From NCBI RefSeq assembly GCF_002155145.1, contig NZ_CP021323.1, positions 2,976,001 through 3,040,000 of the forward strand: a stretch of DNA of 64,000 bases, given 5' to 3'. Within the stretch, counting starts at the first letter, position 1. The number at the start of each line of letters is the position of its first letter. A program made the translations under genes and the position numbers. This stretch comes from Kushneria konosiri (GTDB lineage Bacteria; Pseudomonadota; Gammaproteobacteria; Pseudomonadales; Halomonadaceae). The notes under the pieces are model-generated. The model did no database searches. It was given only the letters and a program-made list of their open reading frames with translations, and was not told where the DNA came from. Of the stretch, positions 1 to 64,000 are shown one piece after another.

Positions 1-2
1 AG

Positions 3-950
3 TATCCACCGGCCTCGACGGTCAAGCCCTACATGGCGTCAGCGGGTCTGGAATATGGCTTGATCACGCCTTCCGATACGGTCTATGACCCGGGTTACTA
101 CCAGTTGCCCAACGACTCCAGACGCTATCGTAACTGGTTGCGCTGGGGGCATGGGCGAGTTGACATGAAGCGCGCCATTACGGTTTCCAACGATACCTAT
201 TTCTTTACGCTGGCCCACCGAATGGGGATCGATCGACTCTCCAGTTTCATGCACAAGTATGGGTTTGGCGAGGATCACAGCCTGGATGTCTGGGGCGCGG
301 GCAGCGGCCTGATGCCCAGTCGTGACTGGAAGCGTGGTCGCTACAATCAGGTCTGGTACCCGGGAGAGACGCTGTCGGTTGGTATTGGCCAGGGCTACTG
401 GCTGGCCACGCCCCTGCAAATGGCCACCGCCGTGGCCGTCATGGCCAACAAGGGCAAATGGGTTCGTCCTCACCTGGCCATGGAAGTAGGGGACAAAAAA
501 ATTGCACCTCCTTTCGAAAATACTCCTGATGACATCAAGCTGGACAATTCCCACTGGTGGGATCTGATCCACGATGCCATGGAGAACGTCATGACCGGCA
601 GCGAGGGCTCGGGACGTGCTTCAGGTCGTAATCTTCAATATCGCATGGGAGGCAAGTCAGGCACGGCACAGGTCTTTACGCTGGGGCAAAAGGAGAAGTA
701 CAACGCCTCCGAGCTTGAGGAGCGTTTACATGATCATGCCCTGTTCACGGCCTTTGCTCCGGTAGATGACCCTAAAATCGCGGTGGCGGTCATCGTTGAA
801 AACGGTGGCGGCGGCAGCAGGGTAGCCGCTCCCATTGCGCGAGAAATGCTGGATGCCTGGATATTGCCCACCATGAAATCCAGCGAGGAAGCGCAGCGTC
901 ATGCCCGGCAAAACGAAAACACCGCTCAGCGGATTGCAACGGGAGACTGA
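3..950 (+). CDS. mrdA: Penicillin-binding protein 2 (elongasome transpeptidase), 5'-truncated by window edge
   Basis: C-terminal transpeptidase part of PBP2, the inner-membrane DD-transpeptidase that crosslinks peptidoglycan during rod elongation with RodA. The frame is open from the first bases of the window, so the N-terminal anchor and pedestal domain lie outside. All three penicillin-binding motifs are visible: STVK (catalytic Ser, about 6 residues after the left edge), SND in the stretch SNDTYF, and KSGTAQ (KTG-type) near residue 220. The first internal ATG (33) follows the catalytic Ser and cannot be the true start. The stop lies two bases before rodA, so the two genes are translationally linked as in the classical mrdA-mrdB operon. 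Confidence 0.95.
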   Translation, partial: YPPASTVKPYMASAGLEYGLITPSDTVYDPGYYQLPNDSRRYRNWLRWGHGRVDMKRAITVSNDTYFFTLAHRMGIDRLSSFMHKYGFGEDHSLDVWGAGSGLMPSRDWKRGRYNQVWYPGETLSVGIGQGYWLATPLQMATAVAVMANKGKWVRPHLAMEVGDKKIAPPFENTPDDIKLDNSHWWDLIHDAMENVMTGSEGSGRASGRNLQYRMGGKSGTAQVFTLGQKEKYNASELEERLHDHALFTAFAPVDDPKIAVAVIVENGGGGSRVAAPIAREMLDAWILPTMKSSEEAQRHARQNENTAQRIATGD

Positions 951-952
951 CG

Positions 953-2092
953 ATGATGATCGACTACTGGCAGCGGGTTTATCGCCGTAGCCGTCGGCAC
1001 TACCAGCGTCTGAGCTGGCGTACCCTGCACCTTGACCCCTGGCTGTTGCTGGCATTGTTGACCATCGTGACAGGTGGTTTGATCGTGCTTTATAGCGCTG
1101 GTGGTGAATCTACCTATCTGGTGGAAGCCCAGGCGCTTCGATTCTGTGCCGCTTTTTTGGTCATGCTGCTGATCGCGCAGTTTTCACCACGCACCATGCA
1201 GCGCCTTGCCTGGTTTTTCTACATTGTGGTGACCCTGATGCTGGTCGCCGTTGACGTTATTGGCACCCATGCCATGGGAGCTCAGCGCTGGCTTACCATT
1301 CCCGGTGTCATTCGTTTTCAGCCCTCCGAGCTCATGAAGCTTGCCATGCCGATGACCATTGCCGCTTATCTATCGCGACGGGTCTTGCCGCCCGGGTGGC
1401 TGGATCTAATGGTCTGTCTGTTGTTGATGGGGCTGCCGGTTGGTTTGATTGCCAATCAGCCCGATCTGGGGACTTCCATGCTGGTCGCAGCCTCTGGCGT
1501 TTTCGTGGTCCTGCTGGCCGGGCTTTCCTGGCGCTTTATTGCCATGTGTGCAGCGTTTGGAATCGCTGCCATGCCGCTTTTGTGGTTCAACATGCATCAG
1601 TATCAGCGCCAGCGGGTGCTGACCCTGCTGAATCCGGAAAGCGACCCGCTGGGGGCTGGCTGGAACATCATTCAGTCAAAGACGGCCATCGGTTCCGGGG
1701 GAATCCATGGCAAGGGCTGGATGCAGGGGACGCAGTCGCAGCTTGAGTTTCTGCCTGAACGACATACCGATTTTATCGGGGCCGTATTGGGCGAAGAATT
1801 TGGGCTGATTGGCATGGTCGTGCTGATGAGCTGTTATTTACTGCTGATATGGCGAGGCCTTTACATGGCCAACCAGGCTCACGACACCTTTGGTCGATTG
1901 CTGGGGGGGAGTCTGGTTCTGACCTTTTTTGTGTATGTCTTCGTCAACGTTGGCATGGTCAGCGGCGTACTGCCGGTTGTAGGGGTGCCGTTGCCATTGA
2001 TCAGTTATGGCGGGACAGCCAGCGTGACCCTGATGGCCGGCTTCGGTATGCTGATGGCCGTTTTTACACACCACAAGATCACGCCACGCTAA
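953..2092 (+). CDS. rodA: Rod-shape SEDS peptidoglycan glycosyltransferase RodA
   Basis: A 379-residue SEDS-family polytopic membrane protein that polymerises lipid II glycan strands in the elongasome together with PBP2. A basic, Tyr/Arg-rich cytoplasmic N-terminus (about 25 residues) is followed by roughly ten hydrophobic segments. The family hallmarks include the segment QPSELMK, the central loop QSKTAIGSGG, the stretch FIGAVLGEEFGLIG and the C-terminal PLPLISYGG motif. Length fits the family (about 370 residues). The start codon directly follows the mrdA stop; the pair is ordered as in most gammaproteobacteria. It is distinguished from FtsW by its partner gene. Confidence 0.96.
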   Translation: MMIDYWQRVYRRSRRHYQRLSWRTLHLDPWLLLALLTIVTGGLIVLYSAGGESTYLVEAQALRFCAAFLVMLLIAQFSPRTMQRLAWFFYIVVTLMLVAVDVIGTHAMGAQRWLTIPGVIRFQPSELMKLAMPMTIAAYLSRRVLPPGWLDLMVCLLLMGLPVGLIANQPDLGTSMLVAASGVFVVLLAGLSWRFIAMCAAFGIAAMPLLWFNMHQYQRQRVLTLLNPESDPLGAGWNIIQSKTAIGSGGIHGKGWMQGTQSQLEFLPERHTDFIGAVLGEEFGLIGMVVLMSCYLLLIWRGLYMANQAHDTFGRLLGGSLVLTFFVYVFVNVGMVSGVLPVVGVPLPLISYGGTASVTLMAGFGMLMAVFTHHKITPR

Positions 2093-2103
2093 AGAGAATC
2101 GGT

Positions 2104-3129
2104 ATGAAGCCGGATCGACGTCCTTCAGGTAAGAAATGGCGCTGGGCCATGGCAATGCTGCTGGCGGTCTCGCCTCTGGTCAATGCGGCGGGCGAATACG
2201 CCCCGAGTACCAACGATCAGGCGCGTGCCATGGTCGACAGGCTGGCAGCGTCAGGGCTTGACCGACGGGAGCTGACCGCTGCGCTTGATCAGGCCAGCCG
2301 TCAGCAGAAGATCATCGATGCCATTTCAAAACCGGCCGAGCGTCATCTGCGCTGGGATCAGTATCGAAACATCTTCATCAAGCCCGAGCGGGTGGCCGGC
2401 GGCGTTAAATTTATCCGTGACCATCGTGATGCCATGGTCCGCGCCGAGCAGGAATACGGCGTGCCTCGCGAGATCATTGCCGCCATCATCGGTGTGGAAA
2501 CCTGGTATGGGGGCAATACCGGCAGCTATCGCGTCATCGATGCCCTGACCACGCTTGCCTTCGACTACCCGCCTCGTAGCGATTTCTTCAGCCGTGAACT
2601 GGCGTCCTTTCTGACCCTCACCAGTGAGCAGGGGCTCGACCCTCTGGAGCTCAAGGGCTCCTATGCCGGGGCCATGGGGCTTCCCCAGTTCATGCCCAGC
2701 AGTTATCAGGCCTACGCGGTCGATTTCAATCACGACGGCATCAAGGATCTCTGGAAGGAGCCGGTGGATGCCATCGGCAGCGTGGCTAATTACTTTGCGG
2801 AGCACGGCTGGCGTCCCGGGCGGCCGCTGACGGTAGCGGCGCATCTTGACGTCTCGGAAAAGCCCGGGAACATTGATTTCAATCAGGCCAGGGCGCCTTA
2901 CATGCGCGTGGCGGATCTTCAGAAACAGGGGGTCGTTGCTGATATCGCGATTCCGGAAGACGAAGAGGTCATTCCACTGGCGCTGGACCATGCCGACGGC
3001 CACAACGACTATCTGTTTGGCCTGCACAATTTCTACGTCATTACCCGCTATAACCATAGCCATCTCTATGCCATGGCCGTCACGACGCTGGCCGAGCAGA
3101 TTCAGGCCGCGCTACAGCGGGAGAGCTAG
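2104..3129 (+). CDS. mltB: Lytic murein transglycosylase B
   Basis: 341-residue periplasmic Slt35/MltB-family lytic transglycosylase, which cleaves the MurNAc-GlcNAc bond with formation of 1,6-anhydro-MurNAc. The ATG at 2104 is preceded by AAAGAGA and gives a signal peptide (basic KKWRW, hydrophobic core, VNA-A cleavage region); no lipobox Cys is present, so this form looks soluble rather than lipid-anchored. The catalytic Glu is E132 in ETWYGGNTG. GAMGLPQFMPSSY and the EF-hand-like segment DFNHDGIKDLW (the Ca2+ loop known in Slt35) are seen further on. It lies 11 bases behind rodA in the wall operon. Confidence 0.94.
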   Translation: MKPDRRPSGKKWRWAMAMLLAVSPLVNAAGEYAPSTNDQARAMVDRLAASGLDRRELTAALDQASRQQKIIDAISKPAERHLRWDQYRNIFIKPERVAGGVKFIRDHRDAMVRAEQEYGVPREIIAAIIGVETWYGGNTGSYRVIDALTTLAFDYPPRSDFFSRELASFLTLTSEQGLDPLELKGSYAGAMGLPQFMPSSYQAYAVDFNHDGIKDLWKEPVDAIGSVANYFAEHGWRPGRPLTVAAHLDVSEKPGNIDFNQARAPYMRVADLQKQGVVADIAIPEDEEVIPLALDHADGHNDYLFGLHNFYVITRYNHSHLYAMAVTTLAEQIQAALQRES

Positions 3130-3130
3130 C

Positions 3131-4069
3131 GTGTTGTCCGCAAAGATTGCTCTGCCCGCGAAAGCCGGTTGTATGGCTGTTCTGATGATCGTGGTAACCC
3201 TTGTGGCCGGCTGTGCTGGCGGCGGGGGAGGGGGGCGATATGCCATGTCACGTGATGCCTATCCTGATCGCCAGGTGGACGTATCAAAAGTGCCTGACGC
3301 CGTCCCCCGCGTGGAGCCGTTATCGCGCGGCGGCAACCAGTCCACTTATCAGGTGCTGGGCAAACGCTATCACGTGCTTTCTTCGAGCAAGGGATACAGT
3401 CAGACGGGGCGCGCTTCCTTTTACGGCCAGAAGTTCCAGGGCTACGACACGGCCAATGGCGAGCAATATGATATGTATACGATGTCGGCGGCACACCGCA
3501 CCCTGCCGCTGCCGACCTTCGCACGGGTAACCAGTCTGGCCAACAACCGCTCTGTCATCGTACGGGTCAATGATCGAGGGCCCTTTCATGACGACCGTCT
3601 GATTGATCTTTCCTATGCAGCAGCGTCTCGACTGGATATGCTCGACGACGGCACTGCCAGAGTGAGGGTCACTGCCATCGACCCTCACCAATGGCAGGCC
3701 CGACACAATAATGAACAGCAGGTGGCGGCGCGCACCGAGGATTCTCCGGGCGCTTCAAGGGTTCAGCCCGTCAGGCCTCAGGAGGCCGCTGTCTCCTCGA
3801 CGCAGCAGCCCGCGCCCGTTGCCGGTCGCAATGATGCAAATAGCGTTGTCTATCTGCAGGTCGCTGCACTGGGATCCAGCGAGCACGCTCAGGTGCTCAG
3901 GGACAAGCTCGAAGCGCGCCTTTCAAGGCCGGTTCGAGTAACACGACATGCCGCCATGCATCGGGTACAGGTGGGCCCGCTCGATGATCCGATCATGGTG
4001 GAATCAGTCAGGTCCGAACTGCATGAAGCAGGCTATGACCAGCTACATCGGGTAACTGGCTCGGACTGA
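3131..4069 (+). CDS. rlpA: Septal ring lytic transglycosylase lipoprotein RlpA
   Basis: 312-residue lipoprotein. The GTG at 3131 follows a GGGAGAG ribosome site and the mltB stop by one base; it supplies the basic n-region needed before the hydrophobic core and lipobox LVAGC. The internal ATG at 3173 would lack positive charges. Residues about 90-175 form the double-psi beta-barrel domain (GRASFYGQKFQGYDTANGE, VNDRGPF with the catalytic Asp), which in Pseudomonas cleaves denuded glycan strands. A proline/glutamine-rich linker leads to a C-terminal SPOR domain (about residues 237-308) that binds denuded glycans at the septum. Confidence 0.93.
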   Translation: MLSAKIALPAKAGCMAVLMIVVTLVAGCAGGGGGGRYAMSRDAYPDRQVDVSKVPDAVPRVEPLSRGGNQSTYQVLGKRYHVLSSSKGYSQTGRASFYGQKFQGYDTANGEQYDMYTMSAAHRTLPLPTFARVTSLANNRSVIVRVNDRGPFHDDRLIDLSYAAASRLDMLDDGTARVRVTAIDPHQWQARHNNEQQVAARTEDSPGASRVQPVRPQEAAVSSTQQPAPVAGRNDANSVVYLQVAALGSSEHAQVLRDKLEARLSRPVRVTRHAAMHRVQVGPLDDPIMVESVRSELHEAGYDQLHRVTGSD

Positions 4070-4094
4070 ATACAAGCAAACAGAGAAAGGCAAT

Positions 4095-5288
4095 ATGACC
4101 CTTTTTGCAGTAAACGTACGCCGCTGGCGCCACCTTGTTGCGTTTTCCTCACTGGCGCTGACCTTGACGGCGGCGCCTGCCATGGCATCCGATGGCCCGT
4201 CACCTACCAGTTTTGTGCCTTCACCGCCCGGTCTTGCAGCGACATCATGGGTTCTGATGGATGCCAAGTCCGGTCGTGTGCTGGTTGAACATGATGCCGA
4301 TGAGCGCGTACCGCCAGCCAGTCTGACCAAGATGATGACGGCCTATATTGCTGAAAGCGAAATCGAAAGCGGCAACATGTCGCCCAGTGATGAAGTTCGT
4401 ATCAGCAAGGAAGCCTGGCAGACCGGTGGCTCACGCATGTTCGTCAAGGTGAACAGCAACGTGCCGGTCAAGGACCTGATGCAGGGCATCGTGGTGCAGT
4501 CAGGCAACGATGCCACGGTGGCCATGGCCGAGCATATTGCCGGAAGTCAGTCGTCATTTGCTGACCTCATGAACGCGCATGCCCGACAGATGGGGCTGCA
4601 AAACACGCATTTCATGAATCCGACCGGTCTGCCGGACCCCGAGCACTACTCATCGGCGCATGACATGGCCATCATTGCGCGTCACATCATCAATGATTTT
4701 CCCGATCATTATTCTTTGTATGCCGAAAAATATTTCACCTGGAACGGCATCAAGCAGCCCAATCGAAATCTGCTGCTGTGGCGCGACAAGTCGGTGGATG
4801 GCCTTAAAACCGGTCACACCGAGGAAGCAGGCTACTGTCTGGTGGCTTCTGCTCAGCAAAGCGATACTCGCCTGATCGCAGCGGTCATGGGCACCAACTC
4901 GGAAGAAGCTCGATCCCAGGAAACCCAGAAGCTTCTAAGCTATGGCTTCCGGTATTTCGAGACCCAGAAGGTTTATGATGCCGGTCAGGAGCTTACAAAA
5001 GCACGCGTCTGGGGCGGCACCCAGGATGAAGGCTCCTTTGGCGTGGCCAAAGATGTCTACCTGACGGCTTCCAAGCAAAACGAGGCAGGGCTTTCCAACC
5101 GCATCAATATCAACGGTGATCTGCAGGCACCCATTGAAGCCGGCCAGCAGTATGGCACCGTCCAGATCGTTCAAAACGACGAGGTTATTGACGAGCAGCC
5201 GCTGGTGGCGCTGGAAAGCATCGAGCAGGGTGGTTTGTTCAAGCGTCTCTGGGATGGCCTGCTGAAGTTTGTTCAGGGCCTGTTCTAG
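4095..5288 (+). CDS. dacA: D-alanyl-D-alanine carboxypeptidase (PBP5/6 family)
   Basis: 397-residue low-molecular-mass PBP that trims the terminal D-Ala from pentapeptides in the periplasm. It has a signal peptide ending near APAMAS, the SxxK motif SLTK (S76, K79), SGN in VQSGNDAT, and KTG in GLKTGHTEEAG. The C-terminal beta domain ends in an amphipathic stretch (LFKRLWDGLLKFVQGLF), the usual membrane-anchoring helix of PBP5/6. The ATG at 4095 is preceded by AAAGG. It closes the mrdA-rodA-mltB-rlpA-dacA cluster and is followed by a very strong terminator. It could equally be called dacC. Confidence 0.95.
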   Translation: MTLFAVNVRRWRHLVAFSSLALTLTAAPAMASDGPSPTSFVPSPPGLAATSWVLMDAKSGRVLVEHDADERVPPASLTKMMTAYIAESEIESGNMSPSDEVRISKEAWQTGGSRMFVKVNSNVPVKDLMQGIVVQSGNDATVAMAEHIAGSQSSFADLMNAHARQMGLQNTHFMNPTGLPDPEHYSSAHDMAIIARHIINDFPDHYSLYAEKYFTWNGIKQPNRNLLLWRDKSVDGLKTGHTEEAGYCLVASAQQSDTRLIAAVMGTNSEEARSQETQKLLSYGFRYFETQKVYDAGQELTKARVWGGTQDEGSFGVAKDVYLTASKQNEAGLSNRININGDLQAPIEAGQQYGTVQIVQNDEVIDEQPLVALESIEQGGLFKRLWDGLLKFVQGLF

Positions 5289-5316
5289 GATCTGAACATC
5301 GGGCTGGTTCGTGACC

Positions 5317-5353
5317 AAAAAGGGGGGATTCGGCTGACGAATCCCCCCTTTTT
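5317..5353 (+). terminator. Strong intrinsic terminator after dacA
   Basis: Perfect 16-bp inverted repeat (arms AAAAAGGGGGGATTCG and CGAATCCCCCCTTTTT) with a 5-base GCTGA loop, ending in a T run. It separates the wall cluster from the lipoate genes. The A/T symmetry would allow function in both directions, but no convergent gene is present. Confidence 0.93.
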
Positions 5354-5410
5354 CAGTAAAATGGCAGGCAATCGGGCGAATCTTAGCCTGCAATGATCAA
5401 GAGGTTTATC

Positions 5411-5737
5411 ATGTCCAGGCCTTCATCTCAAAAGCCTGCTGCTATCCTGTCTTCCCCCGGCGATGACAACAAAAGCCAGGAGGCGCCGAAAATCGAGTTT
5501 CCCTGTGATTATGCCATCAAGATCGTGGGAAACAACGACGTTGAATTTGATCGCGATATGCTGGATATCGTGGAGCGTTTCTCGCCGGAGCTCGATCGCT
5601 CAAAAGTGACGCATCGCGACAGCCGCAACGGCAAGTACCGCTCCCTGCATGTCACCATCTATGCCACTGGCGAAGAGCAGCTCAACGATCTGTTCGTGGC
5701 GCTCAAGGCGACCGGTCGAGTTCAGATGGTGCTTTGA
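5411..5737 (+). CDS. ybeD: YbeD/DUF493 family protein (lipoate-cluster regulator-like)
   Basis: 108-residue protein of the DUF493/YbeD family, a small ferredoxin-like-fold protein habitually encoded between dacA and lipB in gammaproteobacteria. The core is IEFPCDYAIKIVGNND...SRNGKYRSLHVTIYATGEEQLNDLFVAL, ending in RVQMVL. The start at 5411 is preferred to the upstream ATG at 5393 because AAGAGG sits 7 bases before it. Compared with the roughly 87-residue E. coli protein it carries a Ser/Pro-rich N-terminal extension of about 20 residues. Its exact role is unsettled; the position suggests a link to lipoate or wall metabolism. Confidence 0.88.
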   Translation: MSRPSSQKPAAILSSPGDDNKSQEAPKIEFPCDYAIKIVGNNDVEFDRDMLDIVERFSPELDRSKVTHRDSRNGKYRSLHVTIYATGEEQLNDLFVALKATGRVQMVL

Positions 5738-5786
5738 TTGTTATCGCTGACAAGCGCTTTTGCCGGCACTCTCCGAGGTAGTTCTG

Positions 5787-6491
5787 ATGAGTGATACAAG
5801 CCTGGATGATCAGCCCATTGGCGTATATCGTCTAGGGATGTGTGATTACACAACAGTCTGGGAAGCGATGCGTCGTTTTACCGATGAGCGCACCGCCACG
5901 ACGCAGGACCAGATCTGGCTGGTGGAGCATTTTCCCGTCTTCACCCAGGGGCGTGCCGGCAAGCCTGAGCATCTATTGCGTTCAAGCGATATTCCGCTGG
6001 TCCAGAGTGACCGCGGTGGTCAGGTCACTTATCATGGGCCCGGTCAGTTGATCATGTATCCACTGATTGACGTCAAACGGCGTCGTATCGGGGTGCGTGC
6101 CATGGTAGATGCCCTTGAAAATGCCGTTATTCACGTGCTGGGAGAACACGGCATCGATGCCTGTTCGAGATCGGATGCGCCGGGCGTTTATGTGAATGGG
6201 GCCAAGATTGCCTCGCTCGGTCTTCGTATTCGACGCGGCAGCAGCTTTCACGGCATTGCCTTTAATATCGATATGGATCTTTCGCCCTTTGACCATATCA
6301 ATCCCTGCGGCTATGCAGGGCTCAAAATGACACAGCTTCGTGATCTTTTGTCCCGGCCACCGGACATGGCACGCGAGGCACAAGGATTGCTCGGAGCCTT
6401 TGCCGCTGAACTCGGCAACCCCGAGCTTCAGGAAATGGTGAATGCACCCGGGGTGCTGACCCACATTTCTCGAGTAACAGGATCAAACTGA
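5787..6491 (+). CDS. lipB: Octanoyltransferase LipB
   Basis: 234-residue lipoyl(octanoyl) transferase that moves octanoate from acyl-ACP onto the lipoyl domains of 2-oxoacid dehydrogenases and GcvH. The family signature [17 protein letters not shown] is near residue 75, and the acyl-carrying Cys is C174 in [13 protein letters not shown], with the conserved Lys in [11 protein letters not shown]. The ATG at 5787 follows GAGGT; the in-frame codon at 5760 has no ribosome site. The stop overlaps the lipA start (TGATG), giving translational coupling. The octanoyl donor is made by the fatty-acid genes at the far right of this window. Confidence 0.95.
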
Positions 6492-7465
6492 TGACCGAGA
6501 CGACTGCTACCACCCCCAAACAACGGGCCGAAAAAGGCGTCAAGCTGCGTGGCGCCGACAAGGTTTCCCGTATTCCGGTCAAGGTCATTCCGACCGAGAC
6601 CCTGCCGACCAAGCCGAGCTGGCTCAAGGTGCGCATGCCCATCTCGAAAGAGGTGACCCGCATCAAGGAAACCCTGCGACGACACAAGCTCGTGACGGTA
6701 TGCGAAGAAGCCTCCTGCCCCAACCTGGGCGAGTGTTTCAATGGCGGTACTGCCACTTTCATGATCATGGGTGACATCTGCACGCGCCGTTGTCCCTTCT
6801 GTGATGTGGCGCACGGACGCCCCAATGCGCTCAATGAAGATGAGCCGCGCGAGCTGGCCGAAGCCATTGCTGAGATGCGCTTGAAATATGTCGTGATTAC
6901 CTCCGTGGATCGTGATGATCTTCGCGACGGTGGGGCGCAGCATTTCAACAATTGCATTGAAGAGATCCGAAAGCGCAATCCTGATCTCGAAATCGAAGTG
7001 CTGGTACCCGACTTTCGTGGTCGCATGGACAAGGCAATCGATATCATGCGCCAGGAGCCGCCGGATGTGTTTAACCACAACCTTGAGACGGTACCGTCGC
7101 TTTATCGACGCGTTCGCCCTGGCGCGGACTATCAGTGGTCGCTGGACCTGCTCAGGCGCTACAAGGAAGTCCGCCCCGAAGTGCTGACCAAGTCAGGGCT
7201 GATGCTGGGCGTTGGCGAAACCGATGAAGAAGTCATCGAGGTCATGCGTGACCTTCGTGCCCACAACGTCGACATGCTGACGCTGGGGCAGTATATGCAG
7301 CCGTCACGTAACCACTTGCCGGTTGACCGATGGGTGCATCCGGATACCTTTGCCTGGTTTGCCGAAAAGGGGCATGAGATGGGCTTCAAACATGTCGCGT
7401 CCGGCCCACTGGTCCGTTCCAGCTATCATGCCGATAAGCAGGCGCATGGCGAGAAGGTGTCCTGA
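6491..7465 (+). CDS. lipA: Lipoyl synthase LipA
   Basis: 324-residue radical-SAM enzyme that inserts two sulfurs into the octanoyl chain. Both iron-sulfur cluster motifs are present: the auxiliary cluster Cys set in [12 protein letters not shown] and the radical-SAM CTRRCPFC. Other family segments are [43 protein letters not shown] and the C-terminal RSSYHAD with its essential Ser. The N-terminal 50 residues are the basic extension typical of LipA. The ATG overlaps the lipB stop by one base. A terminator follows at 7509. Confidence 0.97.
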
Positions 7466-7508
7466 TCACTGTTTAAGCATCCTTTTGCATGGTCATGTTC
7501 TGTCTGTC

Positions 7509-7537
7509 ACGCCCGGTCATGCCGGGCGTTGTCGTTT
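7509..7537 (+). terminator. Intrinsic terminator after lipA
   Basis: Stem ACGCCCGG / CCGGGCGT with a 5-base TCATG loop, followed by TGTCGTTTT. The T tract is interrupted, so efficiency is uncertain. Confidence 0.75.
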
Positions 7538-7625
7538 TCTGCCCTGATGCACGCTGTCGGGTGGATTGAAACTATTTCGCGATGTAACGGTCAGTAACCA
7601 TAACGATCGTCAAGTGGAGGATGCC

Positions 7626-8636
7626 ATGCTGATCAAAACACGAAAGCGTCACCAGATTGGTGAAAATGAAGTGACATCAGAGTCGGTCTATCATGCGCGC
7701 CGTCACTTCATGGCGGGCGTTGCAGGGCTTGGCATGGCCGCCGTGTTGCCACGTAGTGTCTGGGCGGCATCTGAATATGACAATGTCGAGCAGGGCAGCC
7801 GTCCGGACTGGTTTGCCTCACGACTCGACAATACGCACTGGAAGGCAGTCACGGCCGGGGAAAACGACAAGCTGACGCCGTTCAATGACGCCACGCACTA
7901 TAATAATTTCTTTGAGTTCGGCACCAGCAAGGACGACCCCTACAAGCATGCGGGTGCAATGACGACCGAGCCGTGGACCATCGAGGTCGATGGCGAGGTG
8001 GGCAAACCCGGAACGCTGGACATGAACCAGCTGCTGGGTGAACAGCAGCTGGAGGAGCGTATCTACAGGTTGCGCTGCGTCGAGGCCTGGTCGATGGTCA
8101 TTCCCTGGCTGGGGGTACCTCTGTCGGCCATTCTCAAACGTGCCGAGCCGACCAGCGATGCGAAGTACGTGCGCTTTCAGACCCTGATGCGACCCGAGGA
8201 AATGCCGGGGCAGCGTTCACGCTTTGGACTGATCGACTGGCCCTACCAGGAAGGGTTGCGAATGGATGAAGCCATGCATCCGCTCACCCTCCTGAGCGTT
8301 GGCATGTATGGACGCATCCTGCCCAACCAGAACGGCGCGCCCGTACGGCTGGTGGTGCCATGGAAATATGGGTTCAAGAGCATCAAGTCGATTGTGCGCA
8401 TTTCCCTGGTCAAGGAGCAGCCTCCCACGGCCTGGCCTACCATCAATGCCAATGAATATGGCTTTTATTCCAACGTGAATCCGGATGTGGATCATCCGCG
8501 GTGGAGCCAGGCGCGGGAGAGACGTCTACCCAATAGTCTGTTCAGCCCCAACATGATCGACACGCAAATGTTCAACGGGTATGGAGACGAGGTCGCGTCT
8601 CTCTACAAGGGCATGGATCTGCGGAAATATTTCTGA
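7626..8636 (+). CDS. msrP: Periplasmic methionine sulfoxide reductase catalytic subunit MsrP
   Basis: 336-residue molybdopterin enzyme (YedY/sulfite oxidase fold) that reduces oxidised methionines in periplasmic proteins. The ATG at 7626 follows GGAGG by five bases; the ATG at 7621 is out of frame. The N-terminus carries a twin-arginine signal, RRHFMAG, with a hydrophobic core and an SVWA-A cleavage region. The molybdenum-ligand Cys lies in [15 protein letters not shown], and [19 protein letters not shown] is the conserved cofactor-binding segment. Its stop overlaps the msrQ start (TGATG), so the two subunits are coupled. Confidence 0.95.
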
Positions 8637-9259
8637 TGCGACTCTGGCGATGTAGTGTATTCGTGGCGGCGCTGCTGCCTTTTCTCTGGTGGGCCTGGCA
8701 GGTGGCGGCAGGTCGGGCGGGTCCCGAGCCCGGGCAGTATCTCCTGCTCAATTTTGGCCAGTGTGCGCTAATTTTGCTGCTGCTGACACTGAGTCTTACG
8801 CCGCTCATGAAACTGACCCGCTGGAAGGGCTTTGCGCTCATTCGACGTCAGTTGGGCCTTTGGACCTTTACCTACGGCGTGCTGCATCTGACCAGCTACC
8901 TGCTGTTTATACTGGGACTCGATTTTTCGACGCTGGGGGAAGATCTACAGCGCAGGCCCTATATCATTGTTGGTTTTGCAGCGCTTTTGATGCTGCTGGC
9001 GCTGGCGGTGACGTCCAATCGCTATTCAATGAAGCGACTGGGGAAACGCTGGAAGTTTCTGCACCGGCTGGTGTATATCGCCCTGGGACTGGTGCTTTTG
9101 CATTTTTTCTGGGTGGTGCGCGCCGATATGGCGCAGTGGAGTGGCTATGCCTTGGCCGGTGCCGTCCTGATGCTGCTTCGTATTCCTGCCATTTCTCGCG
9201 CATTGGGCAGGATCGTTCCTAGGCGAGGCGGTACTCGCCGAGCGTCCCGCGCTTCATAA
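8636..9259 (+). CDS. msrQ: MsrP heme b membrane subunit MsrQ
   Basis: 207-residue integral membrane protein of the ferric-reductase-like (YedZ) family that passes quinol-pool electrons to MsrP. About six hydrophobic segments are visible, with His residues in the expected places for heme b ligands (TYGVLHLTSYLLF, KFLHRLVYIALGLVLLHFFW). The positively charged C-terminal tail (RRGGTRRASR) is expected in the cytoplasm. It overlaps msrP by one base and is followed by a bidirectional terminator. Confidence 0.93.
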   Translation: MRLWRCSVFVAALLPFLWWAWQVAAGRAGPEPGQYLLLNFGQCALILLLLTLSLTPLMKLTRWKGFALIRRQLGLWTFTYGVLHLTSYLLFILGLDFSTLGEDLQRRPYIIVGFAALLMLLALAVTSNRYSMKRLGKRWKFLHRLVYIALGLVLLHFFWVVRADMAQWSGYALAGAVLMLLRIPAISRALGRIVPRRGGTRRASRAS

Positions 9260-9289
9260 AAAACGCCGGCACTGTGCCGGCGTTTTTTT
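9258..9289. terminator. Bidirectional terminator between msrQ and the convergent oxidoreductase gene
   Basis: Perfect inverted repeat AAAAAACGCCGGC / GCCGGCGTTTTTT with loop ACTGT. Runs of A and T on both flanks let it serve msrQ (+) and the convergent gene ending at 9307 (-). Confidence 0.9.
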
Positions 9290-9306
9290 ACAAACACAGG
9301 AAGGCG

Positions 9307-10323
9307 TCATTCCATCGCTGTCAGTACCAGTTTGCCAATGGTATGGCCATCCTCCAGCATCTTGTGGGCGCGGGTCAGGTTTTCGACATTAAGCGGCCCG
9401 ACAATTTCTCCCAGCGTGCTTCGCAGCCTGCCTTCATCAAGCAGGCGGGCCATGGTCGCCAGTGCCGCACCCTGCTGCTCGCGTTGCACGCCATGGAGAG
9501 GGCGGGCAAACATGAACTCCCAGTGAAAGCTGGCGGCCTTGCCCTGAAGGGCGTTGAGATCGACCTGCTGTTTTGTCTCGGCAATCGCCACGATCTCGCC
9601 GAGCGGCTTGATCAGGGAAACCATGTTTTCCCAGTGCACGCCAATATCATGACAGTTAAAGATATAGTCGACGTTGTCCAGATCAAGTCGTTTGAGTTCG
9701 TTGACCAGGTCGTGATGATCGACCACATCATGAGCACCCATTTCAAGGCACCACTGTCTGGACTGCTCGCGTGACGCCGTAGCAATCACCCGGATGCCGG
9801 TCAGCTGACGCGCCAGCTGAATAGCGATCGAGCCGACGCCACCGGCGCCGTTAATAATCAAAAGCGTCTGATCGCCATGGTCTCCGGTGTCCTGCGCCAG
9901 ACGCAGCTTGTCAAACAGTGCCTCCCAGGCCGTCAGCGCCGTCAGCGGTATGGCGGCAATTTCTTCGATATCGAGTGTCTGTGGTGCACGGGCGACCAGA
10001 CGAGAATCGATCAACTGATACTCGGCGTTGCAACCGGGGCGATTGACCTCTCCCGAGTAATAGATGCGTTCTCCGACGGTCAGTTCGCTGACACGCTCTC
10101 CAAGCGCCTCGACGATGCCCGTGGCGTCCCAGCCCAGGATTGTGGGCTCACCAAGTTCGCCTAGCGCGCCGGCACGAACCTTGGTATCCACCGGGTTGAC
10201 CGAGATGGCCTCGATGCGGACCAGAACGTCCTCGCCTGTCGGCACCGGGCGTTCGATATCGATGGCTTCAAAGGCCCCGGGCGCGTTGATGTCACTGGCG
10301 CCGCGTGTGGCTATGGCTTTCAT
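9307..10323 (-). CDS. Zinc-type alcohol dehydrogenase-like / quinone oxidoreductase (MDR family)
   Basis: 338-residue medium-chain dehydrogenase/reductase. The GroES-like N-terminal half (EDVLVRIEAISVNPVDTKVRAG, LGWDATGIVEALG) is followed by a Rossmann NADPH site, INGAGGVGSIAIQLARQL. This pattern fits the zinc-less quinone-reductase-like branch (often called zinc-type alcohol dehydrogenase-like protein); substrate is unknown. The ATG encoding MKAIATRG at 10323 has GGGAGA upstream and is preferred to the ATG at 10350. It is transcribed alone, divergent from the Nudix gene. Confidence 0.85.
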   Translation of the reverse strand: MKAIATRGASDINAPGAFEAIDIERPVPTGEDVLVRIEAISVNPVDTKVRAGALGELGEPTILGWDATGIVEALGERVSELTVGERIYYSGEVNRPGCNAEYQLIDSRLVARAPQTLDIEEIAAIPLTALTAWEALFDKLRLAQDTGDHGDQTLLIINGAGGVGSIAIQLARQLTGIRVIATASREQSRQWCLEMGAHDVVDHHDLVNELKRLDLDNVDYIFNCHDIGVHWENMVSLIKPLGEIVAIAETKQQVDLNALQGKAASFHWEFMFARPLHGVQREQQGAALATMARLLDEGRLRSTLGEIVGPLNVENLTRAHKMLEDGHTIGKLVLTAME

Positions 10324-10464
10324 GGTCTCTCCCTTGATTAACGAACGCATGCAGATGCGTCATCCACTAGACTGTCAGCCATCAATCTGGACCATGACGA
10401 CACCCAATGCCAGTCGCTTTGCTTGTGGTGATACGGGCATGATGGAAAGCAGGAGAGAAATGGC

Positions 10465-11088
10465 ATGACACATGACTGGTTGGCTTTTGCAAAGGCACTC
10501 AGATCCATTGCCCAGACCGGGCAGACCTATACCGACAACAAGTATGAGCTGGAGCGCTACAAGCAGCTGGAGGTGCTGACCAATCAGATGTTTGCTGTGT
10601 TGGGTGACGTGCCCATCGAGAAAATTGAAAACCTGATCATTCCCGACCGAGGATATGCCACACCCAAGGTGGATGTACGCGGGGCGGTGTTTGATGAGCA
10701 GGGCCGAGTGTTGCTGGTTCGCGAAATCAAGGATGGCCTCTGGACGTTGCCCGGAGGCTGGGCTGACGTGAATGAAGGGCCCAGTGCCAATGTGCTCAAG
10801 GAGATTTTTGAGGAATCCGGTCATCGGGCGAGCCAGCCGCGGCTTGCCATGCTCAAGGATCGCAGTCTTCACCCCTACGCCCATTATTCACCGGATCATA
10901 TCTACAAGCTCTTTTATGTCTGTACTCATGAAGGCGGAGAGTTTGTGCCCAACAATGAGACGGATGCTGCAAACTTTTTCGATCTCGATGACCTGCCGCC
11001 CCTGTCAGAGGGTCGAACGCTGCCCACGGATATTCACGAGTGCCGGGCCTTTGCGCTGTCTGGCGCCGCAGGGGTCTACAGCGACTGA
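10465..11088 (+). CDS. Nudix hydrolase (ADP-ribose pyrophosphatase-like)
   Basis: 207-residue Nudix hydrolase. The Nudix box is GWADVNEGPSANVLKEIFEE followed by SGH; the usual Arg of the REUXEE core is Lys here, which is tolerated in the superfamily. About 65 residues precede the Nudix domain and resemble the N-terminal domain described for hydrolases of X-linked nucleoside diphosphates (helical, AKALRSIAQTGQTYTDNKYELERY). Substrate is probably ADP-ribose or a related NDP-X, but this is not settled by sequence. The ATG at 10465 follows GGAGAGAAA. Its stop overlaps the next gene's start (TGATG). Confidence 0.88.
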   Translation: MTHDWLAFAKALRSIAQTGQTYTDNKYELERYKQLEVLTNQMFAVLGDVPIEKIENLIIPDRGYATPKVDVRGAVFDEQGRVLLVREIKDGLWTLPGGWADVNEGPSANVLKEIFEESGHRASQPRLAMLKDRSLHPYAHYSPDHIYKLFYVCTHEGGEFVPNNETDAANFFDLDDLPPLSEGRTLPTDIHECRAFALSGAAGVYSD

Positions 11089-12062
11089 TGGCCATAACCG
11101 GCATTGATCGGCTGCTGCATGCCGACTGGAGTCTCTCGCCTTCAAAGTGCTGGTATGCGCAGGCTCGACGTTTCGACGGTCTATGGCGGGTCAGTGCGCC
11201 GGCTCGCATCGATAATGGTCGGGTCTGGCGCGAAAGTGTGCTGATGGCCCCTTCGCAGGGCGCCACGCTGGCCGGATTTGATTTTCCCATCGGGGTCCCA
11301 AAGCAGTGGGCCAGACAGGTCAACGTGACCGATTTCAGGCAGTGGCTGGAGATGCTGGGCACGCCGCGATGGCAGAACTTTTTCGACACTGCTGCCACCC
11401 ATGATGAGATTTCGCTGACACGTCCCTTTTATCCTCAGCAGGGCAAAAAGGGGGTGCGGCAGTCGGATCTGACCCAGGCTCTGGGCGTTGAAAGTTTCGA
11501 TGCGCTGCGTCGGCACTGTGAGCATGACATGCCCGGGCGAAAACCCTGTCCGCTTTTCTGGACGCTGGGAGCCAATCAGGTGGGCAAGGCCGCTCAGGCC
11601 GGCTGGCAGGACGTTGTTATCCCTGCCGTGCTGCAGGGCGCCGCACTCCGGCCCTTTGATGGCGAGCTGGCCTCACTGGCGGCGTCTGGTCGCTGTATCC
11701 TGTGCGAAACCTGGCCGACACTGGCAGCGCGCCTGATCGGTGCAGAGCTTTCCGGGCGCCAGAGCAAACGCCGCCAGTCGGATCGCCGTGAGGTCTGTCA
11801 CCGTCTGCTAATGACCGGGTTACCGGTGACATATGAGGCGTCTGCAAGGGCTGTGCTTGAGACAGGGTTCGGCGAGCGAGCTGATGGGGAGGATGCGTTT
11901 GATGCCATGCTGGGGCTTTTGATGATGGTTGCAGTCGTGGAAGGGCAGTTGCCCGCCTCACCGGTTCTGTCGCCTATGGCAAGGCAGGTCGAAGGCTGGA
12001 TACTGGGCCTTGATCAAGGTGATGGTTCAATCTCCGGAACGCTAACCAGCCACCTGAACTAA
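11088..12062 (+). CDS. DUF429-like protein of unknown function
   Basis: 324-residue cytosolic protein. The N-terminal segment ITGIDRLLHADWSLSPSKCW and the later ATLAGFDFPIGVP resemble the Asp-containing strands of the DUF429 (RNase H-like fold) proteins, where GIDxA and xDxPxG motifs recur. I cannot assign an enzymatic activity. The ATG at 11088 overlaps the Nudix stop, so the two are translationally coupled and may act together on nucleotide-derived compounds; that is inference. No signal peptide or membrane segment is seen. A strong terminator begins at its stop codon. Confidence 0.7.
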   Translation: MAITGIDRLLHADWSLSPSKCWYAQARRFDGLWRVSAPARIDNGRVWRESVLMAPSQGATLAGFDFPIGVPKQWARQVNVTDFRQWLEMLGTPRWQNFFDTAATHDEISLTRPFYPQQGKKGVRQSDLTQALGVESFDALRRHCEHDMPGRKPCPLFWTLGANQVGKAAQAGWQDVVIPAVLQGAALRPFDGELASLAASGRCILCETWPTLAARLIGAELSGRQSKRRQSDRREVCHRLLMTGLPVTYEASARAVLETGFGERADGEDAFDAMLGLLMMVAVVEGQLPASPVLSPMARQVEGWILGLDQGDGSISGTLTSHLN

Positions 12063-12089
12063 AAAAGGCCTTCATGTGAAGGCCTTTTT
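12061..12089. terminator. Bidirectional terminator between the DUF429-like gene and pyk
   Basis: Inverted repeat AAAAAGGCCTTCA / TGAAGGCCTTTTT with a two-base centre. It overlaps the DUF429-like stop codon and faces the convergent pyk stop at 12120, so it can serve both. Confidence 0.9.
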
Positions 12090-12119
12090 GTTGATGCAAG
12101 ATTGTCTTCAAGCGCTGGA

Positions 12120-13589
12120 TCAGCCGATGTGTTCGCCAGCCTGAACAATCTTCATGGCGTTGGTGCCGCCCTGGGCACTGACGTGATCGCCGCGGGTCAG
12201 AATGACGTAGTCGCCCGGGTTGGCCAGCCCCCGCTTTTCAAGCTCGGCTACGGCGCGCTGGTTTACCTCGGCATTGGGCATGTCATCGGTGTTGAACTCG
12301 ATGGCAAAGACACCGCGGTAAAGCGCCATGCGACGCAGCGTGCGTGGATGCGACGACAGCGCCACGATCGGCAGACCGGAGCGAATGCGCGAGGCGATCA
12401 GCGGGGTATAGCCGGTCTCGGTCAGACAGGCGATAGCGGCCACGCCTTCCAGGTGGTTGGCCGCGTACATGGCAGACAGGGCCACGGTTTCATCGATACG
12501 ATGAAACTCATCAGCCATGCGGTGCTTGGACTCCTGAGCGGCGCGTTCGCGCTCGGCGCCCATGCAGCAGCGATCCATGGCTTCAATGGTTTCAACCGGA
12601 TAGCTGCCAGCGGCGGTTTCAGCCGAGAGCATGACAGCGTCAGTACCGTCGAGTACCGCATTGGCGACGTCAAAGACTTCGGCGCGCGTCGGCAGCGGCG
12701 ACTCGATCATTGATTCCATCATCTGCGTGGCCGTGATGACCGCGCGGTTGAGCGTGCGAGCGCGGGCAATCATGCGCTTTTGAACCCCGATCAGCTGCGC
12801 ATCGCCAATTTCCACGCCGAGATCGCCGCGGGCGACCATGACGGCATCAGAGGCAATGATGATCTCGTCAAGCGTAGCAGGATCGGCTACCGCTTCGGCA
12901 CGTTCGACCTTGGCAACAAGGGCAATATTCTTGCCCGCTTCGCCCAGCAGATCGCGTGCCAGCTGCATGTCGGCACCGGAGCGCGGGAAGGAGACCGCCA
13001 GAAAATCGACTTCCAGGTCGATCGCGGTTTTCATGTCCTCGCGATCCTTGTCGGTCAGCGCCGCTGCCGATAGACCGCCGCCCTGCTTGTTGATGCCCTT
13101 GTTATTGGAGAGTTTACCCCCAACCTTGACGGTACATTCGATGCGGCCGCCTTCGACATGCTTGACTTCCAGCACGACGCGTCCGTCATCAAGCAGCAGC
13201 ACATCGCCACTCTTGACGTCGTCGGCGAGCTCCTTGTAGTCACAGCCGACCTGGTGGTCGTTGCCTTCGTCGCGTCCCAGATTGACGTCGAGGGCGAAAT
13301 CCTGGCCGTTTTCGAGTTCGACCGAGCCATTGGCAAAGCGGGCGACACGAATCTTTGGGCCCTGCAGATCGCCAAGGATGGCGACGTTGCGCTTTTGGTT
13401 CCTGGCAGCTTCGCGTACAGCGACGACGCGACGACGATGGTCTTCGGCGCTGCCATGGGAGAAGTTGATTCGAACGACATCAACGCCTGCGTGCACCATG
13501 GCGTCAAGAACGCCTTCCTTGTCACTGGCAGGACCTAGTGTGGCGACAATCTTGGTGCGGCGAATCGGGCCGGCAGTCGCTTTCGTCAT
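12120..13589 (-). CDS. pyk: Pyruvate kinase
   Basis: 489-residue pyruvate kinase, converting phosphoenolpyruvate and ADP to pyruvate and ATP. Recognisable parts are the N-terminal RRTKIVATLGPASD, INFSHG, GDLQGPKIRVARF, the active-site block MVARGDLGVEIGDAQLIGVQK and the signature AVITATQMMESMI. The C-terminal effector domain ends in LTRGDHVSAQGGTNAMKIV. The order of domains and length fit a PykA-type enzyme. The ATG is preceded by AGGAGA. It is transcribed alone, divergent from topA. Together with GAPDH elsewhere in the window it represents lower glycolysis. Confidence 0.96.
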   Translation of the reverse strand: MTKATAGPIRRTKIVATLGPASDKEGVLDAMVHAGVDVVRINFSHGSAEDHRRRVVAVREAARNQKRNVAILGDLQGPKIRVARFANGSVELENGQDFALDVNLGRDEGNDHQVGCDYKELADDVKSGDVLLLDDGRVVLEVKHVEGGRIECTVKVGGKLSNNKGINKQGGGLSAAALTDKDREDMKTAIDLEVDFLAVSFPRSGADMQLARDLLGEAGKNIALVAKVERAEAVADPATLDEIIIASDAVMVARGDLGVEIGDAQLIGVQKRMIARARTLNRAVITATQMMESMIESPLPTRAEVFDVANAVLDGTDAVMLSAETAAGSYPVETIEAMDRCCMGAERERAAQESKHRMADEFHRIDETVALSAMYAANHLEGVAAIACLTETGYTPLIASRIRSGLPIVALSSHPRTLRRMALYRGVFAIEFNTDDMPNAEVNQRAVAELEKRGLANPGDYVILTRGDHVSAQGGTNAMKIVQAGEHIG

Positions 13590-13998
13590 GAAGCATTCTC
13601 CTGATGCGGTGTCTGAGTGTATTCACTATACCTTCTTCACCCCTTTGGGTGCGACGGCAATGCGCCAAAGTCTCCGGGAGACTCTGGAGAAAGCCTTGAT
13701 GAGAATTGCTGCAGAGGCCTGATGAACGCTCTGGCATGGCTCTCTCAACGCCGGGGTAAAGTCTTGATGAGACCCCGGATAATGTCGAGGTGTTCAGTGC
13801 GCCATGAAACATTGAGGCGATACCAGTGACCGAGGCGTTATTGCGCGCCGTTTTTTAACCGGTGGCGCCATGGATAAGGCCAGGGTAGGGTAGTCGCATT
13901 TTCAGGGTGTCTGACACAGCCCGGTTTAACGGGCGCTCACGCACACTGCTTTTCTGACATGACAGCGCCGGCAGGACCGGCAAAAGAGACGGAGATCT
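13590..13998. other. Intergenic region between divergent pyk and topA
   Basis: 409 bases with no convincing gene. It must hold the divergent promoters. A TATAGT hexamer about 40 bases before pyk is a possible -10, but I see no matching -35. There is a dyad at 13751-13778 (CCGGGGT / ACCCCGG around a 14-base interior), a direct repeat of CTTGATGAGA at about 13694 and 13763, and a short hairpin GCCGG / CCGGC at 13967-13981, just before the topA ribosome site. None is diagnostic. Confidence 0.5.
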
Positions 13999-16668
13999 AT
14001 GGGCAAGTCACTGGTGATCGTCGAGTCGCCGGCCAAGGCCAAGACCATCAACAAGTACCTCGGCAACGATTTCATCGTGAAATCGAGCGTGGGTCATATC
14101 CGTGACCTGCCGACCAGTGGCAGTGGCAAGAATGCCACTGACCCCTCCGAGCGTGCGCGACAGGCGGCTGCCACGCGCAAGATGTCTGCCGAAGAGAAGG
14201 CAGTCTACAAAAAGCGCAAGAGCCATGATCAGCTGATTCGTCGCATGGGCGTTGATCCTGAAAATGACTGGCAGGCGAATTACGAGATACTGCCGGGCAA
14301 GGAAAAGGTGGTCGACGAGCTCAAAAAGCTCGCTGAAAAGGCAGATGCCGTTTATCTCGCAACGGACCTTGACCGTGAAGGTGAGGCCATTGCCTGGCAT
14401 TTGCGTGAGACCATCGGTGGTGATGAGTCGCGCTATCGGCGAGTGGTGTTCAACGAGATCACCAAAAATGCCATTGCCCAGGCGTTTGAGACACCCGGTG
14501 AGCTCAAGCTTGACCGGGTGCATGCCCAGCAGGCTCGCCGGTTTCTGGATCGGGTCGTCGGTTTCATGGTGTCCCCGCTGCTGTGGAACAAGGTGGCGCG
14601 CGGGCTCTCTGCCGGTCGGGTTCAGTCCGTTGCGGTTAGATTGATCGTCGAGCGCGAGCGCGAAATTCGTGCCTTTACCCCTGAAGAATACTGGGACGTG
14701 CACGCTGATCTTGAAGCCGGCAGCGGTGATCAGGTGCGCTTTGAAGTGGCGCGCCACGGTGGCGAAACGTTCCGACCGGTCAGCGAGTCACAGACCACTT
14801 CGCTGATCGCGCCGTTGAAAACGGCTGATTACGTCATTACCGGTCGAGAGGATCGCCCGACTTCCAGCAAGCCGGGCGCTCCCTTTATTACCTCGACGCT
14901 ACAGCAGGCTGCCAGTGGCCGCCTCGGGTTTTCGGTCAAAAAGACCATGACCCTGGCCCAGCGACTGTATGAAGCTGGTTACATCACCTATATGCGTACC
15001 GATTCGACCAATTTGTCCGCCGATGCCATTACGATGGCGCGAGACTATGTCGAATCTGAGATGGGCAGTGATTATCTGCCCGAAACGCCCAATGTTTATT
15101 CCAGCAAGGCCGGTGCCCAGGAAGCGCATGAAGCGATCAGGCCGACCGACGTTCACCGTCGAGCGGACGATCTTGGCAGCATGGAGCGTGATGCCGAGCG
15201 TCTCTATGAACTGATCTGGCGCCAGTTTCTGGCCTGTCAGATGGTGCCTGCCCAGTATCTGTCGACCACGCTGAGCATTGAGGTCGAGAATTTCGAGCTG
15301 CGTGCCAAGGGGCGGGTTCTGCGCTTTGATGGCTATACCCGTGTGCTCAAGCCCTCCTCCAGAAAGGAAGAAGACCAGCAGCTGCCGGATATTGGCAAGG
15401 GAGAGCGTCTTGAGCTCAAGACGCTTGATCCGAAGCAGCATTTTACCAAGCCGACCGCGCGTTACACCGAAGCCAGTCTGGTCAAGGAGCTTGAAAAGCG
15501 GGGGATCGGCCGGCCGTCGACCTATGCGGCCATCATCTCAACGATTCAGGAGCGGGGCTACGTCAAGCTGGACAGTCGTCGATTCTATGCCGAGAAACTC
15601 GGTGAAATTGTCACCGACAGATTGATCGAGTCCTTTCAAAACCTGCTGGATTACGGGTTTACGGCACGCATGGAAGATGAGCTGGACCATGTTGCTGACG
15701 GAGAGCGTGACTGGCGCGAGCTTTTGAACAGCTTCTACGGCGATTTTCGTGCCCGCCTTGAGCATGCCGAAGGCGATGAAGGCATGCGTCCCAATCAGCC
15801 GGTGGAAACTGACATCAAGTGCCCCACCTGTGGTCGACCGATGCAGATTCGTATTGCCTCGACCGGCGTGTTTCTGGGGTGTTCAGGCTATAATCTGCCG
15901 CCCAAGGAGCGCTGCAAGACCACCATCGATCTGCTGCCGGGTGATGAGGCGGTGCCGGCGGATGCCGATGACAATGCAGAGACCGATGCTCTTCGTGCCA
16001 AGCGCCGTAATCCCGATACAGGGACGGCGATGGACAGCTATCTCATCGATGAAACACGCAAGATCCACATCAGCAATGATGACGATGGCTATTACGAAAT
16101 TGAGGAAGGCCACTTTCGCATCAAGGGCTATGAGGGCCCGACCATTGAGTGCGATAAATGTGGCTCGGAAATGCAGCTTCGTACCGGACGCTTTGGCAAA
16201 TACTTCGCCTGCACCAATGATGACTGCAAAAATACCCGCAAGCTTTTGAAAAGTGGCGAACCAGCACCGCCCAAGATGGATCCGATTCCCATGCCGGAGC
16301 TGGCCTGTCAGAAGGTGGATGATCATTATGTGCTGCGTGACGGCGCCAGTGGTCTTTTTCTGGCGGCCAGTCAGTTTCCGAAAAATCGCGAAACCCGGCC
16401 GCCCCTGGTCAGCGAGATCAGGCCTCATGCCGATGCGCTGCCGGAGAAGTATCACTTTCTTCTGAAGGCACCGGATCATGACCCGGATGGTCACCCGGCG
16501 CAGATCCGCTTCTCGCGCAAGACCAAAAGTCAGTATGTGTTGAGCGAAGAAGAGGGCAAGGCGACTGGCTGGAAAGCGCTGTGGGATGGTAATCGCTGGC
16601 AGATCGAGGATAACCGGAAGGGAGCCAGTGCCAAAAAGGGCAGCAAGGCAGGGAAACAGGCTTCATGA
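13999..16668 (+). CDS. topA: DNA topoisomerase I
   Basis: 889-residue type IA topoisomerase that relaxes negative supercoils. It begins with the Toprim strand [17 protein letters not shown], has the acidic [13 protein letters not shown] motif, and the DNA-linking tyrosine Y331 in [10 protein letters not shown]. The C-terminal part carries Zn-ribbon-like repeats ([11 protein letters not shown] about residue 610, [21 protein letters not shown] about residue 718) and further topoisomerase C-terminal modules, ending in a Lys-rich tail. The ATG is preceded by GGAG. The next gene overlaps its end by four bases (ATGA). Confidence 0.97.
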
Positions 16669-17123
16669 GCCATCAGGGACGAACCAATCAGCTGCTCTAT
16701 CAGGCCATGCTGTTGCTGGAACAACCGGCCGGGGATGACGAACACGCTGATGCCAGACGTCGGGCGCTCGAGGAAGGGGGGCTCTCGATGCTCGAGATGG
16801 CCCTTGAAAGCGTGATCAGGGAAATTGCCCATACCTGCCGTTGGCCATCAATGCACTGGCGTAGTGTATTGAATGAGCCGCCGGCACGCGTGGCAGAGAT
16901 CGAGCTGTTGCGAGAACTCATGGGGCAACCTGAAAGCTGGCTGGCCAGGCTGCTGGTTCTGCTGGACCGTCTTCATGATGAAGGGGGTGCGGCCCAGCTT
17001 CGTCGCCATGACAACATGATCGTGTCCAGTCAGAGCGAGCCTCTTTCCCGGGAACTTGCAAGGTGTCTGGACGATTTTCGGACCCTGCTGCCCCGGCTTC
17101 GTGAAACCAGCTATGAATGGTAA
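16665..17123 (+). CDS. DUF6586-like conserved protein downstream of topA
   Basis: 152-residue cytosolic, largely helical protein without signal or membrane segments. The segments [13 protein letters not shown] and the tail [18 protein letters not shown] suggest the small conserved protein (DUF6586 type) that follows topA in pseudomonads; I rely on position and general resemblance rather than a search. The start overlaps the topA stop (ATGA), so it is translationally coupled to topoisomerase I. The function is unknown. Confidence 0.7.
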
Positions 17124-17203
17124 TGACTTGTTCTTGATAAACGTGACATCTTTCGCAGGTATTTTTCTAATTTTTTTCGCCGATCGGATCAACGGGGTAG
17201 CGC

Positions 17204-17449
17204 ATGACTGAAGCGGCCGTATTTGAAATTGTCGAACTTGAAGACGGACAGTTTGTGCTGCGGGCCGCTGACAGTGATGACAGGAATGAACCTTTGGCCA
17301 GCATCCGCTTTTCATCGCAAACGCTGGAGCTGCTGCGTCATCATCGCTTTGATGTCGCCCGTGAGATGCTCGATCATCTGATTTCACGTTCTGTACTGGC
17401 TGATGACGATGATGCCATCGAGGCTCACGAGCCCGCCGCCATTCATTGA
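17204..17449 (+). CDS. Small acidic conserved protein of unknown function
   Basis: 81-residue acidic protein (FEIVELEDGQFVLRAADSDD near the start, ADDDDAIEAHEP near the end). The layout of a beta-rich N-terminal half and a helical second half is typical of small conserved proteins; a similarly sized gene lies between the topA block and lexA in Pseudomonas. It is supported by codon use and by a clean start with a G-rich upstream stretch. An AT-rich segment (17124-17185) before it may carry its own promoter. No function can be assigned. Confidence 0.7.
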   Translation: MTEAAVFEIVELEDGQFVLRAADSDDRNEPLASIRFSSQTLELLRHHRFDVAREMLDHLISRSVLADDDDAIEAHEPAAIH

Positions 17450-17791
17450 TTCTATTATTTTGACCGGCTTGATACCTGTCCCTGGACAGGTATCGGCGTT
17501 TCAGGCCCTTGCGTCTGCAAAATGGAATGAATGACCTGGGTATGGCAGCCACGGCGCTTTTGGATATGGAAAAGTGCCGGCGTTGACCATTCACACGTCT
17601 GGTGGCGATGCGGGATCTAACGCGTCCTTTCGATAATGCCTGGCTGATGGAAAGCCGTAATGACGAGTGTCATCTGATGATGGGTATTTATCGGAGCGCC
17701 CGTGTTTCGCTGGGTAGACAGCGGCTCATGCAGCCACGGGTGGTACGTCAGGTGTGCCCGCAGGCACACCGTCACGAAAAAGAAGCAGGGG
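17450..17791. other. Intergenic region between convergent small ORF and lexA, with two hairpins
   Basis: 342 bases with no supported gene; the short open frames on either strand have no family features. It holds a perfect 24-base palindrome at 17471-17494 and a perfect 8-bp hairpin at 17751-17770 (GGTGTGCC / GGCACACC, loop CGCA). Neither has a following T run on the strand that would make it a standard terminator, though both could end convergent transcripts with Rho. The sulA gene that follows lexA in Pseudomonas is not seen here. Confidence 0.6.
17471..17494. repeat. Perfect 24-bp palindrome
   Basis: Arms GATACCTGTCC and GGACAGGTATC separated by CT. It lies 21 bases after the stop of the small acidic ORF. 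It is a candidate RNA hairpin (about 10 bp with a tetraloop) or a protein-binding dyad; there is no T tract. Confidence 0.8.
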
Positions 17792-18436
17792 TTAAAGGCT
17801 ATTGCCGTCGCCACCTCGAATGACCCCAACACCCACGCCCTCTATATCCAGGCTCTGACGGGTCAGATCAATCGTAATGGGCTCGAAGTCAGGATTTTCT
17901 GCAATCAGGCTGACGATGCTGCCCTGACGCTTGAAGCGCTTGACCGTCACATCATCTCCCAGTCGTGCCACGACTACCTGCCCATCGCGGGCATCATGCG
18001 TTCGATGCACGGCCAGCAGATCACCATCAAGAATACCGGCATCGCGCATGGAAAGGCCGCGAACACGCAACAGATAATCAGCCCCCGGATTGAAAAAATC
18101 GGCCGGCATCGGGCAATAACGTGAAATGTGCTCGGCAGCGAGGATCGGACTGCCGGCAGCGACTTCTCCGATCACGGGCAGACCGGCGTTGAGGCTTTCC
18201 GGTTCCTGTGCGACCTGTTCCTGAGCGGAAAGGCGAATGCCGCGCGAGGTGCCGGGGATCATCTCGATGACGCCCTTCTTGCGCAGCGCACGCAGATGCT
18301 CTTCGGCAGCATTGGGCGAACGAAAGCCCAATGCGCCGGCAATTTCGGCACGCGTGGGAGGGTAGCCGAGTTCACTGATGGTTCTGGCAATGAAATCGAA
18401 TACGGCCTGTTGGCGTGCAGTCAACGGTCGTGTCAT
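17792..18436 (-). CDS. lexA: SOS repressor LexA
   Basis: 214-residue SOS repressor/autoprotease. The winged-helix DNA-binding domain (residues 1-70: [39 protein letters not shown]) is followed by the S24 peptidase domain. The self-cleavage site is A94-G95 in VAAGSP, with catalytic S129 in GLSMRDAGI and K166 in DVTVKRF. Upstream boxes indicate autorepression. It is divergent from a PsrA-like TetR gene as in Pseudomonas. The start has no strong ribosome site but matches the normal LexA N-terminus. Confidence 0.97.
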
Positions 18437-18446
18437 GGGCGATGGC

Positions 18447-18481
18447 CATTGTTGATGTATACAGTATGTGATTGTATCCAG
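18447..18481 (-). promoter_or_regulatory. Tandem LexA (SOS) boxes in the lexA promoter
   Basis: Two near-consensus boxes (consensus CTG-N10-CAG) on the minus strand: CTGTATACATCAACAA within 18447-18466, and CTGGATACAATCACAT at 18466-18481. Each has an intact CTG half and an imperfect distal CAN half. The paired arrangement over the -10 resembles the double operator of E. coli lexA and indicates autoregulation. Confidence 0.65.
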
Positions 18482-18498
18482 TCATCAGATCAATGCAA
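18471..18498 (-). promoter_or_regulatory. Putative lexA promoter
   Basis: On the minus strand, TTGCAT (18493-18498) and TACAAT (18471-18476) are separated by 16 bases, about 35 bases upstream of the lexA ATG. The -10 lies inside a LexA-box-like sequence. Confidence 0.6.
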
Positions 18499-18601
18499 GC
18501 GCTTCGATGCCGTCTCGAGTGGGGGTGAAAACGTGCATTGGTGATACCATCACGCTTTGGCCCGTACGTTTTATTTTCATGAAAGAGAACTGATATTTCC
18601 C

Positions 18602-19309
18602 ATGGTGCCATCCGATACCGTGACCCGAATCCTCGATGCAGCCGAAGTCCTGTTTGCCGAGCATGGTTTTTCCGAAACATCGCTTCGTCGAATTACGGGT
18701 CGAGCCGAGGTCAACCTGGCTGCCGTCAATTACCATTTTGGCTCCAAGCAGGCGCTGATACAGGCAGTATTCTTTCGCTATCTCGACCCGTTCAGCGCTG
18801 ATCTGCATCAGCGACTGGACAGGCTTGAAGCTGACGAGGCAGGAGCCTCTGATCTTGAGGGATTGCTTGATACGCTGTTTGCCAGCGTGCTGGAAATGCC
18901 CTCTGACAGCCATGATCTGAGAACCTTCATGAAGCTTCTGGGCCTGGCCTATTCACAGACGCAGCGCCATCTTCGTGACGAGCTTCGAGACCGGTATGGT
19001 GATATCTTCTCGCGCTTTTTAAAGCTCCTCAGGCAGGCCACCCCTGAGCTTGCCGACGATGAGCGCTTCTGGCGGCTGCATTTCATGCTGGGGTCGGTCA
19101 TCTTTACGCTCTCCGGCCTCAATACGCTGCGCGATATCGCCGAACATGACTATCACCAGCGCATTACGATTCGGGAGCTGGCCCAGCGTTTAAAGCCGGT
19201 CGCATTACATGCGCTGCGTGCTCCGGTCATGAATGTTGCTTCAAATGCCACGACGACTCAGGATGCGGATCAGCTGACTTGCTACCCCAGAACAGGAACT
19301 CATTCATGA
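18602..19309 (+). CDS. TetR-family regulator, PsrA-like
   Basis: 235-residue TetR repressor. The N-terminal HTH runs through residues 5-55 (RILDAAEVLFAEHGFSETSL, VNLAAVNYHFGSKQALIQAVF), and the C-terminal ligand domain is long (about 180 residues). The position divergent from lexA and before nagZ matches PsrA of Pseudomonas, the long-chain fatty-acid sensor that controls beta-oxidation genes and rpoS; the identification rests on context. The ATG at 18602 is chosen; the upstream in-frame TTG at 18557 has no ribosome site. A small dyad GTGAT-ACC-ATCAC (18541-18553) upstream could be an operator. Its stop overlaps nagZ (ATGA). Confidence 0.8.
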   Translation: MVPSDTVTRILDAAEVLFAEHGFSETSLRRITGRAEVNLAAVNYHFGSKQALIQAVFFRYLDPFSADLHQRLDRLEADEAGASDLEGLLDTLFASVLEMPSDSHDLRTFMKLLGLAYSQTQRHLRDELRDRYGDIFSRFLKLLRQATPELADDERFWRLHFMLGSVIFTLSGLNTLRDIAEHDYHQRITIRELAQRLKPVALHALRAPVMNVASNATTTQDADQLTCYPRTGTHS

Positions 19310-20346
19310 CGGATCTCCAGGCCGAAGCGCCGATCGGCCCCCTGATGTGCGACATTCAGGGTACATGTCTAAACGATGACGAGAGAGGCTGGCTGGCTCA
19401 CCACAGCGTGGGTGGCATTATCCTTTTTGCGCGCAACGTCGAGTCACCCGAGCAGATGCGAAAGCTGTGTGACGACATTCGGCGTGCTCGTCCCAATATC
19501 CTGATTGGCATCGATCAGGAGGGTGGGCGTGTTCAGCGTCTTCGCAACGGCGTGACCACGCTGCCCCCCATGGCCTTTCTGGGCCGGTACTATCTCGATG
19601 CACCCGCTGAAGCGCTTGAACTGGCGCGAGATACCGGCTGGCTGCTGGCGATGGAAATGGCCGCCTGCGGCGTCGATTTTTCCTTTGCGCCTGTGCTTGA
19701 TCTTGATGATGCCCGCTGCCCGGCCATCGGCAATCGTGCCTTCTCGGATGATCCGCAGCACGTGACTGAATTGGCGGGCGCCTTTATCGAGGGGTTGTCT
19801 GATGCCGGTATGGCCAGCGTGGGCAAGCACTTCCCGGGGCATGGCGGTGTAACGCTCGATTCACACCTTGTCATGCCGGAAGACACACGCACGCTCGAGG
19901 CGCTCGAATCCCGTGACCTGATTCCCTTTCGAGCGCTGTCTGACCGGCTGAGCGGGATCATGCCTGCGCACGTGCGTTTTACCCGAATTGACGAACGGCC
20001 GGCCGGATTTTCGCGGCGCTGGCTGGAATATCTGCGTCATGACATCGGTTTTGAGGGGGTGATCGTTTCTGATGATCTTTCCATGGAGGGAGCGGCCATG
20101 GCCGGCGGCCCCGGAGAGCGGGTCATGGCGGCGCTGGAGGCCGGATGTGATCTGGCGCTTCTATGTAACGACCCGGTGGGAGCAGCAGAGGCCCGTCAGA
20201 CGTTACATTCGTCCATGAAGAAGCCATTGACGCAGTGTCGTCTGGAACGACTACGCTTTGCCGGCGGCGTCGTTGATTTTGAAACACTGAAGGAGCAGCC
20301 GCGCTGGCACCGTACCAGGGAGCGGTTAGCGGATCTCCTTACCTGA
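19306..20346 (+). CDS. nagZ: Beta-N-acetylhexosaminidase NagZ
   Basis: 346-residue cytosolic GH3 enzyme that releases GlcNAc from GlcNAc-1,6-anhydro-MurNAc peptides in wall recycling, downstream of lytic transglycosylases such as MltB and RlpA in this window. Typical motifs are IGIDQEGGRVQRLR, VGKHFPGHGGVTLDSH (with the catalytic His of the flexible loop) and VSDDLSMEGA with the nucleophile Asp. Single-domain length is right for Gram-negative NagZ. The ATG at 19306 has AGGAA upstream and overlaps the TetR stop. Confidence 0.95.
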   Translation: MTDLQAEAPIGPLMCDIQGTCLNDDERGWLAHHSVGGIILFARNVESPEQMRKLCDDIRRARPNILIGIDQEGGRVQRLRNGVTTLPPMAFLGRYYLDAPAEALELARDTGWLLAMEMAACGVDFSFAPVLDLDDARCPAIGNRAFSDDPQHVTELAGAFIEGLSDAGMASVGKHFPGHGGVTLDSHLVMPEDTRTLEALESRDLIPFRALSDRLSGIMPAHVRFTRIDERPAGFSRRWLEYLRHDIGFEGVIVSDDLSMEGAAMAGGPGERVMAALEAGCDLALLCNDPVGAAEARQTLHSSMKKPLTQCRLERLRFAGGVVDFETLKEQPRWHRTRERLADLLT

Positions 20347-20360
20347 TAAGAGTGAATATA

Positions 20361-21815
20361 ATGGCGCAGCAATCCGGCAGTGGTGCCTCATCATCAAGCG
20401 GCTCCCAACCCGACGGATCGGAAGCCACCCATTACTGGCAGCAGTTGCTTGACAGCACACAGGAATGGTCCAAGGGCTATTTTGGTCTGCCCGGCTGGGT
20501 ACTGATGATTATTCTGGTCGTGCTGCTGGTGCTGCTGTTTGATCTGGTCTGCGCCTTTTTACTGGGTCGACTCGAGCGGCGCCTGAACAAGAGCCCGAGA
20601 CGCTGGGATGACGCGCTGGTGCATGCGCTTCGCGGGCCGCTGCGGTTGTGGCTATGGCTTGGGGGGCTGTGCTCCATATTGACCCTGGGCGCTCAGGGGC
20701 TTGGTATCTCCGGCATTACCTTCTATGCCAGTCTCATTTTCGGGCTTTCGACGCTGGCCATCATATTCTGGGTTGAGGTGCGTCTGATGCAGCGCCTTGA
20801 ACAGCGGCTGGTGTTTCCACCGGCTCATTCAAAGGCAAAACCGGTAGATCAGACCTCTGCTTCGGCCATTACCAAAATTACGGGGGCGCTGACGCTGATC
20901 CTGGTGCTGTTAATGGCCCTTCAGATGCTGGGTGTCTCGGTGTCGAGCCTTCTGGCAGTAGGTGGTGCAGGCGGTATTCTGATCGGTTTTGCTGCGCGCG
21001 ATGTCATGGCCAACTTCTTTGGCGGCATGGTCGTTCATCTGGACAAGCCCTTTCAGGTCGGGCACTGGATTCGCTCTCCCGATCGCGAGATCGAAGGGAT
21101 GGTTGAGGACATTGGCTGGCGTCTTACACGTATTCGTACCTTCAGTGGTCCGCCCATCTATGTGCCCAATGCAGTATTCAGCCGAATTATTGTCGAAACC
21201 CCTTCCCGCATGCATGTGCGACTGTTGTGGGAAACGATCGGCATACGTTATCAGGACGCGGACAAGGTCGAGGCCATTACCGGTGATATCGCCGAAATGC
21301 TGGAAAAAAATGAAGATGTCGAAAACGATGAATTCATTACCGTCAGTGTCAGCGGTTATGGCGAGTACAGCATCAATATCATGGTATATGCCCTGACCAA
21401 AGTCGTTGACTGGCAGCAGTACAATATCGCCAAGCAAAATATCCTGCTGTCGGTATGCGATATCGTTTATGACCATGGTGCCGAACTTGCGATTCCGGCG
21501 TCCCGTATCCATGTGCCCGATGAGATCAGGCTCGGACGACCCTCTTCACAAACACACGATGACGCCACGAATACAGAGGAGCCAGACACCGACGCCTCCC
21601 GGGAGGTTTCATGCGACGATGAAGGGTCTGCTGGCACACGTACTACTCGTCGGGACGATCGTGAGCTTGAGTCGCAAGAGAATAATCGGCAGGATGGCGA
21701 GCTTTCAAACTCGCGCCCCCGTCGCCTGAATAATGAAAAGCGCCGCAATTCGGACCGAAAGCGTCAGGGGCCTTTTGACAACGATGCAGACAGTGAGTCA
21801 GATGGCGATGCCTGA
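20361..21815 (+). CDS. MscS-family mechanosensitive channel with long charged tail
   Basis: 484-residue mechanosensitive ion channel. About four or five hydrophobic segments (residues 40-215) lead into the MscS pore and neck signature VGGAGGILIGFAARDVMANF FGGMVVHLDKPFQVG, then the beta domain and cytoplasmic cage. From about residue 388 there is a 96-residue, highly charged Asp/Glu/Arg/Ser/Asn tail with no hydrophobic content (DDEGSAG, RRDDRELESQENN, DADSESDGDA). The ATG at 20361 is preceded by AAGAG; the GTG at 20352 is less likely. It probably acts as an osmotic safety valve, a plausible need for a halotolerant organism. Confidence 0.9.
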   Translation: MAQQSGSGASSSSGSQPDGSEATHYWQQLLDSTQEWSKGYFGLPGWVLMIILVVLLVLLFDLVCAFLLGRLERRLNKSPRRWDDALVHALRGPLRLWLWLGGLCSILTLGAQGLGISGITFYASLIFGLSTLAIIFWVEVRLMQRLEQRLVFPPAHSKAKPVDQTSASAITKITGALTLILVLLMALQMLGVSVSSLLAVGGAGGILIGFAARDVMANFFGGMVVHLDKPFQVGHWIRSPDREIEGMVEDIGWRLTRIRTFSGPPIYVPNAVFSRIIVETPSRMHVRLLWETIGIRYQDADKVEAITGDIAEMLEKNEDVENDEFITVSVSGYGEYSINIMVYALTKVVDWQQYNIAKQNILLSVCDIVYDHGAELAIPASRIHVPDEIRLGRPSSQTHDDATNTEEPDTDASREVSCDDEGSAGTRTTRRDDRELESQENNRQDGELSNSRPRRLNNEKRRNSDRKRQGPFDNDADSESDGDA

Positions 21816-22395
21816 ACAGCACGACGGTCACTTTGAGATGGCCCAGTATCATAACGACATGAAGGTCCTGATGGATGAGGCAGATTGCCTGATCGACCTT
21901 CCCGCAGTCGAAAGGGCTCTGGATGATATGGCCAGCCGACTGACCCAGTCGCTCTCCGACAGCATGCCGGTATTTTACTGCGTCATGAACGGTGGGCTGA
22001 TCACTACCGGCCATTTGCTCACCCGATTGGGATTTCCTCTGGAAGTGGACTATCTCCATGCCACACGCTATCGCGGCGGTCTTCGCGGCGGTGAGCTGTT
22101 CTGGCGCGTTTCGCCCGAAATTCCAATGGCCGGTCGCCACGTGGTCATCGTGGATGACATCCTCGATGAGGGAGCAACACTTGCTGCCATCCTCGAATAC
22201 TGCCACCAGGCGGGGGCAGCCAGTGTGTCCTCGGCAGTACTGGTCGAGAAGATACATGACCGCAAGGCCGTGCCCGACCTCAAGGCGGACTACTGTGGCC
22301 TTGAAGTTGAGGATCGCTATGTTTTCGGTTTTGGCATGGACTACAAGGGCTATTGGCGCAACGCGCCGGGTATCTTCGCCCCGCGCGGGCTCTGA
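21802..22395 (+). CDS. hpt: Hypoxanthine-guanine phosphoribosyltransferase
   Basis: Type I phosphoribosyltransferase of about 197 residues for purine salvage (hypoxanthine/guanine + PRPP to IMP/GMP). The PRPP-binding loop is HVVIVDDILDEGATLAAIL at about residue 113; PVFYCVMNGGLITTGHLL and the C-terminal DRYVFGFGMDYKGYWRN fit the purine-binding face. The start is uncertain: ATGs at 21784, 21802 and 21808 all overlap the end of the channel gene; GTGAG at 21793 favours 21802 or 21808. A strong terminator follows. Confidence 0.88.
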   Translation: MAMPEQHDGHFEMAQYHNDMKVLMDEADCLIDLPAVERALDDMASRLTQSLSDSMPVFYCVMNGGLITTGHLLTRLGFPLEVDYLHATRYRGGLRGGELFWRVSPEIPMAGRHVVIVDDILDEGATLAAILEYCHQAGAASVSSAVLVEKIHDRKAVPDLKADYCGLEVEDRYVFGFGMDYKGYWRNAPGIFAPRGL

Positions 22396-22422
22396 CCCCT
22401 CAGAGACTGTGTCTATCCATAC

Positions 22423-22457
22423 AAAAAAGGGCCGGCCATTGAGGCCGGCCCTTTTTT
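22423..22457. terminator. Bidirectional terminator between hpt and mfd
   Basis: Perfect inverted repeat AAAAAAGGGCCGGCC / GGCCGGCCCTTTTTT with loop ATTGA, between convergent stops at 22395 (+) and 22502 (-). Confidence 0.93.
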
Positions 22458-22501
22458 CTTCTGCCCGTCGGGGAATGTCACCGACGGACACCCGCCATGA
22501 A

Positions 22502-25500
22502 TTACGACTTCTGGTTGAAATGCTCGAGCAAGGCCTCGATGGCTGCAAAGCGTGATTCAGCCGTTTCCATGGGTTTTTCAAAGCGCAGGGTATCTGCGCC
22601 ATCGAGTCGATACTGGTCAGGCGCTTTCTGCATCATGTTGACCAGCGTCATGGGTTCCACCGAGGTGTCGGCACCAAACTGTATGCGCCCCCGTCTGTCG
22701 CCAGCTTCCAGTCGGGTAATGCCCAGTCGCTCGGCCTTGAAACGCAGGGTGGCCTGACGGAAAAGGTGCTTGACCGGCTCTGGCAATAATCCGAAGCGAT
22801 CAATCATCTCGACCTGCAGTTCGCGCAGCTCGCCATCGTTTTTGGCATTGCTGATGCGCTTGTACATGACCAGTCGCTGCTGGACGTCATGCATGTAGTC
22901 TTCAGGAATCAGCGCCGGCAGCCCGAGGCTGATGTCCACACCTTCGGACATGGGCGCTTCGATGTTGGGTGTCTTGCCGCTTCGAATGGCATTGACGGCA
23001 CGATCCAGCATTTCCATGTACAGGCTGTAGCCAATGGTTTCGATCTGGCCGCTTTGCTCTTCACCCAGAAGCTCCCCAGCACCGCGAATCTCCAGGTCGT
23101 GGCTGGCCAGTGTAAAACCTGCCCCCAGATCCTCGGCCTGTGTAATCGCCTCCAGACGCTTGGTGGCATCCGAAGTGATTTGTTTGGGTGGGGGCGTGAG
23201 CAGGTAGGCGTAGGCCTGATGGTGCGAGCGGCCCACGCGACCACGCAACTGATGGAGCTGAGCCAGTCCAAACTTGTCGGCACGCTCGATGATGATGGTA
23301 TTGGCGCTGGGAACATCGATGCCGGTTTCGATGATGGTTGAGCACACCAGCACGTTGAAGCGCTTGTGATAGAAGTCCGACATGGCCCGCTCCAGAGCGC
23401 GCTCGGCCATCTGGCCATGAGCGACCCCGACACGCGCGTCAGGCACCAGTTCGCGTACCTTTTCGGCCGTGGCCTCGATTGATTTGACCTCATTGTGCAG
23501 GTAGTAGACCTGGCCGCCTCTTAAAAGCTCACGTAGCACGGCTTCCTTGAGCACAGCCTGATTGCGCTGTTGCACGAAGGTCTTGACCGACAATCGGCGG
23601 GCCGGCGGGGTGGCAATGATGGAAAGATCACGCATGCCACTCATCGCCATCGACAGCGTCCGCGGGATCGGCGTGGCAGTCAGGGTCAGAATGTCAACTT
23701 CGGCGCGCAGGGCCTTGAGCTTTTCCTTCTGATGGACGCCAAAGCGGTGCTCCTCGTCGATGATGACCAGCCCCAGGTTGGCAAACTCAAGCTCCTTGCC
23801 CAGCAGCTTGTGCGTACCGATAACGATATCGATGCGACCATCATTAAGGCGCTCAAGCGTATGTGACTGTAGCTTGCCGCCCTGAAAGCGAGACAGGATA
23901 TCGATGTTGATGGCGGAGTCAGCGAAGCGGTCGCGGAAGTTATCGAAATGCTGCTGTGCCAGCAAAGTGGTTGGTACCAGTACCGCCACCTGGCGTCCGG
24001 ACTGTACGGCCAGAAAGGCCGCGCGCATGGCCACTTCCGTTTTGCCAAAGCCGACATCGCCGCAGATGACGCGATCCATCGGCTGGGTCGACGTCATGTC
24101 ATGGATTACGGCATCGATGGCCATGCGCTGATCGGGCGTTTCCTCGAACGGGAAATTGGCCGCAAAGCGTGCATACTCCTGGCCCGGCGGCTCACAGGCA
24201 TATCCTTCCCGTGCCTCACGCCGTGCATAGACGTCCAGCAGTTCGGCTGCGGTGTCACGTACCTTTTCCGCTGCCTTGCGGCGTGCCTTTTCCCACTGAT
24301 CGCTGCCGAGTTTATGCAGGGGGGCGCTGTCGTCGCTGGCGCCGGCGTAGCGTGAGATCAGATGCAGGCTGTCGACCGGTACATATAGGCGTGCGCCGCT
24401 GGCGTACTCAAGCGTCAGGAATTCGGCCGGCATGCCGCCGGCATTGAGTGTTTCAAGCCCCAGATAGCGGCCGACACCGTGCGCCTTGTGGACGACAGGG
24501 GCACCTTCCCTGAGCTCCGAGAGATGGCGTATGGCCAGTTCATTGTCGTCCGTGGCACGACTGCGACGCCGACTCTGGCGCACGATCTCGCCATAAAGCT
24601 CGGTTTCGGTCAGCACCAGAAGCTTGTCGCTTTCAAGCCAGATGCCGCGCTCGAGGCCGCCTTCTGCGATGGCATGGGTCTGGTGGGCAGCCAGAAAGCT
24701 TTGCCAGCTGTCGATGTCGTGTAAATCGAGGTTCAGGGGGGCGAGCGTCTCGTGCAGGGCTTCCTGACGACCTCTTGATTCGGCCACAAACAGTACCCGG
24801 ACATCGCCGTTGTCCGCCATGAACTGCTCAAGCGATGCCAGTGGTTTTGTGGCGCGTGCATCAATGGCGATATCAGGCAGTCTTGATCCTTCCACGGGGG
24901 TACCCTCGTCATCAGTGCGCCACTGAAGACGTGGATAGCCGTTGATCTGACCAAACAGCTCTGCCACCGGTACAAAGGCCTTGACCGGCGGCAATAGCGG
25001 TCGGGTAGGGTCAACGCCCAGATTTTCGAATCGGCTGGTAATGGACTGCCAATGACTTTCGGCTGCCTCGAAAGTACCCGGCATCAGGGCACAGCGCAGT
25101 CGATCACCAATGTGATCAAAAAGCGTCGAGGTGTGCTCGAAAAACAGGGGCAGATACTGCTCAAGGCCAGGAGAAGGGATGCCTTGTAGCGCGTCCAGAT
25201 AGAGCGGGCAATGGCGCGGATCCACGTCAAAAAGGGTTTCGAAACCCTCGCGAAAACGGGCGATGGCATCCTGCGTCAGCGGGTATTCATGGGCTGGCAG
25301 CAGTTCGATCCGCTCGGTACGCTCGCTCGAGCGCTGAGTGTCGGGATCAAAATAGCGCAGTGTGTCGATCTCGTCATCAAAAAGGTCGATACGAAGCGGT
25401 TGTTCGCTGCCCACCGGATATAGATCGATCAGAGCGCCGCGAAAGGCATATTCACCGGGCTCGTAAACGGTTTCGACTGCGCGGTAGCCGGCGCGATGAA

Positions 25501-25951
25501 GCTGGCCTCGAAAATGCTCGCGATCCAGTGACATCCCGTTTTCCAGATGCAGTGCCTGTACAGCGACGTAGTCGGTTGGCGGCAGGCGCTGCATGAGCGT
25601 GTTGACCGGCGCCAGGATAATGCTCTGATATTGATGCTGAAGCTGGCGCAGGGTACGAAGCCGTTCCGAGACGATATCCTGGTGCGGCGAGAAGCTGTCA
25701 TAGGGAAGTGTCTCCCAGTCGGGAAAGACCAGAACCTCCTGGTCGCTGAAAAAGCGTAACGCCAGTGCCATACGCTGAGCGCTGGCCGAATCCGGCGTAA
25801 TCACGAGCAGGGGAGTCTTCTCGGCATCGGCCAGATGGGCCATGGTCAGCGCATCAGCGCTACCTTCGGGAAGTCGCCAGCGTGTGCTTTCCCGGGCAGG
25901 GGACAGTGCAGGGGGCGAAAGCGGGCTGATGGTGTGGCTATGCGATGGCAT
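22502..25951 (-). CDS. mfd: Transcription-repair coupling factor Mfd
   Basis: 1149-residue DNA translocase that removes RNA polymerase stalled at lesions and recruits UvrA. Domains in order: UvrB-like region (residues 20-350), RNA-polymerase-interacting domain (about 470-545, GAPVVHKAHGVGRYLGLE), RecG-like translocase with Walker A GDVGFGKTEVAMRAAF (about residue 630) and Walker B IIDEEHRFGVHQKEK, helicase motif VI and TRG region (QLRGRVGRSHHQAYAYLL), and the C-terminal autoinhibitory TRCF domain. Length fits the E. coli enzyme (1148). Single gene, divergent from the GAPDH gene. Confidence 0.97.
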   Translation of the reverse strand: MPSHSHTISPLSPPALSPARESTRWRLPEGSADALTMAHLADAEKTPLLVITPDSASAQRMALALRFFSDQEVLVFPDWETLPYDSFSPHQDIVSERLRTLRQLQHQYQSIILAPVNTLMQRLPPTDYVAVQALHLENGMSLDREHFRGQLHRAGYRAVETVYEPGEYAFRGALIDLYPVGSEQPLRIDLFDDEIDTLRYFDPDTQRSSERTERIELLPAHEYPLTQDAIARFREGFETLFDVDPRHCPLYLDALQGIPSPGLEQYLPLFFEHTSTLFDHIGDRLRCALMPGTFEAAESHWQSITSRFENLGVDPTRPLLPPVKAFVPVAELFGQINGYPRLQWRTDDEGTPVEGSRLPDIAIDARATKPLASLEQFMADNGDVRVLFVAESRGRQEALHETLAPLNLDLHDIDSWQSFLAAHQTHAIAEGGLERGIWLESDKLLVLTETELYGEIVRQSRRRSRATDDNELAIRHLSELREGAPVVHKAHGVGRYLGLETLNAGGMPAEFLTLEYASGARLYVPVDSLHLISRYAGASDDSAPLHKLGSDQWEKARRKAAEKVRDTAAELLDVYARREAREGYACEPPGQEYARFAANFPFEETPDQRMAIDAVIHDMTSTQPMDRVICGDVGFGKTEVAMRAAFLAVQSGRQVAVLVPTTLLAQQHFDNFRDRFADSAINIDILSRFQGGKLQSHTLERLNDGRIDIVIGTHKLLGKELEFANLGLVIIDEEHRFGVHQKEKLKALRAEVDILTLTATPIPRTLSMAMSGMRDLSIIATPPARRLSVKTFVQQRNQAVLKEAVLRELLRGGQVYYLHNEVKSIEATAEKVRELVPDARVGVAHGQMAERALERAMSDFYHKRFNVLVCSTIIETGIDVPSANTIIIERADKFGLAQLHQLRGRVGRSHHQAYAYLLTPPPKQITSDATKRLEAITQAEDLGAGFTLASHDLEIRGAGELLGEEQSGQIETIGYSLYMEMLDRAVNAIRSGKTPNIEAPMSEGVDISLGLPALIPEDYMHDVQQRLVMYKRISNAKNDGELRELQVEMIDRFGLLPEPVKHLFRQATLRFKAERLGITRLEAGDRRGRIQFGADTSVEPMTLVNMMQKAPDQYRLDGADTLRFEKPMETAESRFAAIEALLEHFNQKS

Positions 25952-26064
25952 GGTTCACTTCAGATCGATGGGCACAGTAACAAAATGCGGACAGTATCGT
26001 TGATATGGAAGAGGATTGCCTTGACGTCTGTCACTCTTGGAGGCATTGAGCGGCCCATTGTGCC

Positions 26065-26083
26065 GTATCACGCCAGGTGATAC
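26065..26083. repeat. Spaced dyad, candidate operator
   Basis: GTATCAC and GTGATAC separated by GCCAG; a perfect 7-bp inverted repeat of the size bound by dimeric repressors. It lies about 125 bases upstream of the GAPDH promoter -35 and about 115 bases upstream of mfd. The regulator is unknown. Confidence 0.4.
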
Positions 26084-26207
26084 ATGCCTTTCATGATGTT
26101 CTTTTAGGTATCGATAAACCTTTTGGGACCAGCCACAGTGCCGCTCGGACCACTTGTCAACTAATGCTTTGGTGTAGTCAGGCTACATGTTTGCGACTAC
26201 TCAATCG

Positions 26208-26236
26208 TTGTGACAGAACGTCGCTCTTTCGATAAT
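26208..26236 (+). promoter_or_regulatory. Putative sigma70 promoter of the GAPDH gene
   Basis: TTGTGA (26208-26213), 17-base spacer, GATAAT (26231-26236). Predicted transcription start near 26243, about 110 bases before the GTG start. Confidence 0.6.
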
Positions 26237-26353
26237 GCCGCCACCTTAAGATTGCAGCTGCCGAGAGAGTGCCCGTGATACCGAAAAGGATATCAACCAA
26301 AAAAAGGGCAGGCACTGCAGGTTTTCGATCATTGTATTGTAAGGAAACCTGAC

Positions 26354-27802
26354 GTGAGTACGGAAAAAGAAGAAGCGTGTCTGAAACAGTGGCAGGAACA
26401 GGAGTCGCTGGCTGAAGAGATGATTCCATTGCTGGGACGTCTCTATCGCACCTGTCAGGTAGTGCCATTGATGTATGGCCGTTCCATGGTCAATCAGTCG
26501 GTCATTCAGCTGTTGAAGCATCATCGCTATGCTCGACATGCTGAAGGCGTCGAACTTGAAGTCAGTGATACCTTTGCTCTTGTCAAGCGACTGATCGAAC
26601 TCGAGCCGGGCCCTGCTCATATCGATGTGGGCAAGCTTGCCGTGGCCTACAAGCGTAGCGGCGAGCATGATGTTGCTGGTTTTCTAAAGAAAGAGCTTGC
26701 GCCCATCGTGGGTCAGCAGGGTAAAGGTGGTTCGGCACAGCCTCGTGATGTGGTGCTTTATGGCTTTGGCCGTATCGGTCGCTTGCTGGCAAGGCTTCTG
26801 ATTGAGCGTACCGGTGGCGGGCAGACCATGCGGCTACGCGCTGTCGTGGTTCGTGGGGATAGTTCTGATCTGGAAAAGCGTGCCAGCCTGCTGCGGCGTG
26901 ACTCCATTCATGGACCTTTCCCGGGCACGCTGACGCTGGATTACGACAACGATGCCATTATCGCCAACGGCAATCGTATTCAGTTCATTCGCGCTGAATC
27001 GCCCGATAGCATTGATTACACGAGTTATGGCATCGATAACGCCATCGTGGTGGACAACACCGGTAAATGGCGTGATCGTGAGGGGCTTGAAAGACACCTG
27101 GCTTCGAAGGGCGTAGCGCGTGTACTTCTGACAGCACCCGGCAAGGGCGATATCAAAAATATTGTCTACGGCATCAATCAGCACGAGGCTGATGAAAACG
27201 AGCGAGTTCTGTCAGCGGCATCGTGTACCACCAATGCCATCGTGCCAGTGCTGAAGTGTCTGTCCGATCGTTATGGCGTTGAGCGAGGACATGTTGAAAC
27301 GGTTCATGCCTATACCAACGATCAGAACCTGACCGACAACTATCACAAGGCCGAACGTCGTGGACGCAGTGCGCCCATGAATATGGTGCTCACCGAAACC
27401 GGTGCCGCAAAGGCCGTGACACGTGCGCTGCCGGAACTCGAGGGCAAGCTGACCGGTAACGCCATTCGCGTGCCGATTCCCAACGTTTCCATGGCCATTC
27501 TGAATCTGACGCTTGAAAAGGAATGTGACCGGGAATCGCTCAACGGCTATCTGCGTGAAATGTCGATCGATTCGAAGCTGCGCCGCCAGATCGACTTCGT
27601 CGACTCACCTGAAGTGGTGTCGTCGGATTTTGTGGGCAACCGTCATGGCGGTATTGTGGATGGCAAGGCCACTATTGTTGACGGCAAAAACATCGTGCTG
27701 TATGTATGGTATGACAACGAGTTTGGCTATAGCGCTCAGGTGATTCGCCTGGTCCAGCATATGGCTCATGCGCGACTTCCTTCCTTTCCTTCGCCAAACT
27801 GA
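26354..27802 (+). CDS. Glyceraldehyde-3-phosphate dehydrogenase, long N-extended form
   Basis: 482-residue type I GAPDH. The NAD-binding site GFGRIGRLLARLL begins only at about residue 137 and the catalytic C291 lies in SAASCTTNAIVPVLK, so a helical N-terminal domain of about 130 residues (containing ACLKQWQEQESLAEEMIPLL) precedes an otherwise normal enzyme. This long form is known in Pseudomonas at the same locus next to mfd. It starts with GTG after AAGGAAA. It catalyses GAP to 1,3-bisphosphoglycerate or the reverse; the direction used here is unknown. A hairpin follows the stop. Confidence 0.92.
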   Translation: MSTEKEEACLKQWQEQESLAEEMIPLLGRLYRTCQVVPLMYGRSMVNQSVIQLLKHHRYARHAEGVELEVSDTFALVKRLIELEPGPAHIDVGKLAVAYKRSGEHDVAGFLKKELAPIVGQQGKGGSAQPRDVVLYGFGRIGRLLARLLIERTGGGQTMRLRAVVVRGDSSDLEKRASLLRRDSIHGPFPGTLTLDYDNDAIIANGNRIQFIRAESPDSIDYTSYGIDNAIVVDNTGKWRDREGLERHLASKGVARVLLTAPGKGDIKNIVYGINQHEADENERVLSAASCTTNAIVPVLKCLSDRYGVERGHVETVHAYTNDQNLTDNYHKAERRGRSAPMNMVLTETGAAKAVTRALPELEGKLTGNAIRVPIPNVSMAILNLTLEKECDRESLNGYLREMSIDSKLRRQIDFVDSPEVVSSDFVGNRHGGIVDGKATIVDGKNIVLYVWYDNEFGYSAQVIRLVQHMAHARLPSFPSPN

Positions 27803-27816
27803 AATGATTGCATTTC

Positions 27817-27838
27817 CTCCTGGACTTTGGTCCAGGAG
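27817..27838 (+). terminator. Hairpin after the GAPDH gene
   Basis: Stem CTCCTGGAC / GTCCAGGAG with loop TTTG, followed by TTCCTC rather than a true T run. Probable but weak terminator. Confidence 0.55.
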
Positions 27839-27897
27839 TTCCTCGAGCCCGACCTGAATCCCTTGTAACGCATGTGGTTTTTCGTGTTCCAGCTCCT

Positions 27898-27903
27898 TAT
27901 AAT
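27898..27903 (+). promoter_or_regulatory. Putative -10 element of the nqr operon
   Basis: Consensus TATAAT about 180 bases before nqrA. The -35 at the right distance (TGGTTT, 27875-27880) is poor, so an activator or other element may be needed. Confidence 0.4.
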
Positions 27904-28080
27904 ACGGCTGGTTTTTTAACCGTGCTAAATCATGTCCGCTCTTGCGGATCACCGAAACATCTCATCTGATTGATCATCACCCAAGGGGATCACCGGTAAC
28001 AACGGTTGCTATCAATAGCTTGCGTCGAACGGTTATCAAACCCTGCATGACTGCATCAGATTCGACTACTGGGCGAGACT

Positions 28081-29436
28081 ATGATCGAAGTCAAACGAGG
28101 CCTGGATCTCCCCATCGCGGGTTCACCTTCCCAGACCATCGAAAATGGTCAGCCGGTGAAGCATGTGGCTGTTCTTGGCCCTGATTACATCGGCATGCGG
28201 CCAACCATGGAAGTCCGCGAGGGAGACCGGGTATCGCTTGGTCAGTTGCTTTTCACTGACAAGAAAACCGAAGGCGTTCGCTATGTGGCGCCAGCTGCTG
28301 GTGAAGTGGTCGCCATTAACCGTGGTGAAAAACGCCGTCTTTTGTCGGTGGTCATCCGGGTTGATGACAACAGCGATGCCGAGGCGATGGCCTTTGAACG
28401 TCACGACCCTGATCAACTCGATACTCTGGAACGTCAGGCTGTCGTTGATCATCTGGTGGCTACCGGCCTTTGGACCAGCTTTAGAAAGCGTCCCTTTTCC
28501 CGTGTGCCGTCGGTCTCCGAGCATCCGCTCAATATTTTTGTGACGGCCATCGATACGCACCCTCTCAGTGCTGATCCGGCACCCGTGATTCAGGAGCGTC
28601 GCGACGATTTCGTCAATGGACTCAAGGTAATACGGCATCTGACCGAGGGTAAGGTCTATCTGTGTACCGCGCCGAACGCTGAAGTGCCCGGTGGAGAACT
28701 CGACGGGGTATCGCACGAAGCCTTTTCTGGCCCTCATCCGGCAGGGCTGGCGGGTACCCACATACACTACCTTTCACCTGTAGGTATCAGCCGTCAGGTA
28801 TGGCATCTGAACTATCAGGATGTCATGGCCATTGGGGCAACGTTTACACAGGGACGGCTGGATACGCGACGAGTCGTGGCGCTGGGTGGCCCGGCGGCAA
28901 AAAAACCGCGGCTGGTACGTACGCGCCTTGGTGCAAGCCTTGATGAGCTGCTTGTTGGCGAAATCGAAAACGCTCAGGATGTCCGTGTCATTTCCGGGTC
29001 CGTGTTCGGTGGTAGTACTGCCAGGGACGAGACGGCCTATCTCGGTCGTTATCACCTGCAGGTGTCGTTGATTGAAGAAGGGCACAAGCGAGCGCTGCTG
29101 GGCTGGCTGTCTCTGGGCCTTGACCGGCATTCCGCTACAGGCATCTATCTGTCGCGGCTGACAAGGCCGGCTTCATTTCGACCCAATACCAGTACCAATG
29201 GCTCCGAGCGTGCCATGGTACCGATCGGCTCTTACGAACAGATCATGCCTCTGGATATCCTTCCGACCCAGCTGCTGCGCTCGCTGATTGTTGGGGATAT
29301 CGAGGTGGCCATGCAGCTGGGGTGTCTGGAACTTGACGAGGAAGATCTCGCACTTTGTACCTACGTCTGCCCTGGCAAATATGAGTATGGTCCGATCCTG
29401 CGCGACAATCTGACAACGATCGAAAAAGAGGTCTGA
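28081..29436 (+). CDS. nqrA: Na+-translocating NADH:quinone reductase subunit A
   Basis: 451-residue cytoplasmic subunit of the six-subunit sodium pump that oxidises NADH, reduces ubiquinone and exports Na+. It starts [18 protein letters not shown], with the family segments [18 protein letters not shown] and [19 protein letters not shown], and contains [11 protein letters not shown] and [16 protein letters not shown] near the C-terminus. It opens the nqrABCDEF operon; its stop overlaps nqrB. Such a pump suits a marine or halophilic organism. Confidence 0.97.
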
Positions 29437-30665
29437 TGATGGGGATTCGTCGTTTACTGGATAATATCGAGCCCCACTTCCATGAGGGCGGAAAGTATCA
29501 GCGCTTCTACGCCCTGTATGAAGCGGTGGATACCATTTTTTATTCACCGGGCCATGTGACAGGATCGACATCACACGTACGTGATGGTATCGATCTCAAG
29601 CGCATCATGATCACGGTCTGGATGTGTACCTTCCCGGCCATGTTCTTTGGCATGTATAACGTTGGCCTGCAGGCCAATGTGGCTATCGCCGGCAACTACG
29701 GCGCGCTGGAAGGCTGGCGTGAAGCGGTCGTCATGGCGCTGGCAGGAGGTCACGATCCCGGCAGTATATGGGACAACTTTGTGCTGGGGGCGACATGGTT
29801 CGTGCCCATCTATGCGGTTACCTTTATCGTGGGTGGCTTCTGGGAAGTGTTGTTTGCCATCCGCCGTGGCCACGAGGTCAACGAAGGTTTCTTTGTCACA
29901 TCGGTTCTTTTTGCCCTGATTCTACCGGCCACCGTGCCGCTATGGCAGGTCGCTCTGGGTATTACCTTTGGTGTGGTGATTGGCAAGGAAGTGTTTGGCG
30001 GTACCGGCAAGAACTTCCTCAATCCGGCGCTGACAGGCCGCGCCTTTTTGTACTTTGCCTATCCGGCACAGCTGTCTGGTGATTCCGTCTGGGTGCCGGC
30101 GGATGGCTATACCGGTGCTACGGCACTTTCCACTGCAGCGCAGGGTGGCGTCGATCAACTGGTGGCACAAACGCCCTGGATCAATGCCTTTCTCGGCTTT
30201 ATTCAGGGCAGTATTGGTGAAACCTCGACGCTCATGATCCTGCTGGGTGGTCTGGTCATGATCTGGACCCGAGTCGCTTCCTGGCGCATCATTCTGGGTG
30301 TCTTTCTGGGCATGGTGGCCACGGCGACGCTTTTCAATCTGATCGGTTCCGATACCAATCCGATGTTTGCATTGCCCTGGTACTGGCATCTGGTCATCGG
30401 CGGCTTTGCCTTTGGCATGATCTTCATGGCCACCGACCCTGTCTCGGCTTCGATGACCAACACAGGCAAGCTGATCTTTGGCGCATTAATCGGTTTCATG
30501 ACGGTGCTGATCAGGGTCGCCAATCCGGCCTTCCCCGAAGGCATCATGCTGGCCATCCTGTTTGCCAATCTTTTCGCACCGCTGATCGACCACTTTATCG
30601 TTCAGGCCAATATCAAACGTCGGCAAAAGCGTCTGATGCCGTCAAGGGATAAGGAGGTTGCCTGA
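29436..30665 (+). CDS. nqrB: Na+-NQR subunit B (covalent FMN, membrane)
   Basis: 409-residue polytopic membrane subunit with about ten hydrophobic segments. The covalent FMN acceptor is T229 in DGYTGAT, matching the flavinylation motif Dxx(S/T)GAT used by ApbE. It begins in the overlap with the nqrA stop; ATG 29436 and 29439 are both possible, with AGAGG upstream. The stop overlaps nqrC (TGATG). It belongs to the same family as RnfD. Confidence 0.97.
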
Positions 30666-31450
30666 TGGCCAGTAATGATTCGATCAAGAAAACCCTGACG
30701 GTCGCGCTGTCTCTGTGTGTGGTCTGCTCCGTGGTGGTCTCCACGGCCGCTGTAGCGCTCAGGCCGACCCAGCAGCAAAATCAGGAGCTTGATCGCAAGA
30801 CCAACATTTTGCAGGTCGCCAACCTGATGGTGCCCGGGAAAAGCGTCAAGCAGCAGTTTGGTGAGATCACCCAGCGTGTGGTGGATCTGCGTAGCGGTGA
30901 ATATGTCGACGATATTGATCCCGAACGTTTCAATCAGATTGCTTCTACTCAGGATCCGGCCATGTCGCGAACCCTGAGTGGCCCTGAGGATCGGGCCGGT
31001 CTTGGTGGTCGCGTCGAAAACTACGCCACGGTCTATCTTGTGGGTGATCCCGATAACCCTGATGAGATCATTCTGCCGGTTCGTGGTCAGGGGCTTTGGT
31101 CGCTGATGCTTGGGTATCTGGCGCTGGAGGGCGATGGCAACACTGTCGTTGGCCTGTCGTTTTACGATCAGGGTGAAACCCCGGGGCTTGGCGGCGAAGT
31201 GGATAACCCCCGCTGGAAGTCGCTCTGGCCCGGCAAGGAAATTTATCCCGAGGGCAGCACTGATCCCGCCATCCGACTCGTCAAGGGCGGCGTTGGCAGC
31301 AATACGCCCGATGCTGAACACAAGGTGGATGCGCTTTCAGGTGCTACCCTGACCAGCACGGGCGTCACCAACCTGCTGCAGTTCTGGATGGGCGACGAAG
31401 GCTTTGCCAGGTATCTGGCGCGCTTTCGTGACACTTCACAAGGAGCTTGA
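30665..31450 (+). CDS. nqrC: Na+-NQR subunit C (covalent FMN, periplasmic)
   Basis: 261-residue subunit with one N-terminal membrane helix ([19 protein letters not shown]) and a periplasmic FMN domain. The flavinylated threonine is T228 in [33 protein letters not shown] and [10 protein letters not shown] are family features. A perfect AAGGAGG ribosome site precedes the ATG, which overlaps the nqrB stop. Confidence 0.96.
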
Positions 31451-31452
31451 TC

Positions 31453-32133
31453 ATGGCAAAAACTGATTCAGCCAAGGGTCTGCTGATAACTCCCATTTTT
31501 CAGAATAACCCCATTGCACTGCAGATCCTCGGAATCTGCAGTGCTCTGGCGGTGACCAACTCCATGAGCACTTCGCTGGTCATGGGGCTGGCGGTTATTG
31601 CAGTCACGGCCTTTTCAAACATGTTCGTTTCGTTGATTCGCAATCACATGCCGTCATCGATTCGCATCATCATCCAGATGACCATTATCGCGTCACTGGT
31701 CATCGTGGTAGATCAGCTGTTGAGAGCGTTTGCCTACGATCTTTCCAAGCAGCTGTCGGTATTCGTGGGTCTGATCATTACCAACTGTATCGTCATGGGT
31801 CGGGCCGAAGCCTATGCCATGCAAAATGGTCCCGTTCTCAGCTTCCTGGACGGCGTCGGTAATGGTCTGGGGTATACCTTCATCCTTCTGGCGGTCGGTT
31901 TTTTCCGTGAGCTGCTGGGTTCAGGGTCGGTGTTCGGCATTACCATCATGTCGACCGTCAATGATGGTGGCTGGTATGTGCCCAATGGCCTCATGCTGCT
32001 GCCGCCTTCAGCCTTCTTCGTGATCGGTCTGTTGATCTGGGCCATCAGAAGCCTTAGCCCGCAGCAGGTTGAAACGAGCGAGTTCAAGATCACGACCAAT
32101 ACCAAACCGCATACTGCACAGGGGAGCGTGTAA
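31453..32133 (+). CDS. nqrD: Na+-NQR subunit D
   Basis: 226-residue polytopic membrane subunit with about six helices; family features are [20 protein letters not shown] near the start and the central [14 protein letters not shown], whose Cys ligates the intramembrane iron site shared with NqrE. The ATG at 31453 is preceded by AGGAG at 7 bases and preferred to a TTG at 31447. The stop overlaps the nqrE start (TAATG). Confidence 0.95.
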
Positions 32134-32753
32134 TGTTTGAACATTACCTGAGCCTTTTCATCAAGGCTGTATTTGTTGAAAACATGGCGCTGGCGTTCTT
32201 TCTGGGCATGTGTACGTTTCTGGCCGTATCCAAGAAGGTCTCCTCGGCCATTGGTCTTGGCGTGGCGGTCATTGTTGTTCTGACCATTACCGTGCCGGCC
32301 AATAACCTGATCCTGAATTATTTGCTCAAGGCAGGTGCGCTGTCCTGGACAGGTATCGAGGGCGCGGAAAACATCGATCTGTCGTTTCTGGGACTTCTGA
32401 GCTACATCGGTGTAATCGCCGCCATTGTTCAGATCCTCGAGATGTTTCTCGACAAGTTCGTGCCGGCGCTTTACAACACGTTGGGCATCTACCTGCCGCT
32501 GATTACGGTAAATTGCGCCATCATGGGGGCGGCGCTTTTCATGGTGCAGCGTGATTATGCCTTTGGTGAGTCGGTGGTTTACGGGCTTGGTGCCGGAGTT
32601 GGCTGGGCGCTGGCCATTGCGGCGCTTGCGGGCATTCGTGAAAAACTCAAGTACAGCGATGTACCGGCCGGACTTCAGGGACTGGGTATTACCTTCCTGA
32701 CCGTTGGTCTGATGTCACTGGGCTTCATGTCGTTTTCCGGCATTCAGCTGTAA
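32133..32753 (+). CDS. nqrE: Na+-NQR subunit E
   Basis: 206-residue membrane subunit homologous to NqrD in inverted topology. It shows [32 protein letters not shown] and [13 protein letters not shown], the Cys-containing segments that ligate the intramembrane Fe cluster. Start overlaps the nqrD stop by one base, so production of the two partners is coupled. Confidence 0.96.
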
Positions 32754-32787
32754 GCGGCGGATCATCGACTGAGCAAGGAAACGAGTC

Positions 32788-34020
32788 ATGGTAGATACCT
32801 CTGTCATCATCGTTGGCGTGGTCATGTTCACGCTGATTATTCTGGGCCTTGTGGCCATTATCCTTACCGCCCGCAGTCGGCTGGTCAGTAGTGGTGAGGT
32901 GACCATTGAAATCAATGGTGATCCTGAAAGCACCATTAAAACCCAGGCAGGCGGCAAGCTTTTGCAGACGCTGGCCGGGCAGGGCATCTTTTTGTCTTCT
33001 GCCTGCGGCGGCGGTGGTTCCTGCGCACAGTGCAAGTGTCGTGTACAGGAAGGTGGCGGGTCGATCCTCGCGACCGAAGAGAGCCATTTCACCATGGGTG
33101 AAAAGAAGGAAGGGTGGCGTCTTTCCTGTCAGGTACCGGTCAAACAGGACATGAAGATCGAAGTGCCTGAGGATGTCTTCGGCGTCAAGAAGTGGGAGTG
33201 CACGGTTGTTGATAATGACAACGTGGCCACTTTCATCAAGGAATTGACGCTACGTCTACCTGAAGGCGAAAACGTGGCCTTCCGTGCCGGCGGCTATATG
33301 CAGCTTGAGGCACCGCCGTATGAGGTCGATTTCAGCAAGTTCGATATTGCTGAAGAGTATCGTGGGGACTGGGACAGGTTCGGCTTTTTCAATTTGAAGG
33401 CCAAAACAACTGAACCGGTAATCCGCGCCTATTCGATGGCCAACTATCCGGAAGAGAAAGGCATTCTCAAGTTCAATATCCGTATTGCGACGCCGCCGCC
33501 CAATTCGGATCATCAGCCGGGCCTCATGTCGAGCTGGGTCTTCAGCCTCAAGCCTGGAGACAAGGTTACGGTCTATGGTCCCTTCGGCGAGTTCTTTGCC
33601 AAGGATACTGATGCTGAGATGATTTTCATCGGCGGCGGTGCCGGCATGGCGCCAATGCGAAGCCATATCTTCGATCAGCTCAAGCGTCTTGGCACCGATC
33701 GCAAGATCTCATTCTGGTATGGTGCCCGCTCGGTCCGTGAGTCGTTCTACAACGATGAATACGATCGATTGCAGGAAGAAAATCCGAATTTCGAGTGGCA
33801 TCTGGCCCTGTCGGATCCGCAGCCTGAAGATAACTGGAGTGGCAAGACAGGCTTCATCCATAACGTATTGTATGAAAACTATCTCAAGGACCATCCGGCG
33901 CCTGAAGACTGTGAGTACTATATGTGCGGGCCGCCCATGATGAACGCATCGGTCGTCAAGATGCTTCTCGACATGGGGGTTGAGCCGGAAAACATCCTTC
34001 TTGATGATTTCGGCGGCTGA
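32788..34020 (+). CDS. nqrF: Na+-NQR subunit F (NADH dehydrogenase, 2Fe-2S, FAD)
   Basis: 410-residue electron-entry subunit. One N-terminal helix ([20 protein letters not shown] region) is followed by a ferredoxin domain with the 2Fe-2S cysteines in [13 protein letters not shown] and a fourth in RLSCQV, then the FAD-binding segment [13 protein letters not shown] and the NADH site ([30 protein letters not shown]). AAGGAAA precedes the ATG. A strong terminator follows. Confidence 0.97.
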
Positions 34021-34036
34021 TTCCAAGCCTTCCCAG

Positions 34037-34067
34037 CGGCACCGGTAACCCCGGTGCCGTTTTCGTT
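34037..34067 (+). terminator. Intrinsic terminator after nqrF
   Basis: Stem CGGCACCGG / CCGGTGCCG with loop TAACC, followed by TTTTCGTTTT. It suggests that nqrM and sth are reached by readthrough or have their own promoter. Confidence 0.85.
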
Positions 34068-34178
34068 TTCGGGGCTCGATTATTTGTCGGCATTGGTACT
34101 TGTGCGGTCATGACGGTTAAAATGACCCCTACAGTCCATCGCTGGTCGATGATGACTGACAACGAACAGGAGCAATCC

Positions 34179-34430
34179 ATGCTGTTATGGTTAATAGTGC
34201 TGGCGGTCATGCTGCTTGTTGTAGGCGTTATGTCAGTGGGCGTACTACTTGGACGCAAGCCCATTAGCGGCTCTTGCGGCGGGCTTAACAATCTGGGGCT
34301 CAAGCAGGGATGTGATATCTGTGGCGGCAAGGACGACGTCTGCGAGGAGCAGCGCAAAGAAAAACTACAGCAGGTAGCCTATCGACCCGAACTGGCGCTT
34401 GATGCAAGCCGCAAGCCTGGAGCGTCGTAA
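34179..34430 (+). CDS. nqrM: Na+-NQR maturation protein NqrM (DUF539)
   Basis: 83-residue protein with one N-terminal membrane helix (WLIVLAVMLLVVGVMSVGVL) followed by the Cys-rich NqrM motif GSCGGLNNLGLKQGCDICGG and a fifth Cys. NqrM is needed to insert the Fe centre between NqrD and NqrE. The ATG at 34179 is preceded by AGGAG at 7 bases; earlier in-frame codons lack a ribosome site. It lies directly after nqrF, as in other nqr loci, but without apbE between them. Confidence 0.93.
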   Translation: MLLWLIVLAVMLLVVGVMSVGVLLGRKPISGSCGGLNNLGLKQGCDICGGKDDVCEEQRKEKLQQVAYRPELALDASRKPGAS

Positions 34431-34433
34431 CCC

Positions 34434-35825
34434 ATGCCGACCTATCAGTACGATGTTGTGGTATTGGGAGCTGGCCCTGCGGGCGAGAGTGCAGCAGTCA
34501 ATGCGGCCAAACACGATAAGCGTGTCGCCATTGTTGAACTCCAGTCAGCTGTCGGGGGGAATTGCACTCATAAGGGCACAATTCCCTCCAAGACCCTGCG
34601 TCACGCCGTCAAGCAGGTGGTTCAGTTCAATAGCAACCCCATGTTCAGGGATCTGGGAGAGCCGCGCTGGGTCTCTTTTCCACGAATGCTTGAGCGCTCT
34701 CGCCGCGTGATCGAGGATCAGGTTGCCATGCGCACGCGCTTTTATGCGCGCAATCGCATCGATGTTTTTTTCGGTACCGCCTCCTTTGCCGATGCACATA
34801 CCATTGATGTGTCTGATGGGCATGGCGCACGCGAGTCCCTTGTCGCCGACAATATTGTCATCGCTACCGGCTCGCGCCCCTACCGGCCTTCTGATGTCAA
34901 CTTCAGGCATCCGCGTATTTACTGCTCTGACACGATTCTGGGGCTTACGCATACGCCGCGCCGCATCATGATCTATGGTGCCGGCGTTATTGGTTGTGAA
35001 TACGCCTCGATCTTTTCCAATCTTGGTGTAAAGGTCGACTTGATCGATACTCGCGATCGACTGTTATCGTTTCTGGACGATGAAATCAGTGATGCACTGT
35101 CCTATCACTTGCGCAACAATGGCGTGCAGATTCGACACAACGAGGAGTATTCCCGCGTCGAAGGCGATGAGACCGGCGTTACCCTGCACCTCAAGTCGGG
35201 CAAAAAAATGCGCGCTGATGCCTTTATGTGGGCCAATGGCCGTACCGGGAATACCGATACGCTCAAGCTGGAAAACGCAGGGCTTGAGGCCAATTCACGT
35301 GGACAGTTGCAGGTCGATACCAGTTATCGCACCCGGGTCGAACATATCCATGCCGCCGGTGATGTGATCGGCTGGCCGAGTCTTGCCAGCGCGGCCTACG
35401 ATCAGGGGCGTTCGGCTTCGGGCGATGCGTTAAGCAAGAACTCCCGTTTCGTCGACGACATTCCTACAGGGATTTACACCATTCCCGAGATCAGTTCGCT
35501 GGGCAAGACCGAGCGAGAGCTGACGGATTCGAAAACGCCCTATGAGGTAGGACAGGCCTTTTTCAAGGATACGGCGCGGGCGCAGATCACCGGTGATACG
35601 GTAGGTGTACTCAAGATTTTGTTTAATCCAAAAACCCTTGAGATCTATGGGATTCACTGTTTTGGCGATCAGGCTTCCGAAATCCTTCATATCGGACAGG
35701 CGATCATGAACCAGCCGGGTGAGTCGAACTCGTTGGCCTATTTCGTGAATACTACCTTCAACTATCCGACCATGGCAGAAGCCTACCGCATCGCGGCGCA
35801 TAACGGGCTCAACCGTTTACACTAG
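34434..35825 (+). CDS. sthA: Soluble pyridine nucleotide transhydrogenase
   Basis: 463-residue FAD flavoprotein that transfers hydride between NADPH and NAD+. The N-terminal FAD site is [19 protein letters not shown]. The disulfide motif of related lipoamide dehydrogenases is altered to [13 protein letters not shown] (second Cys replaced by Thr), the diagnostic feature of SthA. A second Rossmann motif, [15 protein letters not shown], and the C-terminal dimerisation domain ([20 protein letters not shown]) are intact. It sits three bases after nqrM, linking NADPH balance to the NADH-driven sodium pump. Confidence 0.95.
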
Positions 35826-35846
35826 CAGTACAGCCTGATGCAGGAT

Positions 35847-35876
35847 AAAAGCGCCGACCTGATGGTCGGCGTTTTT
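35847..35876 (+). terminator. Intrinsic terminator after sthA
   Basis: Stem CGCCGACC / GGTCGGCG with loop TGAT, followed by five T. Confidence 0.9.
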
Positions 35877-35914
35877 CTGGGCTGTTTACTCATGGCAAAA
35901 GAGGGGGAACGATT

Positions 35915-36199
35915 TTGTCTGACAAATCAAACAACGTTGACGCAAGAGATCTAACGCTGCATTTCAATCACGATATGCTGGTCGTGCATCGCCGCTATGA
36001 AGTGGTCAGTATTATTAACGATGTGTTGATCGGGCTCTGGTTTCTGATTGGCAGTGTCTGTTTTTTTTATTCATCGCTGATGACGATTGGTACCTGGCTT
36101 TTTGTCATCGGCAGTGCCCAAATGTTGATAAGACCTGTTATACGACTCTCCCGACATTTTCATTTGAAGCGACTTCCACAGTCCAGCGGTGATTTCTAG
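35915..36199 (+). CDS. YrhK-like small membrane protein
   Basis: 94-residue protein with two hydrophobic segments (IINDVLIGLWFLIGSVCFFY and LMTIGTWLFVIGSAQMLIRP) joined by a short turn, in the YrhK-domain pattern (RRYEVVSIINDVLIGLWFLI GS). Function is unknown. It appears to start with TTG after a strong GAGGGGGA ribosome site; no ATG is available in frame before the conserved part. It stands alone, after the sthA terminator and convergent with tus. Confidence 0.75.
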   Translation: MSDKSNNVDARDLTLHFNHDMLVVHRRYEVVSIINDVLIGLWFLIGSVCFFYSSLMTIGTWLFVIGSAQMLIRPVIRLSRHFHLKRLPQSSGDF

Positions 36200-36273
36200 G
36201 TATCTTCAATCACGGTAGCGGTAGATGCGCAGGCTGGGAATAAAGGGTTCGCTTTCTATTTTCGAGTCTCCTC

Positions 36274-37065
36274 TCAGCGCTCGCGTGCGTTTCTCGGGGG
36301 GTGTGGCGCGGGCTGATTGATCTGCGGCAGGCGATTGTTTGATGCCGGTACAAACAGTGGCAGGGCCACGTTCATGGCACGGCGTGTATGTCCATCTTCC
36401 AGAGGTTCTTGGAAAAACAGATTGGCACGCATCAGGGGTGCCTGTGTTTGTACCTGCGCCAGCATTTCCCCATCGGGAAGAGACGCCAGCAAACGATACT
36501 GGATCTGAACGTGCGCGGCCTCATTATTGAGTCTGGCCAGTTTGGCCTCTACTTCGGATACGCTCATGCGCTTGATCGAGCGCCCACTGGAATACCAGGC
36601 AAGACGAATGCGCGATACCGGGGCATCCGCGATCGGAATACGTCGCCAGCACTGTTTGAGATGCAGGCGTGCCATGCCGCTTCCCTTGAGATGATCGTGC
36701 AGTACGGGATGGCGAAAGGGGAGCGTGGCCTTGAGCTCGGTAATCATGGAGGGATGCTGTTTTCGGGCTGCTCCGAGCTGTCCGGCAAAGACATCCTTGC
36801 ATCGATTAACTTCCAGCGCGTGTTCCAGCAGTGCATCATTGGCCACCACAACTCCCACATGATCTCGTGTCGCGCGGCCGTCCTGGCCGTCCTGATACCA
36901 GTAATCGGTCAATGCGCGCATCAGCCAGTCGAGATCGGCTTCACCGTCAAAGCGCCACATCGCAAGAGGGGATTGTCTTGCCGCGATCATGAGCGCTTCC
37001 GTGGCCTCGACAAGATCATCAAAGGCTTTTTCCAGCTCCGCCATCAGTCGATACTGCGGTGACAT
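36274..37065 (-). CDS. tus: DNA replication terminus site-binding protein (Tus family)
   Basis: 263-residue protein that I assign to the Tus fork-arrest family by matching it to E. coli Tus from memory. Aligned blocks are ALLEHALEVNRCKDVF with ALVSHIQHINKLKTTF; LHDHLKG with VHRHLPG, keeping the position of His144 that clamps the flipped Ter cytosine, plus His146, Leu147 and Gly149; and IRLAWYSSGRSIKRMSVSEV with the region [20 protein letters not shown]. It is about 45 residues shorter than E. coli Tus (309), mainly in the interdomain part around Arg198 and at the C-terminus, and ends in a Pro/Asn-rich basic tail. The ATG at 37065 follows GGAG; an upstream ATG exists at 37077. Confidence 0.82.
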   Translation of the reverse strand: MSPQYRLMAELEKAFDDLVEATEALMIAARQSPLAMWRFDGEADLDWLMRALTDYWYQDGQDGRATRDHVGVVVANDALLEHALEVNRCKDVFAGQLGAARKQHPSMITELKATLPFRHPVLHDHLKGSGMARLHLKQCWRRIPIADAPVSRIRLAWYSSGRSIKRMSVSEVEAKLARLNNEAAHVQIQYRLLASLPDGEMLAQVQTQAPLMRANLFFQEPLEDGHTRRAMNVALPLFVPASNNRLPQINQPAPHPPRNARER

Positions 37066-37097
37066 GGCTATCTCCATCTCTCTGTCTGAAATATACC

Positions 37098-37125
37098 GTT
37101 ATCTTTCTAGCACAAGCCTTGACAA
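37098..37125 (-). promoter_or_regulatory. Putative tus promoter
   Basis: Minus strand TTGTCA (37120-37125), 16-base spacer, GATAAC (37098-37103). Predicted start near 37091, about 26 bases before the ATG. Confidence 0.5.
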
Positions 37126-37137
37126 GTCACAATAAGG
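37117..37137 (-). promoter_or_regulatory. Ter-like element overlapping the tus promoter -35
   Basis: Minus strand reads CCTTATTGTGACTTGTCAAG; its TTGTGACT matches the TTGTAACT core of E. coli Ter sites in seven of eight bases. In E. coli, TerB overlaps the tus promoter and mediates autorepression, so the placement is suggestive. The flanks do not match the enteric consensus. Confidence 0.3.
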
Positions 37138-37198
37138 ATTAAATCGTCAGCGACGACCCTGATGCCAGGCATCGTCGCTATTATTTAAGGGGCTTGAA

Positions 37199-38098
37199 TC
37201 AGCGGTCCAGATATCGCTCGGTAATATCACCGTAGGCGTCAATACGACGATCACGGAGATAGGGCCAGATCCGCCGCACCTGTTCGCTGCGCTTAAGTGA
37301 AAGCGTCGCCTGAAGCTCTTCGGTGTCCTCTCCTGCCAGCGCCAGAATTTCTCCCTGTGCGCCGGCAATAAAGCTACCGCCCCAGAAGTCGATACCGCTG
37401 CCAACCTCGCTGGGATCCTCTTCGTGACCCACACGATTGGCCGCCAGTACCGGAATGCCATTGGCGACGGCGTGCGAGCGCTGAATCAGCGTCCAGGCAT
37501 CCTTCTGACGCTGCTTTTCATCGGCGTCATCGTCCGGGTCCCAACCGATGGCAGTGGGGTAAAGCAGCATGTCAGCCCCGGCCAGCGCCATCAGACGGGC
37601 GGCTTCCGGATACCACTGATCCCAGCAGACCAGTACGCCCAGGCGCCCCACGGAGGTGTCGATAGGGGTAAATCCCTTTCCACGACTGGCATCGCCCGGA
37701 GTGAAGTAGAACTTCTCATAAAAGCCCGGATCGTCCGGTATATGCATCTTGCGATAGGTGCCTACCAGCCCAAGCCCGGTATCCAGCACCACGGCCGTGT
37801 TGTGATAAAGCCCCGGCGCGCGGCGCTCGAAGATGGACCCCACAATCACGATGTCGAGCTCTTTGGCCAGTCCAGCCAGAAACTGTGTGGTTGGGCCTTC
37901 CAGCGGTTCTGCCAGATCAAAGACATCAGTATCTTCACACTGACAGAAGTAGCGCGTGGCATGCAGTTCCTGCAGCAGTACAAGACGTGCGCCGCGTGAA
38001 GCCAGGGCGCGAATGCCTCTCTCGCTTTCACTCAGGCTTCTGGGCTTGTCGTTCCAGGCGTTCTGCTGAACGATGCCGACTTCAATGCTTTCCTTCAT
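37199..38098 (-). CDS. aguB: N-carbamoylputrescine amidase
   Basis: 299-residue nitrilase-superfamily amidase, converting N-carbamoylputrescine to putrescine, CO2 and ammonia. The Glu-Lys-Cys catalytic triad is visible: E in LLQELHATRYF, K in TYRKMHIPDDPGFYEKFYF, C in LGVLVCWDQWYPEAARLMAL. The segment YFTPGD is also typical of AguB. The ATG at 38098 (GGAGAGATGGA before it) is preferred to 38113. It follows aguA directly, completing the agmatine deiminase route. Confidence 0.94.
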   Translation of the reverse strand: MKESIEVGIVQQNAWNDKPRSLSESERGIRALASRGARLVLLQELHATRYFCQCEDTDVFDLAEPLEGPTTQFLAGLAKELDIVIVGSIFERRAPGLYHNTAVVLDTGLGLVGTYRKMHIPDDPGFYEKFYFTPGDASRGKGFTPIDTSVGRLGVLVCWDQWYPEAARLMALAGADMLLYPTAIGWDPDDDADEKQRQKDAWTLIQRSHAVANGIPVLAANRVGHEEDPSEVGSGIDFWGGSFIAGAQGEILALAGEDTEELQATLSLKRSEQVRRIWPYLRDRRIDAYGDITERYLDR

Positions 38099-38114
38099 TC
38101 CATCTCTCCGCATA

Positions 38115-39179
38115 TTAGTGTTGAATCGCGTTCAGCGACCCCGCGGGCAGTTGCATGGTCAGGCAGTGCAGGCTGCCATGCTGTCGAATTACCTGGCGGC
38201 AATCTATCGGGATGATATCGCGCGCCGGGAATGCCTCTGCCAGCGCCCTGAGCGCTTCACGATCGGCCGGATCAGCGTAGGACGGCATTAGAACTGCTCC
38301 ATTGATGATCAGAAAGTTGGCATAGGTGGCCGGCAGGCGATGGCCATCTTCCGGATCAAGGCAGGCTCGCGGCCAAGGCAACGCGATCAGGCGGTAGGGT
38401 TCGCCATCTGCGCGGCGAAAGGCCTTGAGCTCACGCTCCATGGCATTCAGGGCTGCAAAATGTGGGTCGGTGTCATCATCACAGCGCACGTAGGCGATGG
38501 TGTGCTCATCGCAAAAGCGCGCTAGTGTATCGATATGACTGTCGGTGTCATCGCCTTCTAGATAACCGTTTTCAAGCCATAACACACGATGGGTGCCCAG
38601 CTGCGTCTCAAGGAGCTTTTCAACATCTGCCTGATCAAGATGAGGATTACGATTGGGATTTAGCAGACAGCTGCGGGTGGTCATCAACGTCCCCTGTCCA
38701 TCGGTTTCCACGGCGCCACCTTCCAGCACGACCTGCTGCAGGTTGTGCAGTTCGGGAGTGAAAATGCCCCGGTCTGCCAGTACACGATTAAGCGCGTTGT
38801 CACGCTCGGCCGGAAACTTGCCTCCCCAACCGGTAAAGCGGTAGTCCAACAGCAAGGGCGTGTTGCCTTCGATTACGGTGAGAGGGCCATGATCGCGTGC
38901 CCAGGTGTCATCACTGGGGGCGATCACCAGAGAGAGCCTGTTTTCAGGCACGCCAAGATTGGCCAGGGTCAGGGCAAGGCGCTGACGGGTATCCTCGTTC
39001 GGCAGGGTAACCAGTACATGCTGATAGCGGGAAATCACCTCGATCAGGGTGATAAAGGTGGTTTCAATGGCGTCCAGAAGCGATGCCCAGTCGCTGTCAC
39101 GGCCGGGCCAGCTGAGCATGACGGCCTGCTGAGGCGTCCATTCGGGTAGAAACTGACGGGGTGAAGGGCCCTGATTCAT
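38115..39179 (-). CDS. aguA: Agmatine deiminase
   Basis: 354-residue guanidine-modifying enzyme hydrolysing agmatine to N-carbamoylputrescine. Family features are LPEWTPQQAVMLSWPGRDSDW, WARDHGPLTV, LEGGAVETDGQGTLMTTRSC, the His in DTDSHIDTLARF and the C-terminal catalytic Cys (about C339) in GSLHCLTMQLP. It is transcribed away from lolC and followed immediately by aguB. Putrescine production is the likely outcome. Confidence 0.95.
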   Translation of the reverse strand: MNQGPSPRQFLPEWTPQQAVMLSWPGRDSDWASLLDAIETTFITLIEVISRYQHVLVTLPNEDTRQRLALTLANLGVPENRLSLVIAPSDDTWARDHGPLTVIEGNTPLLLDYRFTGWGGKFPAERDNALNRVLADRGIFTPELHNLQQVVLEGGAVETDGQGTLMTTRSCLLNPNRNPHLDQADVEKLLETQLGTHRVLWLENGYLEGDDTDSHIDTLARFCDEHTIAYVRCDDDTDPHFAALNAMERELKAFRRADGEPYRLIALPWPRACLDPEDGHRLPATYANFLIINGAVLMPSYADPADREALRALAEAFPARDIIPIDCRQVIRQHGSLHCLTMQLPAGSLNAIQH

Positions 39180-39343
39180 GGCAACAGTATTATCCGCTCG
39201 ATCGGTGGGGCAGGAATCTGCAGGTATCGGCGCATGGCCTGAGACGATATTTTAACACTGAGAGGGATTAAGGCGACGCCTGATGCAGGGTGATCCAAAA
39301 GTCCGTACCATGTTGGCTCCTGTCACTGGATCCCAGGCCAATA

Positions 39344-40585
39344 ATGCTTGATCGAATTCCCTTCCTGATCGGGCTTCGCTATACGCGAGCCAAGCGGCGT
39401 AACCACTTCATTTCCTTTATCTCGCTGACCTCAATGCTCGGTCTGACGCTGGGCGTGGCGGTGCTGATTCTGGTGCTCTCGGTCATGAATGGCTTTGACC
39501 ATGAGCTGAGAACCCGTGTTCTGGGCATGGTTCCGCATACGCGCATCGAAGCGCAAAACGGGGTCAATGATTGGCGTGCGCTGGCCGAGCAGCTGCAGCG
39601 ACACGATCATGTCGTGGGGGCTGCACCCTATATCGAACAGCAGGGCATGTTTTCCTCCAACGGTCAGACGCAGGGCGCGATGATCGAAGGCATTCTGCCC
39701 GAGGCGGAGAAGAAGGTCTCCATCATTGGTAATCACATGGTGGGTGGGGAGCTTGATTCCCTTCAAAAGGGCAGCTGGAACGTTGTTCTTGGCAGCCTTC
39801 TGGCCAGAAACCTGGGCGTGGGTGTGGGCGACAGCGTCACGCTTTTGGTGCCGGAGGCTTCAATCACGCCTGGTGGCGTTTTTCCGCGTTTGAAGCGCTT
39901 TACCGTATCCGGCATTTTTCAGGTCGGTGCGCAACTTGATGGCAGTCTGGCCTACACCAGCCTTGGTGACATGAAGACCCTGGCGCGACAGCAGGGCGAG
40001 GCTCAGGGCATACGATTGAAAATCGATGATCTCTTTCAGGCGCACAGCGTGACACGTGAGATCATTAGCAGTATGCCGCCGGGCTATCGCGGGATCGACT
40101 GGACCTATACCCAGGGCAACCTTTTCCAGGCCATTCAGATGGAAAAGCGCATGATTGGTCTGCTGTTGATGGTCATTGTGGCCGTGGCGGCGTTCAACAT
40201 CGTGTCGACCCTGGTCATGGTGGTGACCGACAAGCATGCCGATATCGCCATCTTGCGCACTCTGGGCGCAACGCCTCGCTCGATCATGGGCATTTTCATG
40301 GTGCAGGGCATTACGATCGGCCTTATTGGTATTGTGCTGGGGGTCATCGCCGGCATCGCTCTGGCGCTGTCCATCGCCGATATTATCAGCTGGGTCGAAT
40401 CCGTCTTCGGCATTCAGTTTTTGGACCCTAACGTTTATTTCATCAGCTATCTGCCGTCGCGCCTTGAACTTTCGGATGTTCTGGTCGTCACGGGTGTGGC
40501 GCTGCTGTTGAGTTTTCTGTCGACCCTTTATCCGGCGTGGCGAGCCGCGCGGGTACAACCGGCCGAGGTGCTGCGCTATGAGTAG
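39344..40585 (+). CDS. lolC: Lipoprotein-releasing ABC transporter permease (LolC/E type)
   Basis: 413-residue inner-membrane permease that extracts outer-membrane lipoproteins for LolA. One N-terminal helix follows the conserved [20 protein letters not shown] start, then a large periplasmic domain (residues 50-260, MacB-like), three C-terminal helices and the FtsX-type tail ([38 protein letters not shown]). The ATG at 39344 gives the normal N-terminus. Only one permease gene is present beside lolD, so it may work as a homodimer (LolF-like). Confidence 0.92.
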
Positions 40586-41297
40586 TCAACACGAGACGAT
40601 GATGACAGAGCGCGACAACATGCTGGTATGTCGGGGACTGAGCCGTATCTATCAGGAAGGTCCGCAGGATTTGACCGTGCTTGATAATCTGGAGTTGACG
40701 GTCGCGGCCGGCGAGCGGATTGCAGTTGTGGGTAGCTCCGGAAGCGGCAAGACCACGCTGCTTAATCTGTTGGGCGGACTGGATCGGCCGACACGGGGGG
40801 AAATCCTCATCGGCGGTCACTCCATCAAGGGCCTGTCGGAGACGGCCATCGGGCGGTTTCGTAATCAGCATATCGGCTTTGTGTATCAGTTCCACCATCT
40901 GCTGGCCGAATTCACGGCGCTTGAAAATGTCTCCATGCCACTGATCATTCGTGGTCAGAGCCGCAGTGAAGCGGCCAAAAAGGCCAGCGCACTGCTTGAA
41001 AGGGTCGGCATGGCGCCGCGCGGGGAGCACAAGCCGGGCGAGCTTTCCGGGGGTGAGCGCCAGCGGGTCGCCATCGCGAGAGCACTGGTCACGGACCCCA
41101 GTCTGGTATTGATGGATGAACCGACCGGTAATCTGGATCAGGTAACCGCGCGCCAGATTCTGGAGCTGATGGATGAGGTCGCCGAGCGCTCGCGCAGTGC
41201 CTTTGTCGTGGTCACGCATGACATGGCCATCGCGCGGCATCAGGATCGAGTGCTGCGTCTGGATAAAGGGCGCCTGGCGCCCGATGTCATGAGCTGA
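40578..41297 (+). CDS. lolD: Lipoprotein-releasing ABC transporter ATPase LolD
   Basis: 239-residue ABC ATPase of the MacB/LolD class. Walker A is [18 protein letters not shown], the LolD-typical Q-loop region is [19 protein letters not shown], the signature is [15 protein letters not shown] and Walker B is [12 protein letters not shown]. The first ATG (40578) overlaps the lolC end by eight bases; later in-frame ATGs at 40599 and 40620 are possible starts. A bidirectional terminator follows. Confidence 0.95.
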
Positions 41298-41317
41298 TTT
41301 TGTTCTAGAAGGCACCT

Positions 41318-41350
41318 AAAAGGCCCGCCAGCAATGCTGGCGGGCCTTTT
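41318..41350. terminator. Bidirectional terminator between lolD and the SDR gene
   Basis: Perfect inverted repeat AAAAGGCCCGCCAGC / GCTGGCGGGCCTTTT with loop AAT, between convergent stops at 41297 (+) and 41386 (-). Confidence 0.92.
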
Positions 41351-41385
41351 ATCGTTCAGGGCGTGACGCTTTTTGGCCCCGCTCT

Positions 41386-42183
41386 TCAGTTTTGAACCGA
41401 CATGACCGCTCCGCCATCCACTCGAATGTTGGAACCGCTGATAAATGAGCCGCGCTCGGACACGACCAGAGCAATGGCGGCGGCCACTTCTTCCGGCTGA
41501 CCGCGACGCTTGAGCTTGATGCCGGGACGCTCTTCTTCAAGAAAGCTTTCTACCGCCTCGTCAAAGGAGCAGCCATTCTCACTCGAGCGCTTTTCCATCA
41601 TGCCATTGGTCATGGGAGATTCGATAAAAGCAGGGGACACGGTATTACAGAGAATGCCGTTTTCCGCTTCTCCATAGGCCAGGTTTTTGACGAAGGTCGC
41701 CAGCGCCGCCTTGGAGACGTTGTAGACGGCTTCATCCCAATAGGGCTGCACGGCGTTTTCAGAGGTGATACACACAAAGCGGCCCCAGCCTTTTTCGCGC
41801 ATGGTGGGGAAGGTGGCACGTGCCACTCGCACGGCGGACATGAAGTTGATCTGCCAGGTGTCCTCGTAGTCGTCATCCTTCATTTCAAGAGGATGCCCTT
41901 TCTCGCCGGTAATGCCAGCCGTGTGAATGACAATATCAATGGTACCAAAACGCTCGATGGCGGCTTGGGCCAGCGCATCAACATCTTTTTGTTGGGTGAT
42001 ATCGGCCTTGTGACAGATGACCTCACCCTTCATGAGCTCGGTGTCCTTTTCCAGCTGCTCGATGTCCATGTCGGACAGCACAAGCCTGACGCCTTCATTG
42101 GCCAGCTCACGAGCGGCGGCGAGACCGAGGCCTCCCTTGGCGCCAGTGATGATGGCAACGCGATTGGTGATTCCCAGATCCAT
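41386..42183 (-). CDS. Short-chain dehydrogenase/reductase
   Basis: 265-residue classical SDR. The cofactor site is ITGAKGGLGLAAARELANEG; an Asp-Met-Asp (LVLSDMDIEQL) after the second strand suggests NAD(H) preference. The catalytic set is Ser in VCITSENA and YNVSK. The usual NNAG is HTAG here. The C-terminal end ISGSNIRVDGGAVMSVQN is standard. Substrate unknown. The ATG at 42183 is preceded by AGGGAAG; the longer frame to 42243 has no ribosome site. It is transcribed alone. Confidence 0.85.
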   Translation of the reverse strand: MDLGITNRVAIITGAKGGLGLAAARELANEGVRLVLSDMDIEQLEKDTELMKGEVICHKADITQQKDVDALAQAAIERFGTIDIVIHTAGITGEKGHPLEMKDDDYEDTWQINFMSAVRVARATFPTMREKGWGRFVCITSENAVQPYWDEAVYNVSKAALATFVKNLAYGEAENGILCNTVSPAFIESPMTNGMMEKRSSENGCSFDEAVESFLEEERPGIKLKRRGQPEEVAAAIALVVSERGSFISGSNIRVDGGAVMSVQN

Positions 42184-42313
42184 GATGTCGGCTTCCCTGT
42201 CGATAATGGATGAATGTGCCTTCAGAGCAGGCAGAATTAACATAGTTTAAAAGACGCCGGAGAGAAACGTTCCGGTTCCTTGTTCGGCGATGACAAAAAA
42301 GGCAGGGAGGAGG

Positions 42314-42835
42314 TTATGACCGGCGACGATGCCGACGACGCTTGCGCCAGACACGCAGGATGTGCCATCGCCAGCAAAGGCGAGTCAAGATGTTGGCAAT
42401 GATGCCGATAATCAGCGCACAAACGAGGGACCCGACAATCAGGGCCGGCATCATATCGACCACCTGATTGGCAAACCAGCTGACGCTGACTTCATCGGGC
42501 AGGGCGCGAGGCGGGGTATGAAGTATCCATGCGCCCACGCGATAGGTGACATAAAAGACCACCGGCATGGTCAGAGGGTTGGTCAGCCATACCAGTGCAA
42601 GCGCCAGCGGCAGATGGCCGCGCAGCCACCAGGCACCGAGCGCGGCCATCAGCATCTGCCCGGGGATGGGTAAAAGCGCGCAAAAAAGCCCTACAGACAA
42701 TCCATTGGCAATGCTTCTGCGAGTGACAAACCAGAGCGCTGGGTTGCCTAGGAGTGGATGAATCAATCGAAGCGATTTTCGGCGCCGAATGGTTTCCGGG
42801 TCCGGCAGATAACGTTGAATAAATCGGCGCAGCAT
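42314..42835 (-). CDS. DUF2062 membrane protein
   Basis: 173-residue inner-membrane protein with a basic N-terminus (LRRFIQRYLPDPETIRRRKS), DUF2062 features (SIANGLSVGLFCALLPIPGQ and VWLTNPLTMPVVFYVTYRVG), about three hydrophobic segments, and a very basic end (RVWRKRRRHRRRS). A DUF2062 gene lies beside comEC in several gammaproteobacteria. Function unknown. Confidence 0.85.
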   Translation of the reverse strand: MLRRFIQRYLPDPETIRRRKSLRLIHPLLGNPALWFVTRRSIANGLSVGLFCALLPIPGQMLMAALGAWWLRGHLPLALALVWLTNPLTMPVVFYVTYRVGAWILHTPPRALPDEVSVSWFANQVVDMMPALIVGSLVCALIIGIIANILTRLCWRWHILRVWRKRRRHRRRS

Positions 42836-42857
42836 CAGGCAGCGTCCAGACAGAACG

Positions 42858-45215
42858 ATGTCACCATTATCCCTGAACCCCGTGGGTGAGGAAAATCTTT
42901 CTGAAAATCATGAGCGCGTTGTGCCCATTCGTTGTGAACTGATCGACTGTATCAAAGGTATACGCCTTCCACTGCTGTGTCTTGGGGCCATTATTGGCGC
43001 CCTGCTGGTGCGTGTGCCCCAGAATGAATGGCTTTGGGCGCTTGCGCTTTTCTGGCTGCTGGCAGCGGCACTCTATCACCGACTGATGCTGCTCATGGCC
43101 CTGGTGATAACGCTTGTACTTTTTCATGGACTCGCTCAGAGACCAACGCCTTTGGCAGATGGACTTGCTAAACAAAACGTTACGCTGGAGGGCCGTATTG
43201 TTTCGCTGGAACGACTTGATGGTCGAGCCCGGTTGAATCTTGCGGTGACACGCTGCGAGGCGGCCGCTGAACTCCCCGGCTGTCACCGGCTCAAGCATGT
43301 CCGCCTTGACTGGTATAACCCTCCGGCAGTATCAGCGGGCGATCAATGGCGTTTAACGGCGCGCTTGAAGCCGCCTCATGGCTTTCTCAATCCAGGCCGA
43401 TTCGACTATGGCGCCTGGTTGATTGAGAAAGGCTTTGGGGCCACCGGTTATGTGCGTGATGCACATGAGGCTGTACGCCTTCAGCCGGGGGCTGGTCCTG
43501 CCCTGACACAGCGCTGGCTCAAGACACGGGTCAATGACGACTTTACCCGACGCTGGTTGCAGGCGCTAACACTGGGAGATGGCGGTGCACTTGAGGCGTC
43601 TCAATGGAAGCTGCTTAGGGAAACGGGCACAACACACCTTGCCGTGATTTCAGGGCTGCACGTTGGATTGGTCTCGGGCTGGGTGCTACTGCTCGGGCGT
43701 CTTGTTGCGCGTCTTGTGCAACCATATTGCTGGCGCATGGTGCTCTGGCCCTGGGGGATGGCCGGGGCAGCCGCGGTGCTCTATGCAGGGCTATCGGGAT
43801 TCGCTCCGCCAGCCGTACGGGCTGCCATCATGACCCTCATTGCCCTCTGGAGCGCCTGCGGGCGTCATTCGCCCGGAGTGTGGCAGGCCTGGTGGCTGGC
43901 GTTGCTGGTAGTGGTCGTCAGTGCCCCGCTTTCCTTGGTGCGCCCAGGGCTCTGGCTCTCCTTCGGGGCCGTTGCGGTATTGATTATTGCCTGGCGCTGG
44001 CAGGAAAAACGCGTCTGGTGGTATACCCTGCTGCGCAGTCAGGGGCTTTTAAGTCTGGCAACGGGAGGTGCCACGCTGCTTGTTTTCGGACAGATGGCGA
44101 GCCTTTCCATGCTGACCAATCTTATCGCCATCCCCTGGGTCTCCATGGTCATGGTGCCCTTGGCACTTCTGGGGTGGTTACTGTCACCCGTCCCCGGAGT
44201 GGGCCAGTTGCTCTGGTGGCTTTTTGGACAGGCCGCCCATCTATTCGAAACGGTGCTCGAGCAGGTGCGCCAGTGGCAACCCGATTGGCAGCCTGCTGCC
44301 GATCAGATATGGCCGTTTGCCATTATGCTACTGCTGATTTGTCTGATATGGCTTCTGCCGGGGCTTGCTCGTTTTTGGCGGTGGTTGGCCAGCATCATGG
44401 CCGTTTCCCTGTTTCTTGGCGCGAACCAGGCTTCAATGCTTCGTGATGGCGAATTGTCACTGGTCATTCACGATGTCGGTCAGGGGCAGCTGATTGACAT
44501 TCGCACCGCTCATGGCCGCTGGCTTTATGACAGTGGTCCGCGATCACGTTCGGGGTTCATGGCGATTACCACACTCTGGGATCAGCCACAGCATTTTGAT
44601 GGCGTTATTGTCTCACATGGGGACAGTGATCATGCCGGCGGGGTGTCTGTACTCAAGGGACTGCACAAGGTTGATCGCTGGTGGGCGCCGCTGTCGGAGA
44701 CCATTGACGTCGATGCGCTTACCCCTTGTCGTGCCGGGTTGTCATGGCGAGCCGATGCCGTCAATTTTACCTTTCTCTGGCCTCGCAGTACCGCCACCTT
44801 GCCGGCGGCTGAAAATGATCATTCCTGCGTGCTGCTGATCGAAACGCCTCGACACCGCTTTCTGATCACTGGAGACGGCGGCCAGAACGTCGAGTCACGC
44901 ATTGTTGCTCATTATCGCAAGCCGGTGGATGTTCTGGTGGCAGGTCACCACGGCAGCCATGGCAGCTCCTCGCAACGCCTGGTTGATATGCTAAAGCCGG
45001 CACGTGTGATCTATAGCGCTGGCTATCTCAATGGGTATGGTCACCCCGCTGACAGCGTCGTCAGGCGCTTTCATCATGTCGGCAGCTGTCAATGGAATAC
45101 GGCTGAGGATGGCGCCATTACCGTGACAAGTCGTGCCACAGGGCTCCGCGTTGTTTCGCCGCGCCCGGCTGGCGGTGTCGAACCGTGCCGACCTGGGGTA
45201 GAATCCGGCCGGTGA
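42858..45215 (+). CDS. comEC: DNA internalisation competence protein ComEC/Rec2
   Basis: 785-residue membrane protein forming the inner-membrane channel for transforming DNA. Three modules are visible: N-terminal soluble/OB-type DUF4131 region after the first helices (residues 30-210), the ComEC competence membrane domain (about 230-530, starting TLGDGGALEASQWKLLRETG and THLAVISGLHVGLVSG), and a C-terminal metallo-beta-lactamase-like domain with IHDVGQGQ and SHGDSDHAGG and the distal HHGSHGSSS motif. Length is normal. No other competence genes are in the window. Confidence 0.94.
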   Translation: MSPLSLNPVGEENLSENHERVVPIRCELIDCIKGIRLPLLCLGAIIGALLVRVPQNEWLWALALFWLLAAALYHRLMLLMALVITLVLFHGLAQRPTPLADGLAKQNVTLEGRIVSLERLDGRARLNLAVTRCEAAAELPGCHRLKHVRLDWYNPPAVSAGDQWRLTARLKPPHGFLNPGRFDYGAWLIEKGFGATGYVRDAHEAVRLQPGAGPALTQRWLKTRVNDDFTRRWLQALTLGDGGALEASQWKLLRETGTTHLAVISGLHVGLVSGWVLLLGRLVARLVQPYCWRMVLWPWGMAGAAAVLYAGLSGFAPPAVRAAIMTLIALWSACGRHSPGVWQAWWLALLVVVVSAPLSLVRPGLWLSFGAVAVLIIAWRWQEKRVWWYTLLRSQGLLSLATGGATLLVFGQMASLSMLTNLIAIPWVSMVMVPLALLGWLLSPVPGVGQLLWWLFGQAAHLFETVLEQVRQWQPDWQPAADQIWPFAIMLLLICLIWLLPGLARFWRWLASIMAVSLFLGANQASMLRDGELSLVIHDVGQGQLIDIRTAHGRWLYDSGPRSRSGFMAITTLWDQPQHFDGVIVSHGDSDHAGGVSVLKGLHKVDRWWAPLSETIDVDALTPCRAGLSWRADAVNFTFLWPRSTATLPAAENDHSCVLLIETPRHRFLITGDGGQNVESRIVAHYRKPVDVLVAGHHGSHGSSSQRLVDMLKPARVIYSAGYLNGYGHPADSVVRRFHHVGSCQWNTAEDGAITVTSRATGLRVVSPRPAGGVEPCRPGVESGR

Positions 45216-45328
45216 TTGCCCATGGGCAGTCTTTGATCATGACTGGTAGCAGGTCACCATTGGGTCTGGCGCTGTCAGCGCCATCGCCTGGTCGATCCGA
45301 TATCGTTATCAGCAAGGCAGGAGAGCCC

Positions 45329-47083
45329 GTGAAGTCAAACGCCAGCCTGACGCTGTACGCCCGTCTGCTGACCTATGTAAAGCCTTTTTGGAAGGCCTTT
45401 GCGATCGCGCTGATTGGCAATGCCATTTATGCCGGTTCCAGTACTCTCATGGCGCGAATCATGGAGTTTCTGACCGACGGTATACAAAACCCGGATGCTG
45501 ATTTTCGCCAGGCCCTTCCCCTGATGATCATCGGCATCTTCATTGCCCGTGGTTTTGGTACCTTTCTGGGTACCTATGGCATGGAATATGTAGCGCGCAA
45601 CGTGGTTCATCGCCTGCGCGTTTCGGTCTTCGACCAGATGCTGCATCTGCCGGGGCGTTTTTACGATGAAAACAGCGGTGGACACCTGATCTCGCGTGTG
45701 ACCTACCATGTGGAACAGGTGACCGGCGCGGCCACCAAGGCCCTGAATGTGGTACTTCAGGAAGGCATGCTGGTCATTGGACTGACGATTTATCTGTTCT
45801 GGGTCAACTGGAAACTGATGCTGATCTTTATCGCCGTGACGCCACTGATCGGTTTTGTAGTCGCCTGGTGCAGCAAGCGTTTTCGCAAGCTTTCACGGCG
45901 CATTCAGAAGTCAGTAGGTGAGGTGACTCACGTGGCGTCCGAGACCATCACGGGGTATCGCGTGGTGCGCACGCACGGTGCAGAGCAGCATGAATACAAC
46001 CGCTTCAATCAGGCGAGCCAGTACAATCGTGATCAGAGTCTCAAGGAAGCCCTGACCAAGGCCATCAGTGCGCCGGTCATTCAGACTCTGGTGGCGGTGT
46101 CACTGGCGCTGCTGGTCTGGCTGGCACTCGATCCCAAGCTGTTGGGCAACATGAGCGCGGGTCAGTTTATCGGCTTTATCACGGCGGCCAGCATGATCAT
46201 CAAGCCCATCAAGTCGCTGACGGAAATCAACGGTGTGATTCAAAAGGGACTGGCCGCGGCTCAGGAGCTTTTTGAACTGATGGACAAGCCGCGCGAGCCG
46301 GACAATGGGACTCATGATCCCGGTCGCGTTCAGGGGCAGGTCAGCTTTGAAGGTGTTCATTTTCGTTATGGCAGCGATCTGCCGGACGTACTCAAGGGCA
46401 TCAGCCACGAGGTTGACGCCGGCGAAATGATTGCGCTGGTCGGACGCTCAGGCAGTGGCAAGAGCACCATGATGAACATGCTGCCAAGATTTTATGACGC
46501 GACGGATGGCCGTATCTGCATTGATGGGGTGGATGTTCGTGACTATTTGATGCAGGCCCTGCGTCGTCAGGTCGCTCTGGTCACTCAGAATGTGACCCTG
46601 TTCAATGCCAGCATTGCCGATAATATCGCCTACGGAGTCAATAATGCCTCTCGTGATGAAGTAGTGGCTGCCGCACAGGCAGCCTACGCCGATGAGTTTA
46701 TCGAGCGATTACCGCAAGGGTACGACACGCTTGTCGGTGACAATGGCGTCATGCTCTCCGGTGGGCAGCGCCAGCGTATTGCCATCGCGCGTGCGATTTT
46801 CAAGAATGCCCCTATCCTGATTCTGGACGAGGCCACCTCGGCGCTGGATACGGAATCCGAGCGCTACATTCAGCAGGCCCTCGAGAAGGTCTGCGAAGGG
46901 CGTACCACCTTCGTGATTGCGCACCGGCTCTCCACCATTGAGCAGGCCGACCGTATTCTGGTCATGGATAACGGCGAGATCATTGAGTCAGGTGATCACT
47001 CAACGCTTCTGGCTCAGGACGGTGCCTATGCGGCGCTGCATCGTATCCAGTTCAGTGAGGAGCGCAGCAATGTTCCGGTGTGA
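45329..47083 (+). CDS. msbA: Lipid A export ATP-binding/permease MsbA
   Basis: 584-residue half-transporter that flips lipid A-core across the inner membrane. Six helices occupy residues 15-310, followed by the nucleotide-binding domain with Walker A GRSGSGKSTMMNMLPRFYD, the signature LSGGQRQRIAIARAIF, Walker B ILILDEATSALD and the H-loop VIAHRLSTIEQ. The GTG at 45329 has AGGAGA upstream and gives the E. coli-like length (582); the frame is open upstream into the end of comEC but lacks signals there. First gene of an envelope operon. Confidence 0.94.
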   Translation: MKSNASLTLYARLLTYVKPFWKAFAIALIGNAIYAGSSTLMARIMEFLTDGIQNPDADFRQALPLMIIGIFIARGFGTFLGTYGMEYVARNVVHRLRVSVFDQMLHLPGRFYDENSGGHLISRVTYHVEQVTGAATKALNVVLQEGMLVIGLTIYLFWVNWKLMLIFIAVTPLIGFVVAWCSKRFRKLSRRIQKSVGEVTHVASETITGYRVVRTHGAEQHEYNRFNQASQYNRDQSLKEALTKAISAPVIQTLVAVSLALLVWLALDPKLLGNMSAGQFIGFITAASMIIKPIKSLTEINGVIQKGLAAAQELFELMDKPREPDNGTHDPGRVQGQVSFEGVHFRYGSDLPDVLKGISHEVDAGEMIALVGRSGSGKSTMMNMLPRFYDATDGRICIDGVDVRDYLMQALRRQVALVTQNVTLFNASIADNIAYGVNNASRDEVVAAAQAAYADEFIERLPQGYDTLVGDNGVMLSGGQRQRIAIARAIFKNAPILILDEATSALDTESERYIQQALEKVCEGRTTFVIAHRLSTIEQADRILVMDNGEIIESGDHSTLLAQDGAYAALHRIQFSEERSNVPV

Positions 47084-47107
47084 GTGTCTCTACGAGATGG
47101 CATTATC

Positions 47108-48091
47108 ATGAAACGGCTTGAAAGGGCATGGTATAGCGGTGCCCGCTGGCCGGGAGTGCTGACGCCTCTGGAGGTGCTTTACAAGCATGTGACGGCCCGA
47201 CGGCGTCAGGCCTATCAGAGCGGTCGGCGTGAAACATGGACGTCGCCGGTGCCGGTCATCGTGGTCGGTAACATCACGGTGGGTGGTACCGGCAAGTCTC
47301 CACTGACGGCATGGCTTGGTCGCTGGCTTGAAAAGCAGGGCTGGCGGCCCGGTATTATCTCTCGCGGCTATGGTGGCCATGCGCCGCGCTATCCCTTCTA
47401 TGTAAACGACACCAGTGATGTCGCGCATGCAGGCGATGAACCCGTTATGCTGGCTCAGCAGACGCAGCTGCCGGTTGTTGTGGACCCTGACCGCCCACGG
47501 GCGGCGCGTAAACTGATTGCTGCCGGCTGCAACATTCTGCTATCTGATGATGGTCTACAGCATCATGCCCTGGGCCGGGATATCGAGCTGGTAGTAGTGG
47601 ATGGCATGCGCGGGTTTGGTAATGGTCGATGCCTGCCCGCAGGACCGCTTCGCGAGCCGCTTTCCAGATTGCAGGAGGTAGACGCCATCATCTCCAATGG
47701 TGATCTACGGCCTCTGGACGCCGTGGCGCAGTATTCCATGTCTCTGATACCCAGCGCCTGGCGCCACCTCAATGATGGTGTTTGCTATAGTATCGAAGCT
47801 CGTCCCTTTGATGGGCGAGTCCATGCCATTGCAGGCATTGGTAACCCGCAGCGTTTTTTCAAAACCCTTGAAACGCTCGGTGTGGCATTTGATGAACATC
47901 CGCTACCGGACCATCATCGTTTCTCGGCACATGATGTGCGCTTTGCCGATAATCGACCTGTCGTCATGACCGCCAAGGATGCTGTCAAATGCCGCCCCTT
48001 TGCCAACGAGCGGTGCTGGTCGCTGGATATAGAAGCGTGCCCCGAGCCAGCACTGATCGAGTGGCTGTCAGCGCGCCTTGAAAAACTCTGA
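47108..48091 (+). CDS. lpxK: Tetraacyldisaccharide 4'-kinase LpxK
   Basis: 327-residue membrane-associated kinase that phosphorylates the 4' position of the lipid A disaccharide. N-terminal amphipathic region (RLERAWYSGARWPGVLTPLE) is followed by the P-loop GNITVGGTGKSPLTAWLGRW, the segment GIISRGYGG, and DDGLQHHALGRDIELVVVDG with the catalytic Asp-Asp-His set. The ATG at 47108 (GAGATGG before it) is preferred to the GTG at 47084. It follows msbA by 24 bases, the usual msbA-lpxK pair. Confidence 0.95.
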   Translation: MKRLERAWYSGARWPGVLTPLEVLYKHVTARRRQAYQSGRRETWTSPVPVIVVGNITVGGTGKSPLTAWLGRWLEKQGWRPGIISRGYGGHAPRYPFYVNDTSDVAHAGDEPVMLAQQTQLPVVVDPDRPRAARKLIAAGCNILLSDDGLQHHALGRDIELVVVDGMRGFGNGRCLPAGPLREPLSRLQEVDAIISNGDLRPLDAVAQYSMSLIPSAWRHLNDGVCYSIEARPFDGRVHAIAGIGNPQRFFKTLETLGVAFDEHPLPDHHRFSAHDVRFADNRPVVMTAKDAVKCRPFANERCWSLDIEACPEPALIEWLSARLEKL

Positions 48092-48106
48092 TACAGGAGA
48101 AAGATA

Positions 48107-48316
48107 ATGGATCAGGAACTGCTTGCCATGCTGGTATGCCCTGAAAGCGGCGGAAAGCTTGAATACAACCGAGAGACCAACGAGCTGCTGTGTCGTGAAA
48201 GCGGTCTTGCCTATCCGGTCGCGGATGGCATTCCCGTGATGCTGGCCAGTCGAGCACGTCGCCTGAACGTTGAAGAGGCGCTGGGTAAAAAGCAGGGTAC
48301 TGCGGCCGCATCATGA
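48107..48316 (+). CDS. ycaR: Trm112/YcaR-like zinc-ribbon-type protein
   Basis: 69-residue protein of the UPF0434/Trm112 family. It keeps LLAMLVCPESGGKLEYNRET and LLCRESGLAYPVADGIPVML, with two of the four possible zinc Cys positions. It is regularly encoded between lpxK and kdsB. GGAGAAAG precedes the ATG. The stop overlaps the kdsB start (ATGA). The bacterial role is not well defined. Confidence 0.9.
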   Translation: MDQELLAMLVCPESGGKLEYNRETNELLCRESGLAYPVADGIPVMLASRARRLNVEEALGKKQGTAAAS

Positions 48317-49101
48317 GTCAGGCCTTCACTGTCATCATCCCGGCTCGATTTGCCTCGCAGCGTCTACCCGGCAAGCCGCTACTGGAGATTGCCGGCCGTC
48401 CCATGATCGAGCATGTCTGGCAGCGGGCGATGTCTTCCAATGCCGCCAGAGTACTGATTGCCACCGATAGTGAGCAGATTGCCACGGCTGCCCGAGCCTT
48501 TGGAGCAGACGTTGTCATGACACGCGAAGACCATGTCAACGGTACGTCAAGGCTCACGGAGGTCGTCGACAAGCTCGATCTTCGGGATGAGGAGTGCATC
48601 GTCAATGTCCAAGGGGATGAGCCGCTTCTTCCCAGCAGCATGATCGACCGGGTGGCCGAGTCGCTCAAGGGAGACGAGGGTGCGGCCATGGCAACCCTTG
48701 CCGAGCCCATTGCCGACCGGGCCACTCTGATGCGTACCAGCGTGGTCAAGGTGGTATGCAGTCAGAGTGGGCGCGCTCTTTACTTCTCACGTGCCCCCAT
48801 TCCCTGGGACCGTGACCGCTTTGACCTGTCGAATGCTGATGATTCGCATAACATGGATGAGCTGGGACAGGGCTGGCTTCGCCATATCGGCATTTACGCT
48901 TATCGCGCCTCTTTTTTACGCGATTATCAAAACCTTCCAGTCGCACCTGTTGAAGCCTGCGAGCAGCTCGAACAGCTGCGTGCGCTCTATCACGGTTATG
49001 CCATTTCGGTCGCCGTGGCCACCGAGCAATACCCAGCCGGTGTGGATACGCCAGAAGATCTGGAACGGGTGCGTGAACTTCTGCAAAGGAGCTCAGATTG
49101 A
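48313..49101 (+). CDS. kdsB: CMP-Kdo synthetase KdsB
   Basis: 262-residue 3-deoxy-manno-octulosonate cytidylyltransferase, activating Kdo with CTP for attachment to lipid A. Motifs: FTVIIPARFASQRLPGKPLL (CTP-binding start), VQGDEPLLP and the C-terminal GVDTPEDLERV. It overlaps ycaR by four bases and ptp by four bases (TTGA). Its neighbours msbA and lpxK act on the same lipid A pathway. Confidence 0.96.
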   Translation: MSQAFTVIIPARFASQRLPGKPLLEIAGRPMIEHVWQRAMSSNAARVLIATDSEQIATAARAFGADVVMTREDHVNGTSRLTEVVDKLDLRDEECIVNVQGDEPLLPSSMIDRVAESLKGDEGAAMATLAEPIADRATLMRTSVVKVVCSQSGRALYFSRAPIPWDRDRFDLSNADDSHNMDELGQGWLRHIGIYAYRASFLRDYQNLPVAPVEACEQLEQLRALYHGYAISVAVATEQYPAGVDTPEDLERVRELLQRSSD

Positions 49102-49577
49102 TTCGAGTCCTGTTTGTCTGCCTGGGAAACATCTGTCGCTCTCCCATGGCAGAAGGTCTTTTTCGTCAAATGCTACAGAGTAGAGGCCTTGATAGCCGAA
49201 TCGAGGTCGATTCCTGTGGTGTTGGTGATTATCACGCAGGCGAGCCGCCCGATCCCAGAGCCATGCGTGAAGCACATCATCGCGGGGCCGACATTTCCGA
49301 GCTGCGAGGACGTGTCATTCGCTTGAACGATTTTGAGCAGTTTGACTACATCCTCTGTATGGATGAGGACAACCTGCAGGCGCTGCGACGGATGGCGCCG
49401 GAAACTCGCCGCGCGCATGTGGGATTGCTGATGGATTTTGCAGACGAAGGTACTGGCGCGGAAATCGGTGACCCCTATTTCGGCAGCACCGATAACTTCG
49501 GTCGCGTGGCCGATCAGATCGAGGCCGGCTGCCAGGGCCTGCTTGAGCATATCGAGCGTCAGGAAGCATCGGATTGA
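49098..49577 (+). CDS. Low-molecular-weight protein tyrosine phosphatase
   Basis: 159-residue phosphatase with the P-loop VCLGNICRSPMAEG (CX5R) and the distal general-acid motif IGDPYFGSTDNFGRV. It probably dephosphorylates tyrosine kinases of polysaccharide export or other targets; the substrate is unknown. It starts with TTG inside a TTGA overlap with the kdsB stop, with AAAGGA seven bases upstream, and its own stop is in an identical TTGA overlap with murB. Confidence 0.92.
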   Translation: MIRVLFVCLGNICRSPMAEGLFRQMLQSRGLDSRIEVDSCGVGDYHAGEPPDPRAMREAHHRGADISELRGRVIRLNDFEQFDYILCMDEDNLQALRRMAPETRRAHVGLLMDFADEGTGAEIGDPYFGSTDNFGRVADQIEAGCQGLLEHIERQEASD

Positions 49578-50582
49578 AGATGCAGTACGGCATCTCCCTG
49601 AAATCTCACAACACGCTGGGGTTTGAGTCACGGGCTCAGGCGCTCGCCGAAGCAGACTCGCTGCTGTCCCTTCGTCGTATTCTTGCCATAGGACGTCATC
49701 GCTTCAGTCGCGTGATTGCGCTGGGTGGCGGCAGCAATGTTGTCATGAACCCCCACATTGATGGATTGGTCGTGCGTTATACGGGCCAGCGCATCTGGCA
49801 TGAGCCTTTTGGCCAAAACATGGCGCTCTGGCATGTCGAAGCCGGGGTTAACTGGCATGCACTGGTGGAGAAGACTACCCGTGAGGGCTGGTGGGGGATC
49901 GAGAACCTGGCGCTGATTCCGGGCTCGGTAGGGGCCGCACCCATTCAGAATATTGGTGCCTATGGTACCGAAATCGGTGATGTCATCGAGCAAGTGCATA
50001 TCATGCATCTTGAAGATGGTCGTTATGAAATACTCGACCGAGCCCAGTGCGACTTTGGCTATCGGCACAGCGTCTTCAAGACGGCACTGGCCGGAAAGGT
50101 CATGGTGGTTCGAGTGGTGCTGCGCCTTGATCTTGATGGCAGGCCGCGTACCGGATACGGCGATCTTGCTGACCGTCTCCCGTTAAACGCAGGTCCGAAT
50201 GATGTTGCGATCGCCGTAGCCGCCATCCGCCGGGAAAAGTTGCCGGATCCACTGGTGCTGGGCAATGCCGGCAGTTTTTTTTAAAAACCCTGTGGTGCCA
50301 GCAGAACAGGCTGAGGCTTTGATGACCCGCTATTCCTCGATGCCGTGCTGGAAAACCGATCAGGGCGTCAAGCTGGCGGCCGGCTGGATGATCGATCAGT
50401 GTGGCTGGAAGGGATATCGTGACAACCGGGTAGGCGTTCATCAGCAGCAGGCACTGGTGCTGGTACATTACGGCCAGGGGTGCGTCATTGATCTGCTGGA
50501 GCTGGCAAAGCGTATTCGAGCGTCCGTCGAAGCGCGTTTTGGGGTAACGCTCGATATGGAGCCCGGTATCATCGGTCACTGA
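49574..50582 (+). pseudogene. murB: UDP-N-acetylenolpyruvoylglucosamine reductase MurB, frameshifted at a T8 run
   Basis: MurB reduces UDP-GlcNAc-enolpyruvate to UDP-MurNAc with FAD and NADPH. The first frame (49574-50284) carries the FAD-binding half (VIALGGGSNVVMN, LALIPGSVGAAPIQNIGAYG, CDFGYRHSVF) and stops directly after GNAGSFF. The second frame (open from 50265 to 50582) resumes with FFKNPVV and contains LAAGWMIDQCGWKG, HQQQALVLVHY and the terminal LDMEPGI with the catalytic Glu. Removing one T from the T8 run (50275-50282) restores a roughly 336-residue MurB, the normal length. The break is at the catalytic Ser loop, so neither half can work alone. Since MurB is normally essential, a sequencing indel or slippage-mediated recoding is more likely than true loss. 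Start is a TTG in a TTGA overlap, or ATG at 49580. Confidence 0.9.
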
Positions 50583-50610
50583 CAGAGACCTCCCTGTGTT
50601 GGTAGACAAA

Positions 50611-50641
50611 AAAAGGCCCACTCCATTGGAGTGGGCCTTTT
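50611..50641. terminator. Bidirectional terminator between murB and rne
   Basis: Perfect inverted repeat AAAAGGCCCACTCC / GGAGTGGGCCTTTT with loop ATT, flanked by extra A on the left; it lies between convergent stops at 50582 (+) and 50658 (-). Confidence 0.92.
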
Positions 50642-50657
50642 GGGTATTCACCGAACG

Positions 50658-53600
50658 TTATTCATTGGACGTCTGGTTATCCCGCTCACGCTGCTGCTGA
50701 CGACGACGTTCGCGCGGATCATTATGTGCACGACGACGCTGACGCTGCCGAGAAGTCGCTTCGGTGGCAGTGGCTTCACCCTTCTGGGGCGCACTGTCTG
50801 GCGTGGTCACCTTGTCAGCGCTTTTGTCAGCAACGGGGGTTGCTTCACTGGTCGCAGACGCTGCCTTGTCACTACTGCCGGTTACCTCGGCGATCCTGCG
50901 AGCGCTGTCGGCCTTGGCGGCAGCTTCAGTTGTAGCCGGCTTGTCAGTGCCTTTGGCGGCAACATGACTGGCAGCCTGCTCTGAGTCCTGCTTTTCTTCG
51001 GTCGCTTTATGTGGCGGCTTCGATGCAGGCTTTTCGGAGGCCTTGTCACGCGCGGCCACGCTCTGGCGATTGATATCGCGTGCCGGCGCTTCACTGAAAG
51101 CTTTGTCGGTCACGGCAGCCCTGGCGCTCTGGGAAACCAGGTGGGGCTGCTCGCGCGGCGTAGCTTCGCTGGCTGCTGTCGCGTCAACCGGTTTGGCCGG
51201 TTCGGCTTCTTTCTTTTGGGGAGTGGAGGCCGTTTCAGTTGCGGTGCGCTCTTTGCTTTGATCGACCACGGTTGTGGCAGCATTCCCGGGTACTGAAGCT
51301 TCCTTTGACTCGGCTATCGGCTTGTCTGATGTTTTGGAGGCTGTTTCACCGGCTGCCTGGCCACCGGTAATATCAGGCTCTTTGGCCGAAGCCGTCTCAG
51401 CGTTTTTGGCCTGCTGCTCCGTGACAGGTTTTTGGGACGTGTCGGCGCCAGGCTGTGTGGCATCCGCCGCTTTGACGCTGCTCGTTTCCTTCTGATCTGA
51501 AGCCGTTTCAGAAGATGACGGTTCGCGGCCGAAGGTAGCGCTCACCGATTTACGGCCGTTACCGGAAGTGGAAGAGGGTTTGCTGTCAGTCGTGGCTGGC
51601 TTCTCTTCAGTGCTCGACGCCTTCCTTTCAGAAGTGTTCGCAGGCTTTGCCGCAACAGAAGCATCGCTGCCTTGAACTGGTGCTGCCTTCGGCTCGGCGC
51701 TTGCGGGCGTGCTGGACTCCGTCGCCTTTGAACCTGCAGGGTCACTGTTCTCCCGAGCAACGGTTTCAGAGCTGGCGGATGTCGTTGATTGGCTGGCTTC
51801 AGCCTGCAGGCGTTCCTGTTCTGCGACTGCCTCAGGGCTCAGAGCCTGCTTGCGACTGCGCTGACGTGGATTGTTACGAGTACGGCGTGGCTTGCCGTCA
51901 TCGCTTTCCTGCGCCTGAGCGGGCGACTGCTGTGCACGTTGGTCCTGAGCACCTTCTGTTTTAGCGGGAGTAGACGATTCGGGGGCAGATTTTTTGCGTT
52001 CACCCTCGTTACGTGGCTTCTCGGCGCTCTTGTCTGCCGGAGCACTCTGCTGACGCTTGTCACTGCGCTCGGACGTTGCATTATCGCTTTTGGTCGGCGC
52101 TGCATTTTGCTGGCGCTTATCATTGCGATCGGTATTGGCATTGTCTGCCTTGTCCGATGTGCTGCTCTGCTGGCGCTTGTCATGACGAGCGTTGGTATTG
52201 TCACTCTTGTCAGCGTCGCGTGACGGCCGATCACGTCGGTTCTTGTCATCGCGACCCTTGTCGGAAGACGTACGCTTGTCGTTGCGGTTATTCCTGTTTC
52301 CAGTGCTGTCGTCGCGCCTTGTATTATCACGACGGTTGTTGCGCTGCTCGCCACCGCTGTTGGAAGATTTCTGTTCTTCGCGAGTAGTGCTCTCATGACT
52401 GGCCGCCGGAGACTTTTCTTCCCGTATGGCTGGTGTCTGGCGAGAGGTTTCGCTTTTGGGCTGAACGTTGCCTGCTTCCTGCCTGCTGCTTTCTTCGCTG
52501 CCCATCAGGCGGTTGAAGCCTTTCATGAGGCGGCTCAGAAAGCCGGAAGGCGCTTCTTCTGTCGGCGCTGCAGCAGGTTCGGGTGCCGGAGTACGATGTG
52601 CTACAGAACGTACGGCCGCTTCGGTCCGCTTGACGGGTTTGCGATAGGTTTCGCTTTCGTCTTCCGGTGCTTCAAAGTCATCTGACAGCTCAAAGCTTGA
52701 ACGTGCGGCTTCTTCCGGATCGACCTGATCGTCGCGATAGCGCTGAACATCGTAATGCGGAGTCTCGAGTTCAGGCTGTGGCAACAGCATGACGCGGACG
52801 CCCTGGCGACGTTCGATGTCGGCCAGTACGTTGCGCTTTTCATTGAGCAGGTAGGTGGCAACCGGCACCGGCAGCATGGCACGAATCTGGGAGCTGCGAT
52901 CCTTCATTGCCTCTTCTTCGATCAGTCGCATGATCGACAGGGACAGCGAGCGGACATCCCGGATGGTGCCCTGGCCGTTACAGCGGGGGCATACCACACC
53001 GCTGGTTTCGCCCAGTGACGGGCGCAGGCGCTGGCGAGACATTTCCATGAGGCCGAAGCGCGAAATGCGACCAATCTGGACGCGTGCGCGATCAAGCTTC
53101 AGAGCATCCCGAACGCGATTTTCGACTTCGCGCTGGTTGCGGGCAGGGGTCATGTCGATGAAGTCGATAACCACCAGACCGCCGATATCACGCAGGCGCA
53201 ACTGACGGGCGATTTCGTCGGCGGCTTCCAGATTGGTCTGCAGTGCGGTCTCCTCGATATCCCCCCCCTTGGTGGCGCGTGAGGAGTTGATGTCAATGGA
53301 GACCAGGGCTTCGGTGTGGTCAATGACGACGGAGCCGCCTGACGGCAGCTTGACTTCGCGCTCGTAAGCCGTCTCGATCTGGGATTCGATCTGGAAGCGA
53401 GAGAAGAGCGGGACATCATCGTTGTACAGCTTGATCTTTTGCTGATAGGACGGCATGACCTGCTTGACGAAGTTGAGCGCTTCCTCGTGCACGTCGGTAT
53501 GGTCGATCAGCACCTCGCCAATATCCTGGCGCAGGTAGTCGCGCATGGCGCGAATGATGACGTTGGATTCCCGATAGATCAGGAAGGGGGCCGAGCGCTT

Positions 53601-54197
53601 GCCGGCTTCTTCTGTAATGGTTTCCCAGACCTGTACCAGATAATCCAGATCCCACTGCAGCTCTTCGGAAGAGCGGCCGATGCCGGCCGTGCGCACGATC
53701 ACACCCATTTTTTCGGGCATGGTGAGCTGGCTCATGGCTTCTTTCAGCTCTGTACGCTCATCGCCTTCGATACGGCGAGAGATACCACCAGCCCGCGGAT
53801 TGTTGGGCATCAGTACCAGAAAGCGCCCGGCCAGGCTGACAAAGGTGGTCAGTGCTGCGCCCTTGTTGCCGCGTTCTTCCTTGTCAACCTGAACAATGAC
53901 TTCCTGGCCTTCCTTGATCACCTCACGAATATTGGGGCGACCGTTACCCGAGGGCTCCTTTGAAAAATATTCGCGAGAGATCTCCTTGAGCGGCAAAAAG
54001 CCGTGACGATCAGCGCCAAAATCAACAAAGGCAGCTTCAAGACTGGGTTCGACTCGCGTAATGCGGCCGCGATAGATATTGGCCTTTTTTTGTTCTCTCG
54101 CTCCGGATTCGATGTCGAGGTCATAAAGTCTTTGGCCATCGACCAGCGCGACTCTCAGCTCTTCAGGCTGAGTCGCGTTGATAAGCATGCGTTTCAT
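50658..54197 (-). CDS. rne: Ribonuclease E
   Basis: 1179-residue endoribonuclease, core of the RNA degradosome. The catalytic half (residues 1-510) has the S1 domain ([20 protein letters not shown]), the 5'-sensor and RNase H-like parts, the DNase I-like catalytic region ([28 protein letters not shown]-like VVIDFIDM) and the Zn-link CPRCNGQGT near residue 400. After about residue 520 the protein is low-complexity: Arg/Asp/Asn-rich ([16 protein letters not shown]), three tandem 20-residue DKRQQ repeats (about 665-724), and then a long Ala/Ser/Thr/Glu/Lys-rich tail ending in [23 protein letters not shown] at 54197. Confidence 0.95.
52026..52202 (-). repeat. Three tandem 20-codon repeats inside rne
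   Basis: Encode [39 protein letters not shown] and [20 protein letters not shown]. The DKRQQ core recurs every 19-20 residues within the disordered C-terminal region of RNase E. Confidence 0.85.
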
Positions 54198-54248
54198 ATT
54201 GTCTCACTGACTGAGCGTGCCGCCAGACAAGGCCGTGCCACAGCCACG

Positions 54249-54266
54249 ATCAACCCCTTGGTTGAT
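54249..54266 (-). promoter_or_regulatory. Hairpin in the rne 5' leader
   Basis: 7-bp perfect stem ATCAACC / GGTTGAT with loop AAGG when read on the minus strand. Candidate element for feedback control of rne mRNA; inferred by analogy. Confidence 0.4.
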
Positions 54267-54662
54267 TGCCTGTAGCGCCGGGCATCGGTGCAGCCGAATC
54301 GCGGGCCAGAGTGTTTGTGCTCAGCGCATGTCTACAAGTATGTTTCAATTCCCTGGGCGCCATACAGACGTGCCCTGGAAAGGCTTCATGATCATGTTGA
54401 GTACGTGACAGCCTGAAGACATGTCGCGGCAGCATGGTTGCTTAACCGGTCTTCCAGTAAGGCGGTCACACCTGATGGCCATCAATACGACAGCACCGGC
54501 TTTCGGCACGGAAAATGGTTGATCCCGTGATGCAAAATCCGGGTACTTCAAATACTACCAGGTGCCGGATTGATATCATCCGACGACTGTTCTGTTGCTT
54601 CGGCCTGCGTGTCATCTGATGCAGGCGCTGTCAGGTCTTGCGGACCTTAAGGAAGCCCTTGG

Positions 54663-54691
54663 AATATAACAGTAAACCCTGGTGCCCACAA
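54663..54691 (-). promoter_or_regulatory. Putative rne promoter with extended -10
   Basis: Minus strand TTGTGG (54686-54691), 17-base spacer, TATATT (54663-54668) preceded by TGT (extended -10). Confidence 0.4.
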
Positions 54692-54758
54692 TCGGGGCCA
54701 TTGCTGCGTTATTTCGCTACAATGCCGTCCTTTGCAGCCGTTAAAAAAGGGAAAGAAC

Positions 54759-55697
54759 ATGGTGGAGGGGCGTGGCGTTCAGTGGCTCGACATTGACGAA
54801 CATCATGATGGACAGCGACTGGATAATTTCCTGATTGCCCATCTGAAAGGTGCGCCTCGAACCCTCATTTATCGGATCATTCGCCGCGGTGAAGTGCGCA
54901 TTAATGGTGGGCGTGGCAAAGCAAGTCGTCGGCTCGTCAAGGGGGATCGCCTCAGGGTGCCGCCGCTGCGTTTGACGCCTCAGGAGGCCGTACAGGACAT
55001 CAGCGATAATTTGCGTCATGTTATCGAGCGAAGTGTTCTAAGGGAGACGGCTGACTGGATCGTTTTCAACAAGCCTTCAGGGCTTGCCGTCCATGGGGGC
55101 AGTGGCGTCAAGATAGGGCTTATCGAGGCCCTTCGTCAGATACGCGATGATTTGCCATATCTTGAGCTGGTACACCGGCTGGACCGTGATACGTCAGGAT
55201 GTCTGCTGGTGGCCAAATCACGCGAAGCACTCAATTTTCTCAGCGATGAGCTTCGCGCACATCGCATGCAGAAACATTATCTTGCTCTGGTTGAAGGGCG
55301 CTGGTCCGTTGAGCATCGGGAAGTGGACGCTCCGTTGTTGCGCTTCGAGCTTCCCAGCGGCGAGCGTCGCGTAAGAGTAGAGGCGACCGGCAAGCCCTCA
55401 AGAACCCGTTTCACGCTGATCGAGTCATTGAAGGGTGCTTCCCTGATCGAGGCGGAGCCGGTGACGGGGCGCACCCATCAGATCAGGGTTCATGCCGTTC
55501 ATGCCGGTCATCCGCTGCTGGGAGACAGCAAATACGGCAGTGCAAGCGGTGAGTATCTGGCCAGACAGTGCGAGCTGTCCCGCCTTTTTCTGCATGCCAG
55601 AACGCTTGGGTTCACCGATCCTGCCTCACGACAGCCCGTTACCCTGCACGCGCCTTTGAGCGACGATTTGCAGAGCGTCCTGGCACGCCTGCGCTAG
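54759..55697 (+). CDS. rluC: 23S rRNA pseudouridine synthase RluC
   Basis: 312-residue pseudouridine synthase, in E. coli modifying 23S rRNA U955, U2504 and U2580. An S4 RNA-binding domain (residues 13-75, GQRLDNFLIAHLKGAPRTLI) is followed by the RluA-family catalytic domain with the Asp in HRLDRDTSGCLLVAKS and the segments VTGRTHQIRVHAVHAGHPLL GDSKYG. RluC is the usual gene divergent from rne. The ATG at 54759 is taken because of the purine-rich site just upstream; the in-frame start at 54732 is less likely. Confidence 0.94.
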   Translation: MVEGRGVQWLDIDEHHDGQRLDNFLIAHLKGAPRTLIYRIIRRGEVRINGGRGKASRRLVKGDRLRVPPLRLTPQEAVQDISDNLRHVIERSVLRETADWIVFNKPSGLAVHGGSGVKIGLIEALRQIRDDLPYLELVHRLDRDTSGCLLVAKSREALNFLSDELRAHRMQKHYLALVEGRWSVEHREVDAPLLRFELPSGERRVRVEATGKPSRTRFTLIESLKGASLIEAEPVTGRTHQIRVHAVHAGHPLLGDSKYGSASGEYLARQCELSRLFLHARTLGFTDPASRQPVTLHAPLSDDLQSVLARLR

Positions 55698-55750
55698 TTG
55701 GGTGTCCCTAGACATATTCCCCGGATAGAGACAATAGGAGCAGGGCTGTA

Positions 55751-56443
55751 ATGCGTTATCGTCTGATCATTTTTGACTGGGATGGCACGCTCATGGATTC
55801 GGCGGATCGAATCGTGGGCTGCATGCAGCGTGCTGCGCTCGATATCGGCTGGCCTGCGCTGAGTCGCGAAGCCGTACTCGATATCATTGGCCTTGGTCTA
55901 CCGGAAGCTATTGCTCGATTGTGCCCGGGCATTGATGCCGAGCGAGCCGAGCATCTTCGTCGCTGTTACGCACAACACTTTGTAGCGGCCGAGAAAGAAG
56001 GGCCTGCCCTGCCGTTTTTTGAAGGGGTGGAGGCGGGTATTGCACGATTAAGGTCACTGCCTGATGTCAGGCTTGCCGTGGCGACCGGTAAAAGCCGCCG
56101 AGGGCTGGATCGAATTTTTGCCGAGCGCGGCTGTGGACACTGGTTTGCTGATAGCCGCACCGCCGATCTGACATGCTCAAAACCTGACCCGCTCATGCTG
56201 GTCGAGCTGCTGGAAACCCTTGATGTTGCTGTCGAGGATGCCGTCATGATCGGCGACAGCGTTTACGACATGGGCATGGCGCAGGCGCTGGGTATGGATC
56301 GTGTGGCGGTGACCTGGGGAGTTCACACTGCGCAACAGCTGGGGGATTTTTCGCCCGTGCAGGTGGTGAATGATTTCCATGAGCTGATGCGCTGGCTGGA
56401 GGCATCGGTTTGCCCGCGCACAGGAGTGGGGATGCATGAGTGA
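55751..56443 (+). CDS. HAD-superfamily phosphatase, Gph-like
   Basis: 230-residue HAD hydrolase. Motif I is FDWDGTLMDSADR (nucleophile and acid Asp), motif II the VATGKSRRGLDR segment, motif III SKPDPLM and motif IV MIGDSVYDMGMAQALGM. The helical cap after motif I resembles phosphoglycolate/beta-phosphoglucomutase types, but substrate cannot be told. Position between rluC and sppA is conserved in Pseudomonas. GGAGCAG precedes the ATG; the last eight bases overlap sppA. Confidence 0.88.
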   Translation: MRYRLIIFDWDGTLMDSADRIVGCMQRAALDIGWPALSREAVLDIIGLGLPEAIARLCPGIDAERAEHLRRCYAQHFVAAEKEGPALPFFEGVEAGIARLRSLPDVRLAVATGKSRRGLDRIFAERGCGHWFADSRTADLTCSKPDPLMLVELLETLDVAVEDAVMIGDSVYDMGMAQALGMDRVAVTWGVHTAQQLGDFSPVQVVNDFHELMRWLEASVCPRTGVGMHE

Positions 56444-57446
56444 TCGAAGGGATCAGTGGACGGGGCGTGAGCTGGATGACAGCGTTTCAGCTGCAAAAGA
56501 GCAGCCTCGGGAGGGTGTTGGTCGCGATGCCATGATAGAGCGATGGCTACTTGAAATGGTGCGCGAGCAGCGTCGCAGCCGGCGCTGGAAAATCTTCTTT
56601 CGTTTGCTGTTCTGGAGTTTCTGGATCGTGATCGCCGCAGCTGTCACGTTCATGATGCTCGGTGAGCAGGAGTCGATGACCACCAGAAAGGTTGGGGTGG
56701 TCAGGGTTGAGGGTGTGATCGACAGCCAGTCCCCGGCCAGTGCTGAAAGAGTCATTCGAGGCCTGAACGAGGCCTGGCAGGGGTCGGACACGGCGGTCGT
56801 GCTGGACATCAACAGTCCTGGTGGCTCTCCGGTACAGTCGCAGCGCATCTATGACGAGATTCGCCGACTTCGCAGCACGGGTGACAAGCCCATCATTGCT
56901 GTCATCGAGGATATTGGTGCAAGCGGCGCCTATTATATTGCTTCGGCTGCCGACAACATTTACGCCGCACCGGCCAGTCTCGTGGGCTCCATTGGTGTCA
57001 TCTACTCGGGGTTCGGGCTTGAAGGTGCTATCGATAAGCTGGGCATTGAGCGACGTGTGTTTACGGCGGGGGAGAACAAAAACATGCTTGATCCCTTTCA
57101 GCCTGTCAGCGACGCACAAAAACGCTTCTGGCAGCATGTGCTGGACCAGACTCATGAGCAGTTCATTAACGCCGTCAAGGCCGGCCGTGGTGATCGTCTA
57201 TCAGATGATCCTGCGCTTTTTTCCGGGCTGGTCTGGACGGGCGAAGAGGCCGTGGAAAAGGGGCTGGTGGACGGCCTTAAAAGCGTTGGTGATGTCGCGC
57301 GCGACATGATCGGGAGTGCTGAAACGACGGATTACACCCAAAGCGGTGATCCGCTTGAGCAGATATCGCGCCACCTTGGCCAGATCGCTGCAGAGTATCT
57401 CGGCCTTGACCTTTTCGCAGGCGCGTCGCCCGTGCGCCTGCGTTGA
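56436..57446 (+). CDS. sppA: S49-family signal peptide peptidase SppA
   Basis: 336-residue membrane-anchored serine protease of the short SppA type, degrading released signal peptides. A charged cytoplasmic start (residues 1-45) is followed by one helix (FFRLLFWSFWIVIAAAVTFMML) and the protease domain with LDINSPGGSPVQSQRIYDEI, the nucleophile in GASGAYYIASAADNIYA and a Lys-containing TAGENKNMLDPF segment that should carry the general base. The start overlaps the HAD gene by eight bases. Confidence 0.9.
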   Translation: MSDRRDQWTGRELDDSVSAAKEQPREGVGRDAMIERWLLEMVREQRRSRRWKIFFRLLFWSFWIVIAAAVTFMMLGEQESMTTRKVGVVRVEGVIDSQSPASAERVIRGLNEAWQGSDTAVVLDINSPGGSPVQSQRIYDEIRRLRSTGDKPIIAVIEDIGASGAYYIASAADNIYAAPASLVGSIGVIYSGFGLEGAIDKLGIERRVFTAGENKNMLDPFQPVSDAQKRFWQHVLDQTHEQFINAVKAGRGDRLSDDPALFSGLVWTGEEAVEKGLVDGLKSVGDVARDMIGSAETTDYTQSGDPLEQISRHLGQIAAEYLGLDLFAGASPVRLR

Positions 57447-57471
57447 CGTCCCTTCGTGGCGCCGGCTGCTG

Positions 57472-58059
57472 TCATTCGAGCAGTGGATTGACACCGGCGT
57501 CACGAAGCAGGCGGCACAAGGCAATCATGGGAAGCCCTATCAGTGCGCTCGGGTCGGAAGTATGGACGCCCTCGAACAAGGTGGTTCCGAGTTTCTCCAT
57601 ATAAAAGCCGCCAGCGTTATCGATGGCGGGCTCTTTTGCAAGATAGCCCTCGATCTCATCGGAGCTCAGGTGTCTGACATCAACGCTTGTAAGGTCCACG
57701 AAAGTGTCGCAACGGTGTTGACGGGTATCCAGAACTGCCACGCCTGTCAGAAAATGGATACGCCGGCCTGAAAAGCGCTGGAGCTGTTGACGGGCCCTGT
57801 CGATACTGCCCGGTTTGCCCAGTAGGTCATCATCGATGCTGACCACCTGATCGCTGCCAATGATCAGATGATGTGAATAATACTCGGCCAGTGCCTGCGC
57901 CTTTTCGCGCGAGAGGCGCTCGGCCAGCATACGGGGCGTTTCACCTGCTCTGGAGGTTTCATCAATATCAGGAGAGTGATGTTGAAAGGGCAGGCCGAGA
58001 CGGCCCAGCAGCTCTCGGCGAGAAGGAGAGCCGGAGGCAAGAACAAGCAGGGGCATCAT
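57472..58059 (-). CDS. yceF: Maf-family nucleotide pyrophosphatase, YceF type
   Basis: 195-residue house-cleaning NTP pyrophosphatase; the YceF branch acts on m7GTP in E. coli. It opens LLVLASGSPSRRELLGRLGL, with DIDET, the SREKAQALAE segment and IIGSDQVVSIDD. Convergent with sppA and divergent from yceD, as in many gammaproteobacteria. The start may be MMPLL or one codon later. Confidence 0.92.
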   Translation of the reverse strand: MMPLLVLASGSPSRRELLGRLGLPFQHHSPDIDETSRAGETPRMLAERLSREKAQALAEYYSHHLIIGSDQVVSIDDDLLGKPGSIDRARQQLQRFSGRRIHFLTGVAVLDTRQHRCDTFVDLTSVDVRHLSSDEIEGYLAKEPAIDNAGGFYMEKLGTTLFEGVHTSDPSALIGLPMIALCRLLRDAGVNPLLE

Positions 58060-58150
58060 GGCTCCTGAAACAGTGGGTTTTGAAAGGGCAGCAGGGTAAC
58101 CGTTTTTAATGGTAATAGCGGTTTCGGGTGCCTATTTTGCAACAACTCTT

Positions 58151-58179
58151 TTGACACTTTCACGGACAATCCCTATTAT
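58151..58179 (+). promoter_or_regulatory. Near-perfect sigma70 promoter for yceD-rpmF-fab
   Basis: Consensus TTGACA (58151-58156), 17-base spacer, TATTAT (58174-58179). The expected transcription start (58185-58188) lies only about one to four bases before the yceD ATG at 58189. Confidence 0.85.
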
Positions 58180-58188
58180 TGCGCGCCT

Positions 58189-58713
58189 ATGTCAACCACG
58201 CGACTACCCAAAACGGTCGAGCCCTATCGGCTTGCTGCCAGCGGCGAACGTCTGGAAGGGAGAATTCCACTCTCTGCCATGCCTCGTTTCGTCGATGCCA
58301 TCGGCCGGCAGGAGGCCGAATGTCATGTTGTCATGACGTTTGATCTTGATGCACAGCGTCAGCATTATATCGAAGGCTCACTTGTTGCCGATGTCGAGAT
58401 GCCCTGTCAGCGGTGTCTGCAGGCCATGCCGGTTCATCTTGAAAGCACTTTTCTGCTTGGCATGGTGACCAGTGATGAGCGTGCAGCGACACTGCCGGCA
58501 CGTTACGAGCCGGTACTTGTGGAAGACGAACATCTGGCTTTGCTGCCGGTTGTCGAGGACGAATTGCTTCTGACGCTTCCGCAGGTGGTTTATCACGACG
58601 AAGCGGATTGCGCCGTTTCTCGAGATGCGCTGCAAAGTGGTGACGAAGTCGAGCAAACGCCGGCGCGAGCCGATAACCCGTTCAGTGTGCTTCGCTCCCT
58701 GAAGGATCACTGA
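58189..58713 (+). CDS. yceD: YceD (DUF177), 23S rRNA accumulation protein
   Basis: 174-residue DUF177/YceD protein, required for normal 23S rRNA levels in enteric bacteria and plants. Family features are LPKTVEPYRLAA, the CQRCLQ motif in VEMPCQRCLQAMPVHLES, the acidic centre VVEDELLLTLPQVVYH and the C-terminal NPFSVLRSLKDH. The N-terminus aligns with E. coli YceD so the ATG at 58189 is firm, yet there is no ribosome site before it and the promoter abuts it. It is co-transcribed with rpmF, the typical pair. Confidence 0.93.
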   Translation: MSTTRLPKTVEPYRLAASGERLEGRIPLSAMPRFVDAIGRQEAECHVVMTFDLDAQRQHYIEGSLVADVEMPCQRCLQAMPVHLESTFLLGMVTSDERAATLPARYEPVLVEDEHLALLPVVEDELLLTLPQVVYHDEADCAVSRDALQSGDEVEQTPARADNPFSVLRSLKDH

Positions 58714-58751
58714 GTCTTTTTTGACGTTACGTTACAACCGGAGACAACCCA

Positions 58752-58928
58752 ATGGCTGTCCAACAGAATCGCAAGTCCCGTTCCAGGCGCGGTATGCGTC
58801 GTGCTCACGACGCTCTGACAGCGCCGACACTGTCCCAGGACAAGGAAACCGGCACTACTCATCTCCGTCACCATGTTGCACCGGACGGATACTATCGTGG
58901 CCGCAAGGTCATTGACGTCGAAGAATAA
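58752..58928 (+). CDS. rpmF: 50S ribosomal protein L32
   Basis: 58-residue L32, too short for a usual ORF cutoff. Sequence begins [20 protein letters not shown], continues [19 protein letters not shown] and ends [13 protein letters not shown]; the central zinc Cys pairs of some L32 forms are replaced, as in other Cys-free gammaproteobacterial L32. It lies 38 bases after yceD with GGAGACAACCC before the ATG; plsX starts one base after its stop. Confidence 0.97.
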
Positions 58929-59951
58929 ATGATTCGGGCGATGCCGCCCTTGCGTATCGCCATCGACGCCATGGGCGGGGATTACGGTCCCCGCGCTACT
59001 GTTCCTGGGGCAGCACTTGCACTGGCGCAAAGACCGGATGCATATGCCACGCTCTACGGCAGACGTCACCTGCTTGACGTCGAACTCTCTCGATTACCTG
59101 CTTCTCTTGCGCATGTCCGTAATCGCATCGATGTCATTGAAGCCGGTGACGGCCTGCCTGTTGACGTGACGCCTTCCCGCATTCTTCGCGATACCTTCGA
59201 TGGCAGCCTTTACGCAAGTCTTGGTGCCTTGCGAAGCGGCGACGCCTGTGCCTGTGTCAGCGCAGAGCATACCGGCGCCATTATGGCGTTGGGGCGACGC
59301 GATGTCGGTATGCTGGATAATGTAGCGCGTGCCGCTATCAGTGCAGCTATTCCCACCGTCTCTCGAAAACCCTGCTATATGCTGGACCTTGGTGCCAATG
59401 TCGACGTGCGCGCCGAACATCTTGTAGATTTTGCCTCGATGGGCGCTGCCATGGTCAGGCTGGTGGATGGCGTGCAGCTGCCAAGAGTCGGGCTTTTAAA
59501 CGTGGGCACCGAGAGTTCCAAGGGAGAACGCCGAGTACGTGAAGCCGATATGCTGCTTCGCGGCGGTGACCATACTCGTTTCGAATATGTCGGTTATATC
59601 GAAGGGGATGCACTTTTCACTGGTAATACTGACGTTGCCATCTGTGACGGAATGGTGGGCAATGTCGCGCTCAAAAGCAGTGAGGGGTTGGCTCGAATGC
59701 TCGGTGAGCGTCTTCGAAGCGAGTTTCAGATCGGCTGGTATGCCCGTATGGTGGGGTGGCTGGGCACGCCGGTATTGCGCCGCTTCATGCAGGAGCTTAA
59801 CCCCGTGAGATATAATGGCGCCAGCTTTCTGGGGCTGAAGTCCACGGTTGTGAAAAGCCATGGTAATGCACGCGCCGAAGGATTTGCCTATGCTGTGCGC
59901 CGTGCACTGGATGAAGCCGCGATGAATTTGCCGGAAAGGTTGATGTCATAG
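58929..59951 (+). CDS. plsX: Phosphate acyltransferase PlsX
   Basis: 340-residue enzyme converting acyl-ACP and phosphate to acyl-phosphate for phospholipid synthesis. Typical segments are LRIAIDAMGGDYGPRATVPG, VSAEHTGAIMALGRRDVGML, LGANVDVRAEHLVDFASMGA, LLNVGTESSKGE and the C-terminal YNGASFLGLKSTVVKSHGNA. ATG at 58929 directly follows the rpmF stop (TAAATG); an internal ATG at 58941 is a less likely alternative. A peripheral membrane enzyme in the conserved rpmF-plsX-fab cluster. Confidence 0.96.
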   Translation: MIRAMPPLRIAIDAMGGDYGPRATVPGAALALAQRPDAYATLYGRRHLLDVELSRLPASLAHVRNRIDVIEAGDGLPVDVTPSRILRDTFDGSLYASLGALRSGDACACVSAEHTGAIMALGRRDVGMLDNVARAAISAAIPTVSRKPCYMLDLGANVDVRAEHLVDFASMGAAMVRLVDGVQLPRVGLLNVGTESSKGERRVREADMLLRGGDHTRFEYVGYIEGDALFTGNTDVAICDGMVGNVALKSSEGLARMLGERLRSEFQIGWYARMVGWLGTPVLRRFMQELNPVRYNGASFLGLKSTVVKSHGNARAEGFAYAVRRALDEAAMNLPERLMS

Positions 59952-59975
59952 AAATTTCGTATGGCGAAGTGCTGA

Positions 59976-60003
59976 TTGAGCCTGCACTGCAGGCGTTTAT
60001 AAT
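59976..60003 (+). promoter_or_regulatory. Putative internal promoter for fabD
   Basis: TTGAGC (59976-59981), 16-base spacer, TATAAT (59998-60003), in the 96-base gap between plsX and fabD. It suggests that fabD-fabG can be transcribed independently. Confidence 0.65.
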
Positions 60004-60047
60004 GCTTCGCTTATTTAATCTTCAATGAGCTAGTACAGGTGAATCAG

Positions 60048-61004
60048 ATGAGCAATGCCCTCGCCCTGGTCTTTCCCGGTCAGGGTTCTCAGCAGCTGGG
60101 CATGCTGCGAGAGCTCGCCGAACGTTACAGCGTGGTGCGAACGACCTTCGAGGAGGCTTCAGATGCGCTTGGGTACGATCTCTGGCATGTGACTCAGGAA
60201 GGGCCCGAAACGGCGCTCAATGCAACAGCCTGCACGCAGCCGGCGCTGCTGACCGCCAGTGTTGCCATCTGGCGCGTCTGGCAGGAGCTTGAAGGCCCGC
60301 GTCCAGCTGCCATGTCCGGCCATAGTCTGGGCGAATACAGTGCGCTGGTCTGTGCAGGTGCGATGAGCTTCGCTGATGGTGTCCGGCTGGTGCGCCTGCG
60401 CGGGGAGGCGATGCAGGATGCCGTGCCGGCCGGACAAGGCGGGATGGCGGCGATACTGGGGCTCGATGACGATGTCGTGGAAGCGGTATGTGAAGAAGCC
60501 GCACAGGGTAGCGTTGTCTCGGCCGTCAACTATAACTCGCCAGGGCAGGTGGTGATCGCCGGAGAAAAGGCCGCCGTCGAGCGTGCCATCGCTCTTTGCC
60601 AGGAGCGCGGCGCTCGCCGTGCCATGCCGCTTCCGGTATCGGTACCATCGCACTGTGCGCTGATGAAACCTGCCGCCGAGCGTCTTGAGCAGGCCATGAT
60701 TGATATCGACCTGCGTCAGCCGCGCTATCGTGTTATCCAGAATGTGGATGCCGCCTGGCATGAAGATATTGATACCATCAAGACGCGGCTGGTTCAGCAA
60801 TTGTACCGTCCGGTGCTCTGGACACGCTGTGTGGAAATCCTTTGCGAGCAGGGTGCCAGCGTCTTTATCGAGTGTGGTCCCGGGAAGGTGCTGACAGGAC
60901 TGGGCAAGCGCATCGCACGTCAAAGTCGTGGGCTTGCGGTCAATGATCCTGAATCGCTGGCAGCAGCGATCGAGCTGGCAAAAGAGACGCCAGAAGGTCA
61001 ATAA
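60048..61004 (+). CDS. fabD: Malonyl-CoA:ACP transacylase FabD
   Basis: 318-residue enzyme that loads malonate onto ACP. It begins ALALVFPGQGSQQLGML, has the nucleophile S93 in GHSLGEYSALVCAG, the Arg in RLRGEAMQ, and the active-site His in VPSHCALM. The ATG at 60048 is preceded by AGGTGA at the right distance; the GTG at 60039 is part of that ribosome site. Confidence 0.96.
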   Translation: MSNALALVFPGQGSQQLGMLRELAERYSVVRTTFEEASDALGYDLWHVTQEGPETALNATACTQPALLTASVAIWRVWQELEGPRPAAMSGHSLGEYSALVCAGAMSFADGVRLVRLRGEAMQDAVPAGQGGMAAILGLDDDVVEAVCEEAAQGSVVSAVNYNSPGQVVIAGEKAAVERAIALCQERGARRAMPLPVSVPSHCALMKPAAERLEQAMIDIDLRQPRYRVIQNVDAAWHEDIDTIKTRLVQQLYRPVLWTRCVEILCEQGASVFIECGPGKVLTGLGKRIARQSRGLAVNDPESLAAAIELAKETPEGQ

Positions 61005-61055
61005 AGGCGTGCGAATACGCAGCACAAGACATCAATCCCAAAAGGGAAGGCAAGC

Positions 61056-61796
61056 ATGAGTGAAGCAAGAGTGGCACTGGTTACCGGTGCAACACGCGGC
61101 ATTGGCCAGGCCATTGCTCGTGAGCTGGGTCGACAGGGCCATACGGTTATTGGAACGGCCACCAGCGAGGATGGCGCGCGTCGCATCGAGGATGATCTTG
61201 CCGCGCACTCCATAACCGGAGCGGGTATGGTCCTCAACGTAACGGACAGCGCTGCCATTGATCAGGTGCTGAGCGAGATCACCGAGCGTTTTGGTGCTCC
61301 CTTGATTCTGGTCAACAATGCTGGCATCACTCGTGATAACCTGTTGATGCGCATGAAGGATAACGAGTGGGACGAGGTTCTGGATACCAACCTCACCTCG
61401 GTATATCGTGTATCAAAGGCTTGCCTGAAAGCCATGACGCGCGCACGTTTCGGTCGTATCGTTAATATAAGTTCCGTTGTCGCAACACTGGGCAATGCGG
61501 GTCAGAGTAACTATGCTGCGGCAAAGGCAGGCATGGAAGGCTTTACCCGCTCACTGGCGCGCGAGCTTGCTTCGCGTAATGTTACGGTCAATGCCGTAGC
61601 GCCCGGGTTTATCGCAACCGACATGACCAGTGAGCTGCCAGAGAAACACAAGGAATCATTGCTGAGTCAGATTCCGCTGTCGCGCCTGGGGCAACCCGAG
61701 GAAATTGCAGCGGCTGCTTGTTTTCTGACCAGCGATGTCGCCGGGTACATCACCGGTGAAACGCTGCATGTCAATGGCGGTATGAACATGCGCTAG
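61056..61796 (+). CDS. fabG: 3-oxoacyl-ACP reductase FabG
   Basis: 246-residue SDR that reduces beta-ketoacyl-ACP with NADPH. Cofactor site LVTGATRGIGQAIARELG, structural NNAG in LVNNAGITRDNLL, the catalytic Ser in NISSVVATLGN and Tyr-Lys in YAAAKAG; C-terminal ITGETLHVNGGMNM. AAGGGAAGG precedes the ATG. Part of the fab cluster, which also supplies octanoyl-ACP to LipB. Confidence 0.97.
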   Translation: MSEARVALVTGATRGIGQAIARELGRQGHTVIGTATSEDGARRIEDDLAAHSITGAGMVLNVTDSAAIDQVLSEITERFGAPLILVNNAGITRDNLLMRMKDNEWDEVLDTNLTSVYRVSKACLKAMTRARFGRIVNISSVVATLGNAGQSNYAAAKAGMEGFTRSLARELASRNVTVNAVAPGFIATDMTSELPEKHKESLLSQIPLSRLGQPEEIAAAACFLTSDVAGYITGETLHVNGGMNMR

Positions 61797-61814
61797 AACC
61801 GACAAAGGACGCTG

Positions 61815-61841
61815 TTGCGTCCGAGAAAGACGGTCTATAAA
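61815..61841 (+). promoter_or_regulatory. Possible acpP promoter
   Basis: TTGCGT, 15-base spacer, TATAAA (61836-61841), in the gap before acpP. Short spacing makes it weak as seen; acpP usually needs high expression and often has its own promoter. Confidence 0.35.
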
Positions 61842-61889
61842 CTACCGCCAGTTTTGATCTGGCGACTCGTAAACCAGGAGTGATGATAA

Positions 61890-62123
61890 ATGAGTACCAT
61901 CGAAGAGCGCGTTAAAAAAGTTGTTGCCGAACGCTTGAACGTCAAGGAAGAAGAGATCCAGAACAGCTCTTCCTTTACTGAAGATCTGGGCGCCGACTCG
62001 CTCGACACCGTGGAACTGGTAATGGCTCTCGAAGAGGAATTCGATACCGAAATTCCCGACGAAGAAGCAGAGAAGATCACTACCGTGCAGGAAGCGATCG
62101 ACTACATCGTCGCTCACCAGTAA
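61890..62123 (+). CDS. acpP: Acyl carrier protein
   Basis: 77-residue acidic carrier protein. The phosphopantetheine attachment residue is S37 in [32 protein letters not shown] and [18 protein letters not shown] are classical. AGGAG lies upstream. It carries intermediates for FabD, FabG, FabF, PlsX and LipB, all encoded in this window. Confidence 0.98.
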
Positions 62124-62165
62124 GTTTTTGGCGCAATCCAGCCTTCCGGGCCAGGATTGACCGGT

Positions 62166-62198
62166 AAAGCCGCCCCCTCTGGGAGCGGCTTTATTTTT
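62166..62198 (+). terminator. Intrinsic terminator after acpP
   Basis: Stem AAAGCCGC / GCGGCTTT with an imperfect inner CCC/GGG pairing, followed by ATTTTT. It partly separates acpP from fabF. Confidence 0.8.
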
Positions 62199-62292
62199 AA
62201 ATGGCATTAACCGGCAAACGGCATACGCTGCGCCGGGCCTTTCAAGCTGAATCATCAGGATATATCAGTCAGAGACCGAGCCGATAGAATCG

Positions 62293-62298
62293 GTATAA
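62293..62298 (+). promoter_or_regulatory. Possible -10 element of fabF
   Basis: TATAAT about 93 bases before the fabF start, next to a small dyad CCGAT-AGA-ATCGG. No good -35 is present. Confidence 0.35.
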
Positions 62299-62390
62299 TG
62301 GCCCGGATATATCATGCAGCAGGCGGTCGGGTATCCAGCAGTAATTCATGCTCTCGGGCGCACTCATCTGTCTTTTTTGGAGGAAAAACG

Positions 62391-63629
62391 ATGCCTCGCA
62401 GAAGGGTCGTGGTGACCGGCATCGGTCTGGTAACACCGGTGGGTAATACAACGGATGCCACCTGGGACAGTATCAAGGCTGGCAAAAGCGGTATCGGAGC
62501 GATCGAGCATTTTGATGCCAGTGGTTTGAACACTCGCTTCAGCGGTGCTGTGAAAGGCTTTGATCCAGCCCCCTGGTTCAATCCGAAAGATGCCAAAAAA
62601 ATGGATCTTTTCATCCAGTATGGCATTGCAGCTTCGGTTCAGGCGGTACAGAACTCGGGCATTACCTGCAGCGAAGAAAACGCTCACCGCATCGGGGTTG
62701 CCATTGGTTCAGGCATCGGCGGGTTGCCGATGATCGAGACCAACCATCAGTCGTTGCTGAAGTCGGGGGCGCGTCGTATTTCTCCCTTCTTCGTGCCTGG
62801 TTCGATCATCAACATGATCGCTGGCAATCTGGCCATTCAGTTTGGCTTTCGCGGCCCCAATATCGCCATTACAACGGCGTGTACATCGGGAACGCACAAC
62901 ATTGGCTACGGCGCACGTACCATTGCCTATGGTGACGCTGACGTCATGGTGTGTGGTGGGGCTGAAATGGCCAGCACGCCGTTGGGTGTTGGGGGCTTTT
63001 CCGCCGCCAGAGCGCTGTCGACCCGTAACGATGATCCGCAGGCCGCCAGTCGACCGTGGGATCGCGACCGTGATGGCTTCGTGCTCTCCGATGGTGCCGG
63101 AATTCTGGTGCTGGAAGAGTACGAGCACGCAAAAGCGCGCGGTGCGAACATCCTGGCGGAGTGTGCCGGTTTTGGCATGAGTGATGATGCGTGGCACATG
63201 ACAGCACCGCCCAGCGATGGTGCCGGCGCTGCCATGGCCATGAGCAACGCCATTCGCGATGCCGGGCTTGATCCTTCAAGCATCGATTACATCAATGCTC
63301 ATGGCACCTCCACGATGGTGGGCGATGTGGCAGAAAGCCTTGCCATCGAAAAGGTGCTGGGTGCTTCAGCGCGTGATGTGGCCATCAGCTCGACCAAGTC
63401 AATGATCGGACATCTGCTGGGCGCTGCCGGGGCAGTCGAGGCGGCTTTCTCCATTCTGGCCCTGCGCGATCAGGTCGCTCCACCGACCATCAATCTGGAC
63501 AATCCTGACGAGCAATGCCGTCTGGATTACGTGCCGCATACTGCACGTGAAATGAAAATCGAGCATGTGCTGTCCAATTCGTTCGGTTTTGGTGGCACCA
63601 ACGGTTCGCTGGTATTTTCGCGTATCTGA
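62391..63629 (+). CDS. fabF: 3-oxoacyl-ACP synthase II FabF
   Basis: 412-residue condensing enzyme elongating acyl-ACPs, needed for cis-vaccenate formation and thermal control in E. coli. Catalytic residues: C164 in [11 protein letters not shown], first His in [11 protein letters not shown] and second His in [36 protein letters not shown] is the usual start; the ATG at 62391 has TGGAGGAAAAA upstream, so the longer frame from 62298 is not used. Confidence 0.97.
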
Positions 63630-63642
63630 TGAGGATGCAGGC

Positions 63643-64000
63643 ATGATCGGCTCGGATAGCACTGATCCCATGGTGGCTCTGACAGATCGGGGGCTTGCCT
63701 ACGGGGATGGTCTGTTCGAAACCGTGCTGGTAAGAGACGGGACGCCTCTGTTGTGGAATGAGCACTGCGCTCGCCTGATTCATGGGGCACATCGTCTTGG
63801 CTTTGAGCCGCCCTCGAGAGGGTGGCTGGATGCTCTGCCTGAAAAGGCGCCTCGGGGCGAGCATGTGCTCAAGGTCGTCCTGACCCGTGGCAGCGGTGGG
63901 CGTGGTTATCGTCCGCCTGATCCAGCCGAGCCGCGCTGTTATTGGCAGTTCACGCCGTTTACGCCCATGCCCGAACGCTGGGAGCAAGGGGTCAGCGTTC
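63643..64000 (+). CDS. pabC: Aminodeoxychorismate lyase PabC, 3'-truncated by window edge
   Basis: First 119 codons of a class IV PLP-dependent enzyme that makes p-aminobenzoate from aminodeoxychorismate. DRGLAYGDGLFETVLVRDG, WNEHCARLIHGAHRLGF and LKVVLTRGSGGRGYRPP are typical of PabC. The frame stays open to the end of the window. GAGGATGCAGG precedes the ATG, 13 bases after fabF. The fabF-pabC order is conserved in gammaproteobacteria. Confidence 0.93.
   Translation, partial: MIGSDSTDPMVALTDRGLAYGDGLFETVLVRDGTPLLWNEHCARLIHGAHRLGFEPPSRGWLDALPEKAPRGEHVLKVVLTRGSGGRGYRPPDPAEPRCYWQFTPFTPMPERWEQGVSV

Follow-up and report, generated by a model that had tools for sequence, protein, structure and literature searches.

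Does Kushneria konosiri carry a broken murB, or is an intact gene printed with one base too many? In the window, by which we mean the whole 64,000-nucleotide stretch of the deposited chromosome that was analysed, murB is divided between two reading frames at a run of eight T's. The most likely reading, we suggest, is that the published consensus counts one T too many in this homopolymer and that murB is ordinary, and we put the probability of this at about three in four.

The frame break in murB

The features at the break are as follows (window coordinates).

49098 to 49577, + strand: upstream ORF of 159 amino acids, the end of which overlaps the start of murB; a putative low-molecular-weight tyrosine phosphatase, read by eye.
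49574 to 50284, + strand: 5' part of murB, with the FAD-binding domain and the start of the substrate domain (FAD_binding_4, TIGR00179).
50275 to 50282, + strand: the T8 run, followed by A5 (50283-50287), from the window sequence and the genus comparison.
50265 to 50582, + strand: 3' part of murB, read in the +1 frame as FFKNPVV...GIIGH, with the MurB_C domain.

The T8 run and the A5 that follows it lie inside the gene. The context of the run, as read from the window, is GGCAATGCCGGCAG TTTTTTTT AAAAA CCC, and positions 50260-50290 read GGGCAATGCCGGCAG-TTTTTTTT-AAAAA-CCC. The first murB ORF has a TTG start, encodes 236 amino acids and terminates as ...LGNAGSFF*, with the TAA at 50282-50284. In a profile search, its product matched FAD_binding_4 with E = 6.3e-18 over profile positions 2-135 of 139. 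The second ORF reads MPAVFFKNPVVPAEQAE...GIIGH* and has 105 amino acids when counted from the ATG at its 50265 end, which is merely the nearest in-frame ATG. Its product matched MurB_C with E = 3.4e-20 over profile positions 26-99 of 99, and it aligns to residues 229-330 of the 342-residue MurB chain 1mbb. The murB model TIGR00179 matches the two pieces at 1-220 and 214-290 of its 290 positions; for the product of the first ORF, a protein search gave 1-215. The FAD-binding and MurB_C domains are therefore both present, but as printed they stand in two frames and not in one chain; likewise, both halves of the GNAGSFFKNP loop are there, parted by the frame change. The original prediction had described exactly this arrangement, with murB split by the T8-A5 run, a first frame that ends after GNAGSFF, and a second frame that bears FFKNPVV and the rest of MurB with the catalytic Glu region. 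The ORF coordinates and the sequence bear out the first part of that description, and the MurB_C match and the alignment to 1mbb bear out the second.

Since the two pieces are consecutive parts of one family, lie in adjacent frames and meet at the run, their pairing is more than chance. Because the alignment of the second piece to 1mbb begins at residue 229, the break sits at the Ser loop, and the C-terminal Glu falls in the second frame. Ser229 and Glu325 are the catalytic residues of E. coli MurB.

The ends of the gene were also noted. The TTG start of murB overlaps the end of the upstream ORF at 49574-49577, and the protein of the nearest genome compared (the sibling, a single contig of 3,667,185 bases that is 87% identical over murB), as found, also begins with L. 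The overlap suggests translational coupling. Downstream, a hairpin, GGCCCACTCC-ATT-GGAGTGGGCC, with A7 before it and T4 after it, is found at 50608-50641. It is located between murB and a convergent 1179-aa ORF (putative ribonuclease E/G-like, by reading), as expected for a terminator shared by murB and the convergent ORF.

Copy number, relatives and selection

A profile search of the whole 3,584,631-base contig gave a single MurB_C (PF02873) match, and TIGR00179 gave only the two pieces across the genome. Thus, murB is single copy here, as is normal for this gene, and the possibility of a second murB elsewhere, which had been offered as one way out, found no candidate by PF02873 or TIGR00179. 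The gene is counted essential in E. coli K-12, and in one Salmonella strain parts of murB tolerate transposons while another part does not, according to the portion of the source used here (PMC3487940).

The best three named relatives of the second half of murB are Kushneria. Each of the nine other genus genomes has one murB, with no internal stop and an open frame of 341-366 codons, and in all nine GNAGSFFKNP is intact and both MurB domains are in one chain. At the site, these genomes read TTTCTTT, TTTTTT, TTTTTC, TTCTTC and so on, one base shorter in frame terms. A comparison with close relatives had been proposed as a check of the split, and it finds 9 of 9 uninterrupted and one base shorter at the site. 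When murB is aligned with the sibling as DNA, a gap occurs nowhere but at the T8 run. We also considered 80 of the 297 confirmed GTDB loci; at least three of the 80 (L032-L034) belong to genomes already among the nine. Upstream of the site, 79 of the 80 have an open frame of 180 codons or more, and the remaining locus (L067) reaches its contig end after 93 codons. A T7 occurs within 21 bases around the site in 7 of the 80. Among the genomes searched, the surplus base appears to be private to the deposited K. konosiri sequence. It had been suggested that slippage on such a run would be an interesting control of wall synthesis; since the broken frame occurs in 0 of 9 other genus genomes, a conserved programmed switch of this kind has no support there. 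No printed account of the murB split was found in the literature searched on murB, frameshift, homopolymer and Kushneria konosiri.

The two halves of the gene were compared with the sibling codon by codon. The first half (231 codons) gave dS = 0.56, dN = 0.049 and dN/dS = 0.088, and the second half (99 codons) gave dS = 0.52, dN = 0.055 and dN/dS = 0.106. The downstream half is not decaying, because it is under the same purifying selection as the upstream half. Preserved selection of this kind is in keeping with an error, with a very recent change or with an efficient bypass, but it speaks against an old pseudogene.

Runs of one base elsewhere in the assembly

How reliable is the assembly at runs of this kind? 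The X49T sequence of 3,584,631 bp was obtained from PacBio RSII reads only, with HGAP v3 and Quiver, at a coverage given as 224x in the table and 244x in the text of the genome paper, which lists 73 pseudogenes in its Table 3 (PMC6167781). We performed a census of frame breaks in 804 kb of K. konosiri (about 22% of the genome) against 907 kb of the sibling, with 767 sibling ORFs as queries, chosen as the longest that do not overlap and each 120 aa or more in length, and a match threshold of at least 75% identity. The outcome was 635 matches with 13 flagged breaks, three of which were accepted by eye as conserved genes broken here: murB, RNase II and yejF. Gene names are from NCBIfam, with RNase II, FlgJ and YejB above cut-off and YejF as the best match below its cut-off. 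In RNase II the break falls at contig position about 2,799,730, at a C5 run where the sibling has C6, and the gene is whole in all nine of the other genus genomes. Its alignment to the sibling is 98.9% identical, compared with 88-90% over the window, and this suggests recent exchange. The yejF-like ABC transporter gene has its frame break near a G6 run at contig position about 3,144,150, with two more one-base differences nearby. These two breaks seem to lack a base, whereas murB has one too many.

The other ten flags in the census, which were sorted by eye, were of several kinds. Five are near an ORF start, probably upstream of the true start, and include the one at window position 39215; one is in a 449-aa ORF of antisense appearance, and all six were set aside. 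Two more (yejB and flgJ), in which K. konosiri keeps the family frame and the sibling does not, were also set aside. The last two fall within one 200-aa sibling ORF that is aligned in three frame-differing pieces (contig about 3,539,280-3,539,880), and they may be real breaks of a pseudogene or reflect a false ORF. In the sibling, yejB (about 90,350) and flgJ (about 3,580,470) have apparent frame breaks beside G runs and are whole in K. konosiri, so both single-contig genomes show breaks of such kind. The reverse census, of K. konosiri ORFs against the sibling, gave 13 flags in 640 matches of 691 ORFs, yejB and flgJ among them. For the window alone, 207 sibling ORFs (90 aa or longer) were compared and two breaks were flagged, murB and the one at 39215, which lies close to where a 394-aa ORF begins; the window ORFs compared with the sibling gave no flagged break.

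Long A/T runs were also followed directly. The 804 kb contain 13 A/T runs of 8, and the sibling matches 11 of them in span (8 uninterrupted and of the same length, 3 interrupted). One more is not cleanly aligned, and murB alone differs from the sibling. Among 675,205 coding bases compared with the sibling frames, the in-frame alignments contain 18 A7, 13 T7 and 4 T8 sense runs; one of the four T8 runs is probably that of murB itself, since the first murB alignment extends past the run. From the matching spans and the in-frame runs, it follows that long A/T runs are usually right in this assembly. We also surveyed 66 distinct A/T runs of at least 8, and the end of an ORF together with the start of a new ORF on the same strand was seen only at the run in murB, which is weak evidence because a shifted frame often continues past the run.

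Published experience with this technology points both ways. In a benchmark that shared machine, assembler and polisher with the X49T sequence, 376 indels were corrected by Illumina in an assembly of 3,940,687 bases, with a read input of 779,603,216 bases (PMC6848147, in the portion used here). A further study that polished with Quiver was almost free of errors: of two strains checked with Illumina reads, one had a homopolymer deletion (chromosome and plasmid) and the other had none, as far as the portion of that report used here goes (PMC5797582). A 100% match of PacBio-only and hybrid assemblies is reported for one strain in the title of a further paper (PMC7363880). The prior for an assembly error is real, yet not overwhelming.

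Origin of the surplus T

We propose the following explanation. The organism would carry an intact, ordinary, single-copy murB, in which the codons for FF-K happen to produce a long T run and then A5, and the PacBio-only, Quiver-polished assembly would have miscounted this run by one. The miscount presumably originated in sequencing or consensus calling. The difference is confined to a mononucleotide run, and the sequence is PacBio-only as published, without short-read polishing. As for other runs in the assembly, there are the breaks at C5 in RNase II and near G6 in yejF, and among the cleanly aligned A/T 8-runs of the 804 kb no other differs in span from the sibling. An error is the best supported reading on the grounds that this is the sole murB found, that E. 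coli K-12 is held to need the gene for life, that the relatives are intact and that selection is preserved. Against it count the high coverage, the A/T 8-runs that agree with the sibling and the opposite sign of the other two breaks. A homopolymer error was among the choices in the original prediction, and it comes out as the best supported of them, through the PacBio-only data, the two other run breaks and the selection on the second half, though short of proof. A true indel at the run would have the same appearance in all of the sequence comparisons made.

The best alternative to an assembly error is a real T8 at which RNA polymerase sometimes drops one U, so that a fraction of the transcripts encodes whole MurB and this accidental bypass suffices for growth. 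We consider this unlikely. A poly(T8) reporter in E. coli, transcribed by the host RNA polymerase, gave a 10% rescue efficiency by deletion (PMC6260861), and a real T8 might therefore still give some MurB; the purifying selection on both murB halves also speaks for such a bypass. However, RNA sequencing with the E. coli polymerase on another gene gave deletions of 0.007% overall and insertions of <1% at T6 and T7 (PMC6260861). In the portion of a second study that bears on this, uninterrupted homopolymer runs start <1% of E. coli transcription deletions, and no frame-restoring error was detected (PMC5574713). Thus, polymerase slippage, as originally raised, is possible at T8 according to the reporter and disfavoured by the RNA sequencing in the portions of these two papers used here (PMC6260861, PMC5574713). 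Furthermore, the broken frame is found in only 1 of the 10 genus genomes compared, and where MurB is scarce, revertants at a run of this kind would presumably be strongly favoured. It would be a stronger claim that T8 is real and that slippage there, by a dropped U or by a +1 shift at UUU-UAA, is the sole source of MurB, with an essential enzyme of a free-living bacterium wholly dependent on recoding and its supply tied to polymerase fidelity; this we regard as quite unlikely. If T8 were real, the locus would offer a natural experiment on whether slippage by accident is enough to sustain an essential wall enzyme.

The T8 might also be real and have arisen recently by replication slippage, as a mutation that is fixed or frequent in the sequenced culture only and has no dedicated bypass, the culture being mixed or growing slowly on residual activity. 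A long T run followed by A5 is likely to be mutable, such runs do occur in murB, as the T7 runs in the GTDB loci show, and a very young event would leave the second half under selection, as seen. Against this, there is one murB in the genome and the gene counts as essential in E. coli K-12, and we find a mutation of this kind distinctly improbable. A programmed +1 ribosomal frameshift is very improbable. In such a shift, the P-site tRNA-Phe would move from one UUU onto the UUU that overlaps it, with UAA stalled in the A site, and the sequence UUU-UUU-UAA does permit full re-pairing in the +1 frame. A fold of the 80 bases from 50286 has z = -1.80, with 10 of 200 shuffles at least as stable in this one window, which is a modest fold. 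An Rfam search of 49000-51500 gave no family at gathering score. The prfB frameshift site has a Shine-Dalgarno arrangement upstream, and no prfB-like motif of this type was seen by eye just upstream of the run. The shift is needed in 0 of 9 other genus genomes, so the arrangement is not conserved, and the ribosomal frameshifting that had been put forward as a choice is left with neither conservation nor a recognised stimulator seen at the site. It is equally improbable that each frame yields a polypeptide of its own and that the two associate as a split MurB. In favour of this, the N-terminal piece includes almost all of the FAD-binding domain (profile 2-135 of 139), and an ATG of the second ORF lies where the two frames overlap. 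However, the break is at the active-site loop, the four residues that open the second ORF, MPAV, replace the Ser loop, no clear ribosome-binding site was seen by eye ahead of its ATG, and the gene is split in 0 of 9 other genus genomes.

We therefore return to a consensus error as the preferred reading of the surplus T. It carries a caution, in that an essential gene is probably intact in the type strain although its deposited genome presents it as broken, and gene-loss counts from this genome, such as the 73 pseudogenes in the table cited above (PMC6167781), deserve checking against the reads.

The locus can be compared with three known systems. Residual indels of PacBio RSII/HGAP3/Quiver assemblies, as described in the portion of PMC6848147 used here, have in common with it the pipeline and a one-base run difference that makes an apparent pseudogene; unlike that case, 11 of the 12 other A/T 8-runs here share the span of the sibling, and the difference is known from the consensus alone. 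Transcriptional slippage rescue, as with the poly(T8) reporter (PMC6260861, in part), is similar in having an A/T run at the break and a surplus base that can be skipped, and slippage rescue of frameshifted genes is mentioned for Buchnera and Blochmannia in the text used (PMC5009743). The murB case differs in that it occurs in a free-living host with 59% G+C and in one genome only. From the ordinary single-copy MurB (UDP-N-acetylmuramate dehydrogenase), the locus differs only by the frame break in the deposited sequence; its pieces match consecutive parts of that enzyme, and the gene is whole in the nine other genus genomes.
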